Below, piece after piece: positions 1-64,000 of a DNA stretch of 64,000 nt (positions within the stretch are counted from its first letter, which is position 1; each line of letters starts with the position of its first letter). A program made the position numbers and the translations under genes. The notes beneath the pieces were generated by a model. The model was not told the DNA's origin. It saw only the letters and a list, made by a program, of their open reading frames with translations, and did no database searches. The stretch covers positions 3,480,934 through 3,544,933 of the forward strand of contig NC_019703.1 of assembly GCF_000317045.1 (NCBI RefSeq), given 5' to 3'. This stretch comes from Geitlerinema sp. PCC 7407 (GTDB lineage Bacteria > Cyanobacteriota > Cyanobacteriia > PCC-7407).

Positions 1-170
<170 letters not shown>

Positions 171-175
171 TTTTG

Positions 176-220
176 GAAACTGCATCCCTAAACAATTCAG
201 TTGTGTGCGATGCAGTTTTC
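176..220 (+). other. Intercistronic hairpin between rpsG and fusA
   Basis: The arms GAAACTGCATC (176-186) and GATGCAGTTTTC (209-220) pair almost perfectly around a 22-nt loop. No clear T-run follows, so this looks less like a terminator than an RNA processing, stabilising or attenuation element inside the str operon transcript. Confidence 0.6.
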
Positions 221-287
221 AATAAAAGTATAGAATCTTAACAAAGCCATAAAGTGCACATCCGCGACAGAGACGAAGGAGTTAGCT

Positions 288-2363
288 GTGGCACGCACCA
301 CCCCGCTTGAGAAAGTAAGGAATATAGGTATCGCCGCGCACATTGATGCGGGCAAAACGACGACGACGGAGCGGATTTTGTTCTACTCCGGCGTTGTCCA
401 CAAAATTGGTGAAGTCCACGAGGGCACAGCCGTCACCGACTGGATGGAACAGGAGCGGGAACGGGGTATCACCATTACTGCTGCTGCTATCAGCACCCAG
501 TGGAAAGACCACCAAATCAATATCATTGATACGCCTGGACATGTAGACTTCACCATCGAAGTAGAACGCTCAATGCGTGTACTCGATGGCGTGATTGCAG
601 TCTTCTGCTCTGTAGGCGGTGTGCAGCCCCAATCTGAAACCGTCTGGCGTCAAGCTGACCGGTACAGAGTTCCTCGCCTAGTGTTCGTCAACAAGATGGA
701 CCGTACGGGCGCGAACTTCTTCAAGGTTTATGGGCAAATTCGCGATCGCCTTCGCGCTAACGCAGTTCCCATTCAAATCCCCATCGGTGCAGAAAGCGAA
801 TTTCGCGGCATCGTAGATCTCGTGCGGATGCGCGCCAAGATCTACACCAACGACATCGGAACTGACATCGAAGATGTTGACATTCCGGAAGATATTCGTG
901 AACTGGCCGAAGAGTATCGCCTCAAGCTCATCGAATCTGTCGCCGAGACAGACGATGCCCTAACCGAGAAGTATCTGGAAGGGGAAGAGCTGACAGAAGA
1001 GGAAATTCGGTACGCCATTCGCAAAGGCGTCATTGCCGGCACTCTTGTTCCCATGCTGTGTGGCTCAGCTTTCAAGAACAAGGGAGTCCAGCTAATGTTG
1101 GATGCGGTAGTAGATTACCTACCCTCTCCTACTGAGGTTCCTCCTATCCAGGGCATCCTGCCCAACGGCGAATCTATAGTTCGTCATTCTGATGACAGCG
1201 AACCCATGTCAGCTCTGGCCTTCAAGATCATGGCTGATCCCTATGGCCGTCTGACCTTTGTTCGGGTTTACTCTGGCATCCTGAAAAAAGGCAGCTACGT
1301 CTACAACTCGACCAAGGGCAAGAAAGAGCGCATCTCTCGCCTGATCGTCCTGAAAGCCGATGATCGTATTGAAGTCGACGAACTACGGGCGGGTGATCTA
1401 GGCGCAGCCTTGGGATTGAAAGACACCTTCACCGGTGACACCATCACCGACGAAGATTCTCCTGTCATTCTCGAGTCTTTGTTCATCCCTGAGCCTGTTA
1501 TTTCAGTCGCAGTCGAGCCCAAGACAAAGCAGGACATGGAGAAGCTGTCCAAGGCACTCCAATCTTTGTCTGAGGAAGATCCCACCTTCCGAGTCAGCAT
1601 CGACCAGGAAACCAACCAGACTGTAATTGCTGGAATGGGCGAGCTTCACCTAGAAATTCTCGTCGACCGGATGATGCGAGAATTCAAGGTTGAAGCCAAC
1701 ATCGGTGCACCTCAGGTTGCCTACCGTGAAACCATTCGCAAATCAGTTCGGGCAGAGGGAAAATTTGTCCGGCAGAGTGGCGGTAAGGGCCAGTATGGCC
1801 ACGTAGTCATCGAGCTTGAGCCTGGTGACACTGGTTCTGGCTTTGAGTTCGTCTCCAAGATTGTTGGCGGTACTGTTCCTAGGGAATACGTTGGCCCGGC
1901 GGAACAGGGTATGAAAGAAGCTTGCGAATCTGGTATTCTTGCAGGCTACCCCGTCATCGATGTCAAAGTAACGATGGTAGATGGCTCCTACCACGACGTT
2001 GACTCCTCTGAAATGGCCTTTAAGATTGCTGGCTCTATGGCAATCAAAGAGGCTGTGATGAAGGCTCAACCTGTGCTGCTTGAACCCATGATGAAAGTGG
2101 AAGTCGAAGTTCCTGAAGACTTCCTCGGAGATGTCATGGGTGACCTCAACTCTCGACGGGGTCAGATTGAGGGCATGGGCTCTGAGGACAGTATTGCTAA
2201 GGTGTCTGCAAAAGTCCCCTTGGCAGAAATGTTTGGATATGCCACCGACATTCGGTCAAAGACTCAAGGTCGCGGTATATTCTCGATGGAATTCAGCCAC
2301 TACGATGAAGTTCCTCGGAACGTGGCTGAAGCAATCATCGCCAAAAGCAAAGGGAACGCATAG
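288..2363 (+). CDS. fusA: Elongation factor G
   Basis: This 691-residue translational GTPase drives tRNA-mRNA translocation on the ribosome. The G1 loop AHIDAGKTT lies at residues 17-25, G3 DTPGHVDF at 81-88 and G4 NKMD at 135-138. The length fits bacterial EF-G, and the domains II-V typical of the family follow without a break. The start is GTG at 288, chosen because AAGGAG (276-281) lies six bases upstream and the N-terminus [20 protein letters not shown] matches the family. It is the second gene of the str operon here, 117 nt after rpsG and 23 nt before tuf, so it is probably co-transcribed with both. Confidence 0.99.
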
Positions 2364-2386
2364 TCAGGAAGAGGAATAGATAACTC

Positions 2387-3616
2387 ATGGCACGCGCAAA
2401 GTTTGAACGGACTAAGCCTCACGTTAACATCGGCACCATCGGTCACGTGGACCACGGCAAGACGACCCTAACGGCTGCTATCACCATGACCCTCGCGGCC
2501 GCTGGTGGTGCAAAGGCTCGTAAGTACGACGAGATCGACGCTGCTCCCGAGGAGAAAGCTCGGGGTATTACGATCAACACGGCTCACGTGGAATACCAAA
2601 CCGAGAGCCGTCACTATGCTCACGTGGACTGCCCAGGCCACGCTGACTATGTGAAGAACATGATCACGGGTGCCGCTCAGATGGACGGTGCCATCCTGGT
2701 TGTGTCTGCAGCTGATGGTCCCATGCCCCAAACCCGTGAGCACATCTTGCTGGCGAAGCAGGTTGGCGTTCCCAACATCGTGGTCTTCATGAACAAGCAA
2801 GACCAAGTCGATGATGAAGAACTGCTCGAGCTGGTTGAGCTGGAAATTCGCGAGTTGCTGAGCTCCTATGACTTCCCTGGCGATGATATTCCCATCGTCT
2901 CTGGCTCTGCGCTTCTGGCTCTGGAAGCGCTCACCGAAAACCCCAAGATCGCTAAGGGTGAAAACCAGTGGGTTGACAAGATTCTGTCTCTGATGGATGA
3001 GGTCGACCGCTACATTCCTACGCCTGAGCGTGCGGTTGATAAGCCTTTCTTGATGGCTGTGGAGGACGTCTTCTCCATCACCGGTCGTGGTACGGTTGCA
3101 ACCGGCAGAATTGAGCGTGGAAAGGTCAAAGTCGGTGAGACTGTTGAGCTTGTTGGTATTCGCGATACCCGCAGCACCACGGTAACGGGTGTTGAGATGT
3201 TCCAGAAGGTTCTGGACGAGGGTATGGCTGGCGACAACGTGGGCGTTCTGCTGCGTGGTATCCAAAAAGCTGACATTGAGCGCGGCATGGTGATCGCCAA
3301 GCCCGGCTCTATCACCCCTCACACCAAGTTCGAGTCTGAGGTTTACATTCTCAAGAAGGAAGAGGGTGGTCGTCACACGCCTTTCTTCTCGGGCTATCGT
3401 CCTCAGTTCTATGTGCGGACTACCGACGTGACTGGTACCATCGCAGCTTTCACGGCTGATGATGGCACCGATGTTGAAATGGTCATGCCTGGTGACCGTG
3501 TGAAGATGACGGTTGAGCTGATCAACCCGATCGCTATTGAGCAAGGAATGCGCTTCGCTATCCGCGAGGGTGGCCGCACCGTGGGTGCAGGCGTTGTTTC
3601 TAAGATTCTGCAGTAG
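2387..3616 (+). CDS. tuf: Elongation factor Tu
   Basis: This 409-residue GTPase delivers aminoacyl-tRNA to the ribosomal A site. The G1 motif GHVDHGKT is at residues 19-26, DCPGH at 81-85 and NKQD at 136-139. The protein is slightly longer than the 394 residues of E. coli EF-Tu, as is usual in cyanobacteria and plastids. A purine-rich ribosome binding site (GGAAGAGG) precedes the ATG. It lies 23 nt after fusA. A 193-nt spacer with two stable hairpins separates it from rpsJ. Confidence 0.99.
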
Positions 3617-3630
3617 CATCTTGAAGACAG

Positions 3631-3665
3631 GCAGAGGATACCTCAATTCTGATTGAGGCCTCTGC
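3631..3665 (+). other. Hairpin 1 after tuf
   Basis: GCAGAGG (3631-3637) pairs with CCTCTGC (3659-3665), and inside it CCTCAAT (3641-3647) pairs with ATTGAGG (3652-3658). It starts 15 nt after the tuf stop. Only TTTGT follows, so it may be a weak or partial terminator or a stabilising 3' end for the tuf mRNA. Confidence 0.6.
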
Positions 3666-3699
3666 TTTGTAGAGATTGCCAGCCTTCAGATTGTTTTTG

Positions 3700-3737
3700 T
3701 AAGGCAGCGTTGAGCCTATTGCCTCAACGCTGCCTTA
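3700..3737 (+). other. Hairpin 2 between tuf and rpsJ
   Basis: A perfect 15-bp stem is formed by TAAGGCAGCGTTGAG (3700-3714) and CTCAACGCTGCCTTA (3723-3737) around an 8-nt loop. No T-run follows. It lies 73 nt upstream of the rpsJ start, so it could separate tuf and rpsJ expression by processing or attenuation. Confidence 0.65.
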
Positions 3738-3809
3738 TAGCGGGCGTCTCGCCCTGTATTCAAGGTCAGTATTCCTTCTTCTGAACCTAAACAACCGAAA
3801 TAAAATTCC

Positions 3810-4127
3810 ATGGCAACTATTCAGCAGCAAAAGATTCGGATTCGTCTGAAAGCGTTTGACCGTCACTTGCTTGATACTTCTTGTGAGAAGATTGTGGACA
3901 CTGCCAATCGCACCAACGCTACAGCAATTGGCCCTATTCCTTTGCCCACAAAGCGTCGTATCTACTGCGTCTTGCGATCGCCCCACGTGGACAAAGACTC
4001 CCGCGAGCACTTTGAAACTCGGACACACCGGCGCATTATCGATATTTATCAACCTTCTTCCAAGACAATTGACGCTTTGATGAAGCTTGATCTGCCTGCT
4101 GGCGTTGATATTGAAGTAAAACTCTAA
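3810..4127 (+). CDS. rpsJ: 30S ribosomal protein S10
   Basis: This 105-residue protein has the S10 signature: [14 protein letters not shown] near the N-terminus, GPIPLPTK in the middle and [10 protein letters not shown] towards the C-terminus. S10 belongs to the small-subunit head and, as NusE, also joins the antitermination complex. In cyanobacteria and plastids rpsJ is the last gene of the str operon rather than the first of the S10 operon, and that is the arrangement here. A rho-independent terminator follows 38 nt after the stop. Confidence 0.98.
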
Positions 4128-4164
4128 AGTCGATCGCCCGTCACTTTATTAATTCCTTTGCAGA

Positions 4165-4199
4165 AAAAGCACCGTGTTTATTCAAAACGCGGTGCTTTT
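4165..4199 (+). terminator. Rho-independent terminator of the str operon
   Basis: AAAAGCACCG (4165-4174) pairs with CGGTGCTTTT (4190-4199), extended by TTT/AAA inside. The stem ends in a T-tract. It lies just downstream of rpsJ. Confidence 0.85.
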
Positions 4200-4312
4200 A
4201 AGCTTTAAAGCAGTCTTGGGAAGTGTACCAAGGTTTTTGCCCAAAGACCCGATTCTGGTAGAGGAATGGGCTAGAGTAAAGAAAGCTGCAAGCTTGTTTA
4301 CATCACTGATAC

Positions 4313-4963
4313 ATGGCGTCTTCATCTTCGATCGCTGTTCGTGAGTTGCCCTTATTTCCTCTGCCAGAGGTTGTGCTTTTTCCTGGCAGGCCGCTTCCTT
4401 TACATATTTTTGAGTTCCGCTACAGGATCATGATGAACACGATCCTCGAGAGCGATCGCCGATTTGGTGTACTGATGTGGGACCCTGTGCAAGGTCAAGC
4501 TGCTCCTATTGGCTGCTGTGCAGAAATTGTTCAGTATCAACGCCTTCCAGATGACCGAATGAAGATTCGGACTTTGGGGCAGCAGCGTTTTCGAGTTATT
4601 GAGTACACCCGTGAAAAGCCTTATCGAGTTGGCCTGGTGGAATGGATCGAAGACGCTCCGACAGACGATGACTTGAGACCACTCACTCATGAAGTCGATC
4701 AGCTCTTGCGAGATGTTGTGCGTCTTTCGGGCAAACTCACCTCTCAGGAAATTGAGCTGCCGGAAAATATTCCAGATTCTCCGATCGAGCTTTCGTATTG
4801 GATTGCCAGCAATCTATATGGAGTTGCTTCTGAGCAACAGACTCTTCTGGAAATGCAGGATACAAAAGCTCGCCTAGAGAGGGAAGCAGAAATTTTGACC
4901 TCTACCCGCAATCACCTAGCAGCAAGAACAGTTTTAAAAGATACGTTTCCCGACCCAAATTGA
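4313..4963 (+). CDS. LON peptidase substrate-binding (LonN) domain protein
   Basis: This 216-residue stand-alone LonN domain has no ATPase or protease part. The N-terminal motif RELPLFPLPEVVLFPG is the family hallmark, followed by LHIFEFRYR. In full Lon proteases this domain recognises substrates. Free-standing copies are common in cyanobacteria and plants and their role is unsettled. The C-terminal third, roughly residues 125-205, is helical. The gene is monocistronic, lies after the str operon terminator and converges with pheA. Confidence 0.92.
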   Translation: MASSSSIAVRELPLFPLPEVVLFPGRPLPLHIFEFRYRIMMNTILESDRRFGVLMWDPVQGQAAPIGCCAEIVQYQRLPDDRMKIRTLGQQRFRVIEYTREKPYRVGLVEWIEDAPTDDDLRPLTHEVDQLLRDVVRLSGKLTSQEIELPENIPDSPIELSYWIASNLYGVASEQQTLLEMQDTKARLEREAEILTSTRNHLAARTVLKDTFPDPN

Positions 4964-4978
4964 GCCATCGAGACTCAG

Positions 4979-5008
4979 AAAAAAGGTACTCTCTGAAATT
5001 TTTGAGAG
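4979..5008 (-). terminator. Terminator downstream of pheA (minus strand)
   Basis: On the minus strand CTCTC (5008-5004) pairs with GAGAG (4993-4989), followed four bases later by six T residues (4984-4979). It is positioned to end the pheA transcript. The stem is short, so strength is uncertain. Confidence 0.45.
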
Positions 5009-5061
5009 GACTATCATGCCTGGATTTGTGAATATGCCAAACCTGAGCAGCAAACTCCTTT

Positions 5062-5913
5062 TTAAGCCATCGATTTTGCAGGGAAGACTGCATAGCTGCC
5101 GAAGATTTTGAGTGTCTCTGTATGAGCCTTCAAAAGCTGCAAGGCTGTTTGCAGCGTCTCATGGTTGGCATCTCCTTCTAAGTCCATGAAAAAGAGATAG
5201 TCTCCAAGCGATCGCTTAGTAGGCCTTGACTCGATTCTGCTGAGATTAATATCTCGGTCGGCGAAAATCTGGAGCGGCTGCACAAGAGCACCAGGAATAT
5301 TAGCCCTGACACTAAAGGCCAAGGAAGTATGGCTCCCACCCGGAGATTCGTTCAAGCCGAGAATCCAAAAACGGGTGCAGTTGTCTGGATAGTCATTAAT
5401 TGGGCAAGCAATAACCGGTAGATTGTAGAGTTCTGCTGCTCGCTGAGAAGAGATCGCGCCGACGGTTTCATCGTCACCCAGAGATTGCAGCGCTTCAGTT
5501 GTGGAGCGCGTTGGGATCAGCTGAACCTGCGGCAAGTGTTTTTCAAGCCAGCCTTGGCACTGGGCTAGAGCCTGGGGATGGGAGTATACCGTTTGAATCG
5601 TACTGAGGGTCTTTGAGTGAGACAGAAATGCGTGAACTATCGGCAAGTCAATTGCCTGCTGAATACGCAGATTGTCTAGCTGCCACAAAGTATCGAGGGT
5701 CATGGTGACACTGCCCTCAATCGAATTTTCAACAGGAACAACGGCCAGATTAGCTTTGCCCTGAGCAACCGCTTGTAAAGTTTGAGCAATACTGGGGTAG
5801 GGGCACAGCAGAGGTAAGGTTTCTTGCTTTTTATTCAGCCAATTTGCCAATAAAAGTGCGGCTGTTTCTGTATAGGTGCCCGTCGGTCCGAGATGAGCGA
5901 TCGAGAAACTCAT
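5062..5913 (-). CDS. pheA: Prephenate dehydratase
   Basis: This 283-residue enzyme converts prephenate to phenylpyruvate in phenylalanine synthesis. It is a monofunctional type: a PDT catalytic domain at residues 1-185 and a C-terminal ACT domain at about 195-280, with no chorismate mutase part. Family motifs seen are GPTGTYTETAA at 9-19, PVENSIEGSV at 60-69, CTRFW at 179-183 around the catalytic Thr, and ESRP at 228-231 in the ACT domain, which normally binds phenylalanine for feedback control. The gene stands alone and converges with the LON-domain gene. Confidence 0.96.
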   Translation of the reverse strand: MSFSIAHLGPTGTYTETAALLLANWLNKKQETLPLLCPYPSIAQTLQAVAQGKANLAVVPVENSIEGSVTMTLDTLWQLDNLRIQQAIDLPIVHAFLSHSKTLSTIQTVYSHPQALAQCQGWLEKHLPQVQLIPTRSTTEALQSLGDDETVGAISSQRAAELYNLPVIACPINDYPDNCTRFWILGLNESPGGSHTSLAFSVRANIPGALVQPLQIFADRDINLSRIESRPTKRSLGDYLFFMDLEGDANHETLQTALQLLKAHTETLKIFGSYAVFPAKSMA

Positions 5914-6109
5914 AGGATTACAAGTTAGTGGGAATCATTATTCACTAATTTCTCAGAAATCAGAGATGTTGTTGGCAGATTTTCCAGCTGCTTTTTTGTT
6001 ATGTCTGAAAAGGGCTCCACAGCATTTATACTGCATGAGATAGACTCAGACCTTCTGAGATAAATCGTAAAATTTTATTACAAGCAGACTGCTATTTTCC
6101 AGTTTTCCT

Positions 6110-6700
6110 ATGCTCACTCGATTCGCCGCCTCTCAATCTGTTGAATTGGCTGTACCTGAGCAGCCTATTTCTATTGAGCATTATTTGCGTCAACCTCAGC
6201 GCCTAGTCCAAGCGCTGGTTGATCCAAGCCGAGTCGAGATTTTGAGTGGGGAGCACTTTCGGCTGAAGATGAAACCTCTCAGCTTTATGATGCTGAGCCT
6301 GCAACCAACGGTAGATATGCGCGTTTGGTCTAGCCGTCGCAATGTTATTTATCTCCAGTCCACAGGTTGTGAAATTCGCGGGATTGAATACATCAACCAG
6401 CGATTTTCGTTGGAGCTAGTGGGCGAGCTGCGGTTGAAGCAGCGGGAACAAGCAGCGTATCTGGAGGGGCGGGCGGATTTGGCCGTGAGTGTTGAGATGC
6501 CGCCAGCGCTGCAGTTTACGCCGCGGCCCTTGCTGGAAGCAACGGGCAATGGACTTTTGAAGAGTGTTTTGCTGACGGTTAAGCAGCGCCTGATGCATCA
6601 GCTGCTGCTTGACTATCGCCATTGGGTACAAACTCAAGCAGCCAACGAGCAGCTTCGAGCGTCTAGCACGCCACTATTGGGGTTCACAGAACAAATTTAG
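6110..6700 (+). CDS. DUF1997 family protein
   Basis: This 196-residue protein is related to the DUF1997 family of cyanobacteria and plants, which has no assigned biochemical role. No signal peptide or membrane segment is evident. The fold is probably a lipid-binding-like alpha/beta domain judged from alternating strands, which is inference. Its 3' end overlaps the 3' end of the convergent rnhB gene by 27 bases, so both transcripts must run into each other. Confidence 0.85.
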   Translation: MLTRFAASQSVELAVPEQPISIEHYLRQPQRLVQALVDPSRVEILSGEHFRLKMKPLSFMMLSLQPTVDMRVWSSRRNVIYLQSTGCEIRGIEYINQRFSLELVGELRLKQREQAAYLEGRADLAVSVEMPPALQFTPRPLLEATGNGLLKSVLLTVKQRLMHQLLLDYRHWVQTQAANEQLRASSTPLLGFTEQI

Positions 6701-7387
6701 GGGGAGTTGGTCGCTGGTGCTTGCTGGCAAGATTTGGCAGGGCGCGAAGGAGCGGCGATGCTGGGGGGTCAGACCGTGCTGCTGTAGGGCTTGGCGATGA
6801 GTTAGGGTGCCGTAGCCTTTGTGGCGGTCTAGACCGTAGTTTGGATAGCGCTTTGCTAGGCGAATGATCAGGTCGTCCCGCCAGACTTTGGCGATGATGC
6901 TGGCGGCGGCGATCGCCAGAGAGCGGCGATCGCCTTGCACAAGGGTTTGCTGCTCTACCGCGAGATGGGGGATGCGCTGGTTACCGTCCACGAGGCAGAA
7001 GGTAGGCGCTACGCTGAGCTTGAGGAAAGCTCGGCGCATCGCCAGCAAACTCGCCTGGAGAATGTTGAGACGATCAATTTCCCCGACTGAGGCTAGGCCG
7101 ATTTGGCAATCAAGGGAGACCTGCTGAATTTGGGCGAATAGGCGCGATCGCTGGGTAGCGGAGAGCTGTTTGCTGTCGGTCACGCCGAGGGTGCTCAAAA
7201 GCGCGTAGCTGTCGGGAGGCAACACGACAGCAGCAGCCACGACTGGCCCAAAGAGAGCACCCCGCCCGACCTCATCGAGTCCTACGAGCAGGCGATCGCC
7301 GTAGTCTTGATCAACCCAGGCGGAGGTCAGGGAGACTGGTAGCAGCGTCCCTGACTCAGATGGCGGCGGCTGTCGGCGTTTGACCAT
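6674..7387 (-). CDS. rnhB: Ribonuclease HII
   Basis: This 237-residue endonuclease cuts RNA in RNA-DNA hybrids and at single ribonucleotides in DNA. GLDEVGRGALFGP supplies the first acidic pair (D38, E39), VDGN gives D134 and QGD gives D153, completing the DEDD metal site. VTDSKQLS and IAAASIIAKVWRD are also family motifs. About 30 extra residues precede the catalytic core. It lies 46 nt downstream of rne on the same strand, so co-transcription is likely. The C-terminus overlaps the convergent DUF1997 gene. Confidence 0.97.
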   Translation of the reverse strand: MVKRRQPPPSESGTLLPVSLTSAWVDQDYGDRLLVGLDEVGRGALFGPVVAAAVVLPPDSYALLSTLGVTDSKQLSATQRSRLFAQIQQVSLDCQIGLASVGEIDRLNILQASLLAMRRAFLKLSVAPTFCLVDGNQRIPHLAVEQQTLVQGDRRSLAIAAASIIAKVWRDDLIIRLAKRYPNYGLDRHKGYGTLTHRQALQQHGLTPQHRRSFAPCQILPASTSDQLPLNLFCEPQ

Positions 7388-7433
7388 AGTGATTGGTCGC
7401 TTGGCGCTCTTCTAGACCAGCATCGCTGCGCGC

Positions 7434-9512
7434 TTAGCTGTCGCTTTCGTTGCCTGACTCAGCCGCTGAAGAGCGACGGCGGCGACGGCGGCGATTTTCG
7501 GGGGCGCTGCTGCGGGCTGCCTTCACGGGGCGATCGCTGCTAACAACCGCAACCACTTCGGGCTCTTCAGCGGGTGATTCTGACGATTCTGCTTCGGGCT
7601 CCTCCGCCTCGAAGGACAACAGCGTCACCGGTTCGGCTGTTGTGCCTTCTTCACCAGGCAGCACAACAGAGACAACCGCTGTCTTGGGGTTTTTGACTTC
7701 TTGAGGCGCCAAAATCAACGGAGAAATTCCCATCAGAGCATAAACGTCTTGCTCTTCGGCAGTCATTTTGACAGTGACTTGCTCTGGTGGGGCTGAGGGT
7801 TCGGCACTGCCGCGGCGGCCTCGGCTGCGCTCTGGGCGATCGCTCCGTTCGGGGCGCTCACTGCGATCGCTTCGCTCTAGCGTCCGCTCAGCGCGCTCCG
7901 GCCGAGGCGTAGCAGCCTCCTGATCCCCAGGCTCCTCGTCAGGTTCGCTCACAGGATTCGAGGCGCGATCGCTCACTCCTTTGGGAGCTTCTTCTCGCCT
8001 GTCAGTGCCCCCTTCCGGGCGGCGACGGCGACGGCGACGGCTACCATTGGAGCTCGGCTGCTCTGGAGGCTGCTCATACTCCTGCGCCTCAGTTTCTGGC
8101 ATCTCCGCCAAGAAATCTTCATCCTCAGACAGATCCGGCTCATCAACCACTTCCGGCGCAATCACAGGCCGGATACTCTTGCGATTGACCGTCCGGCTGC
8201 CGTAGGAATCAGAGCGCTGGGGAAAACGAGATTCGCTGCTGGAGCGATCGCCCAGGCTCTCAGCCTTGGTATCGGCATCTCCGATCAAGTGCACCAGGTG
8301 ACCTAGGCCGTCGCAAGTCGGGCAGCGCCGCCCAAACAGCTCATAGATATTCTGGCCTTGGCGTTTCCGCGTCAGCTCAACCAAGCCCAGCTCCGACAGC
8401 TGGGCGATTTGGGGGCGGGCCTTATCGGCCTTCAGCGCCTTATTAAAATGCTCCAGCACCTGAAGCTGATCGCGGCGGGAGTCCATGTCGATAAAGTCGA
8501 CAATAATCACGCCAGCCACGTTGCGCAGCCGCAGTTGACGAGCGATCTCCGTCGCCGCCTCGCAGTTCGTCCACAAGACCGTTTCTCGGGCCGTCGCCGA
8601 GCGCGTAAAGGAGCCCGAGTTAACGTCAATAACCGTCAGCGCCTCGGTCGGCTCAATGATAATGTAGCCCCCCGATGGCAGGTCTACCCGGGGCTTGAGA
8701 GCCTCTCGAATCGCAGCATTCACCCGGAAGTACTCCAGCAGCGGCGTGCGATCGCGATGATGGTCGATCAGCACCCCCTGGGGAGACTTACCCCCACCCC
8801 AGTTCGTCAGATGCTGCTTAACCCGCTTCACGCCCGTACTAGAGTCCACCACAATGCGATTGACATCCGCACTGTAGACGTCGCGCAGAACCCGCTGAAT
8901 AAAGTCATCATCTCGGTTCAGCAGCGCCGGAGCCCGAGTCGAGCTCGCCTCCTGCTGCACCGTCTCCCACTGACGCTGCAAAAACTCTAGATCCTCAATG
9001 ATGGCTTCCTCAGCCATCCCCTCCGCCTCGGTGCGCACCAGCAAGCCCATTCCCGCAGGCTTGACCAAAATCGCCAGAGCTCGCAGGCGATTGCGCTCAT
9101 TTTCATTGCGAATGCGGCGGGACAGGTTAACGCCTCGGCCAAAAGGCATCAGGACCAGATAGCGCCCGGGCATCGTAATGTTGCCTGTCAGGCGAGGCCC
9201 CTTATTGCCCGTCGGCTCCTTCATGACCTGGACCAGCACTTTTTGCTGGGGCGTCAGCAGCTCTGTGATTGCTCCCGCAGACCGCTTCAGGCGCAGCGGT
9301 CCCAGATCGCTCACATGGATAAAGCCATTGCGCTCAGCATCCCCAATATTGACGAAGGCCGCATCAATACCAGGCAGAACATTTTCGACCACCCCAAGGT
9401 AGATATCACTAATCTGGTGGGTGCCCTTGGCAACAATCAGCTCTTGAATCTGATCTTCTGAAAACACAGCAGCAACACGATGCTGCTCAGCAATCACAAT
9501 TTGTTTCGGCAT
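7434..9512 (-). CDS. rne: Ribonuclease E/G
   Basis: This 692-residue endoribonuclease starts mRNA decay and processes stable RNA. The catalytic half carries an S1 domain at about residues 37-120, metal-binding aspartates in VIDVNSG (D296) and IIVDFIDMD (D339), and the zinc-link CPTC at 397-400. The rest, about 410-692, is acidic and arginine-rich low-complexity sequence. The extreme C-terminus contains RRRRRRSSA (675-683), the nonapeptide known in cyanobacterial RNase E to bind polynucleotide phosphorylase. A second arginine run lies near residue 500. Upstream lies a 690-nt leader, and rnhB follows. The N-terminus MPKQIVIAEQ is typical of the family. Confidence 0.97.
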   Translation of the reverse strand: MPKQIVIAEQHRVAAVFSEDQIQELIVAKGTHQISDIYLGVVENVLPGIDAAFVNIGDAERNGFIHVSDLGPLRLKRSAGAITELLTPQQKVLVQVMKEPTGNKGPRLTGNITMPGRYLVLMPFGRGVNLSRRIRNENERNRLRALAILVKPAGMGLLVRTEAEGMAEEAIIEDLEFLQRQWETVQQEASSTRAPALLNRDDDFIQRVLRDVYSADVNRIVVDSSTGVKRVKQHLTNWGGGKSPQGVLIDHHRDRTPLLEYFRVNAAIREALKPRVDLPSGGYIIIEPTEALTVIDVNSGSFTRSATARETVLWTNCEAATEIARQLRLRNVAGVIIVDFIDMDSRRDQLQVLEHFNKALKADKARPQIAQLSELGLVELTRKRQGQNIYELFGRRCPTCDGLGHLVHLIGDADTKAESLGDRSSSESRFPQRSDSYGSRTVNRKSIRPVIAPEVVDEPDLSEDEDFLAEMPETEAQEYEQPPEQPSSNGSRRRRRRRPEGGTDRREEAPKGVSDRASNPVSEPDEEPGDQEAATPRPERAERTLERSDRSERPERSDRPERSRGRRGSAEPSAPPEQVTVKMTAEEQDVYALMGISPLILAPQEVKNPKTAVVSVVLPGEEGTTAEPVTLLSFEAEEPEAESSESPAEEPEVVAVVSSDRPVKAARSSAPENRRRRRRRSSAAESGNESDS

Positions 9513-10202
9513 TCAATTTCCTCAAAGACTGGCAGCATCGAGGGCACAGAGAACTGTTGTGCAACCTAGGCTGGCAAATGTGAGATTTCTACGACGCGGA
9601 GGGTCAAACCTTAGGGGGAAGTCACAGATTGCCCACTGACCACAGATGAGGGGAAATGTGACAATCCAGAGATATCCAGGTATTGCAGTGAGGACCGAGG
9701 AGGTAATCCCACGGGATGTTTGAGCCGTTTGGAAGAAGCTCCTTAGGGGCTGATCGGATATTGAAACCCTGACATATGCAAGGGCTCAACCCCTGAGAAG
9801 CGCCTCAATATCTACCGCTTCTTAATCTGAAAAATATCACCCCAAAAAGCTTATCGTCTCAGACGCTTTTGGAGGGCACAGCTCTGGTCCACTCAAGAGC
9901 CCTGGCTTTATGGGTTTTGCAATTGTTAGGGCCTATCAGCTGATGGGGGACTAACAATTTTTTGGCTGAATAGAATTTAGGTTGGCCCTAGATTTCGATT
10001 CAGGCAGGTTCCCGCGAGACCGTTAGGGTTTGAAGGTGGAAGTGCCCCTGCACTCGGCGCAGAGACTTTAGATGTCAATGTACCACATCTACAGAATTTC
10101 CTGTGAGATGGGCCTAGATCTTTTGCGCGAGGAAGGGGCCTAACTTCTGTTGGTTGGGATGCACCGGTCACAAACTAGGGCGATCGCCCTTGAGAGCGCG
10201 AT
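9513..10202 (-). promoter_or_regulatory. Long leader/intergenic region of rne
   Basis: These 690 bases between the upstream radical SAM gene and rne contain no credible ORF. RNase E mRNAs are classically autoregulated through a structured 5' leader in several bacteria, so a leader role is likely by analogy. A hairpin with a plus-strand T-run lies inside (9922-9963). No RNA family was recognised. Confidence 0.4.
9922..9963 (+). other. Terminator-like hairpin, plus strand, antisense to rne leader
   Basis: ATTGTTAG (9922-9929) pairs with CTAACAAT (9951-9958), with an inner CCTATCAG/CTGATGGG pairing, and a run of T residues ends at 9963. The T-run is only on the plus strand, where no gene precedes it. 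It could end an unannotated antisense RNA, or be a structural element of the rne leader. Confidence 0.4.
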
Positions 10203-12914
10203 CTAGATCGGCTGCTCAGCAGGGTCTCCCAGGCGCAGCTCAGCGCGGTGTGCCCGGATCAGCTGCAAGGGGCGAGCGGCGATCGCCTCCAGCATGTAGA
10301 CCAGGTTTTCGGGCCGCAGCAGCGTACCATCGTTGCGACAGCTTCCCACGTAGCGAAAGACCGTCGTTTCGGGTGTCACCTGGAGGGCCGTCCGTACCGA
10401 CTCGCTCAGCTGCTCCGGCGCGCACCACGCCAGTTCGTACAGGCGATCGCGCAGATTTACCTGCTTGAGCTTGCCAGACTTCGTTTTTTGCTCGATTTCA
10501 ATCGAAGGGGCCGCCAAAACCCCCTCGCACCACTGCTGCCAGTGAGCCTGCGTTGGTATGTCCGCCGACGCCAACGGCTCGGATCCGTCCTCGGCTTGTA
10601 GCGCCAAGAAGTACTCTGCAAACTCCAGAGACTGAGTCGCCGCTGGGGCACCCAGTGGCACCACTTCCACACAGTGAATCGGAATATCTGCGGGCAGCTG
10701 GGCCACCAGCTGTTGCCGAAACACCTCCGGATCCATCGGCCGAGTCAGCTCAAAGTCCACCAGTTCACCGTCACTCGAGAGGCCCAGGGACAGCGCGTTG
10801 GCGACCGAAATGCGGGGGCTCGGGTGGAATCCGCCGGTAAAGGCGATGGGCAGTGACGCCCGCCGAATCGAGCGATCGAACAGGCGCATCAAATCTAGAT
10901 GGCTCACCAGCGTCATGTCACCCCGCTTGCCAAAGGTCACGCGCAGGCGCTGGGCACGCGTCTGGTCGGGGGCAAAATGTCCTTCAAACGCGGGGATCGC
11001 CGGCGGCGGCACCACCACGTTGTGCCCAAAGTCCACGCCGCACACGCCGCAGTGAGAGCAGCCCTCAAAGGAGCAGTCCGGCACCACCGCCGCCTCTAGG
11101 GCACGCTTGAGATCCTCTTGTAACCAGCTTTTCTCGATGCCGGTGTCCAGGTGGTCCCACGGCAGCGGGGCAGACAGGCGCTCATCGGCGATCGGCTCTA
11201 GGGCCGATGCGCGCTGCTGCTCCTCCATCAGGTTCCACTCGCCCTGCTCTACCTGGCGATACTTCCAGGTGAGGTCCGCTTCGGCGATCGCCTGGGTCCA
11301 AGCCCCAAAGGCCCGCTCCAGGCTCTCCCACCAAGAATCCATCCCGGCACCCAGTTCCCAAGCCCGCCGCACCACAGAGGCCAGACGGCGATCGCCCCGA
11401 CCCACAAAATCCTCCATGGCCGAAATTCGCACATCCGTGAAATTTACTTTCAGGCCGCGAATAGTGCGAAAAGCGTCTCGCAGCAGGTTTTGCTTGCGCG
11501 TAAACTCCGCCGTGGACACCGAGTGCCACTGAAAGGGCGTGTGGGGCTTGGGTGTGAAATTGGAAATGGTCAAGTTGAAGTTCAGACGCTTGCGGCCCGG
11601 ATTGAAGCACTCTCGCTGGAGCCAGCGGACCGTTTCCGCAATTCCCAACACATCTTCATCCATCTCGCCCGGCAGACCGATCATGAAGTAGAGCTTGATC
11701 TTGTTCCAGCCCTGCTCATAGGCCGTTTTCACGCCCCGCAAGAGCTCTTCATTGGTCAGCCCCTTGTTGATAATGTCCCGCATTCGCTGGGTTCCGGCCT
11801 CCGGGGCAAAGGTAATCCCCGTATTCCGCGTTCCTCCCAGGATATTGGCAATATTTTCATCAAAGCGATCGACTCGCTGGCTCGGCAAAGACAGCGAAAC
11901 GTTCTCATTTTTGAGGCGGTTCTTGACCTCCAGACCCACCGCCGGCAGCGCCAGATAGTCAGAGCAGCTTAGGGACAGCAGCGAAAACTCGTTGTAGCCC
12001 GTCGCCCGCATTCCCTTCTCGATGGCGTCTACCACCGACTCTGGGGCCACGTCCCGGGCAGGGCGAGTCAGCATCCCCGGCTGGCAGAACCGACAGCCGC
12101 GGGTACAGCCCCGCCGAATCTCCACCGTCAGGCGATCGTGGATGGTCTGGACAAACGGCACCAAGCCGATGGAGTAGGCCGGGATCGGCGTAGACACCCG
12201 CCGCAAAACCCGTGCTGGGACTCCGGGCCGGTTGGGGTGGACCGAGCCATCGGGCGCCATGTCATAGAACTGCGGCACATACACCCCCGGCACCTGGGCA
12301 AGGTCTAGCAGCAGCTCAGTCCGGCTCAGCCCTGCTACCTTGCCTTCCTCGATGACCAGCCCAATTTCGGGCAGCAGTTCCTCGCCATCCCCGAGAGCAA
12401 TAAAGTCGAAGAAATCTGCATAGGGCTCGGGGTTAGACGTGGCCGTTTGTCCCCCGGCAAAGATCAGGGGATAGCTGCCCTGATCCACATTCCAGGTATC
12501 CTCCGCCGCGCGATCGCGCCACGTCAGGGGGATCCCAGCCAGAGACAGCATCTCCAGAATATTCGTCGCTCCCAGCTCGTAGCTGAGATTGAAACCCAAA
12601 ATGTCAAAATGCGTGAGCGATCGCCGAGACTCCACCGCGAACAAAGGCGTTTGGGTCGATCGCAGACGCTCCGAAAGATCTGCCGCCGGTAGATAAGTGC
12701 GATCGCACAGCTGACGCGGCTGAGCATTGAGCACGTTGTACAAGATAATGTGCCCAAGATTCGATGCACCCAGTTCGTAGACTTCTGGATAGCTCAGCAC
12801 CCAGCGGACTGCGGCAGTCTCCCAAGATTTATGAATCGCTCCTAACTCATTTCCCAGATAGCGCGCAGGGCGCAGGATTTCAGGCGTGAGCAACTCTTCA
12901 ACGGTAACGGCCAC
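10203..12914 (-). CDS. TIGR03960-type B12-binding radical SAM protein fused to DUF2344
   Basis: This 903-residue protein has a cobalamin-binding-like N-terminal region (about 30-240), a radical SAM core with the CxxxCxxC cluster motif at C270, C274 and C277 (RRGCTRGCRFC), and a C-terminal DUF2344 domain from about residue 640 (RVTFGKRGDMTLVSHLDLMR). A cysteine-rich CSFEGCSHCGVCG segment links the halves. The substrate is not established. The two-part fusion is the usual cyanobacterial form, while in many bacteria the halves are separate genes. Genes of this family are often found beside RNase E/G, and rne lies directly downstream here on the same strand. Confidence 0.93.
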   Translation of the reverse strand: MAVTVEELLTPEILRPARYLGNELGAIHKSWETAAVRWVLSYPEVYELGASNLGHIILYNVLNAQPRQLCDRTYLPAADLSERLRSTQTPLFAVESRRSLTHFDILGFNLSYELGATNILEMLSLAGIPLTWRDRAAEDTWNVDQGSYPLIFAGGQTATSNPEPYADFFDFIALGDGEELLPEIGLVIEEGKVAGLSRTELLLDLAQVPGVYVPQFYDMAPDGSVHPNRPGVPARVLRRVSTPIPAYSIGLVPFVQTIHDRLTVEIRRGCTRGCRFCQPGMLTRPARDVAPESVVDAIEKGMRATGYNEFSLLSLSCSDYLALPAVGLEVKNRLKNENVSLSLPSQRVDRFDENIANILGGTRNTGITFAPEAGTQRMRDIINKGLTNEELLRGVKTAYEQGWNKIKLYFMIGLPGEMDEDVLGIAETVRWLQRECFNPGRKRLNFNLTISNFTPKPHTPFQWHSVSTAEFTRKQNLLRDAFRTIRGLKVNFTDVRISAMEDFVGRGDRRLASVVRRAWELGAGMDSWWESLERAFGAWTQAIAEADLTWKYRQVEQGEWNLMEEQQRASALEPIADERLSAPLPWDHLDTGIEKSWLQEDLKRALEAAVVPDCSFEGCSHCGVCGVDFGHNVVVPPPAIPAFEGHFAPDQTRAQRLRVTFGKRGDMTLVSHLDLMRLFDRSIRRASLPIAFTGGFHPSPRISVANALSLGLSSDGELVDFELTRPMDPEVFRQQLVAQLPADIPIHCVEVVPLGAPAATQSLEFAEYFLALQAEDGSEPLASADIPTQAHWQQWCEGVLAAPSIEIEQKTKSGKLKQVNLRDRLYELAWCAPEQLSESVRTALQVTPETTVFRYVGSCRNDGTLLRPENLVYMLEAIAARPLQLIRAHRAELRLGDPAEQPI

Positions 12915-13120
12915 AGCTGCACTCTCTTCCTAAACGTGATCACGGGGTCATAGATCATAGGCTATCAGGAGCAGACCCAAGATAGCCGCTCTCTTTCCTT
13001 CTCTTCCCAATTCCCCCAGATCCAGCCGCTAGGCGTTTCCCAGACCACCATCTGTCCTGATCGGAATTTTCTTCACCGACAAAATGACGAGTCAATGAGG
13101 TCTGATCGCGAGTCACTCAG

Positions 13121-13465
13121 CTACGGCAGCGTTGCTTCAAACGCAGCCACGCTCTCAAACATCGCAAAGGCGCGATCGAGCTGAGTCAGCTCAAAAATAA
13201 TGCGGATAGACGGCGAAACAGAGCACAGCGCAAAACGACGATTGAGCGTATTCGCCAAGCTCAGACTAGCCACCAAAGCCATCAAGCCAGCGCTGTCTAA
13301 CGACTCCACTTGCGCCATATCCACCAGTACAGCATCCCAATCCCCAGTCGAAACCACAGCGGTCAGCTCTTGCTTGAAAGCCTCTGCGTTAGAAGCATTG
13401 ATATGTCCCACAGGGGAGAGCAGAGCGACATCAGGACGAATTAGAACGTTTTGCATGAGTGACAT
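13121..13465 (-). CDS. STAS-domain protein (anti-sigma factor antagonist type)
   Basis: A single STAS domain of about 114 residues. SLDSAGLMALVASL is the conserved loop-helix bearing the serine that partner-switching kinases phosphorylate in SpoIIAA/RsbV-type proteins. The start is uncertain: ATG codons at 13465 and 13456 both precede the domain (MSLMQNVLIRPD), and a further upstream ATG at 13516 would add residues that do not fit the family. No kinase or phosphatase partner lies next to it, so its circuit must be encoded elsewhere. The upstream region is AT-rich with two candidate regulator sites. Confidence 0.88.
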   Translation of the reverse strand: MSLMQNVLIRPDVALLSPVGHINASNAEAFKQELTAVVSTGDWDAVLVDMAQVESLDSAGLMALVASLSLANTLNRRFALCSVSPSIRIIFELTQLDRAFAMFESVAAFEATLP

Positions 13466-13869
13466 TCTCGAGGATAAAGGATTCGCGAACAGCAGAGGCA
13501 AGATGTCTTCGACCATAAACCTCGCTTCTTGGACATGGCCACTGGCTAGGATTCTTTTTGCTAAATCTTTATCCGTTTTCGCTGCTTCTGTAAAGTTTTT
13601 CGTAAGTATTTGTACGGGACTGTATTACTGACTACGGTCTGCATTTCGCAGCACACTCCCACTCACAAGTAATGTTTATTGAGATACACAAGTGCATTTT
13701 TCAGCATAATTGCGGAGACTGAGAATTATATTTATTTTCGTGTTACGGGTTTATTCTGATTAGACATTCGTTAATCGTGACTCAGATCACGATTGCATCA
13801 AGACTGCTATCACAGGGAAGCCCCTTGATTTAGCCGAAGATGTGAGGTAGTTGCAGTTTTTGAGCCCCT
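13466..13869. promoter_or_regulatory. Divergent promoter region between STAS gene and small ORF
   Basis: About 400 AT-rich bases without a credible gene. It holds a perfect 8+8 inverted repeat with the CRP-like core GTGA-N6-TCAC (13773-13794), and a GTA-N8-TAC sequence (13602-13615) matching the NtcA half-site spacing. The second motif is short enough to occur by chance. Confidence 0.45.
13773..13794. promoter_or_regulatory. Candidate cAMP-receptor-protein (SYCRP1-like) operator
   Basis: The arms AATCGTGA and TCACGATT are exact reverse complements separated by six bases, giving the core GTGA-N6-TCAC. This is the geometry of CRP-family sites, including cyanobacterial SYCRP1. It lies 76 bases upstream of the small ORF start at 13870. 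The outer bases differ from the TGTGA consensus (C instead of T), so the call is tentative. Confidence 0.4.
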
Positions 13870-14064
13870 ATGCATGCCCCCGCTCCCATTCGTCGCCTAG
13901 TCGAAAAGGCTCTTCATATCCGGCGGTTGACACCAGAGATCGAGAACGAGATTAACTATGAGCTGACCCGTCTTGGATACATCTCCGACGTTGACTACGA
14001 AGCGCTGGAGCTGCTGATGTCCGAGATGGATGCAGGACGCATCAAGCTCGTTCCCAACCTTTAA
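13870..14064 (+). CDS. Conserved small cyanobacterial protein, function unknown
   Basis: This 64-residue protein begins MHAPAPIRRLVEKALHIRRL and is predicted mostly helical, with an acidic second half containing YEALELLMSEMDAGRI. Proteins of this size and pattern occur in other cyanobacteria as hypothetical proteins (from memory, not searched). No motif, signal or membrane segment is seen. The gene stands alone, downstream of the AT-rich region with a CRP-like palindrome, and converges with the next gene. Confidence 0.7.
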   Translation: MHAPAPIRRLVEKALHIRRLTPEIENEINYELTRLGYISDVDYEALELLMSEMDAGRIKLVPNL

Positions 14065-14164
14065 GATTTTTAGCCTTTAACTATGTTCCGGGCTGCTGGT
14101 AGAGCGGCTTGCTGAGCGCAACTCGCTTGGGCGAGAGAGCGCTGGTTTTGTTGGGCAACCGTTT

Positions 14165-14539
14165 TTACGAAGCGGCAAACAGCCCTGAGTGAGCGTGCCA
14201 GATGCGCTGGACAAACCCCTGAAGCTGCTGTCGAGCAGCGGGATTGCTAGGAGCAGGATCCACAAGAGCACCCAACAGCGGCAATAGCTCAGTATCTAGG
14301 GCAGGGCGAAAAAGCTGGGCAGGCCATAGCAGGTCTGCGCTCTGACGCAAGTCATGAAGCGTGCGGCCCTCTAGCGGATCTGCATAGGGCGAGGCCAGGG
14401 AGGCAGCAGAGGAGGCAACGGCCAGCAGCAGCGGCCGCACCCAGCAGATTTGGCGCTCGGGAACCATTTGAACCACTTCGCCATACAGTTGGTCTTGCTG
14501 GTGCTCCAAGCAAACAATCTGACCCGATTGAAAGTCCAT
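14165..14539 (-). CDS. Conserved hypothetical cyanobacterial protein
   Basis: A 124-residue protein from the ATG at 14539 (MDFQSGQIVCLEHQQDQLYG). That start was chosen because the following WVRPLLLAV and DLLWPAQLFRPALDTELLPL stretches look like the conserved body, while upstream residues are cysteine-rich and less convincing. The N-terminal 45 residues suggest a small beta-barrel. The remainder is helical. No catalytic motif is visible and the function is unknown. Confidence 0.65.
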   Translation of the reverse strand: MDFQSGQIVCLEHQQDQLYGEVVQMVPERQICWVRPLLLAVASSAASLASPYADPLEGRTLHDLRQSADLLWPAQLFRPALDTELLPLLGALVDPAPSNPAARQQLQGFVQRIWHAHSGLFAAS

Positions 14540-14881
14540 AGCAGTCAACGCGCAGCAGTCCAAGCACAGAGGGAGGCTGGGGCAGTTTAGGCATTGCCTC
14601 ACAGCCCTTGCGATCGCAAGTTATCTGAATTTGATTTTGACATTCTTGGTGGGCTTTCGGCCTGCTGGTTTTCATGGGACTTTGGGAGCGTGACGCGGCG
14701 ATCGCCCATGAGCCACCGACCCAACGTTGCAGCATGGCCCCTCCATGGGACGGTCATGGGAAATTCCAGGGAACTCAGGTGCGGGTTCCGGAAAAAGCGC
14801 TGTAGGATGGGAGAGTGTTTTCCCAGAGCCTGGGAATTGCTTCAATCTTCATTAGTTATCTGAATAAAGAGGAGATTTATC
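14540..14881. other. Intergenic region upstream of clpS
   Basis: 342 bases containing one HIP1 octamer. An upstream extension of the minus-strand gene is possible up to 14602. No convincing promoter, RNA or repeat was seen. Confidence 0.4.
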
Positions 14882-15163
14882 GTGTCTGTCGAGACCATTG
14901 AACAGCGTTCAACGGCCCGCAAACACGCGCCCCGATACCGGGTTTTGCTGCACAACGACGATTTCAATCCGATGGAATACGTTGTGCAAGTCTTGCTGCA
15001 AACCGTGGCAAGCCTCACGCAACCCCAAGCGGTCAGCATCATGATGGAGGCGCATACAAATGGGCTTGCGCTAGTCATTACGTGCGCGCAGGAGCATGCA
15101 GAGTTTTATTCCGAGACCCTGAAGAATCACGGCTTGAGCAGCTCAATCGAGCCAGATGAGTAG
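14882..15163 (+). CDS. clpS: ATP-dependent Clp protease adaptor ClpS
   Basis: This 93-residue adaptor delivers N-degron substrates to ClpAP/ClpCP proteases. The hallmarks are YRVLLHNDDFNPMEYV, with the substrate-binding Asn-Asp pair, and the later ITCAQEHAEFYSETL helix. The length is normal. The GTG/ATG region at 14882 follows AAAGAGGAG, a good ribosome binding site. A CPBP-type membrane protease gene follows 35 nt downstream on the same strand, so the two may form a small operon. Confidence 0.95.
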   Translation: MSVETIEQRSTARKHAPRYRVLLHNDDFNPMEYVVQVLLQTVASLTQPQAVSIMMEAHTNGLALVITCAQEHAEFYSETLKNHGLSSSIEPDE

Positions 15164-15198
15164 CGATCGCCTGGGGATAAAGCTGGGGTAAAACGACT

Positions 15199-16035
15199 TT
15201 GAAATCTCGCTTTGCGGTGCTGGCGGACCGGCCAGCACCGATTCGAATTGCGGCTTTTTTGGGGGTTTTGCTGGGGGCATGGTTGCCCCTGGCAGCCCCG
15301 ATCTACCTCCTGGGGCAAGATGACAATCAGGTCACGATTGCCACCATGGGACTGTTGTTTGTCGAGTTTCTGGTGTGGCTAGGGCTGTGGGGCCGGTGGG
15401 TCTACGGCAGTCGCGCGGGATTTCGGCGCTATGGCTTGGGCTGGAGCCGCCAGAATGGAGTCGAGTACTTGCTAGGGCTGGGCCTAGGTGCGGTTAGTCT
15501 AGCGATGCTGCTGGGTCTGGAAGGATGGCTTGGCTGGCTTCGCTGGCAGGAGCCGAGTTTGCCTTGGCTGCGGCTGGTGATCGAGGGGCTGATTTCTGCA
15601 TCGGCGATCGCCACGGCGGAGGAGCTGGTGTTTCGCGGGTGGCTGCTCGAGGAGCTGAGCTGGGACTATCAGCCCAATACGGCCCTTTGGGCCAATAGCG
15701 TGGCTTTTGGGGTCTTGCACTTCCTCAAGCCCCTAAACGAAATTTTGCGAACGTGGCCTGCGTTTCCAGGGTTGGTGCTGCTGGGCTTGACGCTTGTCTG
15801 GGCGCGGCGATCGCGCCAAGGCCGCCTGGGGCTGTCAATTGGGCTCCATGCAGGTTTGGTGTGGGGGTACTACGTGGCCGATGTGGGCAAGCTGCTCACC
15901 TATACGCAGCAGGTTCCCGTGTGGGTGACGGGAATTGACCGTAATCCGCTGGCAGGACTGATGGGCCTGATGTTTTTGGGGGCGATCGCCGCTGTTTTGC
16001 AGCGCCAGAGCGCCAAGAGTACCGCAGCGAAGTAG
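15199..16035 (+). CDS. CPBP family intramembrane glutamic endopeptidase
   Basis: A 278-residue polytopic membrane protein of the CPBP (CAAX protease and bacteriocin-processing) family. Motif 1 is EELVFRGWLLEEL (E141, E142, R146), motif 2 includes FGVLHF with H174, and motif 3 is IGLHAGLVWGY. These supply the catalytic glutamates and histidines. At least six hydrophobic helices are evident. The natural substrate is unknown. The start is a TTG at 15199 with only a weak GGGG upstream, so the true N-terminus is uncertain by a few residues. It lies 35 nt after clpS. Confidence 0.9.
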   Translation: MKSRFAVLADRPAPIRIAAFLGVLLGAWLPLAAPIYLLGQDDNQVTIATMGLLFVEFLVWLGLWGRWVYGSRAGFRRYGLGWSRQNGVEYLLGLGLGAVSLAMLLGLEGWLGWLRWQEPSLPWLRLVIEGLISASAIATAEELVFRGWLLEELSWDYQPNTALWANSVAFGVLHFLKPLNEILRTWPAFPGLVLLGLTLVWARRSRQGRLGLSIGLHAGLVWGYYVADVGKLLTYTQQVPVWVTGIDRNPLAGLMGLMFLGAIAAVLQRQSAKSTAAK

Positions 16036-16060
16036 CGTGTAACGCGGCGATCAGCGCCCC

Positions 16061-16702
16061 TCAGCGCTTGGTAGCAGCTAGGCGAGTGCCAATCAAGCAA
16101 GCACCCGTCACGCTGACGCCGCTGAGATTAGCATCGTCTAGGTCGGCGCACAGCAGATTCGCGCCGGTCAGGGTCGCCCCGGCAAGGTTGGCACCGTGCA
16201 GGTTCGCTTCTTCAAGATTTGCCTCGTTGAGCAAAGCTCCCTGGAGGTCCGCTTGGCTGAGGTCGACGCCGCGCAAGTTCGCACCGCTGAGGTTGGCACC
16301 GCGCAGATCCACACCCCGCAGATCCACGCCTTGCAGGTTGACGCCCATGAGGTTAGCGCCATTGAGAAACGCGCCGGCCAGGGAAACCTGGCTGAGCTTG
16401 GCCCCCATCAAGTTGGCGCCGCGCAGGTTGCTGCCCCGCAAATCAGCGCCGGTTAGGTCCGCTTGCATGAGGTTGGCGCCCCAGAGATTGGCTCGCAGGT
16501 CTGCCGCCACGAGCTGCGCCCCCATCAGGTTGGCGCCATCCAGGCGCGATCGCTCCAGCTTGGCATAGCTGAAATTTGCGCCGGTCAGGACCGCGCCGGA
16601 CCAGTCCGTGCCCCGCAAGTCAGCGTTCGAGAAGTCCTCATCGCTGAGATCCACACCACCAATGTGCTTGACGTTCCCTGCGCGAATGGCCTCAAGATTC
16701 AT
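16061..16702 (-). CDS. Pentapeptide-repeat protein
   Basis: A 213-residue protein starting MNLEAIRAGNVKHIGGVDLS. From about residue 20 to 205 it is almost entirely tandem A(D/N)LXX pentapeptides, which fold into a right-handed quadrilateral beta-helix. Phe or Leu sits at the central position of each unit. No signal peptide is seen, so it is probably cytosolic. The ATG at 16702 overlaps the end of the upstream DICT gene by 11 bases, which suggests translational coupling. An in-frame ATG at 16768 would place the first 22 codons inside the DICT gene and is less likely. Confidence 0.9.
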   Translation of the reverse strand: MNLEAIRAGNVKHIGGVDLSDEDFSNADLRGTDWSGAVLTGANFSYAKLERSRLDGANLMGAQLVAADLRANLWGANLMQADLTGADLRGSNLRGANLMGAKLSQVSLAGAFLNGANLMGVNLQGVDLRGVDLRGANLSGANLRGVDLSQADLQGALLNEANLEEANLHGANLAGATLTGANLLCADLDDANLSGVSVTGACLIGTRLAATKR

Positions 16703-18131
16703 AACGTTGACCTGTGGTGTAGAAATTCGCAGTTTGACCGGCGATCGCCTCTTGCTTGGCGTCGGCATCGAGCAGCCAGAAGCTCGAGGTCAGTCTGGGC
16801 GGCGAGGTTGAGAGGCCCAGACCTTGCTGGAAGCCGTGGGCCAGCAGGGCTAGAGTCTCGACCAGCTTGGGGTCCCAGCGCTCTCCCTGCTGGGCGCGGC
16901 AGTCGGCTAGGGCCAGGGCAAACGGGCTCTCTGCCGCGGCCTCAGCAGCCTGCTGCTGGGCGCGGTGCGCCACAACTCGCTGCTGGAAGTGGGCAACCAG
17001 TCCCAGGATGCGCGACTCAATGGGAATCTCTTCTCCAGCCAGGCCCGCCGGCTGACCCTGGCCCTGCCACCACTCGGTTTGATGGGTAATGATTTCGGCC
17101 ACCACTCGCAGGCGGGGCATGGTGCGCAGAATCTGGGCCCCAGGCACCAGAGGACAGCAGGGTGCCGCTTCTGTCTCTTCGCCCGTAGCCACCAGCAGGC
17201 TGTCCATGCCTTGCAGCGGCGCAATGCGGTGGAGCAGGCCTGCCAAACGCAAATGCTTGAGGCGCCAAGCGGGCAAATCGAGGAGCTGGCCCATCATTTC
17301 GGCGATCGCCCCGACCTCTGCCGCCGCCATGGGATTGGCGGCATCCGCCTGGTCTACGAGCTGGGCCATCCGCAAGAAGGCCTGGACTTCATTGGAGACC
17401 AGGTTGTGATCGAGGGCGCTCCGGTGGGACGACGCCAGCTCCCGCATCTGGAGCGAGAGGTCTTGCTGGTAGGCGTGCAAGTAGTCAACGACCCGCGCCA
17501 CGATCGCGCCAAAGTCTTCGGTCTCCTGGGTCTGGGCCGCCGCAGCTTTGATGGTCTGGAGCTGACTGGCCAAATGGGCTTCTAGCTCTGGGTCGTAGCG
17601 GCCGATGTGGGCGATCGCCAGCTCCATCGTCTGGGCCACCAGCGCCGGCTCAAAGGTCCAAAAGCCATAGAACTTGCGCTCTCGGTCCTCTGTCGGCAAG
17701 CCTTCGGGGCCGTAGTCTGCCTCAGATAGCTCCTGGCACAGCACCATCGCCGTGTAGGTAGGCGAGTAAATCATCAAGTGCCATTCCTGGGCCACCGGAT
17801 CGGTCGTCTCTAGGGGCACCAGGGCCACATTTGGGCGCTGGCTCGTGGGATGGTCCGCAAACCCCGTGTCTGGAGCGGCCATGATCACCACTTGGTGCGA
17901 TCGCTCAGCCAGATCGCCGTAGCGATCGGCCTCTTGGAGATACCACTTCCCCTGCTGGAAAGCCGTAATCACCAGCGGAGCCGTCTTAGCTTGCAAAATG
18001 CTGTCTTCGAGCGCGTGACACAGCGCCACCAGCGTGTTTTTGTAGTAGACACCGTAGCTAAAAGGTGCCTGATTTTTTGGGCCAGTTTCCCGAGCCAACG
18101 CCAGCCGCTGGAGAATAGAGCCTTCCAACAT
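16692..18131 (-). CDS. DICT sensory domain protein with degenerate HD-GYP domain
   Basis: This 479-residue protein begins with a DICT domain (about residues 10-190; FSYGVYYKNTLVALCHALED), a sensor module frequent in cyanobacterial light and c-di-GMP proteins. The C-terminal half (about 235-430) resembles HD-GYP phosphodiesterases. LRLAGLLHRIAP stands where LAxLLHDIGK is expected, and HQTEWWQGQGQPAGLAGEEIP where HHERWDGxGYPxGLxGxxIP is expected. The HD pair and the GYP tyrosine are therefore lost, and catalysis is unlikely. A binding or signalling role is inferred. It overlaps the pentapeptide gene, with which it probably forms an operon. Confidence 0.85.
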   Translation of the reverse strand: MLEGSILQRLALARETGPKNQAPFSYGVYYKNTLVALCHALEDSILQAKTAPLVITAFQQGKWYLQEADRYGDLAERSHQVVIMAAPDTGFADHPTSQRPNVALVPLETTDPVAQEWHLMIYSPTYTAMVLCQELSEADYGPEGLPTEDRERKFYGFWTFEPALVAQTMELAIAHIGRYDPELEAHLASQLQTIKAAAAQTQETEDFGAIVARVVDYLHAYQQDLSLQMRELASSHRSALDHNLVSNEVQAFLRMAQLVDQADAANPMAAAEVGAIAEMMGQLLDLPAWRLKHLRLAGLLHRIAPLQGMDSLLVATGEETEAAPCCPLVPGAQILRTMPRLRVVAEIITHQTEWWQGQGQPAGLAGEEIPIESRILGLVAHFQQRVVAHRAQQQAAEAAAESPFALALADCRAQQGERWDPKLVETLALLAHGFQQGLGLSTSPPRLTSSFWLLDADAKQEAIAGQTANFYTTGQRYES

Positions 18132-18282
18132 TGTTTAATTACAATCCACGCACTACAGCCGATCCTTCGCCCAATCTAAGGCAAAACTCTCCCCAAGGGC
18201 TTCCCACAAAGGTTGAGTTTTGCGACTTTTATCCCGTGAAAACACCTTCCTTTTCGCCCGCCCAGGAGCATCAAGAAAGACC

Positions 18283-19851
18283 CTAACGACTCGCGATCGC
18301 CGTCTGCTTCTCCGGTAGCGGAGCGCTCAGAGCCGTCTCGAGATCCGTCGTTCCCAAGCGCCGCTCCAAAATCGCCATCACCTCGCGCCCAAAATCATCG
18401 GGGTTACGCTGCCAGGCCTGGAGGCACACCTCTCCAAAGAATGCCCCCATCGGCTCTGGATTCCACAGGAGCTTTTTGGCCGTCCAGGGCATCAGGCTCA
18501 TTGGATCGTAGCCAGGCTTGAGGATGTCGTTTTTGAACGCATACTCTTCGAGGTGCGTGTGGGGCTGCAGGCCAATGAAGAAGATCGCTGGCTCCACCTT
18601 GTCCGCACCAAAAATTCGCTCCAGCTCCCGGTGATAAGCCACGGTCTGACGAATCGTCTCGGGGCGCTCATCGATGACGTTGAAGGAGTAGTTCACCGAC
18701 ACTAGGTCGTTGAAACCCGACGCCTTGAGGTCGCGGCAGTTTTCGAGCACCGTGCGCAGGTTGTAGCCCATGCGCATCTTGCGCACCAGCTCCTGGGAGC
18801 CGCTGGTGATGCCGATTTCGAAGTAGTTCATCCCGGTCTTGACCATGAGGTCGCACAGTTCCGGGTTGAGGTTGTCGGCGCGAATGTAGGCCGCCCAGTG
18901 GATGTCGGTCATCCCGGAGGCCTGGATCTTCTCGAGCAGCTCGCTGGCGTCGTCCATGTAGCGGCGCGCCGGGATGAACTGGGCATCGGTGAACCAGAAG
19001 TTGCGCACGCCGCGATCGTAGAGCTGCCGCATTTCCTTGACCACCTCGTCGGCGGGGTTAATGCGGACCTGCTTGCCTTCAATGACGGTGTAGACGCAGT
19101 AGCAGCAGTTGTGAGGGCAGCCGCGCTTGGTTTGGACGCCGATGTAGAAGTCGCTGTCCTGGAGATAGTACTGAAACTCTGGCCAGACGGCTTCGATGTA
19201 GTCGTAGTTGCAGGCGGTTTTTTCCAGGGGGCTGGGGGGCTCGTGAATCAGGCGATCGCGGGGTTTGTCTTCGCCAGCCACATAGCAGCGCTCGCTGCGA
19301 AACTCTTGGCCCCGGAGCAGTTTTTCGAGCAGGGTTTCCCCTTCCCCCACCGAAACAATCGTGCCCGCTGGCAGCTTGTCCCCGAGCTGCTCATAGAACA
19401 CACTGACGGCACCGCCGCCCACCACTGAGCGAGCCTGGGGGTTGTAGCGCTGGGCTCGCTTCATACCGCGCTTGATCAGGCCTAGGTTGCGCCACAGCTC
19501 GGTGTAGTAGGCCGTGGTGACCTTGAGGCCGCCGAGGGCGCCCCGCAGTTTGATAAAGGGGTTGCGGGCGTAGTAAAACTCAAAGGCGTTTTGCAGCGGA
19601 TTGCCGCCCCGGCCACCCACAGGAGCGTAGATCTGGATGTCGCGCCAGGAGAAGACCAGCAAGTCTGGCTTGAACTGGTCGATGTGGCGATCGAGGGCCT
19701 TGGCAAAATCCAGGGGAGGAACGGTACCCAGGTCTAGAATGGACTGCTCGACATCGGGAAACAGCTTGTGGACGTGGTCTGCCAGGTAGACAACCCCAAT
19801 CGGAAAGATGGGGTTGCACGGCAGGCGGACGTAGAGGATGCGATTCTCCAT
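18283..19851 (-). CDS. B12-binding-type radical SAM protein (PSII high-light-acclimation family)
   Basis: This 522-residue protein from ATG 19851 (MENRILYVRLPCNPIFPIGV) has a Rossmann-like, B12-binding-type N-terminus (about 1-190) and a radical SAM core with CxxxCxxC at C245, C249 and C252 (RGCPHNCCYC). The layout matches the cyanobacterial family annotated as a photosystem II high-light acclimation radical SAM protein. That name is recalled and not verified here, and the reaction is unknown. An ATG at 20034 in the same frame would add 61 low-quality residues and is rejected. The gene is divergent from the DUF1830 gene. Confidence 0.85.
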   Translation of the reverse strand: MENRILYVRLPCNPIFPIGVVYLADHVHKLFPDVEQSILDLGTVPPLDFAKALDRHIDQFKPDLLVFSWRDIQIYAPVGGRGGNPLQNAFEFYYARNPFIKLRGALGGLKVTTAYYTELWRNLGLIKRGMKRAQRYNPQARSVVGGGAVSVFYEQLGDKLPAGTIVSVGEGETLLEKLLRGQEFRSERCYVAGEDKPRDRLIHEPPSPLEKTACNYDYIEAVWPEFQYYLQDSDFYIGVQTKRGCPHNCCYCVYTVIEGKQVRINPADEVVKEMRQLYDRGVRNFWFTDAQFIPARRYMDDASELLEKIQASGMTDIHWAAYIRADNLNPELCDLMVKTGMNYFEIGITSGSQELVRKMRMGYNLRTVLENCRDLKASGFNDLVSVNYSFNVIDERPETIRQTVAYHRELERIFGADKVEPAIFFIGLQPHTHLEEYAFKNDILKPGYDPMSLMPWTAKKLLWNPEPMGAFFGEVCLQAWQRNPDDFGREVMAILERRLGTTDLETALSAPLPEKQTAIASR

Positions 19852-20273
19852 GGGTAGACTCTGGAATCGGGACGTCAGAAGGGGCCTGTATCTGCGGGGG
19901 CGATCGCGTTCAACAAGAAGGCGAATCCCCCTCTCTGGGCAGGGGTCAGTGGGGTGCGCGAACAGGAGAATTCCTTTTTCCTGAGAGCCACTGTTATATA
20001 AGTTCACGATACCACCGACTTTTCCTTGCTGCATGGCGGCCAGGATTCAAAATTTGTAATCTGCCGGATCGTCAGAGAATTTTTGGGCCGTGGGGCCTGT
20101 CAGCGCAAGGCCTGGAGGGATTCGTCGCCTTTTGGGCCTAGAGTTTTGCGGCAGAGCCAGAGCGGCAAGGGGGCAGGGGCTAGCGGTTGGTAGTCGGATT
20201 TACAGCGCACGGGGATCGGCTGGTGTTAGGTTTCCGGATGTACTTGACAATTGCCCACGGCTCCTCAACTGCT
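19852..20273. promoter_or_regulatory. Divergent spacer between radical SAM and DUF1830 genes
   Basis: 422 bases with no credible gene. A TATATAA-like stretch near 19995 could provide a -10 element for the minus-strand radical SAM gene. No repeat or RNA was recognised. Confidence 0.35.
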
Positions 20274-20639
20274 ATGGCTCAGATTCTTGATCCGCTGCCT
20301 CCCGATCGCTCCAATCCGGTGCTCTGCTGCTACGTGAATGCCACCAGCAAAATCCAAATCGCCCGCATTACCAACATTCCCAACTGGTATTTCGAGCGGG
20401 TGGTGTTTCCAGGGCAGCGCCTTTTGTTCGAGGCGCTGCCCGATGCTCAGCTCGAAATTCACACAGGCATGATGGCCAGCGCGATTTTGTCAGATACGAT
20501 TCCCTGCACCCGGCTCCAAATTGAGGACCCGAACGGGGAGGTGGGGGAGGAAAGTGCAAAAAAGACGCCAACCATGACCACGCCGCCTAGAAGCCCATCG
20601 CCCTCTCGTCAAGCTGCGTTTGCGGCGGCAGATTCCTAA
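20274..20639 (+). CDS. DUF1830 family protein
   Basis: A 121-residue protein from ATG 20274 (MAQILDPLPPDRSNPVLCCY). Residues 15-85 form the compact DUF1830 domain common in cyanobacteria. It contains CCYVNATSKIQIARITNIPNW and FERVVFPGQRLLFEA. The last 35 residues are disordered and rich in Ser, Thr and Pro. Function is unknown. Longer starts at 20187 read through non-conserved sequence. A hairpin directly follows the stop codon. Confidence 0.82.
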   Translation: MAQILDPLPPDRSNPVLCCYVNATSKIQIARITNIPNWYFERVVFPGQRLLFEALPDAQLEIHTGMMASAILSDTIPCTRLQIEDPNGEVGEESAKKTPTMTTPPRSPSPSRQAAFAAADS

Positions 20640-21001
20640 GCAATCAATGCTTTTTTCATCAAAAGTATTGATGCCTTCTGTGTCGGTATTCTGCTTTAGT
20701 TTGAACCCTTAATAAACCATTTCAGTGAGCCGTTTGTCTGAGACCGTTGCAGCTTTAGAGATTTTTGGATAGACCGATTGCACTGCTGAGTCCTTAACGC
20801 TCCAGGCTTTTAGACTCCGGTGCGATCGCCCCTAGACAGAGTTCTCCCCTCCAGGCGATCGCCCCCGGCCTCCTCTACACGTTGATTTCTTCCGCTGTTG
20901 AGGTAAGGCCCGGAACAGGCGATCGCCTTTTTTGTGGCTTACGCTCCCAAAAACCGGGAGTATCCTGAAGACACGCAACAGGACATTTAGCCTGCAACTT
21001 C
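20640..21001. other. Intergenic region between DUF1830 and DUF4079 genes
   Basis: 362 bases with three HIP1 octamers. ATCAATGCTTTT (20643-20654) and AAAAGTATTGAT (20661-20672) form a stem with one mismatch just after the DUF1830 stop and may act as its transcript end. GGCGATCGCC followed by six T residues at 20918-20933 is a HIP1 site with no loop and is unlikely to be a terminator. Confidence 0.45.
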
Positions 21002-21439
21002 GTGGATTTACCTTCTTTTCTCTGGCTTTGGAAAATTGCTGCCTGGTCTATGGGCTTTTCGCTGCTGGCCTACCTACTCCTGGCAGGCACGGGGGGCTGG
21101 ATTTTTTGGACCCGCACCCAGCAAGAGCCCCGACCGAGCTGGCTGCGATCGCTGCACTTCTGGATCGGCGGCGTGCTGGTGGCTCTGGTACTTTTGCTGC
21201 TGGCCATCGGCATCGTTGGCACCCTCGGGCACTACGGCAGCCTGGGCCACTCGTGGCACCTGCCCGCCGGCCTGGCGGTGGTTGCCTTGGTAGGCGTCTC
21301 GGCCTGGAGCGCCACCCAGATCGGCCCCCGGCGGCCCTGGGCGCGATCGCTTCACTTGACCCTCAACGCGATTTTGTTCGTGGGCTTGGCCGCCGTGTCC
21401 TGGAGCGGCTGGGAGGTTGTCCAGAAGTATCTGCCCTAG
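21002..21439 (+). CDS. DUF4079 family membrane protein
   Basis: A 145-residue protein starting at a GTG codon, with about four hydrophobic helices (roughly 8-33, 48-72, 76-98, 110-135). The spacing of helix pairs and the conserved His residues (LHFWIGG, LGHYGSLGHSWH, LHLTLNA) resemble small haem-type or DUF4079 membrane proteins of cyanobacteria and plastids. The function is unknown and haem binding is only a guess. The stop codon is three bases from the convergent stop of potC, with no terminator between them. Confidence 0.72.
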   Translation: MDLPSFLWLWKIAAWSMGFSLLAYLLLAGTGGWIFWTRTQQEPRPSWLRSLHFWIGGVLVALVLLLLAIGIVGTLGHYGSLGHSWHLPAGLAVVALVGVSAWSATQIGPRRPWARSLHLTLNAILFVGLAAVSWSGWEVVQKYLP

Positions 21440-21442
21440 GTC

Positions 21443-22255
21443 CTAGCGGCGCGATCGCCGCTGCTCCCCGCGATAGCGGATCACCTCACCCACCGACGCC
21501 ACCAGCCCCGACGCCATAATCAAAATCACGCTCAGGGCATTCACGTCTGGCTTGACCCCCGTGCGGATGCGGCTAAAAATCTCCAGAGGCAGCGTCGTCG
21601 CGCCGCTCCCCGACGTGAAGCTGGCAATCAAAAAGTCATCGAGACTCAGCACAAAGGCCAGCAAGCAGCCCGAAACAATGGCCGGCATCAGCTCCGGCAG
21701 CAGCACCTGGATCAGCGCCTCCGTCGGCGTCGCCCCCAAATCGAGGGCCGCTTCTTCGAGGTGCGGATCGAGCTTGGAAAAGCGCGTCGAGACGACGATC
21801 GCCACGTAGGACAGGCAAAACACCACGTGGGCCGCCACAATCGTCCAAAGACTCAGGGGAATGGCCGCCACCGCCAAAAAAATCAGGGTCGCCACCGCAA
21901 TGGCAATATCTGGAATGATCAGCGGCAGATAGGAAAGGCCGCGATAGAGCGTCTTGCCCCAGAAGTCGTAGCGGGATAGGCCCACGGCCATCAGGGTGCC
22001 AAGGACTGCCGAGATACCCACCGCACAGATCGCCACCACCAGGCTATTTTGCAGCGCCGTCAAGATGCGCGCATCCCGAAAGAGCTGCTGGTACCACTGG
22101 AGGGTGAATCCTTCCCAAGCCGCACTGTAGGGCGATCGGTTGACGCTGTAGACAGACAGCACGCCGATGGGCAGGTACATAAACAAAAACAGCAGTCCCG
22201 CCATGACCCAAAGCCACGATCGCCGACAGACCTCTAGTAACCAAGCTGCGTTCAT
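21443..22255 (-). CDS. potC: Spermidine/putrescine-type ABC transporter permease (PotC)
   Basis: A 270-residue inner-membrane permease with six predicted helices. The cytoplasmic EAA loop, EEAALDLGATPTEALIQVLLP, contacts the ATPase. The start ATG at 22255 (MNAAWLLEVCRRSWLWVMAG) was chosen because longer starts read into the spacer. It is the last gene of the four-gene pot operon (potA, potD, potB, potC) and lies 41 nt after potB. The family imports spermidine or putrescine, but the exact substrate cannot be read from sequence. Confidence 0.92.
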   Translation of the reverse strand: MNAAWLLEVCRRSWLWVMAGLLFLFMYLPIGVLSVYSVNRSPYSAAWEGFTLQWYQQLFRDARILTALQNSLVVAICAVGISAVLGTLMAVGLSRYDFWGKTLYRGLSYLPLIIPDIAIAVATLIFLAVAAIPLSLWTIVAAHVVFCLSYVAIVVSTRFSKLDPHLEEAALDLGATPTEALIQVLLPELMPAIVSGCLLAFVLSLDDFLIASFTSGSGATTLPLEIFSRIRTGVKPDVNALSVILIMASGLVASVGEVIRYRGEQRRSRR

Positions 22256-22296
22256 AACCGTCTGTGCCAATACGTCAGAGAACGGGCGATCGCGCC

Positions 22297-23208
22297 CTAG
22301 CGGCGGGGCGTTGGGTCCCCGTATTTCACCAGCAGCGCCACCGCCAAACTGATGACCAAAATAATCACCATACTGAGGGACGAGCCAAAGCCCCAATTCT
22401 GCGTCGCCCCCAGAAACTGGTTATAGATCAGGCGCGCAAGGGTCATGCTCGACGCTCCCCCCAGCAGCTCCGGATCCACAAAGTCGCCCAAGCTCGCGAT
22501 AAACACCAGCAAGCAGCCCGCCGTAATGCCGGGCCAAGTCTGGGGAATCGTTATGCGCCAAAAGGCCGTGATCGGCGCGGCTCCCAGATCCGACGCCGCC
22601 TCCAGAAGCCGCCGATCTAGCTTCTCCAGAGATGCGTAGAGAATCAGCACCATGTAGGGCAAAAAGCTGTAGCTCATGCCGATGTAAACCGCGCCCGTTT
22701 GATTGAGCAGGTCCAGCGGCGGCAGGCTCAGGGCCGCCAAAACACTGTTGAGGAGGCCTGTGGGGCGCAAAATGGTGATCCAGGCATAGCTGCGCAGCAG
22801 CGAAGAGGTCCACAGGGGCAGGATAAACGCCAGCAGCAGCAGGTTGCGCCACCGCTTGGGCACCACCAAGGCGATCCAGTAGGCCACCGGAAAGCCGAAA
22901 ACCAGACACACCAAGGTCGTGACCGCCGCAAAGTCGAGGGACCGCTTGATCACGTTCAGATAGACCGGCTGAAAAATCTGGAGATAGTTCTCGAGGCCCG
23001 AGGGGTTCACCACCTGGCCGGGGCGAATTCCGGGCACCAAGCTCAGCTCAAAGATCACCAGGGTCGGCAGCACCAGCAGCAGCAGCAGCCACAAACCGGA
23101 TGGCCCCAGGAGCGCCACCGGGCCAAGCCATTCAGGCCAGCGCCGCTCGGGGGGAGCGATCGCCTCCGGCTCAGATTGGGAATCGGGGGGGTGCAGAAGT
23201 CTAGACAC
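22297..23208 (-). CDS. potB: Spermidine/putrescine-type ABC transporter permease (PotB)
   Basis: A 303-residue permease. A 28-residue charged N-terminal tail precedes six membrane helices (the first is WLGPVALLGPSGLWLLLLLV). The EAA motif is EAASDLGAAPITAFWRITIP. It pairs with PotC to form the translocation channel. The gene lies 39 nt after potD on the same strand, so the operon is tightly packed. Confidence 0.93.
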   Translation of the reverse strand: MSRLLHPPDSQSEPEAIAPPERRWPEWLGPVALLGPSGLWLLLLLVLPTLVIFELSLVPGIRPGQVVNPSGLENYLQIFQPVYLNVIKRSLDFAAVTTLVCLVFGFPVAYWIALVVPKRWRNLLLLAFILPLWTSSLLRSYAWITILRPTGLLNSVLAALSLPPLDLLNQTGAVYIGMSYSFLPYMVLILYASLEKLDRRLLEAASDLGAAPITAFWRITIPQTWPGITAGCLLVFIASLGDFVDPELLGGASSMTLARLIYNQFLGATQNWGFGSSLSMVIILVISLAVALLVKYGDPTPRR

Positions 23209-23247
23209 AGAGGTTTGAAGCCGGGTAGAGAAAACTGGGGTTGACCA

Positions 23248-24378
23248 CTAGCCGCTGGTGAGGCGGTTCCAGTAGCGCTCATAAAGCTCGATCGCTCCGC
23301 TCACCGGCGCGATGCCTTCACAGCGGGCCAGGACCTGATCCGGGGGAAATAGCCCCGGATCGTTGCGTAGCTCGGTCGGTAGCAGATCGGCCGCAGCGCG
23401 ACTCGGCGGCGTGAAGCCTAGGCGCTGGCACAAATCGACTAGCACGCTGGGCTGCATCATGAAATTGAGCCAGGCGTAGGCGGCCTCGACATTGGGCGCA
23501 GACTTGGGGATCACCATGGTGTCGACCCACAGAGAAGAACCGCTCTGGGGAATTAGGTACTCCAGGTCTGGGTTCTCTTCGGTGACGAGCTGAGCGTCGC
23601 TAGAGTAGCTCATGGCGATCAGCAAGTCTCCGGTAATGATTTGGCTGCGCCATGCGTCGGAGGTAAAGGAGGCGATCGCCGGTTTGAGCTTCACGAGCTC
23701 CTCGTAGGCCGCCTCTAGCTGGGCGGGATCCTCCGCATTGTAGGAGTACCCCAGCATTCGCAGCGTCGCCCCCATCACCTCCCGCATGTCATTGAGGAGG
23801 GTGATCCGCCGGGAAAGCATGGGCTGATTGTCCCAGAGATAGCGCCAGTCCTCCGGCACCGTTTGCAGCTTGCGACGGTTGTAGACCAGTCCGGTGGTTC
23901 CCCAGCTCATCGGCACGCTGTGGCGATTGCCGGGGTCATAGCGGGGATCTTGGAACTGCTCGAACAGCTCCGTCAGGCCGCTCAGGCGCGAGGTCTCCAG
24001 CTCTCGCAGCAGCCCCAGCTCGAGCATGCGCCGCACCATATAGTCGGACGGGTAAATAATGCTGTAGGCCGCGCCTCCGCCCGCCTGGAGCTTGGCCAGC
24101 ATCGCCTCATTAGAGTCGTACACATCCGCAATCACCTCAATGCCGGTTTGCTCGCGGAAGGCGTTGAGGAGGGCTTGGTCGGTGTAGCTCGACCAAGTGA
24201 AGATATGCAGGCGATCGCTCTCTCCCTGGGGAACCGCCTGCGTGCGGACATTCGCCAACGTCCAGCCACAGCCCGAGAGCGCCGCCGCTGACAGCGCTGC
24301 CGCTGAAGTTCGCAAAAATTGACGACGACTCGAAGGCAGGCGAGGGGGCCGATTCGGTCGCGGTCTTGTTGGAGGCAC
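23248..24378 (-). CDS. potD: Spermidine/putrescine-type periplasmic binding protein (PotD), Tat-type lipoprotein
   Basis: This 376-residue solute-binding protein captures polyamine for the PotABC transporter. The N-terminus has a twin-arginine motif SRRQFLR (RR at residues 18-19), a hydrophobic alanine-rich core and a lipobox LSGC with C37, so export by the Tat route and lipid anchoring are predicted. Binding-protein type 1 motifs follow (LHIFTWSSYTDQALLNAFRE, YPSDYMVRRM). It lies between potA and potB, with gaps of 45 and 39 nt. Confidence 0.93.
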   Translation of the reverse strand: MPPTRPRPNRPPRLPSSRRQFLRTSAAALSAAALSGCGWTLANVRTQAVPQGESDRLHIFTWSSYTDQALLNAFREQTGIEVIADVYDSNEAMLAKLQAGGGAAYSIIYPSDYMVRRMLELGLLRELETSRLSGLTELFEQFQDPRYDPGNRHSVPMSWGTTGLVYNRRKLQTVPEDWRYLWDNQPMLSRRITLLNDMREVMGATLRMLGYSYNAEDPAQLEAAYEELVKLKPAIASFTSDAWRSQIITGDLLIAMSYSSDAQLVTEENPDLEYLIPQSGSSLWVDTMVIPKSAPNVEAAYAWLNFMMQPSVLVDLCQRLGFTPPSRAAADLLPTELRNDPGLFPPDQVLARCEGIAPVSGAIELYERYWNRLTSG

Positions 24379-24423
24379 GCTCTTTTTCCTCTAAACCATC
24401 AATGAAGGGGCGTTTAAGGGGCG

Positions 24424-25548
24424 TCAGGCAGCCAGCACCAGGCAGTCCGATGCGGCCCAGTAGACATAGACGGTGCTGTCATAGGCCGGCAAACTGCTGT
24501 TGTTGGGCTGCAGGATCGTCAGGCGATCGCCCGATTGGAGCTCCACCAAACACTGCACATGGGTCCCCAAATACATCACATGCTTCAGACGCCCCTCAAA
24601 GCAATTGGCTTGGGCATTGGGCGAATAGGGACTAATCTGAATTTTCTCGGGGCGCACACTGACCATCACAGGCAGCGCCACCCCCTTGGCCTCTAGCTCA
24701 CCAGGAGACGCAGCAACCTGCAGCCCCGTCTCTGTCTCCACCTGGAGCAGCGTGCTGTCCACCGTCGCCACTCGGCCCTTCAGCAAATTCGTATCTCCAA
24801 TAAAATCCGCCACAAACGGCGTTTGAGGGCGCTCGTAAATTTCCGTGGGAGAGCCGATCTGCTCGATACGTCCCTCATTCATCACCGCGATGCGATCGGA
24901 CAGGCTCAGGGCCTCCTCCTGATCGTGGGTCACCATGATGAACGTCACCCCCAGCTGGCGCTGCAAATTCGACAGCTCCACCTGCATCTCCTTGCGCAGC
25001 TTGAAGTCTAGAGCGGCTAGGGGCTCATCCAGCAGGACCACCGCCGGACGATTGACCAGCGCCCGCGCCAAAGCCACCCGCTGCTGCTGGCCCCCCGATA
25101 GCTGGGAAGGATAGCGGCCTGCGTAGGCTTCCATCTTGACCAGGCGCAGAGCCTCCTGGACCCGCAGGCGAATTTCTCCGCGGCGACACTTTTTGATCCG
25201 CAACCCAAAGGCAATGTTTTCTTGGACCGTCAGGTGATTAAACAGGGCGTAGCTCTGAAAGACCGTATTGACAGGGCGCCGGTAGGCAGGCGTATTGATC
25301 ATGGACTGCTGACAAATCAGCACCTCGCCCGCCGAAGGCATCTCAAAGCCTGCAATCAGGCGCAGGGTGGTTGTCTTGCCGCAGCCGGACGGCCCCAAAA
25401 TACTGAAGAATTCTCCGCGCTGGACCGCGAGGTCAATGCCGCAAACCGCTGTTTCGCCATGAAAGATCTTGAAGACTTTACGCAGCTCAACATCTAGCAG
25501 CGAGTCTGCTGTACTAAGACGCTGATTCTGTGTGGCAGTCTGAGACAT
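24424..25548 (-). CDS. potA: Spermidine/putrescine-type ABC transporter ATPase (PotA)
   Basis: This 374-residue ATPase powers polyamine import. Walker A is GPSGCGKTT at residues 52-60, the signature is LSGGQQQR near 155, and Walker B VVLLDEPLAALD follows. The C-terminal 120 residues form the TOBE/OB regulatory domain (VSVRPEKIQIS). It is the first gene of the operon potA-potD-potB-potC and has a long spacer upstream. Confidence 0.95.
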   Translation of the reverse strand: MSQTATQNQRLSTADSLLDVELRKVFKIFHGETAVCGIDLAVQRGEFFSILGPSGCGKTTTLRLIAGFEMPSAGEVLICQQSMINTPAYRRPVNTVFQSYALFNHLTVQENIAFGLRIKKCRRGEIRLRVQEALRLVKMEAYAGRYPSQLSGGQQQRVALARALVNRPAVVLLDEPLAALDFKLRKEMQVELSNLQRQLGVTFIMVTHDQEEALSLSDRIAVMNEGRIEQIGSPTEIYERPQTPFVADFIGDTNLLKGRVATVDSTLLQVETETGLQVAASPGELEAKGVALPVMVSVRPEKIQISPYSPNAQANCFEGRLKHVMYLGTHVQCLVELQSGDRLTILQPNNSSLPAYDSTVYVYWAASDCLVLAA

Positions 25549-26480
25549 AGTGATGATCCCCCGCCATGATTCCCTGAGACACGGAGCGCTGGCCCCGAAG
25601 TGACCGCGCGCTTTTGCTGAATCGTTGATGTCAGATTAATGCCTCACATTGTGGGCCGAGAATTTCGCTCAAGCAATGGAGGTGGCACCCGTGATCTGGA
25701 CTGCGCAGCTCTGCGTTAGCGCACTGCTGGCGATCGCGCACTCGTCCATAAGTTTCCCTTAGAAAACCCCGAAATTCATATATACCAGCAATAAATCATT
25801 ATTAAGTGCTGGATTCAGTGCTGTCCCCTGCAGACTGCGGGCTCAGGGCATCGCAATTTTTAGCGCGGCTCACTTCATGCTGTGACTATCAACGAACCTC
25901 GAAATTTTCCCTGGAAATCAAAATACCGAGTGGCGTGTAGCGTCAGTCGCTTCACCACATCCCACGCCCAAAAGTGGTGGGCTTTGCTTGAAGCTCTGTA
26001 AACTGAATGACAGAACTTCCGGCAAAGTCTGTCCTTTTTCTGAGAGAGCATCGTGTGCGGACGCTTTCTAGCGTCGTTGTCTCTTGGTACCCTTTCCCTA
26101 GCTTCTTTGACCTCCTTAGATAGAAGACACTCGCAGCGCTAGAGCAGCATTATTTCCCAAGGCCCGCTAGGGGGTGGTCTTGGCCGATGAACTAGCAACC
26201 TCGAGTCACCAAGGGTAAAATTTGGACTTCGCCTAGTTGATCAGCTTTGAAGAACGAAAATTAGGAACGAAAAATAAAAATTCGTTTTGGTTATTGAAGG
26301 AATCCCCTGAACAAGACGCTGTCCAGGGTGCGAGAAAGAGGCCAGACCGCCTTTCCTTCCGTTTCTTTCGCTAGTCGCGCCAAATCCCCTACACCTTGAT
26401 CGTAGGAGTCCCCCTAGATAGGCGATCGCAGCCTTTTCGCTGCGGACTCCAACCCTCGTGTTCCCTCACCCTGCGCACCT
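25549..26480. other. 932-bp spacer between potA and mrdA with hairpins
   Basis: No ORF here is convincing. The region should contain the divergent promoters of the pot operon and mrdA. Two structured segments stand out: CCCAC/GTGGG at 25961-25981, preceded by GTGGCGTGTAGCGTCAGTCG, which resembles ends of IS200/IS605-type elements, and a GACAGA/TCTGTC stem with a T-run at 26009-26039. AT-rich sequence around 26260-26310 may hold the mrdA promoter. No tRNA was found. Confidence 0.4.
25930..26039 (+). repeat. Possible relic of an IS200/IS605-type element end
   Basis: A hairpin with CCCAC and GTGGG arms (25961-25981) follows a segment typical of ends of small HUH-transposase elements in cyanobacteria, judged from memory. 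It is followed by a terminator-like stem GACAGA (26009-26014)/TCTGTC (26028-26033) and five T residues. No transposase or TnpB reading frame is present. Confidence 0.3.
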
Positions 26481-28277
26481 ATGACCCTCACCAGACCTCC
26501 TCTCAGCAAGCAGCCAACGGCCAATCCCCGCACCGTCGGACAGCGCTTTCAATCCCTGATTGTCATGCTGATGGTAAGCCTGCTGTTCGCCGGAGGGCTG
26601 GCCGCCCGTCTCGCCTACCTCCAGCTCATCGAAGGGCCTCGCAATCGCCAGCTCGCTGACAACAACCGCATTCGCCTGATTCCCAAGCAGCCCGAGCGCG
26701 GCCGCATCCTCGATCGCAACGGCAAAGAACTCGCAGGCAGTCGCCTCTCCTACTCTGTCTTCCTATGGCCGATCGCCCTCAACGAAAAAAATCGGTCCCA
26801 GACCCTCAAGCGGCTGTCCACCATCATCAAAGTTCCCGAGGCCGAAATCCAGAAGCGCCTTGACCAGGCAGGCTACAACTCTCCCTTCTTGGTGCGCGTT
26901 GCCCGAGGCATCAGCCCCGCCCAGGTAACCGCCATCGAAGAGTTTAGCCATGAGCTAGCAGGCGTTGAGGTCGACGCAGAAGCCGTCCGCTACTACCCCA
27001 ACGGCGATCTGGCCGCTCACGTCTTGGGCTACACCGGCGAGATGAGCGACGAGGAGCTCGATCGCCGCCGCGACGAAGGCTATCGCCTAGGGGACGTGAT
27101 TGGTCAGATGGGCGTTGAGGCAGCCTTTGAGGACCGGCTGCGGGGAGAATGGGGCGGTCAGCAGGTGGAGGTCGACGGCACCGGCCAAGTGGTGCGGATC
27201 TTGGGCGAAAAACCCACCCGGGCTGGCGGCGACGTGCGTCTGACCCTGGATGTGGACTTGCAAAAGGCCGCTGAGGCTGCCCTAGGGGATACCCAAGGGG
27301 CGATCGTGGCCATTGATCCCAACAATGGGGCCGTGTTGGCAATGGTCAGCCGCCCTACCTACGATCCGAACCTGTTCTCAACGCGCATTTCCGAGGAGCA
27401 GTGGCAGCGTCTCCAAAGCGAGGACACGCCCTTTGTCAACCGCGCGCTGCAGGGCTTTCCGCCAGCCAGCACCTTCAAGATCGTCACGACGGCGGCGGCG
27501 ATCGAGTCTGGCAAGTATTCTGCCGACACCGTGCTGCCGACCTATCCCTACATCCAGGCAGGCGGCATTCAGTTTTGGGACTGGAACCGGGCAGGCTTTG
27601 GCCCCCAAGGCTTTGCAGGCGCCCTGAAGTGGAGCAGCGACACGTTCTTCTACCAGATCGCCATGGGCATCCAAGGCCCCACGCTGATCGAGTGGACCCG
27701 GCGCTTTGGCTTTGGGCGCAAAACGGGCATCGAGCTGTCCAATGAGGAGGCAGCGGGTCTGGTGCCTGACGATGCCTGGAAGCGCAAAGAGCTCAATGAA
27801 GGCTGGTTCTTGGGCGACTCGATCAACATGTCGATCGGTCAAGGCTTCTTGCAGTCGACGCCGCTGCAAGTAGCGGTCATGTTCGCCGTTCCAGCCAACG
27901 GCGGCTACCTCGTCAAACCCCATGTTCTCAAAGACAATGAGGCCTCGCGGAACTGGCGTCAGTCCCTGGATCTGGAGCCTGAAACCCTAGACGTGATTCG
28001 CCAAGGCCTGCGGGATGTTGTGGACGGAGGCACCGGGGAAGCCCTCAACGTTTCCAATCTGCCACTGGTGGCGGGCAAGTCCGGCACGGCTGAAGACCCG
28101 CCCAGACCGTCTCACACCTGGTTTGGAGCCTACGCACCGCTGGACAAACCTGAGATCGTGGTAGTGGCGTTTGGGGAAAACTCGGGCAGCGGCGGGGGCG
28201 CCTTTGCGGCTCCCAAGGTGCGCCAAGTTCTGGAAGCCTATTTCAACAATCCGAAGCGTCGCCAACAAGGACAATAG
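26481..28277 (+). CDS. mrdA: Penicillin-binding protein 2 (peptidoglycan D,D-transpeptidase)
   Basis: This 598-residue class B PBP cross-links peptidoglycan during cell elongation. An N-terminal cytosolic tail is followed by one membrane anchor (about residues 25-48) and a dimerisation domain. The transpeptidase domain has SxxK STFK at 330-333, SSD at 385-387 and KSGT near residue 541, so all three catalytic motifs are intact. The length is typical of PBP2. It is monocistronic here, and rodA and mreBCD are not nearby. A 432-bp mobile repeat begins 90 nt after the stop. Confidence 0.95.
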   Translation: MTLTRPPLSKQPTANPRTVGQRFQSLIVMLMVSLLFAGGLAARLAYLQLIEGPRNRQLADNNRIRLIPKQPERGRILDRNGKELAGSRLSYSVFLWPIALNEKNRSQTLKRLSTIIKVPEAEIQKRLDQAGYNSPFLVRVARGISPAQVTAIEEFSHELAGVEVDAEAVRYYPNGDLAAHVLGYTGEMSDEELDRRRDEGYRLGDVIGQMGVEAAFEDRLRGEWGGQQVEVDGTGQVVRILGEKPTRAGGDVRLTLDVDLQKAAEAALGDTQGAIVAIDPNNGAVLAMVSRPTYDPNLFSTRISEEQWQRLQSEDTPFVNRALQGFPPASTFKIVTTAAAIESGKYSADTVLPTYPYIQAGGIQFWDWNRAGFGPQGFAGALKWSSDTFFYQIAMGIQGPTLIEWTRRFGFGRKTGIELSNEEAAGLVPDDAWKRKELNEGWFLGDSINMSIGQGFLQSTPLQVAVMFAVPANGGYLVKPHVLKDNEASRNWRQSLDLEPETLDVIRQGLRDVVDGGTGEALNVSNLPLVAGKSGTAEDPPRPSHTWFGAYAPLDKPEIVVVAFGENSGSGGGAFAAPKVRQVLEAYFNNPKRRQQGQ

Positions 28278-28366
28278 GCTTTGGGGAGTCGCGAGACCGA
28301 GGACAGAGGGTTTGGCTGCAAACTTTTTGGCTGTGACTCAGGGTGCGCAGGTTTCATTTTGCTTTC

Positions 28367-28798
28367 GTGACATACTCCTACGCTGATACTGACGCATACA
28401 GCGTAGGCTTCTCAGTGACCCCTGCTATTGCATCGGGCGTATCCTGAGCTTTACTTTGAGTCCACGGAATGCCCTACCGCAGACTTTGAACAAGTACCAA
28501 AGTATGTTCAACCTCGGTACTGTCAAAGTTTTACGCATCCACAGAAACAGGAATTCGCTATTACTGGATGCAACCGCGTACTTTGAGTTGTCGTGGTTCA
28601 GATTTTAGGGCGGCGATTAGCTCAAACCCTTGCCCTGACTATATCACACCTACTTTGTGCCATGAAAGATTTGCTCGTTTCCTCCCCCTTCCCTTCCCGC
28701 GCCTGGGGCATAGGTCAGGGGAGCGTCGTCATCTCACTCGCATTCATCTCACGCCAAGCCAAGGATGATGGCGTGAGGCTTCTGCTGCTTTAGCTAAA
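28367..28798 (+). repeat. 432-bp repeat, copy A (non-autonomous IS200/IS605-like element)
   Basis: This segment matches 37758-38189 in inverse orientation over its whole length, with nearly identical ends and a diverged middle. The left end GTGACATACTCCTACGCTG carries a hairpin (CCTACGCTG/CAGCGTAGG). The right end has CTCACGCC/GGCGTGAG, and the copy ends TTTAGCTAAA. Hairpins near both ends without terminal inverted repeats are typical of IS200/IS605-family elements. No transposase is encoded. Short frames inside are not conserved between copies. Confidence 0.75.
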
Positions 28799-28979
28799 AT
28801 GGAGATTTGGAGAGAAGTGCTAGCCTGTGCCAACCTAGAAGAAGCGTCTACCTACTGGTACATATCTAGGCTCCTTAAAGCCACTAAACTAGACTGAATA
28901 ACTCTTCTATAAAGTGGCAACTATTGCCCTTCTCTTTATCCATCCTGTTCTGTTCAGCAGGGTCGCAGCAGCAATCTGT

Positions 28980-29207
28980 ATGAGCCAGTCATTTGCGTCT
29001 TTTTTCACTGTTTACGAGACCAAAGACGCGATCGAACTTCACCCCGGTTGCCGCGATATCCAGGATGTTCGCGTCATTTGTAGCTGCTTGTCTTACGAGA
29101 GTGCTTGTACGATCGCTCAGCTGTCAGCCAACCTCAAGCAGCTGCCTGTTTTAGACTATGTCGTGAGTGGCGCTCTATCTTCGGATAATCCTTCAACAGT
29201 CAGCTAG
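28980..29207 (+). CDS. Hypothetical protein
   Basis: A 75-residue frame from ATG 28980 (MSQSFASFFTVYETKDAIEL), with a mixed alpha/beta character and HPGCRDIQDVRVICSCLSYE in the middle. An upstream GTG at 28914 would add 22 hydrophobic residues but has no better ribosome site. I do not recognise the family. It lies just right of repeat copy A and is followed by a perfect hairpin, CCCTTGATC/GATCAAGGG (29224-29246), without a T-run. Confidence 0.5.
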   Translation: MSQSFASFFTVYETKDAIELHPGCRDIQDVRVICSCLSYESACTIAQLSANLKQLPVLDYVVSGALSSDNPSTVS

Positions 29208-29223
29208 TCCCCAGGCTATGCCT

Positions 29224-29246
29224 CCCTTGATCTTGGCGATCAAGGG
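29224..29246. other. Hairpin downstream of the hypothetical gene
   Basis: CCCTTGATC (29224-29232) and GATCAAGGG (29238-29246) form a perfect 9-bp stem with a 5-nt loop. No T-run follows. It lies 17 nt after the stop and may define the mRNA 3' end. Confidence 0.5.
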
Positions 29247-29421
29247 ATGACCATCGGCTGCTGTCAAAGTTTTTTACTGCGACCTTGAATCACTCCACTG
29301 GGTAGCAAAGTTTTGCTTCCTCTTTGCTGCTTCTCAAAGGACTATTTTGAGTTCGTTGAGAGATTTTCTGTCTCAGGGTATCGATGTTCGCTGCGCTGCC
29401 AAACGCAAGCGAGTCTGGACG

Positions 29422-29760
29422 CTACTGACTCTGCTGGTAGCGGCGCAAGGCTGCCCGGAAATTGTTCTTGCTAACCTTTTCTCCTAGGGCCAGGGAAAGC
29501 GATCGCCAAAGACGCGCTCCTACATCCCGGATATAGCCAGCGTCATAACCAGAAGCATGGGCAATCTCCAGGTAGGAATGGCCGTCCCAAGCATGGCGGA
29601 AGATCACTTCCTGAATATCGGTCAAGCCTCGCGATTCATTGCTTTTCAACAGGTTATCTACAATCTCAAGTGCTTCCTGAACAGTCATGGACTCCAAGAC
29701 CCTAAAATTTTCTGGAAAGAGAGTTAGCTCTTCCAGCCGATGCAGTTCTTCCGTTTTCAT
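29422..29760 (-). CDS. vMAP-type N-terminal HTH domain protein (stand-alone)
   Basis: A 112-residue protein with the pattern of the helix-turn-helix module normally found at the N-terminus of vWA-MoxR-associated proteins and cyanobacterial NB-ARC/AAA-like proteins. It has SMTVQEALEIVDNLL, then DIQEVIFRHAWDGHSYLEIA, then YIRDVGARLWRSLS. Here the module ends after the HTH and no effector domain follows. It could be a small regulator or adaptor, or the remnant of a larger protein. The next downstream gene is convergent. Confidence 0.75.
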   Translation of the reverse strand: MKTEELHRLEELTLFPENFRVLESMTVQEALEIVDNLLKSNESRGLTDIQEVIFRHAWDGHSYLEIAHASGYDAGYIRDVGARLWRSLSLALGEKVSKNNFRAALRRYQQSQ

Positions 29761-30297
29761 CTAGAATCTGCAGCAAAGCGACCGCACAATTGTCGGAGAC
29801 CTACCCCAAAGACTCGATTCCTAGAATTTCTTGTGCATCATAAATGCTAGTTACTTGTATTTTCCATCTTGGAAAGCTTTCAATTAGTTAAAAAGCCCTA
29901 AAAAGCAAACTTTTTCTGACATTTTCAAGCTTTTAATTACAGAGAGATTACTTAATGTCACTTGCTAGATTGGACCAACTCTTACCAAATCTACATAAGT
30001 TTCTATGGAATTCTAGGCAGTCCATGATTTCAGGATATATCCGGACACTATTGGGCGATATCAGCATTTTTCAGGAGAATGACGGCCAAATTTGACGGCG
30101 ATCGCCATTAAGTGTTGCAGCAATTTTTACCGTTGTAGGGGTTTGGCAGAAGCGATCGCCGCTGACTGCATTGCTCTTATGCAGTTAATGCAAGTCATTT
30201 TGGGCATGGTCCACACTTCTTGATGACTGAGGCTGCTCAGGATTCCCAACCGGCCGTACACCAGCCTACGGCTACACTCAAGGCAGCAAAACCACTT
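29761..30297. other. 537-bp AT-rich spacer
   Basis: The part from about 29830 to 30010 is much richer in A and T than the surroundings, which suggests foreign origin or a promoter for the HTH gene. A 46-codon plus-strand frame at 29955-30095 has no supporting features. Short repeats of the type TGCATTGC/TGCAGTTAATGCA lie near 30165-30195. No RNA gene was recognised. Confidence 0.35.
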
Positions 30298-31161
30298 TTA
30301 ACTTTTTTTCTCCGGCGGCATCATGGGGCGAGATTCATAGGGCAGCGGAATGTACTGCACCGTCGGACGATTGTTTTGGGGCTGCGGATAGAGGTCCATC
30401 AGGGCATAGATAATTTTGGGTAAGCCGGCCGTCACTGGCAGCCCTAGCGCTGTCGCCTCCTCCACCGGGATTGGGTAGTCGTGGGTCACACGACCGGTCG
30501 TCAGGGCCTCAACAATCTCGTCGATCTTCTCTGGCGAAATCTTTTGGCGCGGCATGTCGTCCTCGAGCAGCGTTCGCACGAAGCGCTGAACTTGATTAAT
30601 CGCCTTGCGCGACAGGTCCGCCATGATTAACGTTTGATCCTCGACGGCGCTGACGGGCTTTTGCTCAATGACCCGCAGCACGCTGGCCGCCGGGAAGTTG
30701 CCGAGCTGCGGATCCACTGGTCCCAAAACCGCATTTTCATCCATGACAATCTCATCGGCGGCAAGGGCCAGCATCGTACCGCCGCTCATGGCGTAGTGAG
30801 GCACAAAGACGGTGACCTTAGCAGAATGACGCAGCAGGGCCCGGGCAATCTGCTCTGTGGCTAATACCAATCCACCCGGTGTATGCAAAATCAAGTCGAT
30901 GGGGACGTCCGGCGGGGTCAGGCGAATCGCGCGCAGCACCTGCTCTGAGTCCTCGATGCTGATAAAGCGGGAGACCGGAATACCCAGCAGGCTGATCGAT
31001 TCTTGACGATGGATCAGCAAGATTGCGCGGCTGTTGCGCTGCTGCTCAAACTCGCGAATGCACTGGACTCGACGGCGCTCTAAGGCCCGACGCTGAATTA
31101 GCGGCTGAAGAGAGCTTAGAACCAAAAAAATCCAAAAAAGGTCAAAGAAGTGGAAATTCAT
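30298..31161 (-). CDS. SDH-family Clp-fold serine proteinase, membrane-anchored
   Basis: A 287-residue protein of the serine dehydrogenase proteinase/SppA-like (Clp/crotonase fold) group. One N-terminal membrane helix (about residues 5-22) is followed by a positively charged segment. The nucleophile lies in YAMSGGTMLALAADEI (S126), and ILHTPGGLV near residue 92 forms the oxyanion region. Such proteins degrade membrane or damaged proteins in many bacteria. It lies 82 nt downstream of the ParB-like gene on the same strand, and a three-gene transcription unit is possible. A TATAGT close to its start could also be a private promoter. Confidence 0.88.
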   Translation of the reverse strand: MNFHFFDLFWIFLVLSSLQPLIQRRALERRRVQCIREFEQQRNSRAILLIHRQESISLLGIPVSRFISIEDSEQVLRAIRLTPPDVPIDLILHTPGGLVLATEQIARALLRHSAKVTVFVPHYAMSGGTMLALAADEIVMDENAVLGPVDPQLGNFPAASVLRVIEQKPVSAVEDQTLIMADLSRKAINQVQRFVRTLLEDDMPRQKISPEKIDEIVEALTTGRVTHDYPIPVEEATALGLPVTAGLPKIIYALMDLYPQPQNNRPTVQYIPLPYESRPMMPPEKKS

Positions 31162-31243
31162 GCATTTAGACTATAAAGCCTGTTTTTTTGACCATTATTT
31201 CACTGCGATCGCCCCAGGCAAGCTGTCTACGGCCCGAGGGGCT

Positions 31244-31963
31244 CTATCCTCCGCAGGCATCTACGATTGCTAGCAGAGTATCTGCGCCGAGGCCATGGCC
31301 TTTGAAGCGGGCTTTCAGATCTTTGAGGGATTTGAATTCGCTTTTCTTGCGCTCGGCGATCGCGTGTTTGTGGATTTTCTCCGCTGCTTTGCCTTTCACG
31401 TTGGCCTGCTGGAGCATCAAGACAAAATCAGGGGACTGAGGATTATTGAAGACTTCTAGCGGCTTGATTGGCTTTGGCAGAGAGTTTTCAACACCCAACA
31501 TTCGCTCTACCAGCTGTTGATTTTGCTGCAAAAAGTTTTCTCGTAAAGCTGCCAGCTCTTGGGTTAAGTGAGTTTCTAGGTTGGTGATTCGGTGCTCTAG
31601 GTTGGCAGCAGGCGCTTGAGGCTGGGCGATCGCCTCTGGTGCAGCAGAACCGGCGGGCGATCGCCCCAAAAGTTCTAGCTGGCTGAGAATCTCAGACTCA
31701 TGTTTCGCCGCCAGGACAAAAGCATTGACCGTCTCTCCCTTTCGGGAGTCTTTTTGTTTTGCTTTTGCCGCCGCATAATACTCCAGATGACCTTCAAGGA
31801 TTTCAAAGCTTTCTAAGCCGGTTCGCTTAAGCACCAGGGGTTTTACTAGGCCACCGCAGGCCAAAATCAGCTCAGCAAGCTGATCAATCGTCGCTTCAGA
31901 AAAGTGCGATCGCGGCACACTTGAAGAAATATCTTTGACATCCACGAGCTCAAAACGAATCAT
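31244..31963 (-). CDS. ParB/Srx-like domain protein with coiled coil
   Basis: A 239-residue protein from ATG 31963 (MIRFELVDVKDISSSVPRSH). Residues about 20-75 match the ParB/sulfiredoxin-like N-terminal domain (FSEATIDQLAELILACGGLV, then EILEGHLEYYAAAKA), but the GHRR motif is only partly kept (EGHLEY), so CTP binding is uncertain. Residues about 120-160 form a coiled coil (LEHRITNLETHLTQELAALR). The last 35 residues form a basic helical segment. It starts four bases after the stop of the ParA fusion gene and is clearly its partner. Confidence 0.8.
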   Translation of the reverse strand: MIRFELVDVKDISSSVPRSHFSEATIDQLAELILACGGLVKPLVLKRTGLESFEILEGHLEYYAAAKAKQKDSRKGETVNAFVLAAKHESEILSQLELLGRSPAGSAAPEAIAQPQAPAANLEHRITNLETHLTQELAALRENFLQQNQQLVERMLGVENSLPKPIKPLEVFNNPQSPDFVLMLQQANVKGKAAEKIHKHAIAERKKSEFKSLKDLKARFKGHGLGADTLLAIVDACGG

Positions 31964-31967
31964 TCGC

Positions 31968-33383
31968 CTACATCCCCATTTTTTCAGCAACTTCCTTGGC
32001 CAGCAGCTGAAACTCCTCCGCTGACGGGGAGTCCGGCGCAAACTCTAGTACCGACTTTGGATCCGGAATCTGTAAATCGCCAACCACAATCATTTTGTCC
32101 ATGCAGTGAGACAGCGCAACACGGTCATAAATCACGCTTTCCATGAGCGGAAACTGGTAGCGATCTACAATAGTTTGGCGCTGCTTGGGAAAAACATATT
32201 CCAGAAAGCGAGAATTCGTTGCAATCTTCGACGGCAAAACGCCTAAAATTTGAAGCGAATCTTTGCCAATCATTTCTCGAAACTCATTGGCTTCTTGAAC
32301 AAAAGTTCGGACATTATTGAGACCTTGATTGGCAAAAGGCTTGAGGTCCGACGGAATAATCAGGTAGTCAGCCGCAATCAGCGCCACCTGGGCATAAAAG
32401 TCCCGAGAAGGCGGGGTGTCAATAATCACAATGTCATAGGTTGATTCGACTTGCTTGAGCTTTGATAGAAGTCGAGTTTTGCCGGAGGAGAGGCGATTTA
32501 GGGTGTCTTGGACATCAATGAGGGAAACGTGGGCCGGAATTACATCAATTTCGGGCGTGTTGAAAAAGTGCGATCGGCGAGCCACATCACCAATGGAATA
32601 GGCGTCTCCAGACTCTAAGACATGGCGAACATTTTTATCTTTTAAGTCGTCATCTTCATCAAACTGAAATTTAATCAATCCCGCAGCAAAGGTAGTATTT
32701 GCTTGAGAGTCGAGATCAATGAGCAAAACCTTTTTGCCAAGCTTGCGAAAAGCAGAGGCTAGGTTCACAGAAATCGTGGTTTTTCCGACGCCGCCTTTGT
32801 TGTGATAAATCGCGATAACTTTCACAGTTTCTCCTCGTTCTTCAGCCTCCAGCGTCCAGTCTTTTGACACTGGTTCAGGGCGATCGCCCCTATCAGTCGT
32901 CGCCAACGGATCAAGATCCCGCGGCCCAACCGTGCCTGCATGTAGATGCGCCAGCGTTTCGCGACCAATCAATGCGCGAATCTGATCAATGTGTGATTCA
33001 ATCTCTCTGCCTCGGCACTGAAAGACTAAGTGCAAATCTGTTTCAGTTCGAGTAAAAATTCGGATTTCTCGACCATTGGTTAAAAGACCATAGCGAGCAT
33101 TGAGACTGACCAAATATCGCTTGAGTCTTTGGGAATGCTTGTCGAGATTTTGCTGAGGGCTTTTGGCCTCGATCACGAGGCTCAGTACCCCAACAGAATC
33201 CACTACAAAAGGTAGTACCTGAGTCGCGAAAGCCAAGAAGTCGAGACGAATACTGCCAAAGGCAACTTCCTGATACCAGGTATCCGGCGTGTAGCCGAGG
33301 GTTGGCAACAGGTATTGAACAATAAATTTGCTTTCAACCTCGCTTTCGTTTCGACACTGCTCTGGATCAAAAGAGATACTCAT
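31968..33383 (-). CDS. HsdR-type nuclease domain fused to ParA-family ATPase
   Basis: A 471-residue two-part protein. Residues 1-145 resemble the N-terminal PD-(D/E)xK domain of type I restriction enzymes: E18 in VESKF, D48 in IRLDFLA and E72-A-K74 in LVIEAKSPQQN, with the YGLLTNGREIRIF strand typical of that group. Residues about 187-465 are a ParA ATPase with deviant Walker A KGGVGKTT (196-203), LIDLDSQANTT (221-231) and YDIVIIDTPP. All key residues of both halves appear intact. The combination suggests DNA partition or surveillance with a nuclease output. It lies four bases upstream of the ParB-like gene. Confidence 0.85.
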   Translation of the reverse strand: MSISFDPEQCRNESEVESKFIVQYLLPTLGYTPDTWYQEVAFGSIRLDFLAFATQVLPFVVDSVGVLSLVIEAKSPQQNLDKHSQRLKRYLVSLNARYGLLTNGREIRIFTRTETDLHLVFQCRGREIESHIDQIRALIGRETLAHLHAGTVGPRDLDPLATTDRGDRPEPVSKDWTLEAEERGETVKVIAIYHNKGGVGKTTISVNLASAFRKLGKKVLLIDLDSQANTTFAAGLIKFQFDEDDDLKDKNVRHVLESGDAYSIGDVARRSHFFNTPEIDVIPAHVSLIDVQDTLNRLSSGKTRLLSKLKQVESTYDIVIIDTPPSRDFYAQVALIAADYLIIPSDLKPFANQGLNNVRTFVQEANEFREMIGKDSLQILGVLPSKIATNSRFLEYVFPKQRQTIVDRYQFPLMESVIYDRVALSHCMDKMIVVGDLQIPDPKSVLEFAPDSPSAEEFQLLAKEVAEKMGM

Positions 33384-33840
33384 CAGATCGCGTCAATTAT
33401 CCCAATGGGGTCCTGGCTGAGTGTCAGGACTCTTTCTAAAGTTCCCATCAAAGGAAAACTCTTAACACCTGGGCGCAATCAGATATGAATCCTTGGAGGA
33501 CCAGAAGTTAAAAAGACTGGCGTTTAGACACGCCTGAAGCAGGCCCCAGCGCTTTTGGAGAAACGACAAAGAGGGATATCGTCCTTGACTCAAGGGCGAT
33601 ACCCCTCTTTGTGCACACTGAAGATTGACGGAAGATTTGCCGCTGACAGAAGCCATGCCGCTGAAGCGAGTGGGCAGGCTGGCAGGTCAGAGGGTGATTG
33701 GGCTAGGACGTGGGCTCGGTTCCAGGGAGGCCCGCCGCTCAGCTCTCAAAAATTTTGGAGGCTCGGATGGGGTGACGTCTGGCCTGGGGTCTCTGGGACG
33801 GAGCAAGCACAGGCCAGACATCAGCCTTGAGGATGTGGGT
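33384..33840. other. 457-bp spacer with palindromic repeat
   Basis: This lies upstream of the nuclease-ParA gene and downstream of the HHL1-like gene, and should contain the promoter of the ParA/ParB pair. It includes a 47-nt palindrome (33566-33612). Overlapping frames on both strands here owe their similarity to that palindrome and are not believed to be genes. Confidence 0.4.
33566..33612. repeat. 47-nt long palindrome upstream of nuclease-ParA gene
   Basis: ACAAAGAGGG (33566-33575) pairs with CCCTCTTTGT (33603-33612). Inside it ATCG/CGAT and CCTTGA/TCAAGG continue the stem with small mismatches. Both strands translate to a similar GRYPSL string in one frame because of the symmetry. It could be a REP-type extragenic palindrome, a terminator for the HHL1-like gene, or a centromere-like site for the Par proteins. 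Confidence 0.5.
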
Positions 33841-34278
33841 TTAGTCGCGCTTTAGCAGGGAGGTGAAGCGATCGCGCACCTGTGAGAAGACGGACTGGAG
33901 AGCGCCCGCTGCGCCGGGGGCGGGCTTTTCGGCCAGCTGCACCGGCTCATCCGGAAACTCCTTGAGGCGGTAGCCGTATTCCAAGTCGTCTGTGTGCTTG
34001 CGCAGGTGGGGCGACAGGCGGAAGGCACCCTTGAGGAGCTCGTCTTCGTTCGCGAAGATCGCCTGATTGATTTGGTTGCTGCGGCCAACGGCAATGGAGC
34101 CCACCGGGAACCAGTTTTTCTTGCCTCGAACCCGTACAAAGACCACAAACTCTGGCATACCGTCGGACTTCATTTTGTCGTACTGGGAAGCGGCGGCTTG
34201 CCGCTTTTCGGCGCTTTTTGCCACCTTTTCCTTTTTCTGAGCATGCTTGGGGGTACCAAAGCCGAGATTGGATGCCAT
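33841..34278 (-). CDS. HHL1-like protein (DUF6523)
   Basis: A 145-residue protein similar to the cyanobacterial and plastid family around HHL1, a plant factor for photosystem II under high light. The basic N-terminus (MASNLGFGTPKHAQKKEKVA) is followed by a compact domain with FVVFVRVRGKKNWFPVGSIAVG. No membrane helix is apparent in this copy. The exact role in cyanobacteria is not established. It lies divergent from the DUF4090 gene. Confidence 0.82.
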   Translation of the reverse strand: MASNLGFGTPKHAQKKEKVAKSAEKRQAAASQYDKMKSDGMPEFVVFVRVRGKKNWFPVGSIAVGRSNQINQAIFANEDELLKGAFRLSPHLRKHTDDLEYGYRLKEFPDEPVQLAEKPAPGAAGALQSVFSQVRDRFTSLLKRD

Positions 34279-34386
34279 GTTTGGTGTCTCCTAAACGTTA
34301 TGCAGCAACGTCATTAACAAAAGTTTACTGGATTTTCAGACTTTGTTTTTCGGTAGGATGACTTCGTTCTCTTCGGAGCCATTGTG

Positions 34387-34680
34387 ATGTCTGCTGAAAA
34401 CAAATCTTCCCTCGGCGCTGACGCCGTTGACGCGGCGATCGCCCAGGGTCTAGACCTCGACGGTACCCCCATTCCAGCCGCCAAGCTCGAGCTCTATAAC
34501 GAGGTCATGGGCTTTGAGGCGGGTCGCCAGCGCAGCGGTGTGAGCAACACCATGCGATCGCGGATTGTCCGCATCGGCGCCAAGCACCTGCCCCAAGAGG
34601 AGCTCAACCAAAAGCTCCTAGCCGCTGACTTCGCACCGCTAAAAGACAAAGAAATCGCCTTCTACTACGGCGGCAAATAA
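34387..34680 (+). CDS. DUF4090 family protein
   Basis: A 97-residue protein beginning MSAENKSSLGADAVDAAIAQ. The conserved stretch LDLDGTPIPAAKLELYNEVM and the later QRSGVSNTMRSRIVRIGAKH mark the cyanobacterial DUF4090 family, whose function is unknown. A GTG three bases upstream (34384) could serve instead of the ATG at 34387. A strong terminator follows directly. Confidence 0.82.
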   Translation: MSAENKSSLGADAVDAAIAQGLDLDGTPIPAAKLELYNEVMGFEAGRQRSGVSNTMRSRIVRIGAKHLPQEELNQKLLAADFAPLKDKEIAFYYGGK

Positions 34681-34685
34681 AAACA

Positions 34686-34716
34686 AAAGCCCCCGCCTTT
34701 CAGGAGCGGGGGCTTT
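34686..34716. terminator. Bidirectional rho-independent terminator
   Basis: AAAGCCCCCGC (34686-34696) pairs perfectly with GCGGGGGCTTT (34706-34716) across a 9-nt loop. A and T residues flank both sides, so it can stop the DUF4090 transcript and the convergent ileS transcript. Confidence 0.9.
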
Positions 34717-34746
34717 GATTTTGGGGTTGTAGTCAGGGCAGCAACC

Positions 34747-37626
34747 CTAGAAGTTGCCAGCCAGGGCTTCTACGCAGCGATCGCAGATCGTGGGATCTTC
34801 TGACGAAACGCCCACCTGGGTCGAGTAGTTCCAGCAGCGATCGCACTTTTCGCCGTCGGCGTTCACCACACCCACGCCCAGGGCATCGGACTGAGACTGG
34901 TACTTCAGCTCCGCCAGCGGCCCAGGCGTCTCCAAGAGCTCCACCTGGGAAGCCAGGAAGAGATAGCGCAGCTCATCGACGCCGTTGGCCGCCAGGCTGC
35001 TGGCCGGGTTGAGGGCCGTCAGGGTTTGCCGCAGCGACTCGTCTGCCACGTACAGCAGCACCTTCGCCTCCAGGGAGGAGCCAATCATCTTCTCGGCCCG
35101 CGCCGTTTCCATGACCTTGTTGACCTCGGTGCGGATGCGGCGCAGCTCCTGCCAGCGCTGGGCGATCTCGGGCTGCTGCCAGCGATCGTCTAGGTGCACC
35201 CAGCCTGCCTGAAACACAGACTTGTAAGGGGTGGTGTAGGGCAGCGACTGCCAGATATCTTCGGCCATGTGGCACAGCACCGGGGCGATCGCCCGCGCCA
35301 AGCACTCGATCGCCTGGGCCAGCACCGTCTGACAGCTGCGGCGGCGGAAGGCGTCCGGAGCGCTGATGTACAGCCGATCTTTAGCGATGTCGAGGTAGAA
35401 GTTCGACAGGTCCACCACGCAGAAATTTTGCACCGTCTGGAAGAAGCGGAAGAACTGGAAGGTCTCAAAGGCGTCCTTCACCTCCGCAAACACCTCCGTC
35501 ATCCGGTGCAGCATGTAGCGATCAAGCTCAGGCAGCTCGTCGTAGGGCACCGCGTGCTGAGCTGGCTCAAAATCGTGCAGATTGCCCAGCAAGAAGCGAG
35601 CCGTGTTGCGGATCTTGCGATACACATCGGCCAGCTGCTTGAGGATGTTCTTGCCCAGGGGGACATCCGAGGAGTAGTCCACCGACGACACCCACAGCCG
35701 CAGCACATCCGCGCCGTAGGGGGGGTCTTCTTTCTGGTTTTTGCCCCCTTCGATCACCACTGCCGGGTCAACCACGTTCCCGACGGATTTGCTCATCTTG
35801 CGGCCCTGCTCGTCCAGCGTGAAGCCGTGGGTCAAGACCGTCTTGTAGGGAGCGATGCCGTTGACCGCCACGCTCGTCAGCAAGCTGGACTGGAACCAGC
35901 CCCGATGCTGGTCCGAGCCCTCGAGGTACAGGTCCGCCGGATAGGTTAGCCCCTCGCGCTGCTGGACCACTGCCGCCCAGGACGATCCAGAGTCAAACCA
36001 CACGTCCATGGTGTCGGTTCCCTTGCGGTAGCGATGGGCCTCCGCGCGGTGCTGTTCGGGCAGCAGTTCCTCCACCGACAGCTTCCACCAGGCGTCGGAG
36101 CCCTGGTCAGCCACGATGGCCTGGACATGGGCGATCGTCTCTGCTGTCATCAGGGCGTCACCGGTCTCCTGGTCATAGAACACCGGAATGGGCACCCCCC
36201 AGCTGCGCTGGCGCGAGATACACCAGTCCGATCGTTCGCTGACCATGGAGGTGATGCGGTTTTCGCCCTGGGCCGGGATCCACTTCACCTGGGCGATCGC
36301 CTTCAGCGCATCTTCCCGGAAGCCGTCCACCGACGCAAACCACTGCTCCGTCGCCCGGAAAATCGTCGGCTTCTTGGTCCGCCAGTCGTAGGGATATTTG
36401 TGAACGTAGGGCTCCTCTTTCAGCAGCGAACCCGCCGCCTTCAGCGCCTCGACCACGGCCCCGTTGCCCTCACCCAGGACGTTTTGGCCCGCAAAAGGCC
36501 CCGCCTCCTCCGTGAAGTGGCCGTTGTCATCCACGGGCGAAAAGATCGGCAGCCCGTAGCGCTGACCCACCATGTAGTCTTCTTGGCCGTGGCCCGGCGC
36601 CGTGTGGACCAGGCCCGTCCCCGACTCGGTGGTCACATAGTCGCCGCCGATCACGACGGGACTCTCGCGATCGAACAGCGGATGGCGATAGGTGCTGTGC
36701 TCCAAGGCCTTACCGGGCACCACCGCCTTCACCGTCAGCGCCTTGCCAAAGGTCTCGGACAGGCGCTCGACCAGATCCGCCGCCACGATCAGATATTTGC
36801 GGTTGACCTGGGGCAAGTCGGCCTCAACCACGGCGTACTTCAGGTCCGGGTTCACGCTGACCGCCAGGTTGGCGGGGATGGTCCAGGGCGTCGTGGTCCA
36901 GATGGCCACCCCCAGCTCCGGCAGGTACTCGCCGAGGTCTTCTTGGACCGCTGGGGCCAGCCCCGTCATCGGAAAAGCCGCAAACAAGCTGCGGGAGGTG
37001 TGGCCTTCGGGGTATTCCAGCTCGGCCTCTGCCAGCGCGGTTTTGGAGCTGGGGCTCCAGTGCACCGGCTTGCGGCCGCGGTAGATGTGCCCTTTCAGGA
37101 CCATCTGGCCAAACACGCCAAGCTGAGCCGCCTCATACTCGGGCGAGAGGGTGAGGTAGGGATGATCCCAGTCGCCCCAGACGCCGTAGCGCTTGAAGCT
37201 TTTGCGCTGCTCTTCGACGGTCTTGAGCGCAAATTTCTTCGCCTTTTCGCGCAGGGTGATGGGAGTCAGGCCCTGGCGCTCTTCGCTGCTCATGGCCTGA
37301 AGGACTTTCAGCTCAATGGGCAGCCCGTGGCAGTCCCAGCCGGGGACGTAGGAGATCTTGCGCCCCTGGAGCAGCTGGTACTTGTTGATGATGTCTTTGA
37401 GAATCTTGTTGAGAGCGTGCCCAATGTGCAGGGAGCCATTGGCATAGGGGGGGCCGTCGTGGAGAATAAACGGCGCACCTGGATTGTTCTGCGACAGGGT
37501 TTCATAAATCTCGTGATCTGCCCAAAACTTTTGCAGCTCGGGCTCACGCTTGACGGCGTTGGCCCGCATGTCGAATTTGGTTTTGGGAAGGTTAACCGTG
37601 TCTTTGTAGCTCTTTGCTTCTGTCAC
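34747..37626 (-). CDS. ileS: Isoleucine-tRNA ligase
   Basis: This 959-residue class I synthetase charges tRNA-Ile. HIGH is at residues 67-70, KMSKS (QGRKMSKSVGN) lies near 600, and a C-terminal zinc ribbon has CDRC twice (CDRCWN and ICDRC). The editing domain lies between about 200 and 400. The start is taken as GTG 37626 (VTEAKSYKDTVNLPKTKFDM), because this matches the N-terminus of the family. An ATG at 37734 in frame adds unrelated sequence. The gene lies inside the interval bracketed by the two 432-bp repeats, and copy B begins 132 bases upstream of its start. Confidence 0.96.
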   Translation of the reverse strand: MTEAKSYKDTVNLPKTKFDMRANAVKREPELQKFWADHEIYETLSQNNPGAPFILHDGPPYANGSLHIGHALNKILKDIINKYQLLQGRKISYVPGWDCHGLPIELKVLQAMSSEERQGLTPITLREKAKKFALKTVEEQRKSFKRYGVWGDWDHPYLTLSPEYEAAQLGVFGQMVLKGHIYRGRKPVHWSPSSKTALAEAELEYPEGHTSRSLFAAFPMTGLAPAVQEDLGEYLPELGVAIWTTTPWTIPANLAVSVNPDLKYAVVEADLPQVNRKYLIVAADLVERLSETFGKALTVKAVVPGKALEHSTYRHPLFDRESPVVIGGDYVTTESGTGLVHTAPGHGQEDYMVGQRYGLPIFSPVDDNGHFTEEAGPFAGQNVLGEGNGAVVEALKAAGSLLKEEPYVHKYPYDWRTKKPTIFRATEQWFASVDGFREDALKAIAQVKWIPAQGENRITSMVSERSDWCISRQRSWGVPIPVFYDQETGDALMTAETIAHVQAIVADQGSDAWWKLSVEELLPEQHRAEAHRYRKGTDTMDVWFDSGSSWAAVVQQREGLTYPADLYLEGSDQHRGWFQSSLLTSVAVNGIAPYKTVLTHGFTLDEQGRKMSKSVGNVVDPAVVIEGGKNQKEDPPYGADVLRLWVSSVDYSSDVPLGKNILKQLADVYRKIRNTARFLLGNLHDFEPAQHAVPYDELPELDRYMLHRMTEVFAEVKDAFETFQFFRFFQTVQNFCVVDLSNFYLDIAKDRLYISAPDAFRRRSCQTVLAQAIECLARAIAPVLCHMAEDIWQSLPYTTPYKSVFQAGWVHLDDRWQQPEIAQRWQELRRIRTEVNKVMETARAEKMIGSSLEAKVLLYVADESLRQTLTALNPASSLAANGVDELRYLFLASQVELLETPGPLAELKYQSQSDALGVGVVNADGEKCDRCWNYSTQVGVSSEDPTICDRCVEALAGNF

Positions 37627-37757
37627 AGCCAAATGCCAATGGGGGTCGAGTGTCCTCGCCCCATTATCCGTTACAGACTCCCCCAGCTTCAAGTTTGGCG
37701 GGTTTGGCGAAGGAGTTTGGGCTGCCCATAGCAAGCAGGGGGGCGATCGCCCCCCTG

Positions 37758-38189
37758 TTTAGCTAAAGCAGCAGAAGCCTCACGCCATCATCTTTGATTT
37801 GGCGTTGAGATGAATGCGAGCGAGCGAACGACACTCCTCTGACCTATGCCGCAGGCGCGAGGAGGGGAGATGGAGGAAACGAGCAAATCTCTCATGATAC
37901 AAAACGGGTGAGATAATCAGGCTAAGGGTTTGAGCTAATCGCCGCCCTGAAACTTGAACCTTGACAACCTGGAATAGGGGGTTCTGCCTAGAAACAGACG
38001 ATTCGTCGTCGCATCTGTGGGCAGGTAAAATTCCAGCAGTACAAAGGAGAGAACAACACTCTTTGTATTGTTCCGGTGCGGTGGGGCATCCCGTATCGTC
38101 AATAAAGCTCAGGAAACGCCCGATGGGATACCAGGGGTCACTGAGAAGCCTACGCTGCATACGTCAGTATCAGCGTAGGAGTATGTCAC
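37758..38189 (-). repeat. 432-bp repeat, copy B (inverse of copy A)
   Basis: Read on the minus strand, this copy begins GTGACATACTCCTACGCTG and ends TTTAGCTAAA, exactly like copy A, and has the same total length of 432 bases. The end hairpins are kept: the left has CCTACGCTG/CAGCGTAGG, and the right stem has one bulged base. The middle is diverged. It lies between ileS and ycf66. No transposase frame is present. Confidence 0.75.
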
Positions 38190-38225
38190 CTTGTATCTGT
38201 CGGTTTCTAGAGCGAGCTGCTGGGC

Positions 38226-39554
38226 CTACTCTAGGCCGCTTTCTTTTTCCTCTTCTTCTTTGCGGCGAGCGGCCTCGACGATGGAGGGATCGGGAGGGTT
38301 GGGCCGCTTGAGACGCGGATCGTCCGCGTCTGTAGCGAATTCTTCCGGTTCGGATGCGCTCTCGTCAGCGCGAACCTCGGCTTCGATGGCTTCGGGCTCC
38401 GGGGTCCAGGTTTCAACAGGAACCTGAGGCACCGGAGAGACCTCGGTTTCGATGGCTTCGAGGGTCGGCGTCGGCTCGTAGGTCTCGGCTTCAGGGTCGA
38501 GGGCCGCAGGGGGCTCGGCGGGAGGCGCATCGAAGGAAGACTCGTCGATGGGCGGCTCGGCGATCGCGTCTGGAGCAGGCTCAAAGGCTTCAGGCGTTTC
38601 GGCCCCTTCGGGCAGGTCCGTCACCACCGGGACCACTTCGGGCACGACTGCCTCGGCAGCTTCGGCTCCTTCGATCGGCGTCTCGGGCTCGGGCGGCGCA
38701 GAGCGCGCGAAGCTAGGGGGCGTTTCGAGCAGCAGGGTTTCGTCGTCGTGGGTGTCCGTTGCGATCGCCGGTGGCGTCTCCAGATCGTCATCCCAAGAAT
38801 CGGCGTCATCGTCAGCCTCAGCGGCGATCGGCTCAGCGATCCCTGGAGCGGACCCAGCAGCGGCCGGTTCGTCGCGGTGGAGCGTCAGCATCGGCCGACT
38901 GGGCTTTTTGCGAGTGACGGACGCGATGAGGCCTTGCAGCTGACCCTTGAGGCGGGTCACCAGGTCACCGGCGATCGCGCTGGCTGGCTGAGACGAGGAG
39001 GAGGGAGCCACCGACGGCTGGGGCACTGAGGCAGGCTCAGCCGGCGCTGCCGCCGGGGATGCGGGCTCTGCGTCCGGCACCTCGGCTTCTCGCGTGGCCT
39101 CAGCGGGCGGCACCGACGCAGCAGGCTCGGGCCGGACCGCCTGGACGTCGAGGGTCGGCGTGGTCGACGGGCGACCGGAGGACTGGGAGCCTAGCTGAGG
39201 CCCAATCGGGGTTTTGGCCAGGAGGCTGTCAATTTGCGATCGCGCCTGATCCAAGAACGTGGCAGCCGACCAATCCGCCGGCAGGGGCGTCTGGCTTTCC
39301 TCCGGCACTAGGCCCCGGCGCAGCCAGAAGGTCTGCCAGGCCAGCCAGCCGAGCAGCGCGACTCCCGCCATCTCGCCCAGCAGCAGCGCTCCCCGAATCT
39401 GGCCAGCGCAGGCCCACAGCACCAAGGCATAAAACAGCCCCACTCCACTCCAGATAAAGTCATTTTTGCGATGAACCTCTGGAAAGAAGAAAGCGGCCAT
39501 GTAGAGCGCGAAGCTGCCTAAACCCACAGCCAACGCCAGGAGATATGCAAGCAT
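38226..39554 (-). CDS. Ycf66 family protein with long disordered C-terminal tail
   Basis: A 442-residue protein from ATG 39554 (MLAYLLALAVGLGSFALYMA). The first 80 residues contain three hydrophobic helices and the Ycf66 pattern (FFFPEVHRKNDFIWSGVGLF), a cyanobacterial and plastid family of unknown role. Residues about 100-442 are low complexity, dominated by Ala, Pro and Glu, with a small basic patch at about 200-230. The acidic tail is much larger than the plastid homologues. It ends 37 bases from repeat copy B. Confidence 0.85.
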   Translation of the reverse strand: MLAYLLALAVGLGSFALYMAAFFFPEVHRKNDFIWSGVGLFYALVLWACAGQIRGALLLGEMAGVALLGWLAWQTFWLRRGLVPEESQTPLPADWSAATFLDQARSQIDSLLAKTPIGPQLGSQSSGRPSTTPTLDVQAVRPEPAASVPPAEATREAEVPDAEPASPAAAPAEPASVPQPSVAPSSSSQPASAIAGDLVTRLKGQLQGLIASVTRKKPSRPMLTLHRDEPAAAGSAPGIAEPIAAEADDDADSWDDDLETPPAIATDTHDDETLLLETPPSFARSAPPEPETPIEGAEAAEAVVPEVVPVVTDLPEGAETPEAFEPAPDAIAEPPIDESSFDAPPAEPPAALDPEAETYEPTPTLEAIETEVSPVPQVPVETWTPEPEAIEAEVRADESASEPEEFATDADDPRLKRPNPPDPSIVEAARRKEEEEKESGLE

Positions 39555-39919
39555 CGTCCAGACTCCCTCTCGCGTTTGAAAACTTCCAACTCTTCTATTG
39601 AAATCGAATCCCGGCCCTCTGAGCGCTGTCTTTTCAACAATTTTCGCTGCGATCGCCCTCCGCGAAGCCCCAGAAGGCCCCAGAAGACCCCAAGCTTCCA
39701 AGGTGCGATCGCCCACCCCGCATCCAGCCAAAACGTGAATATTTTTGAGGATTCATAGCAGTTTCGTTACAAAACCCCTGAATTCTTCAGAGCAAATACT
39801 TGCCAAAAATTCAGGAATCCTCGGGAATTAATTTCTTCTTCCAAATCAACTTTGGGGGATCGAGCTAACCTGTAGGTGACTTCACGGTTCCCAGCCCACG
39901 CAGAATTAGCAAAGACGTT
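39555..39919. promoter_or_regulatory. Divergent region between ycf66-type gene and gnd
   Basis: 365 bases without a gene. CCTGAATT (39777-39784) and AATTCAGG (39808-39815) form an inverted repeat 105 bases upstream of gnd, which could be an operator. No known consensus was recognised. Confidence 0.35.
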
Positions 39920-41329
39920 ATGGCACAGCAGAGCTTTGGTCTCATCGGTCTCGCTGTCATGGGAGAAAACCTGGCGCTGAACGTAGAGCGCAACGGCTTC
40001 TCGGTGGCAGTGTACAACCGCACGAGCGAAAAGACAGAAGCCTTCATGGCGAATCGGGCGCAAGGCAAAAACATCAAACCCACCTACTCCATCGAAGAGT
40101 TCGTCAGCTCCCTAGAGCGGCCTCGGCGCATCCTGATCATGGTGAAGGCTGGCAAGCCCGTCGACGCCGTTATCGACCAGCTCAAGCCCCTTCTTGAGCC
40201 CGGCGACATGATCATCGATGGCGGCAACTCCCTCTACGAAGACACCGACCGGCGCGTAGCCGACCTCGAAGCCGCCCAGCTTCAGTTCATCGGCATGGGA
40301 GTCAGCGGCGGCGAAGAGGGAGCCCTCAACGGCCCCAGCCTGATGCCCGGCGGCAGCCGAGGCGCCTACGAAACCATCGAGCCCATCGTCCGGAAAATCG
40401 CGGCCCAGGTCGACGACGGCCCCTGCGTCACCTACATCGGTCCCAAGGGCGCCGGCCACTACGTCAAGATGGTCCACAACGGCATCGAGTATGGCGACAT
40501 GCAGCTGATCGCCGAAGCCTACGACCTGCTCAAGAATGCGGCGGGCCTGGATCACACCCAGCTTCATCGGGTCTTTGGCGAATGGAACCAGACCGACGAG
40601 CTGAACTCCTTCTTGATCGAGATTACGGCCAATATCTTTAACCACATTGATCCCGACACCCAGCTGCCGCTGGTGGACGTGATCCTAGACCAGGCGGGCC
40701 AAAAGGGCACCGGCCGCTGGACCGTCCAGAGCGCCCTCGAGCTGGGCGTGTCGATCCCCACGATCACGGCGGCGGTGAATGCGCGAATCATGTCGGCGAT
40801 CAAGGGCGAGCGGGTGGCCGCCTCCAAAGTGCTGTCAGGGCCGACGGGCAAGTACGACGGCGACATGTCAGGCTTTGTGGACAAAGTGCGCGACGCCCTC
40901 TACTGCTCCAAGATTTGCTCCTATGCCCAAGGCATGGCGCTGATGGGCAAGGCGTCTCAGGAATTCGGCTACGACCTGAACCTGAGCGAGATTGCTCGGA
41001 TCTGGAAGGGCGGCTGCATCATCCGGGCTGGCTTCCTAGACAAGATCAAGGCAGCTTTCAAGGACGATCCGGCACTGCCGAATCTGCTGCTCGCGCCGGA
41101 GTTTCGCCAGACGATTCTCGATCGCCAGGAAGCTTGGCGCGAGGTGTTGGCGGTGGCGGCGCGGCTAGGGATTCCGGTGCCGGCCTTCAGCGCGTCTCTG
41201 GACTATTTCGACAGCTATCGCCGCGATCGCCTGCCCCAAAATCTCACCCAGGCCCAGCGCGACTACTTCGGGGCGCATACCTTCGAGCGCACGGACAAGC
41301 CTGGCACGTTCCACGCGGAGTGGTTCTAG
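39920..41329 (+). CDS. gnd: 6-phosphogluconate dehydrogenase, decarboxylating
   Basis: This 469-residue enzyme oxidises 6-phosphogluconate to ribulose 5-phosphate, CO2 and NADPH in the oxidative pentose phosphate pathway, the main route of dark carbon oxidation in cyanobacteria. The NADP-binding GLAVMGENLALNV is at the N-terminus, followed by GGNSLYEDT, GVSGGEEGA and GAGHYVKMVHNGIEYGDM with the catalytic Lys. The length is normal. It has a good terminator downstream and no operon partners. Confidence 0.98.
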   Translation: MAQQSFGLIGLAVMGENLALNVERNGFSVAVYNRTSEKTEAFMANRAQGKNIKPTYSIEEFVSSLERPRRILIMVKAGKPVDAVIDQLKPLLEPGDMIIDGGNSLYEDTDRRVADLEAAQLQFIGMGVSGGEEGALNGPSLMPGGSRGAYETIEPIVRKIAAQVDDGPCVTYIGPKGAGHYVKMVHNGIEYGDMQLIAEAYDLLKNAAGLDHTQLHRVFGEWNQTDELNSFLIEITANIFNHIDPDTQLPLVDVILDQAGQKGTGRWTVQSALELGVSIPTITAAVNARIMSAIKGERVAASKVLSGPTGKYDGDMSGFVDKVRDALYCSKICSYAQGMALMGKASQEFGYDLNLSEIARIWKGGCIIRAGFLDKIKAAFKDDPALPNLLLAPEFRQTILDRQEAWREVLAVAARLGIPVPAFSASLDYFDSYRRDRLPQNLTQAQRDYFGAHTFERTDKPGTFHAEWF

Positions 41330-41414
41330 GCGGTTCTAGGGTGAGGCGATCGCCCTAGAGAAGCTTCTAGAAGCTGCAACTGAGATTTTCCTCCCGACAA
41401 ACTCCCTAGCTTTC

Positions 41415-41445
41415 CCCCTTGCTGGTATCAGCGAGGGGATTTTTT
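41415..41445 (+). terminator. Rho-independent terminator of gnd
   Basis: CCCCTTGCTG (41415-41424) pairs with CAGCGAGGGG (41429-41438), followed by ATTTTTT. The loop is GTAT. Confidence 0.85.
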
Positions 41446-41467
41446 AGGGCTAGGGCAGGGAGCGGGA

Positions 41468-43237
41468 TTAGCGGCGCGTTTGGGTTTTGGAGACGGTGCG
41501 GTGGGCCTGGTGGCGCTCTTCGATGAAGTCTTGGGCTATGGCCGCATCGAGGGGCGCGGAGAACAGGTAGCCCTGGGCGGCTTCGCAGTTGAGCGATCGC
41601 AGCTGAGCGAGCTGCTTGGGGGTTTCGACGCCCTCAGCGATGATGTCCATGCCCAGGTGCCAGGCCAGGGTGACAATGGTGCGCACCAGCTCCAGCTTTT
41701 CGCCGTCGCTGTCGATGCTTTTGACAAAGGAGCGATCGATTTTGAGGGTGTCGATGGGCAGCTGGTGCAGGTAGCTCAGGGACGAGTAGCCGGTGCCAAA
41801 ATCATCAATAGAGAGCTTGATGCCGCGCTCTTGGAGCTTGCGCAGCAGGAGGGCCGCCGATTCGGCGTTGTCCATCAGCACGCTCTCGGTAATTTCGAGC
41901 TTGAGGCTGCTGGCGTCAAGCTGGGTTTCTTGCAAAATGGCTTCGATTTGCTCCAGCAGGTCCTGCTGAGAAAACTGGCGGCCCGAGAGATTCACGCTCA
42001 TCAGGAGCTGGGACTCGGGAAACTGGTCTTGCCAGCGGCGCAGCTGCTGGCAGGCTTCGCGCAGGACCCACTGACCGATGGGGATGATCAGGCCAGTTTC
42101 TTCGGCCAGCGGAATAAATTCGGCGGGCGAGATCAGGCCGTGCTGGGGATGGCGCCAGCGCACTAGGGCCTCGAAGCCGACCAGATACTCGTTGCCCAGG
42201 GTGACGATGGGCTGATACTGCAAAAACAGCTCCTCCTGGTCGAGGGCGCGTCGCAGGTCGGTTTCGAGGTGCAGCTGGGCGATCGCCCGCACGTGGAGGC
42301 TGGGCTCAAACACGACATAGCGCGATCGCCCAGCCTGCTTGGCGCGGCGCATCGCTAGGCCCGCGTCGCGGACGATTTCTTCGAGATTGTGATAGTCGGG
42401 GCGGACCATGACGATGCCCACGCTGGCCGTCACAAACAGCTCATGCTCACCCAGGCGCAGGGGCTGGGCCAGCGCTTGCAGAACCTGGGTCGCAGCGTTC
42501 GTGGCGTCGGCCACATCCGCGACCTCAGTGAGCAGCAGACCAAACTCATCGCCGCCCAGGCGCGCCACCACGTCGTGGGGCTGGACGCTGTCGATCAGGC
42601 GCTGGGCGATCGCCCGCAGCAGATCGTCTCCCAGGCCATAGCCCAGGCTGTCATTGATCACCCGAAAGCGATCGACATCCAGCACTAGCAGGGCGATCGT
42701 CTGCCTCTCAGCGGTTCGCAGCAGCCCACAAACGCGGTGCAAAATCTCTAGCAGATGGCGACGATTGGGCAGCCCTGTCAGGGGGTCATGGCGCGCGTCG
42801 TAGTGGAGCCTCGCTTCGAGGGTGTCGAGCCGCGCCCGCAGCCGCATCTGCTCCGTCCAGTCCCGCACGATGACGAGCACGAGATCTGATTCTCCAGGCA
42901 GCGGCGACCACTCGATTTCGAGGCAGCGCAGGCCGTCTGCCCGCTGCCATTCGTAGCGATCGCAGCCGGCGCTGCAGCCGTTGAGCGCTAGAGCCACCGG
43001 GTGATCGTCGAGCAGGGGCTGGCCGAAGCGGCTCAGGGGCAACAGCTCCTGGAGGCGCTGGCCCTCGGGGGCGATCGCCCCAGGCAGCAAATCCCGAAAG
43101 GCGGCATTACTCCCCCGCAGCATCCCCGCGCGATCGATCCAGGCGATCGCCTCCCGAGTCCGATCGAGCACCTGCTGAAGCGGCATCAGCGCGGACTCAG
43201 AGCAGTCTTGGTGCTCCTGTCGATTTGCACTCTCCAT
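41468..43237 (-). CDS. PAS-GGDEF-EAL cyclic-di-GMP protein
   Basis: A 589-residue cytosolic protein. A PAS-type domain at about 15-130 (AIAWIDRAGMLRGSNAAFRD) is followed by GGDEF at 145-310 and EAL at 325-575. The GGDEF motif itself is intact (residues 228-232) and the EAL motif is intact (356-358, in GFEALVRW). The DDFGTGYSSL loop is also present. Both synthesis and hydrolysis of c-di-GMP are therefore possible. No membrane segment is seen. The gene is monocistronic and converges with gnd. Confidence 0.93.
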   Translation of the reverse strand: MESANRQEHQDCSESALMPLQQVLDRTREAIAWIDRAGMLRGSNAAFRDLLPGAIAPEGQRLQELLPLSRFGQPLLDDHPVALALNGCSAGCDRYEWQRADGLRCLEIEWSPLPGESDLVLVIVRDWTEQMRLRARLDTLEARLHYDARHDPLTGLPNRRHLLEILHRVCGLLRTAERQTIALLVLDVDRFRVINDSLGYGLGDDLLRAIAQRLIDSVQPHDVVARLGGDEFGLLLTEVADVADATNAATQVLQALAQPLRLGEHELFVTASVGIVMVRPDYHNLEEIVRDAGLAMRRAKQAGRSRYVVFEPSLHVRAIAQLHLETDLRRALDQEELFLQYQPIVTLGNEYLVGFEALVRWRHPQHGLISPAEFIPLAEETGLIIPIGQWVLREACQQLRRWQDQFPESQLLMSVNLSGRQFSQQDLLEQIEAILQETQLDASSLKLEITESVLMDNAESAALLLRKLQERGIKLSIDDFGTGYSSLSYLHQLPIDTLKIDRSFVKSIDSDGEKLELVRTIVTLAWHLGMDIIAEGVETPKQLAQLRSLNCEAAQGYLFSAPLDAAIAQDFIEERHQAHRTVSKTQTRR

Positions 43238-43651
43238 TACCCCAGCCTCGATTCAGAGCGGTAGTTCACCCTTGATCCCTGTGAGATTGCCTCAAACCCT
43301 CAAGCGCTTTCCCAAAAATCCGCGATTTTTGAGCCGCCTTTTCCTTCGCTGTGCTCCGCACTGGCCCAGTTTTTGAGATGGAAGCTCAGCAGCGGCGCAT
43401 CCTGCAACGAAGGCGTCTGCGACGCGATCGCCGTGACTTTGGCTCCGGAGCAGCGCCCGCTGCCGCAGTCAGCACACTGTGTCAACATCAAGGCGATCGC
43501 TGGGTTCTTCGGACAACCAACCCTACCGAATTCCAAGATCTTTGACGATGATCTGTGACACAGCGCACCGCCGCCGCCCGACCGGAGTCCAGACTCCGAG
43601 CCAACCAAGGGGCGATCGCCGCCAGCAATGATCGATGCAGCCCGCTGGCCC
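43238..43651. other. 414-bp spacer between EAL gene and pentapeptide lipoprotein
   Basis: Several HIP1 octamers are present. A 102-codon minus-strand frame (43300-43608) and overlapping plus-strand frames exist, but none has a ribosome site or recognisable domain. GC content is high, so such frames arise easily by chance. Confidence 0.35.
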
Positions 43652-44125
43652 CTATTTTTTGTCTTCTTCTTGTTGGCCCGAGGCCATTTGCCACAGCAGT
43701 TTCGGATCTGACGGCTTTGTTTCTGGCGTCTTGCTCGAAATCGTCGTCACTTGGCTAACGCTGCCGTTCGGCAAAATGGTCCGGTCCATTTTGGCCCCTT
43801 CCAGGTCGGCCCCCTCAAATCGCGCTTGGAAGAAATAGGCCTCTCGCAGCGTGGCATCCCGCAGCTTGGCCCGCTTGAGATTTGCGCCGCTCAAGATCGC
43901 CCCGGTCAGGTCAGCCCCGCTGAGGTCGGCACCGGTCAGGTTCGCTCCCGTCAGATCGGCTCCGCTGAGGTCAGCCTTTGCTAAGTCGGCACTGCTCAAG
44001 TCCACCTTGACGAGCTTGCAGTCTCGGCACTGCTTGGTGGAGAGCAGTTGCTTCACCCGATCGTTTTCGCAACCAGCAGCCACCAGCGCCACCGCAAGGG
44101 CAACAAACAAGGGAAAGGGTTTCAT
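43652..44125 (-). CDS. Pentapeptide-repeat lipoprotein
   Basis: A 157-residue protein from ATG 44125. The N-terminus MKPFPLFVALAVALVAAGC is a lipoprotein signal with lipobox VAAGC (Cys 19). The mature part begins with a CRDCKLVKVDL segment and then tandem A(D/N)LXX repeats (about 50-125), so it should form a beta-helix tethered to a membrane in the periplasm or on thylakoids. The ending is charged and repeat-free. A small upstream ORF ends within its start codon (ATGA overlap). Confidence 0.9.
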   Translation of the reverse strand: MKPFPLFVALAVALVAAGCENDRVKQLLSTKQCRDCKLVKVDLSSADLAKADLSGADLTGANLTGADLSGADLTGAILSGANLKRAKLRDATLREAYFFQARFEGADLEGAKMDRTILPNGSVSQVTTISSKTPETKPSDPKLLWQMASGQQEEDKK

Positions 44126-44301
44126 AGGAATTGCCAATTTTGGGCGTGACCTCTGTGTACTAGGATGCCCGCACTTGGCAGTAGTTTCCTCAGTTTCTTA
44201 AGTTTTGGAAACCTGCTGGGGAGATTGTGGGAAAAGCCGAGTCGGCGCAAAGTTTTCTCGACCTGATCTTTGTTTGATTGATTTTGTTTGCGCTGAGGCA
44301 T
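44122..44301 (-). CDS. Small basic ORF coupled to the pentapeptide lipoprotein
   Basis: A 59-residue frame starting MPQRKQNQSNKDQVEKTLRR. It is highly basic, with a lysine-rich middle (FPKLKKLRKLL), and has no recognised family. Its TGA stop overlaps the ATG of the lipoprotein gene as ATGA, a common sign of translational coupling. No clear ribosome binding site is visible, so it could also be a chance frame. It is too short for a domain assignment. Confidence 0.35.
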   Translation of the reverse strand: MPQRKQNQSNKDQVEKTLRRLGFSHNLPSRFPKLKKLRKLLPSAGILVHRGHAQNWQFL

Positions 44302-44719
44302 AGGACGGACATTGAGGGGCATCCTTAGTAGGGTAAGGATGCCACCGCCAGCCATCAGCAGGAGTGGCAGGGGGTGCGATCGCACGGCAGGGCTGCCCAA
44401 GAGGCCCAACTCAGCGCCTCAAAAAGGTGAGGTGAGATTCTCAAAAAAGGACTTGTCTTTGGGGTCCTTTCGTGGCTTAATGGAGCGACCAGCACGCTGA
44501 AAAGCGCTCTGAGAGCCAACTTGTCGGCACAAGAAAACCCCAGACTCCGGTGGGAGCGCTGGGGCAGTGATTGAGTCTGTCTGCTTCTATTTTAAAGAAA
44601 CAAGTGACATTCGCCTGATGCTCATTTGGCTAGATAGGGTGCAGGATTTCGGAAAGTGATGGGCATCAGGCCGCCCTTGGCGCTAATGTGCTGGCGCTAG
44701 AACCCTTATTGGGCAACGC
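44302..44719. promoter_or_regulatory. Divergent region upstream of the metallophosphoesterase
   Basis: 418 bases without a credible gene. An imperfect stem CCCCAG/CTGGGG occurs at about 44537-44562, with a short T-rich run on the minus strand. No known regulator site was recognised. Confidence 0.35.
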
Positions 44720-46513
44720 ATGAAGCGGCTTTTGGGGCAGCGATCGCGGCAAGATCAATCAGCAATTTTGTTGGGATTGATTTTTCTCGGCACGCTGTTT
44801 TTCGCATCTGCGGTTTCTTCTATGCCACCTCAGCCGTCTCCGGAGCTTTTGAGCGACCCATTTTTGCAGCTGCCGACCGCCGATGGTGTGCGGGTGGTGT
44901 GGTTCACAGAGTTTGAGGGCGAGCGCCACGAAGTCCACTACGGTCCCGATCTCGGGCAGGTTGCGATCGCTCACACCCGCCGCCTCAGCCGCACCCGCGA
45001 AGACCAAAATTCTCAGATTTCTGTCCAAAACCTGACCCTGCCTCTCAACGGGCAGCCGGTGCCTCGAGCGATCTGGCGGCATGAGGCGACCATTACGGGC
45101 CTGAGGGCGGGGGAGCGGGTACCCTATCGCGTGGTCAGCGTCCACCAAGATGGCCAGACGGCCCGTAGCGAGGTGTTTGCTTTGGGGCCGCTGCCTCGGC
45201 CAGAGGCGCCGCTCAAGATTTTGCTCACGTCTGACCACCAGCTCAAGCCGATGACGGCGGCCAACGCGCAGAAGGTAGTGGAAACGGTTGGCCCCGTGGA
45301 CGCGGTGTGGTTTGCGGGGGATTTGGTGAATGTGCCGGATCGGGCTTCGGAGTGGTTTGACGACCGGCGGGGCAACGCTTTTTTTCCGGTTTTGCAGGGG
45401 CGCGCGCACTACTCCGTGGGGGAGGGCGATCGCGCGGTGACCTATCGGGGCGGAGCGCTGATCCAGTCGGCGCCGCTCTACGCGGCGATCGGCAACCACG
45501 AGGTGATGGGGCGCTTTAGCGGCGATCGCAGCCTGAATAGCCAGTTTGCCGATCCGGTGCCCCGGGCGATCGCTGCTGCCCAGGCAGAGCCGATGGATTT
45601 CGCCGATCCGGCAGAGCGCGATCGCTGGCTTGAAAATCAGTCGTTTAACACCAAAACCTACGAGGAAATTTTTACGCTGCCCCGCAGCCCCTCCGGGGAC
45701 CAGCGCTACTACGCCGTCACCTTTGGCAGTGTGCGCTTGGTGGTGCTCTACGTGACCCAAATTTGGCGATCGCCCAGCCGCGAGCCCACCATCCGAGGCC
45801 GCTACCAGGAGCGCACCCAGGACCTCGAGAACCCGCAGCAGTGGGGCCACGGCCAGCATATCTTTGAGCCGATCAGCGCAGGCAGCCCCCAGTACCGCTG
45901 GCTCCAGACCGAGCTCGCCAGCCCAGAGTTTCAGCAGGCCCGCTACAGGGTCGTCATGCTGCACCATCCGCCCCATTCCCTGGGCGAAAACTCGGTGCCG
46001 CCCTTCACCGACCCCGTCGCCGTCCGGCAGTACGCCACCGATGGCGCGCTGACGGCGATCCGCTACGAATACCCGCCCGAGCGGGACTACTTGATTCGGG
46101 ATTTGGTGCCGCTGCTGGAGGAGGCAGGAACCGATCTGGTGTTTTACGGGCACTCCCACCTGTGGAACCGCTTTAGGAGCGATCGCGGCTTGCACTTCCT
46201 CGAAACGTCCAATGTCGGTAACTCCTACGGGGCCTATGTGGGCGACCTGCGACGCCCGGTACCGACGGATCACAGCGTCTCCTACGCGGCCACCGGCAAC
46301 CCCAACGGCCTCGCGCCCGTGATGCCCACGATCGCGCCACTGCTCGACGCCCAGGGCCAGCCCCAGCCCTACATCGCCAGCAACCACATCACGGTTTTCA
46401 GCGTCTTCGAGACGGCGACAGGGACAATCAGCAGCTATCGCTTCGACACGCTGCGGCCAGACAGCCCGGTGATCAAGTTTGATGCGTTTTCCCTGGGACG
46501 CCCTGCGCCCTAG
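44720..46513 (+). CDS. Secreted metallophosphoesterase, purple-acid-phosphatase-like
   Basis: A 597-residue protein. A hydrophobic stretch at residues 15-33 is a signal peptide or anchor. Residues about 45-160 form a beta-rich domain like the N-terminal domain of purple acid phosphatases (VRVVWFTEFEGERHEVHYG). The catalytic domain supplies the five phosphoesterase blocks: SDHQ (171-174, in place of the usual GDxH), AGDLVN (199-204), GNHE (258-261), HHPP (415-418) and GHSH (477-480). It probably releases phosphate outside the cytoplasm. The substrate is unknown. Phosphate regulation is possible, but no Pho box was identified. Confidence 0.88.
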   Translation: MKRLLGQRSRQDQSAILLGLIFLGTLFFASAVSSMPPQPSPELLSDPFLQLPTADGVRVVWFTEFEGERHEVHYGPDLGQVAIAHTRRLSRTREDQNSQISVQNLTLPLNGQPVPRAIWRHEATITGLRAGERVPYRVVSVHQDGQTARSEVFALGPLPRPEAPLKILLTSDHQLKPMTAANAQKVVETVGPVDAVWFAGDLVNVPDRASEWFDDRRGNAFFPVLQGRAHYSVGEGDRAVTYRGGALIQSAPLYAAIGNHEVMGRFSGDRSLNSQFADPVPRAIAAAQAEPMDFADPAERDRWLENQSFNTKTYEEIFTLPRSPSGDQRYYAVTFGSVRLVVLYVTQIWRSPSREPTIRGRYQERTQDLENPQQWGHGQHIFEPISAGSPQYRWLQTELASPEFQQARYRVVMLHHPPHSLGENSVPPFTDPVAVRQYATDGALTAIRYEYPPERDYLIRDLVPLLEEAGTDLVFYGHSHLWNRFRSDRGLHFLETSNVGNSYGAYVGDLRRPVPTDHSVSYAATGNPNGLAPVMPTIAPLLDAQGQPQPYIASNHITVFSVFETATGTISSYRFDTLRPDSPVIKFDAFSLGRPAP

Positions 46514-46896
46514 GGCCGAGCGCCTTCAAAGGGTTTGGGCTGAGCAGACGGGCCAATGCTCCCGTGGTTTGATCACAGCACTGGACCTGGAGTCGGTCGG
46601 CAGCAGGCGGCGATCGCGCTAGGATTAGTCACAGCATTTTGGCTTGATAAACCATTAATCACTTGGCTCGAAAGGGCTGAAAAACGGGCGATCGCCGGAA
46701 AATCTTAAAAACTGCCGCGATTAATTTGGTTTTTTACGAAAAACCTCTAGCTTAATTTTGGTAAAAAGCACTATAATTGAGCTATCGAGAAGAACCATCA
46801 CCGGAGCGATCGCTTCGAAGCTCCCTTCTCACAGTGGATCGACCCCGTTCGATTCCTCTGGGTGTCCCGCACGCTCTGTCATTTGGCGAGGCTTCC
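46514..46896 (+). promoter_or_regulatory. Promoter region of the NAD cluster
   Basis: 383 AT-rich bases. TATAAT at 46772-46777 is a good -10 element. The -35 is poor. This would place transcription start near 46784, leaving a leader of about 113 nt and excluding the ATG at 46777 as the pncB start. An inverted repeat TAAAAAC/GTTTTTTA (46706-46736) upstream of the promoter could be a regulator site, for example for the Nudix regulator of this cluster, but no consensus is assumed. Confidence 0.45.
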
Positions 46897-48264
46897 ATGT
46901 TAGATCCCGAATTGACGCTGACTCCCGAAAATTACGGTCTGTTGACGGACCTCTACGAGCTCACCATGAGCGCCTGCTACGTGGGCGAAGGGCTCGACCA
47001 GCGGCGGGCCAGCTTTGAGCTGTTTACGCGGCAGCTGCCCGAGAACTATGGCTATCTGGTGGCTATGGGCCTGACCCAGGCGCTGGAATATTTGCAGCAG
47101 CTCCAGTTTGGCGAGGAGCAGATCGCGGCCTTGCAGGCCACCGGCATTTTTGAGCAGGCGCCAGCAGCCTTTTGGGAGCAGCTCCGAGCGGCCCGCTTTA
47201 GCGGGGATGTGTGGGCGGTGCCCGAGGGGAGCGTGGTCTTTGCCAATGAGCCCATGCTGCGCATTGAGGCGCCCCTCTGGCAGGCCCAGCTGGTGGAAAC
47301 CTACCTGCTGTGTACGCTGAACTATCAAACCCTGGTGGCCACCCGCGCGGCGCGCCTGCGGGATGTGGCAGGCCCCGAGGCGGCGCTGCTGGAGTTTGGG
47401 TCGCGGCGGGCCTTTGGTCCCCAAGCGGCGCTGTGGGCGGCGCGAGCGGCGATCGCCGCTGGCCTAGACGCCACGTCCAATGTTTTGGCAGCCCTGAAAC
47501 TGGGCCACAAACCCAGCGGCACCATGGCCCATTCTCTGGTCATGGCGATCGGGGCTCTAGAGTCCGGTGAGGACGCTGCTTTTGAGGCTTTTCATCGCTA
47601 CTTTCCGGGCGCTACTTTGCTCATCGACACCTACGACACCGTGGAGGCGGCCCAGCGCCTCGCCCAGCAGCAGCGCCAAGGAAGAACCGTGGTCAACGGG
47701 GTCCGCCTCGACTCTGGGGACTTGGTCAGCCTGTCCCAAACCGTGCGATCGCTCCTGCCCGATACCCAGATTTTCGTCAGCGGCGACCTGGACGAGTGGG
47801 AGATTCAGCGGCTGCGTCAGCACGGCGCCGCCATCGACGGCTACGGCGTGGGCACCCGCCTGGTGACCGGGCAGCCGGTGAATGGCGTCTACAAGCTGGT
47901 GGAAATTGACGGCATTCCGGTCATGAAGGAGTCGCGCCAGAAGCTCACCTACCCTGGCCGCAAGCAGATCTTCCGGCGCTACGACGAAGCCGGCCAGTGG
48001 CAGGGCGATCGCCTGGGCCTGAGCACCGAGCTCCCCGCCGCCGCTGAGCAGCCCCTGCTAGAGCCCGTGATGGTTGGTGGCCAGCGCCTCGGCCCCCACG
48101 ACTCCCTAGAGGCGATCGCCCGCCGCACCGCCGAGAGCGTCGATCGCCTGCCCCAGAGCCTGCGCCAAATCACCGCCCCGGCCACCGCTACCGTCGAGAT
48201 TTCGGAACCGCTCCAAACCCTGACCCAGCGCACCCAACACCACCGGCAACCGTCCTACACTTAG
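46897..48264 (+). CDS. pncB: Nicotinate phosphoribosyltransferase
   Basis: This 455-residue enzyme joins nicotinate to PRPP to give nicotinate mononucleotide, the first step of NAD salvage. The start at ATG 46897 (MLDPELTLTPENYGLLTDLY) matches the family. Key stretches are YELTMSACY, LEFGSRRAFGPQAALWAARA, KPSGTMAHS, DTYDT and GVRLDSGDL. The last 60 residues are variable. It opens the cluster pncB-nadD-regulator-nadE, whose enzymes act in consecutive steps. Confidence 0.95.
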   Translation: MLDPELTLTPENYGLLTDLYELTMSACYVGEGLDQRRASFELFTRQLPENYGYLVAMGLTQALEYLQQLQFGEEQIAALQATGIFEQAPAAFWEQLRAARFSGDVWAVPEGSVVFANEPMLRIEAPLWQAQLVETYLLCTLNYQTLVATRAARLRDVAGPEAALLEFGSRRAFGPQAALWAARAAIAAGLDATSNVLAALKLGHKPSGTMAHSLVMAIGALESGEDAAFEAFHRYFPGATLLIDTYDTVEAAQRLAQQQRQGRTVVNGVRLDSGDLVSLSQTVRSLLPDTQIFVSGDLDEWEIQRLRQHGAAIDGYGVGTRLVTGQPVNGVYKLVEIDGIPVMKESRQKLTYPGRKQIFRRYDEAGQWQGDRLGLSTELPAAAEQPLLEPVMVGGQRLGPHDSLEAIARRTAESVDRLPQSLRQITAPATATVEISEPLQTLTQRTQHHRQPSYT

Positions 48265-48319
48265 CAATATCGCTTCATTAATTTTCGTCCCTCTTTTCTG
48301 GCAAAACCCTCCCTGAACT

Positions 48320-48919
48320 ATGGTCCACGTCGCCCTTTTTGGTACCAGTGCCGACCCCCCCACCGCCGGTCACCAGGCCATCCTGCGCTGGCTCGCCCGC
48401 ACCTTCGACCAAGTCGCCGTCTGGGCCTCGGACAACCCATTCAAGTCCCACCAGACGCCCCTCCAGCACCGAGCCGCCATGCTCCAGCTGCTCATCGATG
48501 ACATCGAGCCGCCCTGCACCAACATCCACTACTACGCCGACCTCAGCCACCCCCGCACCCTGACCACCGTTGAGCACGCGCGCCGCCGCTGGGGCAGCGC
48601 TGCCGAGTTCACGCTGGTGATCGGGGCGGACCTCGTGAGCCAGCTGCCCCGCTGGTACCGCATCGACGAGCTGTTCGAGCAAGTGAGCCTTTTGGTGGTT
48701 CCCCGACCGGGCTACACCCTCCAGCCTCAGGACATCGAGCAGCTGCGCCGCCTGGGGGCTCGGGTGGCGATCGCCGATCTGAGCGTCCCCAATGTCTCCT
48801 CCAGCGCCTACCGAGAAGGCGGAGACCAGGCCATCCTCACGGCCCCTGTCGAAGACTATATTCATCGCGAACAACTCTACGCATGTCAGAACGCGGCTCC
48901 AAACAGACGGCAAGCTTGA
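48320..48919 (+). CDS. nadD: Nicotinate-mononucleotide adenylyltransferase
   Basis: This 199-residue enzyme adenylates nicotinate mononucleotide to deamido-NAD. The nucleotidyltransferase motif is GTSADPPTAGH (8-18), in which TAGH replaces HIGH, as often seen in this family. The second motif SSSAYR, equivalent to ISSTxIR, lies in the C-terminal third. It starts 55 nt after pncB and its 3' end overlaps the next gene by 37 bases, so translation of the two is coupled. Confidence 0.92.
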   Translation: MVHVALFGTSADPPTAGHQAILRWLARTFDQVAVWASDNPFKSHQTPLQHRAAMLQLLIDDIEPPCTNIHYYADLSHPRTLTTVEHARRRWGSAAEFTLVIGADLVSQLPRWYRIDELFEQVSLLVVPRPGYTLQPQDIEQLRRLGARVAIADLSVPNVSSSAYREGGDQAILTAPVEDYIHREQLYACQNAAPNRRQA

Positions 48920-49629
48920 TCAGCAAACCAGCCCTTGCAGACTTCAAGGTGGGCGTGGACAACGTCATCTTCTCGGTGGACACCGCCCAAAATCGGCTGC
49001 TGGTGCTGCTGGTCATGCGCCAAGACGAGCCCTACGGCGGCTTCTGGAGCTTGCCCGGCACCCTCGTGCGCCAGGGCGAAACCCTTGAAGCCGCCGCCTA
49101 CCGCGTCCTGTCGGAAAAAATTCGGGTCCAGAGCCTGTACCTAGAGCAGCTCTACACCTTCGGGGGGCCGGGTCGAGATCCGCGAGAAAGCAGCGACAGC
49201 TATGGCGTGCGCTACCTGTCGGTGAGCTACTTTGCCTTGGTCCGCTTTGATGAGGCGGAGCTGATCGCCGACGGGGTCAGCGGCATCGCCTGGTATCCCC
49301 TGGCCCAGGTGCCCCAGCTTGCCTTTGACCACAACCGCATCTTGGAATACGGCTACGAGCGCCTGCGCAACAAGCTAGAATACAGCCCCGTCGCCTTTGA
49401 GGTGCTGCCGGAGCAGTTTACCCTGGGCGACCTCTACCAGCTGTACACCACGGTTTTGGGCGAAAATTTCTCGGACTACTCCAATTTTCGCGCTCGCCTT
49501 CTCAAGCTGGGCTTTTTGGCGGATACAGGCTCGAAGGTGACGCGAGGCGCGGGCCGGCCCGCCAGCCTCTACCGCTTTGATCCGGAGGCCTTTGCGCCGC
49601 TCAAAGACAAGCCCCTGGTGTTTATCTAG
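48883..49629 (+). CDS. Nudix-domain transcription regulator, NrtR-like
   Basis: A 248-residue protein with a Nudix fold at about 20-165 and a winged helix at about 170-245 (FTLGDLYQLYTTVLGENFSD). The Nudix box is degenerate: after GTLVRQGETLEAAA the REUXEEXGU stretch reads RVLSEKIRV, so hydrolysis is unlikely. This is the pattern of NrtR, an ADP-ribose-sensing repressor of NAD genes known from Synechocystis and other bacteria. It overlaps nadD by 37 bases and precedes nadE, which fits control of the cluster. The operator is not defined here. Confidence 0.88.
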   Translation: MSERGSKQTASLISKPALADFKVGVDNVIFSVDTAQNRLLVLLVMRQDEPYGGFWSLPGTLVRQGETLEAAAYRVLSEKIRVQSLYLEQLYTFGGPGRDPRESSDSYGVRYLSVSYFALVRFDEAELIADGVSGIAWYPLAQVPQLAFDHNRILEYGYERLRNKLEYSPVAFEVLPEQFTLGDLYQLYTTVLGENFSDYSNFRARLLKLGFLADTGSKVTRGAGRPASLYRFDPEAFAPLKDKPLVFI

Positions 49630-49672
49630 CCTCTAGATCGCCCTGTTTCTTCACCCCCCTCCCTCACCCACA

Positions 49673-51409
49673 ATGAACGCTGCCTCTGCACCGCTTTTGA
49701 TTGGCATTGCGCAACTCAACCCCACCATTGGCGACCTCGACGGCAATCAGGCCCAGATTTTGGCGGCGGCCCGGGCAGCAGCGGCCCAGGGTGCCCGGCT
49801 GCTGCTGACGCCGGAGCTGTCTTTGTGCGGGTATCCGCCGCGAGATTTGCTGATGAATCCGGGGTTTTTGGCGCGGATGGACGAGGCTCTGGAGGCGCTG
49901 GCCGCTGAGCTGCCCCCGGAGATCACGGTGCTGGTGGGCACAGCTCGACCCAATCCCCGCGCCCAGGACAAGGGCGGCAAGCCGGTCTTCAACAGCATGG
50001 CCCTGCTGCACGGAGGGACGGTTCAGACGTATTTTCACAAGCGGCTGCTGCCGACCTATGACGTTTTCGATGAGCAGCGCTACTTTGAGCCGGGCTTGCA
50101 GAGCAACTTTTTCCAGCTGGGTGATTTGCGCATTGGGGTCACGATCTGCGAGGACCTGTGGAATGATGAGGAGTTTTGGGGGCGGCGCAGCTACCCGGTC
50201 AACCCGATCGCGGACCTGGCTCAGCAGTCGGTGGACTTGATCGTGAATCTGTCGGCGTCGCCCTACACGGTGGGCAAGCAGCGCCTGCGCGAGGCCATGC
50301 TGCGCCACAGCGCCTGTCGGTATCGCCAGCCAGTGGTGTATGTCAATCAGGTGGGCGGCAATGATGATTTGATTTTTGATGGCAACAGCGTGGCGGTGAA
50401 TCGGCAGGGAGACGTCGTGTGCCGCGCCCGGAGCTTTGGGGCGGATTTGCAAATCCTGGCCTACGATCGCGACCAGCACGACTGGAAGCCGGGGGCGATC
50501 GCCCCTTTGCCGGAGACGGAGGACGAGGAAATCTGGTCGGCGCTAGTGCTGGGGGTGGGCGACTACGCCCGCAAGTGCGGCTTTTCAAACGTGGTGATCG
50601 GCCTGAGCGGCGGTATCGATTCGACCCTGGTGGCGGCGATCGCCGCCGAAGCCCTCGGTCCCCAGAATGTCCTCGGCGTGCTGATGCCGTCGCCCTACAC
50701 CTCCGAAGCATCCATTGCCGACGCCCTCGATCTGGCCCAGCGCCTCGGCATCCCCACTCAGATGCTGCCCATCGCGCCGCTGATGAGCGACTATGACCAG
50801 GTTCTAGCGCCGCTGTTTGGCGATCGCCCGCCGGATATCACGGAGGAAAACATCCAGTCGCGGATTCGCGGCAACCTGCTAATGGCGATCGCCAACAAGT
50901 TTGGCCACCTGCTGCTCTCCACCGGCAACAAATCCGAAATGGCCGTGGGCTACTGCACCCTGTACGGCGATATGAATGGCGGCCTAGCGGCGATCGCCGA
51001 CGTCCCCAAGACCCGCGTTTACTCCCTGTGCTACTGGCGCAACACCGTCCAGCGGTGCCTCGGCAACAGCTCAACGCCCCTCGGCGACGTGATCCCCAGC
51101 CGCGTCCTCACCAAAGCGCCCAGCGCCGAGCTCAAGCCCGACCAGCGGGACCAAGACTCGCTGCCTGACTACGAGATCCTCGATGACATCCTCCATCGCC
51201 TCATCCATCAGCATCAAGGAATCGACGACATCATTGGCGCAGGCCACGACGCAGCCACTGTGCAGCGCGTTCTACAGCTGGTATCGCGCGCCGAATTCAA
51301 GCGCCGACAAGCGCCGCCGGGCCTGAAAATCACCGATCGCGCCTTTGGAACAGGCTGGCGAATGCCGGTGGCAGGGCGCTGGCCTATGGCAACCATTCGA
51401 AAAAAATAA
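49673..51409 (+). CDS. nadE: Glutamine-dependent NAD+ synthetase
   Basis: This 578-residue two-domain enzyme amidates deamido-NAD to NAD using glutamine. The N-terminal glutaminase (nitrilase fold) has a Glu-Lys-Cys triad of E48, K123 and C159 (GVTICEDLW). The C-terminal synthetase has the P-loop LSGGIDST (311-318), STGNKSEMAVGY and the KTRVY region. The length agrees with other bacterial glutamine-type enzymes. It lies 43 nt after the regulator and completes the salvage route pncB-nadD-nadE. Confidence 0.96.
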   Translation: MNAASAPLLIGIAQLNPTIGDLDGNQAQILAAARAAAAQGARLLLTPELSLCGYPPRDLLMNPGFLARMDEALEALAAELPPEITVLVGTARPNPRAQDKGGKPVFNSMALLHGGTVQTYFHKRLLPTYDVFDEQRYFEPGLQSNFFQLGDLRIGVTICEDLWNDEEFWGRRSYPVNPIADLAQQSVDLIVNLSASPYTVGKQRLREAMLRHSACRYRQPVVYVNQVGGNDDLIFDGNSVAVNRQGDVVCRARSFGADLQILAYDRDQHDWKPGAIAPLPETEDEEIWSALVLGVGDYARKCGFSNVVIGLSGGIDSTLVAAIAAEALGPQNVLGVLMPSPYTSEASIADALDLAQRLGIPTQMLPIAPLMSDYDQVLAPLFGDRPPDITEENIQSRIRGNLLMAIANKFGHLLLSTGNKSEMAVGYCTLYGDMNGGLAAIADVPKTRVYSLCYWRNTVQRCLGNSSTPLGDVIPSRVLTKAPSAELKPDQRDQDSLPDYEILDDILHRLIHQHQGIDDIIGAGHDAATVQRVLQLVSRAEFKRRQAPPGLKITDRAFGTGWRMPVAGRWPMATIRKK

Positions 51410-52059
51410 AGACAAGTTGAAGAATCCCTGAGATTTCCTTACCGGCGTAGGTTTTCTGCGGAATCTGCGAGGGTTTGCCGATGTCAGGCTTCAGTTTTAT
51501 CCGTAAAGTTGGCAATTGAATGGGCTTTTGGAATGGGTCATGATGAGCGACAGAAGCCCCGCTTTTCACTTTGTCTTTGAGCGGCGATCGCCTTGCGCAG
51601 GCTGTCCTCTGCGCTGGGGATCTTGCTGCCTACCCAAACGCTCTGAGGATTTTTTGACGTTTTTTGCAGCGCCCTTATGGGCAATTTTCTATTGACACCT
51701 TTTAATCAGCGATACTCTGTTGTTTTAGATACATTGAACAACTGAAAAGCTCAGATTATGGTCTTGATCCCCTTTTTAAACTGCACTTAGTCAGGGCTTA
51801 CTCCATTCGGGCCTATCAAGGACAGTCTTCGCCATCGGGTCTGTACTATCCGGTTCGTTTGCCAAAAGCGGGGCGATCGCTCAGCCATCCTCAGCCCCCC
51901 AAAAGCATCGCAGCGGCGCGGACTGCCCTGATGCTTTTCTTGAAAATGAAGCCTTTGTGTTCGTCCTGTCCACCTAATTTTTAGGCCCCACGTGAAACGC
52001 CCTCTCCGCGCAATGCCCCTATGCCTTATGGGCGGCGATCGGACTATTAGGTTAGCCTT
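51410..52059. other. 650-bp spacer between nadE and the response regulator
   Basis: No gene. AAAAGCATC (51901-51909) pairs with GATGCTTTT (51930-51938) as an imperfect terminator-like stem. TTGACA at 51692-51697 is a plausible -35, but no well-spaced -10 follows. The last 100 bases contain a GCCC/GGGC stem just before the start codon. No RNA gene was recognised. Confidence 0.35.
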
Positions 52060-53778
52060 ATGACCAAAATTCTCGTGATCGAAGATGAACAGGACGTTCG
52101 AGACAACGTTCTAGAGCTCCTAGAAGCAGAGGGGTTTGACGTTCTGGGTGCAGCGAATGGGCAAATGGGCGTCCAGATTGCCTTTCAGGAGTCGCCGGAC
52201 CTGATCCTTTGCGATGTGATCATGCCGCACCTAGATGGCTATGGCGTACTTGAAGTCTTGCGGCGCAACGCTTCGACCGCCACGATTCCGTTCATTTTTA
52301 TGACGGCCAAGGCTGACATGGCGGATCTGCGCCTGGGTATGGAGCTGGGTGCCGATGACTACCTGACCAAACCCTGCACACCCAAAGAGCTTCTCCGGGC
52401 GATCGCCGTTCGGCTCCGCAAGCAGGAGATGCTGGCCGAGCGCTATGGCACGCAGCTACGGCAGGCGGAGGAGCGGCTCAATCACCTGGTCTACTACGAT
52501 AGCCTGACTAACCTCCCCAATCGGCTCTTGCTACAGGAACACTTTGAGCAAGTTGCTTCACCCCTCTGCGACCAGCGAATCGGGATTATGGTGATTGGGC
52601 TCGATCGCCTGAGCCGCATCAATGAAACGCTGGGCCACAGCTGCGGCGATCTGCTCATCAAGGCCGTGGGCGATCGCCTCGCCTCCCACCTCGAAAGCAG
52701 CGCCATCCTGGGGCACCTCACCGCCGACAAGTTCGCTATCTTGCTACAGCGCGATCGCCCCAGCACCGAAGCCCTCGCCAAAGACCTAGTCGATGCCACC
52801 GCCAAACCTTTTTTCATCGGCAACCGCGAACTCTTCATCACCAGCAGCATCGGTATCGCGTTTTACTCCCAGCACGGCGCTCAGCTCGACAACCTCATCC
52901 AGTGCGCCAACGCCGCCATGAATCAGGTCAAGCAGCGGGGCGGCGACGGCTGGGAGATTTACCAGCCGGGGATGAATGCTCGATCCTTTAGTGACTTCAT
53001 GCTGGAAACGGATCTGCGCTACGCCCTCGAGCGCGACCAGTTCGAGGTGTATTACCAGCCGAGGGTGAATCTGCGGACCGGCCAGGTCGTGGGAGCAGAG
53101 GCTCTGCTGCGCTGGCCCCATCCGGACTACGGCTTTGTTTCGCCCACCCAGTTTATTCCGCTGGCCGAGGCAAATGGCCTGATCGTCCCCATTGGCGAGT
53201 GGGTGCTCCAAACGGTGTGTCAGCAGGCCAGGCGCTGGCAGGATGCTGGATACCCGCCGCTGCAGCTAGCGGTCAATCTCTCGGGACGCCAGCTCAGCGA
53301 AGCGGGCCTGTGCCAGCGTATTGACCACATTATTCGCCAAGCCGACATCGCACCGGAGTATCTGGAGCTGGAGCTGACCGAAAGCATCATTGTGCAGGAT
53401 GTGGAGGCGACGCTGGCTAAGCTCAATCAGCTCACGGACCTGGGCCTCCAGATTTCGATCGATGATTTTGGGACGGGCTATTCGTCTTTGAACTATCTCA
53501 AAGAGTTTTCGTTTCACTGCCTCAAGATCGACCGGTGCTTTGTCCGGGGCATTGCGTCTGACAGCAAGAACAGCGCGATCGCGATCGCCATTATTCAGAT
53601 GGCCCACGGTCTGGATTTGCGGGTGGTCGCCGAAGGGGTGGAAACGGAGGCAGAGCGCGCCTTTCTGCATCAGCATCACTGCGATGAAATGCAGGGCTAC
53701 CTGGTCAGCAAGCCCCTGTCAGCCGAGCAGTTTGAGACCGCTTTTCGGAAAATGCACCTGATGCACGAAGCGTCGTGA
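52060..53778 (+). CDS. Response regulator with degenerate GGDEF and EAL domains
   Basis: A 572-residue protein. The receiver domain (1-120) has the phospho-acceptor D52 (LILCDVIMP), the acidic pair IEDE and Lys in YLTKPCT. The GGDEF domain (about 140-310) has TADKF (221-225) instead of GGDEF, so cyclase activity is unlikely. The EAL domain (about 315-565) keeps EAL (347-349) and DDFGTGYSSL, so it probably hydrolyses c-di-GMP, with the GGDEF acting as a GTP sensor or structural module. The cognate histidine kinase is not adjacent. Confidence 0.93.
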   Translation: MTKILVIEDEQDVRDNVLELLEAEGFDVLGAANGQMGVQIAFQESPDLILCDVIMPHLDGYGVLEVLRRNASTATIPFIFMTAKADMADLRLGMELGADDYLTKPCTPKELLRAIAVRLRKQEMLAERYGTQLRQAEERLNHLVYYDSLTNLPNRLLLQEHFEQVASPLCDQRIGIMVIGLDRLSRINETLGHSCGDLLIKAVGDRLASHLESSAILGHLTADKFAILLQRDRPSTEALAKDLVDATAKPFFIGNRELFITSSIGIAFYSQHGAQLDNLIQCANAAMNQVKQRGGDGWEIYQPGMNARSFSDFMLETDLRYALERDQFEVYYQPRVNLRTGQVVGAEALLRWPHPDYGFVSPTQFIPLAEANGLIVPIGEWVLQTVCQQARRWQDAGYPPLQLAVNLSGRQLSEAGLCQRIDHIIRQADIAPEYLELELTESIIVQDVEATLAKLNQLTDLGLQISIDDFGTGYSSLNYLKEFSFHCLKIDRCFVRGIASDSKNSAIAIAIIQMAHGLDLRVVAEGVETEAERAFLHQHHCDEMQGYLVSKPLSAEQFETAFRKMHLMHEAS

Positions 53779-54019
53779 GACCGAGATTAGCCAAATCGCA
53801 AAACCAAGACGCAACGTTGGGCAGCCCCAAACGTTAGGTAAAAATTTTTAGAAGAAATTTTGAAGAACCTCTAGGGGCCATCGAGCGGCGCCCACAAAAG
53901 AGATTTTAGGCGCGATCGCCCAGCACCAGACATAGGACAATTGGAAAGCCAAGCCAGAGCCTCATCCTTCTGGCCAGCCACCGGCCGCTCATCTTGCGAT
54001 CGCCCCTTTCTCAGTCACC

Positions 54020-54280
54020 ATGTCCCAAGAAATCATTCAAGTCACGGTCAAACTCTTCGCTGCTTACCAGGAAGCCTACGGCGTTCCTGAGCTAACCCTC
54101 GAGTTTCCCGCTGGCACGCCAGTGGCTGCGGTGCGCGATCGCCTGTTGCAGGCCCACCCCGAGCTGGCCCAGTGGCGCGACGTGACCCGATTTGGCATCA
54201 ACTACCAGTTTGTGGACGCAGACACGCCGCTGCAAGCTGGCGACGAAGTCGTCCTGATTCCCCCTGTTAGCGGCGGCTAG
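54020..54280 (+). CDS. moaD: MoaD-like ubiquitin-fold sulfur carrier
   Basis: An 86-residue ubiquitin-like protein ending GG (SGG, residues 84-86), the site that becomes a thiocarboxylate. FPAGTPVAAVRDRLLQAHPE fits MoaD, the small subunit of molybdopterin synthase. No moaE or moeB lies nearby, so the MoaD name rests on the sequence pattern and a related carrier role cannot be excluded. It stands alone. A second carrier gene lies 8.6 kb downstream. Confidence 0.8.
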   Translation: MSQEIIQVTVKLFAAYQEAYGVPELTLEFPAGTPVAAVRDRLLQAHPELAQWRDVTRFGINYQFVDADTPLQAGDEVVLIPPVSGG

Positions 54281-54677
54281 AGGCCTGTGCCCGCGATCGC
54301 CCTCGGAACTTTAGGAAGCCTAATCACTGGGCTTTTGATCCTTCGTTTTTAGTTATTATTCTTGAGTTAAAAATATTTTTAATCTCAACTTTACGAATTT
54401 ATTTAAAAGCTTCACAAACTATCTCTTGAATTCTCCGTACTTGATTTCTAGGTAAATCAATTCTTTTCAGGGTTAATCAAAAAGAATCCGCAAGAAAATT
54501 CAGAGTTTTTCCGCAAATGATTTCGGCCTAGGTGAATCCCTCATCCAGGTAATCCCTTAGGACATACGGTTACGAAATAGCGCAAAAGCTTCTTGCGTTA
54601 ACCCCTTTCGTAATCGGTGATGCCAAAGGTTTTGCTGCGCATTTCTTGCGAGACCTACGACCAGAAGGAGAGACCAA
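54281..54677 (+). promoter_or_regulatory. AT-rich leader region of the first RTX-type gene
   Basis: 397 bases, markedly AT-rich up to about 54530. TTGAG/CTCAA arms at 54363-54387 flank an A/T stem. A nested stem at 54570-54613 follows. A good ribosome site AAGGAG precedes the ATG at 54678. Confidence 0.45.
54570..54613 (+). promoter_or_regulatory. Nested inverted repeat in the RTX leader
   Basis: TTACGAAA (54570-54577) pairs with TTTCGTAA (54606-54613), and CGCAA (54581-54585) pairs with TTGCG (54593-54597). It lies 64 nt before the start codon, so it could be an operator or an mRNA structure controlling this secreted-type protein. Confidence 0.45.
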
Positions 54678-57221
54678 ATGGCTACTATTGTTGGAACAAT
54701 CGGTAATGACACTCGCCTTGGCACTAGTTTTACCGATTTTATTTATGGCCGAGGGGGCAGCGATAGCCTGTTTGGCCTAGCTGGCAATGACGTCATTTAT
54801 GGCGATCGCCGTCCTCCCTTTTCTCCCTATAATTCACTGCTGGTTTATAACGGAATTTCAGGCAACGATAGCCTCTATGGCGGCAGTGGCCTGGATATTT
54901 TGTATGGAGATGAGGGCAACGATTATCTAGATGGTGGCACCGAAGCAGACACCATGTACGGCGGCGTCGGCAACGATACTTATGTGGTTGATAACGTCGG
55001 CGATCGCGTTTTTGAGTTCCTTAATCAGGGGATAGATACGGTCCGCTCATCGATTAGCTATACCCTGGGCAGCAACCTCGAAAATTTGACCCTGCTAGGC
55101 GCCGCGATCACTGGCAATGGTAATAGCCTCAACAACGTTATTTTGGGTAATGCTGTTAGCAATACCCTGCGGGGTTATGAGGGCAATGACCTAATTTATG
55201 GCTTTGGCGGAAACGATTTTATCGATGGCGGTACCGGTGCAGACACTATGTACGGCGGCACCGAAAATGACATCTACTATGTTGATAACGTTGGCGATCG
55301 CGTTTTTGAATTTTTGAATCAGGGGACTGACACGGTTCGCTCTACCATTGGCTACTCTCTGACGGATAATGTCGAGAACCTTGAGCTCTACGGCACCGCG
55401 GTCAACGGCACCGGCAACGCCCTCAACAACCGCATCACCGGCAACGCTTCTAGCAATGTCCTGCGCGGCTTGGCGGGCAACGACGTGATGTTCGGCCTCG
55501 GCGGCAATGACATCATGGACGGCGGCGTGGGCGTCGATACGATGTACGGCGGCCTCAACAACGATGTCTATTACGTCGACACCGTGGGCGATCGCACCAT
55601 TGAGTACGCGGGCCAGGGCACCGATCGCACCATCGCCAGCATCAGCCACACCCTCGAAGTCAACGTCGAGAATCTGACCCTGACGGGCTCCGCCTACTAC
55701 GGCATCGGCAACACCCTCAACAACATCATCGTCGGCAACAGCACCAGCAACTTCATTAATGGGGCGGCGGGCGCAGACACCATGTACGGTGGCATTGGAA
55801 ATGACATTTACTACGTCGATAACGTGGGCGATCGCACCATTGAGTACGTAGGCCAGGGCATCGACACCGTTCGCTCCACCATCAGCCACACCCTCGAGGC
55901 CAACATCGAGAACCTCGAGCTCTACGGCACCGCCATCGTCGGCAACGGCAACGCCCTCAGCAACCGCATCACCGGCAATGGTCTCAGCAACACCCTGCGA
56001 GGTTATGTTGGCAACGACCTGATGTACGGCCTCGGCGGCAACGACGTCATGGATGGAGGCACCGGCATCGACACCATGTACGGCGGCATTGGAAATGATC
56101 TCTACTACGTCGATAGCATGGGCGATCGCACCATTGAGTACGCCGGCCAAGGCGTCGACCGAGTCATCTCCAGCGTCAATCACACCCTCGAAGTCAACGT
56201 CGAGAACCTGACCTTGACCGGTACTGCCATCAGCGGCACCGGCAACACCCTCAACAACGTCATCGTTGGTAACAGCGTCAGCAACTTCATCAATGGTGCG
56301 GCGGGCGCAGACACCATGTACGGTGGCCTCGGCAATGACATTTACTACGTCGATAACGTGGGCGATCGCACCATTGAGTACGCTGGCCAAGGCACCGACA
56401 CCGTCCGTGCCACCATCAGCCACACCCTCGAAGCCAACGTTGAGAACCTCGAGCTCTACGGCGCCGCGGTCGTCGGTAACGGCAACGCCCTCAGCAACCG
56501 CATCACCGGCAATGCCCTCAACAACACCCTGCGGGGTTATGCTGGCGACGACCTGATGTATGGCCTCGGCGGCAACGACGTCATGGACGGAGGCGTGGGC
56601 GTCGACACTATGTACGGCGGCCTCGGCAATGATGTCTACTATGTCGATAACGTGGGCGATCGCACCATTGAGTACGCAGGCCAAGGCACCGACACCGTTG
56701 TCTCCAGCATCAGCCACAGCCTGGGCGTTCATGTTGAGAACCTGATTCTGACCGGCACTGCCTACTACGGCATCGGCAACACGCTCAACAACAGCATCAC
56801 CGGCAACAGCGCCAGCAACTTCCTGGTAGGTGGGGAAGGCAGCGACAGCCTCACCGGCGGCCTGGGCAACGACACCCTGCGAGGCGTCAACGCCGCAGAA
56901 GCAGCGCCGGGCGTGGGCGAGCTCGATCGCCTAACTGGTGGCGGCGGCAGCGATCGCTTCGAGCTCGGCACCGTCGGCAAGAAGTACTACGACGGCGGCG
57001 CCGTGGGCAGCGACTACGCCATCATCACCGACTTCGAGTTCAACGGCACCGACAAGATCCAGCTCCAAGGCTCCAACACCCAGTACACCTTGGGCGCCAT
57101 CGGCACGGGCACCGGCATCTACATCGAGCGTGGCCTCAACGACGAGCTGATCGGCATCGTCGAAAACGTGAGCGTTGCGAACCTCAACCTCAATAACGCT
57201 AACCAGTTCGTCTACGTCTAG
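54678..57221 (+). CDS. RTX-type calcium-binding repeat protein 1
   Basis: An 847-residue protein built of seven repeated modules, each with GNDxxxG calcium-binding nonapeptides, a DTMYGG turn, a VDNVGDR stretch and a VENLxLxGT segment. No catalytic domain or N-terminal signal is seen. The last 110 residues ([11 protein letters not shown] to NQFVYV) are shared with the next gene and look like the C-terminal region that directs type I secretion. A surface or matrix role with calcium is inferred. Modules alternate in length by exactly 294 and 240 bp. It is followed by a terminator. Confidence 0.88.
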   Translation: MATIVGTIGNDTRLGTSFTDFIYGRGGSDSLFGLAGNDVIYGDRRPPFSPYNSLLVYNGISGNDSLYGGSGLDILYGDEGNDYLDGGTEADTMYGGVGNDTYVVDNVGDRVFEFLNQGIDTVRSSISYTLGSNLENLTLLGAAITGNGNSLNNVILGNAVSNTLRGYEGNDLIYGFGGNDFIDGGTGADTMYGGTENDIYYVDNVGDRVFEFLNQGTDTVRSTIGYSLTDNVENLELYGTAVNGTGNALNNRITGNASSNVLRGLAGNDVMFGLGGNDIMDGGVGVDTMYGGLNNDVYYVDTVGDRTIEYAGQGTDRTIASISHTLEVNVENLTLTGSAYYGIGNTLNNIIVGNSTSNFINGAAGADTMYGGIGNDIYYVDNVGDRTIEYVGQGIDTVRSTISHTLEANIENLELYGTAIVGNGNALSNRITGNGLSNTLRGYVGNDLMYGLGGNDVMDGGTGIDTMYGGIGNDLYYVDSMGDRTIEYAGQGVDRVISSVNHTLEVNVENLTLTGTAISGTGNTLNNVIVGNSVSNFINGAAGADTMYGGLGNDIYYVDNVGDRTIEYAGQGTDTVRATISHTLEANVENLELYGAAVVGNGNALSNRITGNALNNTLRGYAGDDLMYGLGGNDVMDGGVGVDTMYGGLGNDVYYVDNVGDRTIEYAGQGTDTVVSSISHSLGVHVENLILTGTAYYGIGNTLNNSITGNSASNFLVGGEGSDSLTGGLGNDTLRGVNAAEAAPGVGELDRLTGGGGSDRFELGTVGKKYYDGGAVGSDYAIITDFEFNGTDKIQLQGSNTQYTLGAIGTGTGIYIERGLNDELIGIVENVSVANLNLNNANQFVYV

Positions 57222-57297
57222 TTTCGTCCCCTTCTCAAGCGGCGATCGCGTTCACCGATTGATCTCAGGCACACGGCACCTTTAACCCTCTCACTGC

Positions 57298-57330
57298 AAG
57301 GGCTATTCCTCCCAAGGGCTAGCCCTTTTT
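57298..57330 (+). terminator. Rho-independent terminator after RTX gene 1
   Basis: AAGGGCTA (57298-57305) pairs with TAGCCCTT (57320-57327), followed by a T-run. It separates the two RTX genes, so they are probably transcribed independently. Confidence 0.75.
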
Positions 57331-57559
57331 CATTGATTTTTCTTTGGATCGGGATATTAAAACTTTAGATTGCGAATTGTCCCAAGGACGACTCCAGCCG
57401 CCTATCTTTTTGCGTAACCCAGCGGAATTTTCGTGAATTCCCATCCAGCAAATCTCGGCGGGGTCACCCCCAAATGCTTCGTTCTGGCGATCGCCGGGTC
57501 AACCGAGATCTCTGTCTTGCTGCTGTGTATATTCGCAAATCGCCCAAGGAAAACACCTG

Positions 57560-60500
57560 ATGGCCGGCACATTTGGAAATGACACTCTGTTTGGAACCAA
57601 CAACAACGACATCCTGGAGGGCTTTGGCGGCAACGATCTGCTGTACGGGCTCGGCGGAAATGACGTCCTCTACGGCGACGGCGACAACGATGATCTGTAC
57701 GGAGGGTCCGGGGATGACACGCTCTACGGCAGCTTTGGCGCTGACTATCTGAGCGGCGGCTCGGGCAACGACGCGCTGTCCGGGGGCTCCGAAAATGACC
57801 TGCTCGACGGCTGGGACGGCAACGACTGGCTAGACGGGGGCACCGGCGCCGATACGATGTATGGCGGCCTCGGCAACGACACCTACGTCGTGGAGAACGC
57901 GGGCGATCGCCCCCTAGAAGCCGCCAATGCAGGCACCGACACCGTCCGCGCCAGCATCAACTACACCCTCGGCGACCACCTCGAAAACCTGACCCTGCTC
58001 GGTGCGGCAACGCTGGGGATTGGCAACAGCCTCAGCAACGTCCTCCTGGGCAACAACCTCAACAACGTCTTCTATGGCCAAGCCGGCAATGACTTCCTGC
58101 TGGGCCTCGAAGGCAACGACGTCCTCGACGGGGGCGTCGGCGCAGACTCGATGTACGGCGGCGTTGGCGACGATGTGTACATCGTTGACAACGTGGGGGA
58201 CGGCGTCTTTGAGAACCCGGGCCAGGGCACCGACACCGTCCGGTCCCTCGTCAACTACAGCCTCACCAGCAACGTCGAGCACCTGGAGCTCTACAGCACG
58301 GCCACCAGCGGCATCGGCAACGACCTCAACAACATCATCATCGGCAACAGCGCCAACAACGTGCTGCAAGGCCTAGCCGGTAACGACATTCTCAATGGCG
58401 GCGTCGGCGCAGACTCGATGTATGGCGGCCTCGGCAATGACTCCTACATCGTTGACAATGCGGGCGATCGCGTTTTTGAGGGCCTCGGCCAGGGCACCGA
58501 CACCGTCCGCGCCTTCGTCAACTACACCCTCGGCGACCACCTGGAAAATCTCCTGCTGGTTGGCACCGCCGCGATCGCCCAGGGCAACAGCCTCAACAAC
58601 CTCCTCAACGGCAACGCCACGAACAATCGCCTATCGGGATTAGGAGGCAACGACATCCTGGTCGCGCTGGACGGCAACGACGTCCTAGACGGGGGTGTCG
58701 GCGCAGACTCGATGTACGGCGGCGTTGGGGACGACTTCTACATTGTTGACAACGTGGGCGATCGCGTTTTTGAGGGCCTCGGCCAGGGCACGGACACCGT
58801 CCGCGCCTTCATCAACTACACCCTCGAAGCCAACGTCGAGAACCTCGAGCTGTATGCCCCCGCCAGCAATGGTCTGGGCAATGATCTCAACAACCGGATC
58901 ACCGGCAACGCCCTCAACAATATCCTCTCTGGCCTCGCGGGCAACGACCTCCTCTACGGCCTAGCTGGCGACGACGCCTTGAATGGGGGGCTGGGCGCTG
59001 ATTTCATGGACGGGGGGCTGGGCAATGACACCTACACTGTCGACAATGCGGGCGATCGCGTGATCGAGGCCATCGGCAGCGGCACCGACACCGTCCGCTC
59101 CTCCATTAACTATGCCCTCGCCGACAACGTCGAAAATCTGACGCTCTTGGATACGGCCCTGGTCGGGACCGGCAACGCCCTCAACAACTACATCTTTGGC
59201 CACAACGGCAACAACACCCTGCGCGGCCTGGCCGGGAACGACTGGTTTTCGGCTCTGGGAGGCAACGACTTCATCGACGGCGGACTCGGCGCAGACACGA
59301 TGTACGGCGGCCTCGGCAACGACATCTATGTCGTGGATAACCTGGGCGATCGCCCCCTAGAATCCGCCAACGCAGGCACCGATACCGTCTACGCCTACCT
59401 CAACTACGCCCTGGGCAACCACCTCGAAAACCTCGTCCTCTATGGCTCCGCCATCATCGGCGACGGCAACACCCTCAACAACCGCATCGTCGGCAACGCC
59501 CTCAACAACACCCTGCGCGGGTTCGTCGGCAACGACACCATCTTTGGCGAAGGCGGCAACGACTTCATCGATGGGGGCCTCGGCACAGACATCCTGTACG
59601 GCGGCCTCGGCAACGATCTCTACTACGTCGACAACGTGGGCGATCGCGTTGTAGAGAGCCTCAACAGCGGCACCGACACCGTCCGCGCCTCGATCAACCA
59701 TGTCCTCGCAGCCAATGTCGAGAACCTCGTTCTCTACGGCACCGCCGCCCTCGGCAGCGGCAACACCCTCAACAACAGCATCACCGGCAGTGACCTCAAC
59801 AACACCCTGCGGGGCCTCGGCGGCAATGACACCCTCCGAGCCCTCGCTGGCAACGATACCCTCGACGGCGGCCTGGGCATCGATACGATGTTTGGCGGCC
59901 TGGGCAACGACTTTTACTTTGTTGATACCGTAGGCGATCGCGTTTTGGAGCTCCTAGACGGCGGCACCGACACCGTCCGCGCCTTCATCAACTACACCCT
60001 CGAAACCCACGTCGAAAATCTACAGCTCCACGGCACCGCCACCGTCGGCAACGGCAACGCCCTCAACAACATCATCACCGGCAACGCCTTCAACAACACC
60101 CTGCGGGGCTATGACGGCGCCGACATCCTCTTTGGTGACAGCGGCAACGACATCCTAGAGGGCAGCATCGGCAACGACACGCTGAGTGGCGGCCTCGGCA
60201 GCGACACCCTGATCGGCGGCGCCGACAACGACCTCTACATCGTGGATGATGTGGGCGATCGCGTGGTCGAAGCCCTGGGCCAAGGCACAACGGACACCGT
60301 GCGCGCCAGCATCAACTACACCCTGGGCAGCAACGTCGAGAATCTGGAGCTCACCGGGGCGATCGCCACCCTCGGCAACGGCAACGACCTTAGTAACCGC
60401 ATCGTCGGCAACGCCCTCAACAACACCCTGCAAGGCCTCGGCGGCAATGACTCTCTGTTTGGCCTCGCTGGCAACGACACCCTCAACGGCGGCCTGGGCA

Positions 60501-61219
60501 ATGACACCCTCGATGGCGGTCTGGGCGCTGACTCCCTGATCGGTGGCGCGGGCGACGACCTCTACTACCTCGACAACGATGGCGATGTAGTGGTCGAGGC
60601 CGCTGATGCAGGCAACGATACCGTGCGATCGACCGTCAACCACAGCCTGAGCAGCAACGTCGAAAATCTCATTCTCATCGGCACCACCGCCACCCTCGGC
60701 AGCGGCAACGCCCTCAACAACAGCATCACAGGCAACCTCCGCGACAACACGCTTCGCGGCTTCGCGGGTCGCGACACCCTCGACGGCGGCGACGGCCAGG
60801 ACTTCCTCTTCGGCGGCTTGGATAACGACTGGCTCACCGGCGGCAGCGGAGACGATTCGCTCCAGGGAGCCGACGAAACCGGCGCAGGAGTCGGTGAACT
60901 GGATCGGCTCACCGGCGGCGCGGGCAGCGATCGCTTTTACCTCGGCAACATCGGCGTGAAGTACTACGACGACGGCAGCAGCGCCGATGAGTTCGACACC
61001 ACGGACACCGACTACGCGATCGTTGCCGACTTCGAGTTCAGCGGCACCGACAAGATCCAGCTCCAAGGCGTCGCCACCGACTACACCCTCAAGACCCTAG
61101 GCCCCGGCACTGGCCTCTACCTAGAGCGCGGCTCCAACGACGAGCTGGTCGCCATCTTGGACAATGTCAGCATCACCAACCTTGATCTAACCAACAGCAA
61201 CCAGTTCGTCTACGTCTAG
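57560..61219 (+). CDS. RTX-type calcium-binding repeat protein 2
   Basis: A 1219-residue paralogue of the preceding protein. The first 80 residues hold a dense run of GNDxLxG nonapeptides, followed by ten modules of about 98 residues, each with GDR (or GD), NVENLxL and GNDxLDGG elements. The modules are more diverged than in protein 1. The C-terminal 110 residues match protein 1. No enzyme domain or signal peptide is evident, which fits export by a type I ABC secretion system, not encoded here. The start ATG 57560 follows AAGGAAAA. A HIP1-based terminator follows. Confidence 0.88.
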
Positions 61220-61263
61220 GGTTTCTCCCCTATCGCGAAATCCTCAGTTCAAGGGAGTTTTCG

Positions 61264-61291
61264 GGCGATCGCGTTGGCGATCGCCTTTTTT
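61264..61291 (+). terminator. HIP1-derived terminator after RTX gene 2
   Basis: GGCGATCGC (61264-61272) and GCGATCGCC (61277-61285) form the stem, followed by six T residues. Each arm is itself a HIP1 octamer. Confidence 0.75.
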
Positions 61292-61560
61292 CTACGAGAA
61301 AATCAGCGGAATTTTTTAAGAAATTTTGAGGCGCAGGACACAGCCAGGAGCTGATCGGCCCCCAAAGTCAAAATTCTCCCGAGGAAACCAAAGGCTGCGA
61401 TCGCCTGCCAGCAAGGGTTTCAGCGATTGGAGCGATTTGAATCAATAAATCCCGACTAAAAAAATCGGGTTTATTTGACGGCCCGATTTGCCCGTGCTAC
61501 CATCCGCTAAGCATTGGACCCAAGACCGCTTTTTCTCCCCGCTTCAGGAGCATTTGTGAC

Positions 61561-62865
61561 ATGACCCAAACAGCCGATCGTCAAGCTCAAACCCGGACCG
61601 CTACCTTCTCCGGCCTCAAGTGCAAAGAGTGCGGCGCTGAGTATGAGCCCCAGGCAATTCACGTTTGTGAGCAGTGTTTCGGTCCCTTGGAAGTCGCTTA
61701 CGACTACAACGCCATTCGTAGCCTCGTCAGCCGCGAAAGCATCCAAGCCGGCCCCAACTCCATCTGGCGCTACCGTGCATTTCTGCCCGTCGAGACCGAC
61801 ACTCCCATCGACGTGGGCACCGGCATGACGCCCCTGCTCCAAGCCAATCGCCTCGCGCGCCGGTTGGGTCTCAAAAAGCTTTACATCAAGAACGACGCGG
61901 TCAACATGCCCACCTTGAGCTTCAAGGATCGGGTGGTCTCCGTGGCCCTGACCCGAGCTCGGGAACTGGGTTTCAGCACGGTTTCCTGCGCTAGCACGGG
62001 CAACCTCGCCAACTCTACAGCGGCGATCGCAGCCCACGCAGGCCTAGAGTGCTGCGTCTTCATTCCCGCCGACCTCGAAGCCGGTAAGGTCCTGGGCACC
62101 GTGATCTACGGTCCCACCGTCATGGCCGTCGAGGGCAACTACGACCAGGTGAACCGCCTGTGCTCCGAAGTCGCCAACACCCACGGATGGGGCTTCGTCA
62201 ACATCAACCTGCGCCCCTACTACTCCGAGGGCTCCAAGACCCTGGGCTACGAAGTCGCTGAGCAGCTCGGCTGGGAACTGCCCGACCACATCGTGGCGCC
62301 CCTCGCTTCGGGCTCTCTGTTCACCAAGATCTACAAGGGCTTCCGGGAATTTGTGGAGGTCGGTCTGGTCGAGGACAAGCACGTGCGCTTTAGCGGTGCT
62401 CAGGCCGAGGGCTGCTCGCCGATCGCCCAAGCCTTCCAGGAAGGCCGCGACTTCATCAAGCCGGTGAAGCCCAACACTATCGCAAAGTCGATCGCCATCG
62501 GCAACCCCGCAGACGGCGTCTACGCAGTGGACATCGCCCAAAAGACCAACGGCAACATCGAGTCTGTGACCGACGCCGAGATCATCGAGGGCATGAAGCT
62601 CTTGGCCGAGACCGAGGGTATCTTCACCGAGACGGCAGGCGGCACCACCATCGCAACCCTCAAGAAGCTGGTGGAAGCTGGCAAAATCAGCCCCGACGAA
62701 ACCACCGTGGTCTACATCACGGGCAATGGCCTCAAGACCCAAGAAGCGGTCCAGGGCTATGTGGGCGAGCCGCTGACCATCGAGCCGAAGCTCGAGAGCT
62801 TTGAGCGGGCGCTGGAGCGAGCTCAAACCCTCGATCGCCTGGAGTGGCAGCAAGTTTTGGTGTAA
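61561..62865 (+). CDS. thrC: Threonine synthase
   Basis: This 434-residue PLP enzyme converts O-phosphohomoserine to threonine. The N-terminus carries a zinc-ribbon-like set C21, C24, C36 and C39, as in plant-type threonine synthases. PLP is expected at K122 (LSFKDRVV), with ASTGNLANST as the phosphate-binding loop. A UbL sulfur carrier gene follows 60 nt later on the same strand, and the pair probably forms an operon. This pairing is seen in cyanobacteria as a group (recollection), with no settled explanation. Confidence 0.95.
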   Translation: MTQTADRQAQTRTATFSGLKCKECGAEYEPQAIHVCEQCFGPLEVAYDYNAIRSLVSRESIQAGPNSIWRYRAFLPVETDTPIDVGTGMTPLLQANRLARRLGLKKLYIKNDAVNMPTLSFKDRVVSVALTRARELGFSTVSCASTGNLANSTAAIAAHAGLECCVFIPADLEAGKVLGTVIYGPTVMAVEGNYDQVNRLCSEVANTHGWGFVNINLRPYYSEGSKTLGYEVAEQLGWELPDHIVAPLASGSLFTKIYKGFREFVEVGLVEDKHVRFSGAQAEGCSPIAQAFQEGRDFIKPVKPNTIAKSIAIGNPADGVYAVDIAQKTNGNIESVTDAEIIEGMKLLAETEGIFTETAGGTTIATLKKLVEAGKISPDETTVVYITGNGLKTQEAVQGYVGEPLTIEPKLESFERALERAQTLDRLEWQQVLV

Positions 62866-62925
62866 CTTGGCTCTCTGGACACACCGTTTTTACCCTTTCA
62901 ATTGCGACTGAATTTCTGATAAACC

Positions 62926-63201
62926 ATGGCCGTTAAAGTTCTTATCCCGACCCCGCTGCAAAAATTCACCAATAACCAGGCCACCCTAGAGTGTGGTGGC
63001 GCTAGCGTTGCAGAACTGCTAGAAGCGCTGGAGCAGTCTTGCCCTGGCATCAAAGCGCGCCTCTGCGATGAGGAGGGCAAGCCCCGCCGTTTCCTGAACT
63101 TCTACGTCAATAGCGAAGATATTCGCTTCCTGGAAGGGACGGAAACGCCGCTCAAGGATGGCGACGAAGTTAGCATCGTTCCTGCGGTGGCAGGAGGCTA
63201 A
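62926..63201 (+). CDS. MoaD/ThiS-type ubiquitin-fold sulfur carrier (CysO-like)
   Basis: A 91-residue protein ending AGG (residues 89-91), needed for adenylation and thiocarboxylation. [19 protein letters not shown] and [11 protein letters not shown] place it in the MoaD/ThiS superfamily, closer to CysO-type and archaeal modifier-like proteins than to MoaD proper. It is adjacent to thrC, whereas mycobacterial cysO is adjacent to a PLP-dependent cysteine synthase. The function here is unknown. A terminator follows. Confidence 0.88.
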
Positions 63202-63516
63202 CCGCTCAAAAAGTTTGGGTGTCACACAATGCTATTTTGCCTGGCCGTTGGCCAGGCTTTTTTTGTATGGCGATCGCCCCCCGAGTGGCCCATTGGCCGG
63301 AGGCATTGAAGCGGACGCTGAGATCCCGTGGTCTGGGTACAGGTAGACTGGTTATCAAAGGCTGAATCCCCAGCGATCGTGGCGATCGCCCGCCGCGCGT
63401 TTAGCCAGTCAGACGACGCTCTAGCGTCTCGTAGCGGGCATCTCCCGCCCGGTCAACAGGGACTTCAGACCGGACATACTGCTGCAAGCCGAATTATTCG
63501 AGGACAAACCGAAGCA
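63202..63516. other. Spacer between sulfur-carrier gene and DUF2996 gene
   Basis: It contains the terminator at 63239-63264, several HIP1 octamers and a short GCGGG/CCCGC stem at 63434-63448 inside a TAGCGGGCATCTC-type repeat. A related but diverged string occurs near 3738. No gene was seen. Confidence 0.4.
63239..63264 (+). terminator. Rho-independent terminator after sulfur-carrier gene
   Basis: GCCTGGCC (63239-63246) pairs with GGCCAGGC (63250-63257), followed by seven T residues. It ends the thrC/carrier unit. Confidence 0.88.
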
Positions 63517-64000
63517 ATGGCAGACGAGAATCGCAAGGCAAACGGAAAAGCTGCCCCCGCCAAAGCCGGGGAAACCCCAGAAAACGCCGAAGCCCAGGCC
63601 CAAGCAGAAACGTCTGGTGCTGCCCAACAAGGTGAGCAAGCGGCTCCCAAAGCCAAAAAGGAAAAACCCCCCGCCCCCGAAGACAAGCCCTTTGCGGAGT
63701 TCATTCAGCAGGAGTATCTGCCAGCGCTGCAAAAGGCGATCGCCGCCACTGGCATTGGTGATCTCGAGCTGACCTTTAGCCAAGAGACCCTGCCCAGCGC
63801 TGGAGAAACCTGCTGGCAAGTGCGCGGCCGGTTTGCCGGTGGTCAGCGTCTCTTTGGGATTGCCTTTATCAAAGAGGACATCAACGGGCCTAAGTTTTTC
63901 TTCTGCGCAGACAACAGCTCCCACCCCAGCACCCTGGAGCACTTTATGGGAGACGAGCGCAAAGTCACCCTCGATCTGCTCGTCCTCTACACGGCGCAGC
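63517..64000 (+). CDS. DUF2996 family protein, N-terminal part (truncated by window edge)
   Basis: The frame runs from ATG 63517 (MADENRKANGKAAPAKAGET) to the window edge, 161 residues so far. The first 60 residues are disordered, rich in Ala, Lys and Pro. The remainder (PFAEFIQQEYLPALQKAIAA, then WQVRGRFAGGQRLFGIAFI) matches the DUF2996 family of cyanobacteria, of unknown function. The 3' end is missing. Confidence 0.85.
   Translation, partial: MADENRKANGKAAPAKAGETPENAEAQAQAETSGAAQQGEQAAPKAKKEKPPAPEDKPFAEFIQQEYLPALQKAIAATGIGDLELTFSQETLPSAGETCWQVRGRFAGGQRLFGIAFIKEDINGPKFFFCADNSSHPSTLEHFMGDERKVTLDLLVLYTAQ

What the first reader, a model, noticed from the sequence alone, without database searches (positions are those of the whole stretch)
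31244..33383. HsdR-type nuclease domain fused to a ParA ATPase, paired with a ParB-like coiled-coil protein
The ATPase carries an N-terminal PD-(D/E)xK domain with plausible catalytic residues E18, D48, E72 and K74, and an intact deviant Walker A at 196-203. The partner begins four bases downstream and has a ParB-like fold but not the standard GHRR motif. Ordinary chromosomal ParA proteins have no nuclease. The pair is far from a recognisable origin and sits in a repeat-flanked region. It could be a plasmid-type partition module, or a defence system in which a ParA-ParB sensor controls DNA cleavage.
Basis: partly seen in the sequence, partly recalled or inferred. Interest (0 to 1): 0.78.

Follow-up and report, generated by a model that had tools for sequence, protein, structure and literature searches.

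The report
Nuclease-ParA fusion with ParB-like partner
Many cyanobacterial chromosomes carry an undescribed two-gene unit in which a DNA-positioning ATPase is fused to a DNA-cutting domain and paired with a ParB-like protein, and because cyanophages carry pieces of that partner it may be an anti-phage DNA-cutting system.

Summary
Minus-strand 33383-31968 encodes a 471-aa HSDR_N-type PD-(D/E)xK nuclease fused to a complete ParA ATPase. Four bases on, 31963-31244 encodes a 239-aa ParB_N/coiled-coil/HhH-like partner without the GERR motif or a ParB HTH. The nuclease is under purifying selection. In 386 cyanobacterial genomes the partner never occurs without this ATPase (52 of 52). The module is chromosomal, patchy, horizontally transferred, often broken, and lost its nuclease repeatedly. 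It is not a plasmid partition cassette, and the flanking repeats are a dispersed genomic element. Two sister types exist, one on plasmids that already have ParM and ordinary ParA. The partner's N-domain recurs alone in three unrelated cyanophage contigs and inside the virion tail protein of Anabaena phage A-4L, its best PDB match, ahead of Noc/ParB. Best explanation: a ParA-controlled nuclease acting on invading DNA, with phage-encoded partner mimics (about 0.45). No defence-library model, defence island or held paper covers it, and function is untested.

The parts
32964..33383 (-). PD-(D/E)xK (HSDR_N-type) nuclease domain, residues 1-140; catalytic candidates E13 (E17), D48, E72, K74
   Evidence: Pfam HSDR_N above cut-off and HSDR_N_2; 15 of 16 members match HSDR_N_2; E13, D48, E72, K74 invariant across three subtypes; purifying selection in 8 close pairs, omega 0.10-0.26
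31968..32831 (-). ParA ATPase domain, residues 185-471: deviant Walker A KGGVGKTT 196-203, Walker A' DLDSQAN 223-229, Walker B DIVIIDTPPS 317-326
   Evidence: AAA_31 172.8 bits; closest solved relatives are Soj/ParA proteins; motif residues invariant
31968..33383 (-). whole fusion gene, 471 aa (P0001)
   Evidence: full-length homologues at 49-65% identity in other cyanobacterial families
31679..31963 (-). partner N-domain, residues 1-95: ParB_N/sulfiredoxin-like fold with EGHLEYYAA in place of the ParB GERRxRAA motif
   Evidence: Pfam ParB_N; Foldseek to Noc, ParB-CDP and sulfiredoxin; cyanophage copies
31244..31609 (-). partner coiled coil (119-161) and C-terminal helical, HhH-like domain (about 168-237)
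   Evidence: AF2 model; weak Pfam DUF655/HHH_6 hits; weak profile match to AF1531 (2i5h), E 0.011
31244..31963 (-). whole partner gene, 239 aa (P0002), four bases after the fusion gene
   Evidence: usually within -4 to +20 nt of the ATPase gene in homologous loci

Best explanation
A compact two-gene anti-mobile-element module of cyanobacterial chromosomes. Shown: the fusion protein joins a PD-(D/E)xK nuclease with conserved catalytic residues to a complete ParA ATPase, and the next gene encodes a ParB_N-type partner with a coiled coil and a C-terminal helical domain; both are maintained by purifying selection. Inferred: like other ParA proteins, the ATP-bound dimer coats DNA and holds two nuclease domains in an inactive or dispersed state. 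The partner, which cannot use the usual ParB HTH to bind parS, marks invading DNA or an infection cue through its N- and C-domains, contacts ParA, triggers ATP hydrolysis and so concentrates or releases the nuclease on that DNA. Phages answer with stand-alone copies of the partner's N-domain that would compete for ParA or for the cue.
For: Strict pairing: partner hits in 52 genomes all lie beside this ATPase, of 386 searched. Catalytic E13, D48, E72, K74 invariant down to 23% identity; nuclease omega 0.10-0.26. Patchy distribution (60 of 386 genomes at E<=1e-40; present and absent within genera g6 and g13) and trees that reject monophyly of families f6 (p 0.002) and f10 (p 0.0004). Frequent breakage: frameshifts or stops in L047/L065, L048, L066, the L055 partner, and the second copy in L070. 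Modular N-terminus: G119 has a region with a weak nuclease match plus an SF1 helicase in place of the HsdR-like domain, though that frame holds a stop codon. Phage link: orphan N-domains in three unrelated phage contigs; one of them, searched back, finds this partner in 52 of 53 genomes hit, and the same domain lies in the A-4L virion tail protein, best PDB hit of a cyanobacteria-only profile (E 1.4e-8 against 7.8e-5 for Noc).
Against: No defence-island context: neighbours are mostly metabolic or signalling genes with only scattered PADLOC hits. No PADLOC or NCBIfam model covers the pair. In Nostocales the locus is syntenic over several genomes, as a resident gene would be. The nuclease is missing in L067, L072, L073, L075, L082, L085 and L088 while the ATPase remains (with the partner in all but L085); at least four changes are forced by supported branches, so the ATPase-partner pair does something without its own nuclease. 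The phage domains could serve another purpose, and only a few are known.
Confidence: 0.45

Rival explanations
1. A nucleoid-based positioning or partition system for the chromosome or another cargo, in which the ParA-partner pair is the core and the nuclease domain is an accessory, for example to resolve entangled DNA.
For: The ATPase is complete and closest to Soj/ParA and McdA. The pair survives repeated losses of the nuclease. The host has no canonical ParB over cut-off.
Against: Present in only about 16% of cyanobacterial genomes and variable within genera. No parS cluster in the host. Partner lacks the HTH and GERR motif. Plasmids with type III already carry ParM and ordinary ParA. It does not explain invariant nuclease residues or phage copies of the partner domain.
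Confidence: 0.25
2. A domesticated plasmid maintenance or inter-replicon competition module: the ATPase-partner pair recognises related replicons and the nuclease destroys competitors.
For: Type III relatives occur on two mobilizable Nostoc plasmids and one IMG/VR contig. Horizontal transfer among families.
Against: Type I copies are chromosomal in every near-complete genome and absent from PLSDB; no integrase or relaxase neighbour recurs among the sampled neighbours.
Confidence: 0.12
3. A housekeeping DNA-repair or chromosome-processing nuclease tethered to the nucleoid by ParA.
For: Resident synteny in Nostocales; purifying selection.
Against: Patchy, transferred and often broken; the nuclease is dispensable in several lineages; no recurrent repair-gene neighbour in the tally apart from two photolyase genes.
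Confidence: 0.1
4. The nuclease fold is a DNA-binding module without catalysis, so the protein is a DNA-tethered ParA only.
For: The AF2 model of the core is poor and no cleavage has been measured.
Against: Non-catalytic versions normally lose the acidic and lysine residues; here E13, D48, E72 and K74 are invariant across subtypes.
Confidence: 0.05

Closest known systems
ParABS partition systems (Soj/Spo0J, Noc)
   Same: Deviant Walker A ParA ATPase encoded just before a protein with a ParB_N fold; closest solved relatives are Soj-type ParA and Noc
   Different: N-terminal nuclease; partner has no HTH/KorB domain and no GERR motif; no parS cluster in the host; not a universal segregation system of the phylum
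HsdR subunit of type I restriction enzymes (HSDR_N)
   Same: The N-terminal nuclease domain belongs to the same Pfam family
   Different: Motor is ParA rather than an SF2 helicase; no HsdM or HsdS among the window ORFs examined or in the neighbour tallies
McdAB carboxysome positioning system
   Same: Two-gene cyanobacterial ParA-type system; McdA is among the solved relatives
   Different: McdA has no nuclease; McdB is not a ParB_N protein (own knowledge); the sampled neighbours show no carboxysome genes
DdrB-like ParB domains of phage polyvalent proteins (PMC5512222)
   Same: ParB/Srx-fold domains in phage proteins packaged in or injected with the virion
   Different: Those are predicted DNases without a ParA partner; here the host partner lacks the GERR-motif arginines and is always paired with ParA

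Membership tests
ParABS partition system | ParA ATPase with deviant Walker A, Walker A' and Walker B | tested here: met
   invariant columns; AAA_31
ParABS partition system | ParB with GERR/GHRR CTP-binding motif | tested here: not met
   EGHLEYYAA in the window; [LFR]EYYA-type pattern across homologues
ParABS partition system | ParB central HTH (KorB-type) DNA-binding domain | tested here: not met
   no such Pfam hit at E<=1; model goes from N-domain through a low-confidence stretch to a coiled coil
ParABS partition system | parS cluster in the host genome | tested here: not met
   two loci with two mismatches, fewer than the reversed-pattern control; a non-canonical parS cannot be excluded
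Plasmid-type partition module | located on plasmids | tested here: not met
   chromosome-sized contigs in near-complete genomes; no type I pair in PLSDB
Type I restriction enzyme HsdR | HSDR_N nuclease domain | tested here: met
   25.8 bits against cut-off 25.1; HSDR_N_2 in 15 of 16 members
Type I restriction enzyme HsdR | SF2 helicase motor and linked HsdM/HsdS | tested here: not met
   ParA in place of the motor; not seen ORFs or the neighbour tally
PD-(D/E)xK nuclease superfamily | conserved E...D...ExK active site | tested here: met
   E13, D48, E72, K74 invariant
PD-(D/E)xK nuclease superfamily | core fold confirmed by structure | tested here: inconclusive
   AF2 pLDDT 64 from 12 close sequences; best Foldseek hits restriction-endonuclease-like but E>0.001
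Known anti-phage systems (PADLOC-DB 2.0.0) | match to a system's component models over both genes | tested here: not met
   only partial hits, PDC-M28B on the ATPase and mad2 on the nuclease; none for the partner
Known anti-phage systems | location in defence islands | tested here: not met
   128 neighbour proteins: scattered single hits only
Known anti-phage systems | protects against phage or plasmids | not testable with these tools
   needs phage and plasmid challenge
McdAB | McdB-type partner and carboxysome context | tested here: inconclusive
   partner is a ParB_N protein; context not carboxysomal in the samples; McdB itself was not searched

The most novel reading that the evidence does not exclude
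A new class of anti-phage or anti-plasmid system in which a ParA ATPase, the cell's standard DNA-surfing switch, delivers a fused nuclease to invading DNA under control of a ParB-like partner that no longer reads parS, and which cyanophages counter with stand-alone or virion-borne mimics of that partner.
Probability: 0.35. Interest if true: 0.87.

Novelty: new variant of a known kind. Interest (0 to 1): 0.66.

Why it matters
ParA ATPases are textbook positioning engines. A widespread lineage with a conserved nuclease built in, a partner stripped of its DNA-sequence reader, and phages carrying copies of that partner would show ParA chemistry repurposed for DNA destruction. The module is small, occurs in Nostoc/Anabaena relatives that can be cultured, and Anabaena phage A-4L carries the partner domain in a virion protein, so the idea can be tested directly.

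Tried and rejected
Integrated plasmid or island bounded by repeats: rejected, the repeats are a dispersed element with 42 matches. Split genes as evidence of a two-protein nuclease and ATPase: rejected, L047/L065 and L066 are frameshifts in or just after the Walker A region. RNA element near the locus: no Rfam match. Promoters and terminators: no more than in shuffled sequence. Recurrent operon partners beyond the pair: none across families; upstream genes are PhoD, Na/Ca exchanger, ClpC-type AAA, pantothenate kinase, desaturase and beta-lactamase-like genes. Published description: no relevant hit in the held PMC library for several term sets; subscription papers are not covered. Profile search of the nuclease against PDB sequences gave only spurious hits such as UCH-L5. 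Phage-borne type I fusions: none; viral contigs hold ordinary ParA and one type III. N-domain or type III matches in sequenced phage genomes by tblastn: none; A-4L was found only through profiles and fold comparison.

Full report
What is there. On the minus strand, 33383-31968 encodes a 471-aa protein and, four bases after its stop codon, 31963-31244 encodes a 239-aa protein. The first has an HSDR_N match above Pfam's cut-off at residues 45-115 and a full ParA ATPase at 185-471 with KGGVGKTT at 196-203. The second has a ParB_N match just under the cut-off; its predicted structure (pLDDT 74.5) aligns with Noc, ParB-CDP and sulfiredoxin and then continues as a coiled coil (119-161) and C-terminal helices. 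The host is a cyanobacterium with a single 4.68-Mb contig (cyanobacterial relatives; HIP1 GCGATCGC repeats in the sequence).

Is the nuclease real and active-looking? HSDR_N_2 is matched by 15 of 16 diverse members scanned singly. In 39 full-length proteins D48, E72, K74 and E17 are kept in at least 38; the exception is a helicase fusion. In an alignment reaching 23% identity that includes plasmid-borne relatives, E13, D48, E72 and K74 are invariant. In eight close pairs the nuclease has omega 0.10-0.26, similar to ParA (0.02-0.24). The AF2 model of the domain is poor and only weakly supports the fold. The fold rests on sequence profiles and motif conservation, not on structure.

Distribution. 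At E<=1e-40, 60 of 386 cyanobacterial genomes have a relative. The partner's N-domain was found in 52 genomes, each time beside this ATPase. In homologous loci the two genes usually overlap or lie within 20 nt. In near-complete genomes all type I copies are on chromosome-sized contigs; plasmid searches found no type I pair. Presence varies within genera g6 and g13. The ParA tree rejects monophyly for families f6 and f10 (AU p 0.002 and 0.0004; f26 0.028), which indicates transfer between families or hidden paralogy. Several copies are broken.

Loss and exchange of the nuclease. On the ParA tree, nuclease-less members fall in several places among fused ones (six changes, at least four forced by supported branches). 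The simplest reading is that the nuclease was lost repeatedly while the ATPase (nearly always with its partner) stayed. In G119 the N-terminus is instead a region with a weak PD-(D/E)xK-type match plus an SF1 helicase; that 1,067-codon frame holds one internal stop, so it may be decaying. A sister subfamily (type II: fusion plus ParB_N/coiled-coil/Rho_N partner) occurs in 3 of 10 nuclease-less genomes and in G119, but in none of 45 genomes with a nuclease-bearing type I (hypergeometric p 9e-4, chosen after the fact). A third subfamily (type III) lies on two mobilizable Nostoc sp. UHCC 0870 plasmids and one IMG/VR contig, with a ParB_N/Rho_N partner. Those plasmids also carry ParM and one or more ordinary ParA genes, so the fusion is not their only partition gene.

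Not a standard partition system. The partner lacks the GERR motif and HTH. The host has no ParB over the TIGR00180 cut-off and no parS cluster. The flanking inverted repeats are members of a dispersed ~430-bp family.

Phage connection. A search of IMG/VR with the partner found about 100-aa proteins that are the N-domain alone in three unrelated phage contigs: one with a tail gene, one with a terminase, and one with head-morphogenesis and endolysin genes. Searching one of them back against 386 genomes returns the module's partner in 52 of 53 genomes (best E 5e-29; the one other hit is 1.4e-5). A profile from cyanobacterial partners only has, as its best PDB sequence match, a tail protein (9k3a, residues 1335-1405, E 1.4e-8) ahead of Noc (7.8e-5); it is the ORF27 tail protein of Anabaena phage A-4L, and an A-4L tail protein is also the top fold match among viral proteins. 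ParB/Srx domains in injected phage proteins are known from polyvalent proteins (PMC5512222), but those are not tied to ParA. Competition with the host partner is my inference.

Mechanism. Shown: architecture, pairing, conservation, distribution, phage homologues. Inferred: the ATP-bound ParA dimer spreads the nuclease over DNA; the partner recognises a target or cue and stimulates ParA; the nuclease acts locally; phage N-domains interfere. The main obstacles are the absence of defence-island context, the nuclease-less lineages, and local synteny in Nostocales. I put the anti-mobile-element reading at 0.45 and a positioning/partition role at 0.25.

Novelty. PADLOC and NCBIfam have no model for the pair and the held literature gave no description. 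The parts are known; the combination appears undescribed within the libraries searched, so I rate it a new variant of a known kind (ParA/ParB-type systems), with a case for more if cleavage of invading DNA is shown.

Noticed in passing
28367-28798 and 37758-38189: Inverted copies of a dispersed ~430-bp element, about 19 near-full-length copies and many ~110-bp fragments in the genome (42 matches); looks like a non-autonomous element family.
   Followed up: partly
30298-31161, minus strand: SDH-type ClpP-like serine protease gene directly downstream of the pair; 8 of the 29 relatives searched also have it, and in G011 and G284, which also carry the module, it lies far from it.
   Followed up: partly
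L043:4512-5396, L051:5302-6186, L056:6649-7533, L068:9628-10512 and others: In many Nostocales loci an ordinary ParA-like gene of about 294 aa is transcribed divergently a few hundred to about 1,800 bases upstream of the fusion gene; role unknown.
   Followed up: no
L062 against L086: Nuclease regions nearly identical (dN 0.02) but ParA and partner N-domain much more diverged (dN 0.11 and 0.34), which suggests mosaic recombination inside the module.
   Followed up: no
L069:2843-3946 and L087:10908-11996: A ParB_N + coiled coil + Rho_N protein, the partner type of subfamily II, sits near a type I pair without its own fusion ATPase close by.
   Followed up: no
L230:3002-8155 (Anabaena phage A-4L ORF27): A 1,717-aa virion tail protein whose C-terminal part contains a ParB_N-type domain that Pfam does not detect.
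   Followed up: partly
L074:7986-11186, minus strand: One reading frame joins a weak nuclease match, an SF1 helicase and ParA with a single internal stop; a type II copy in two ORFs begins shortly upstream (11944-13364).
   Followed up: partly
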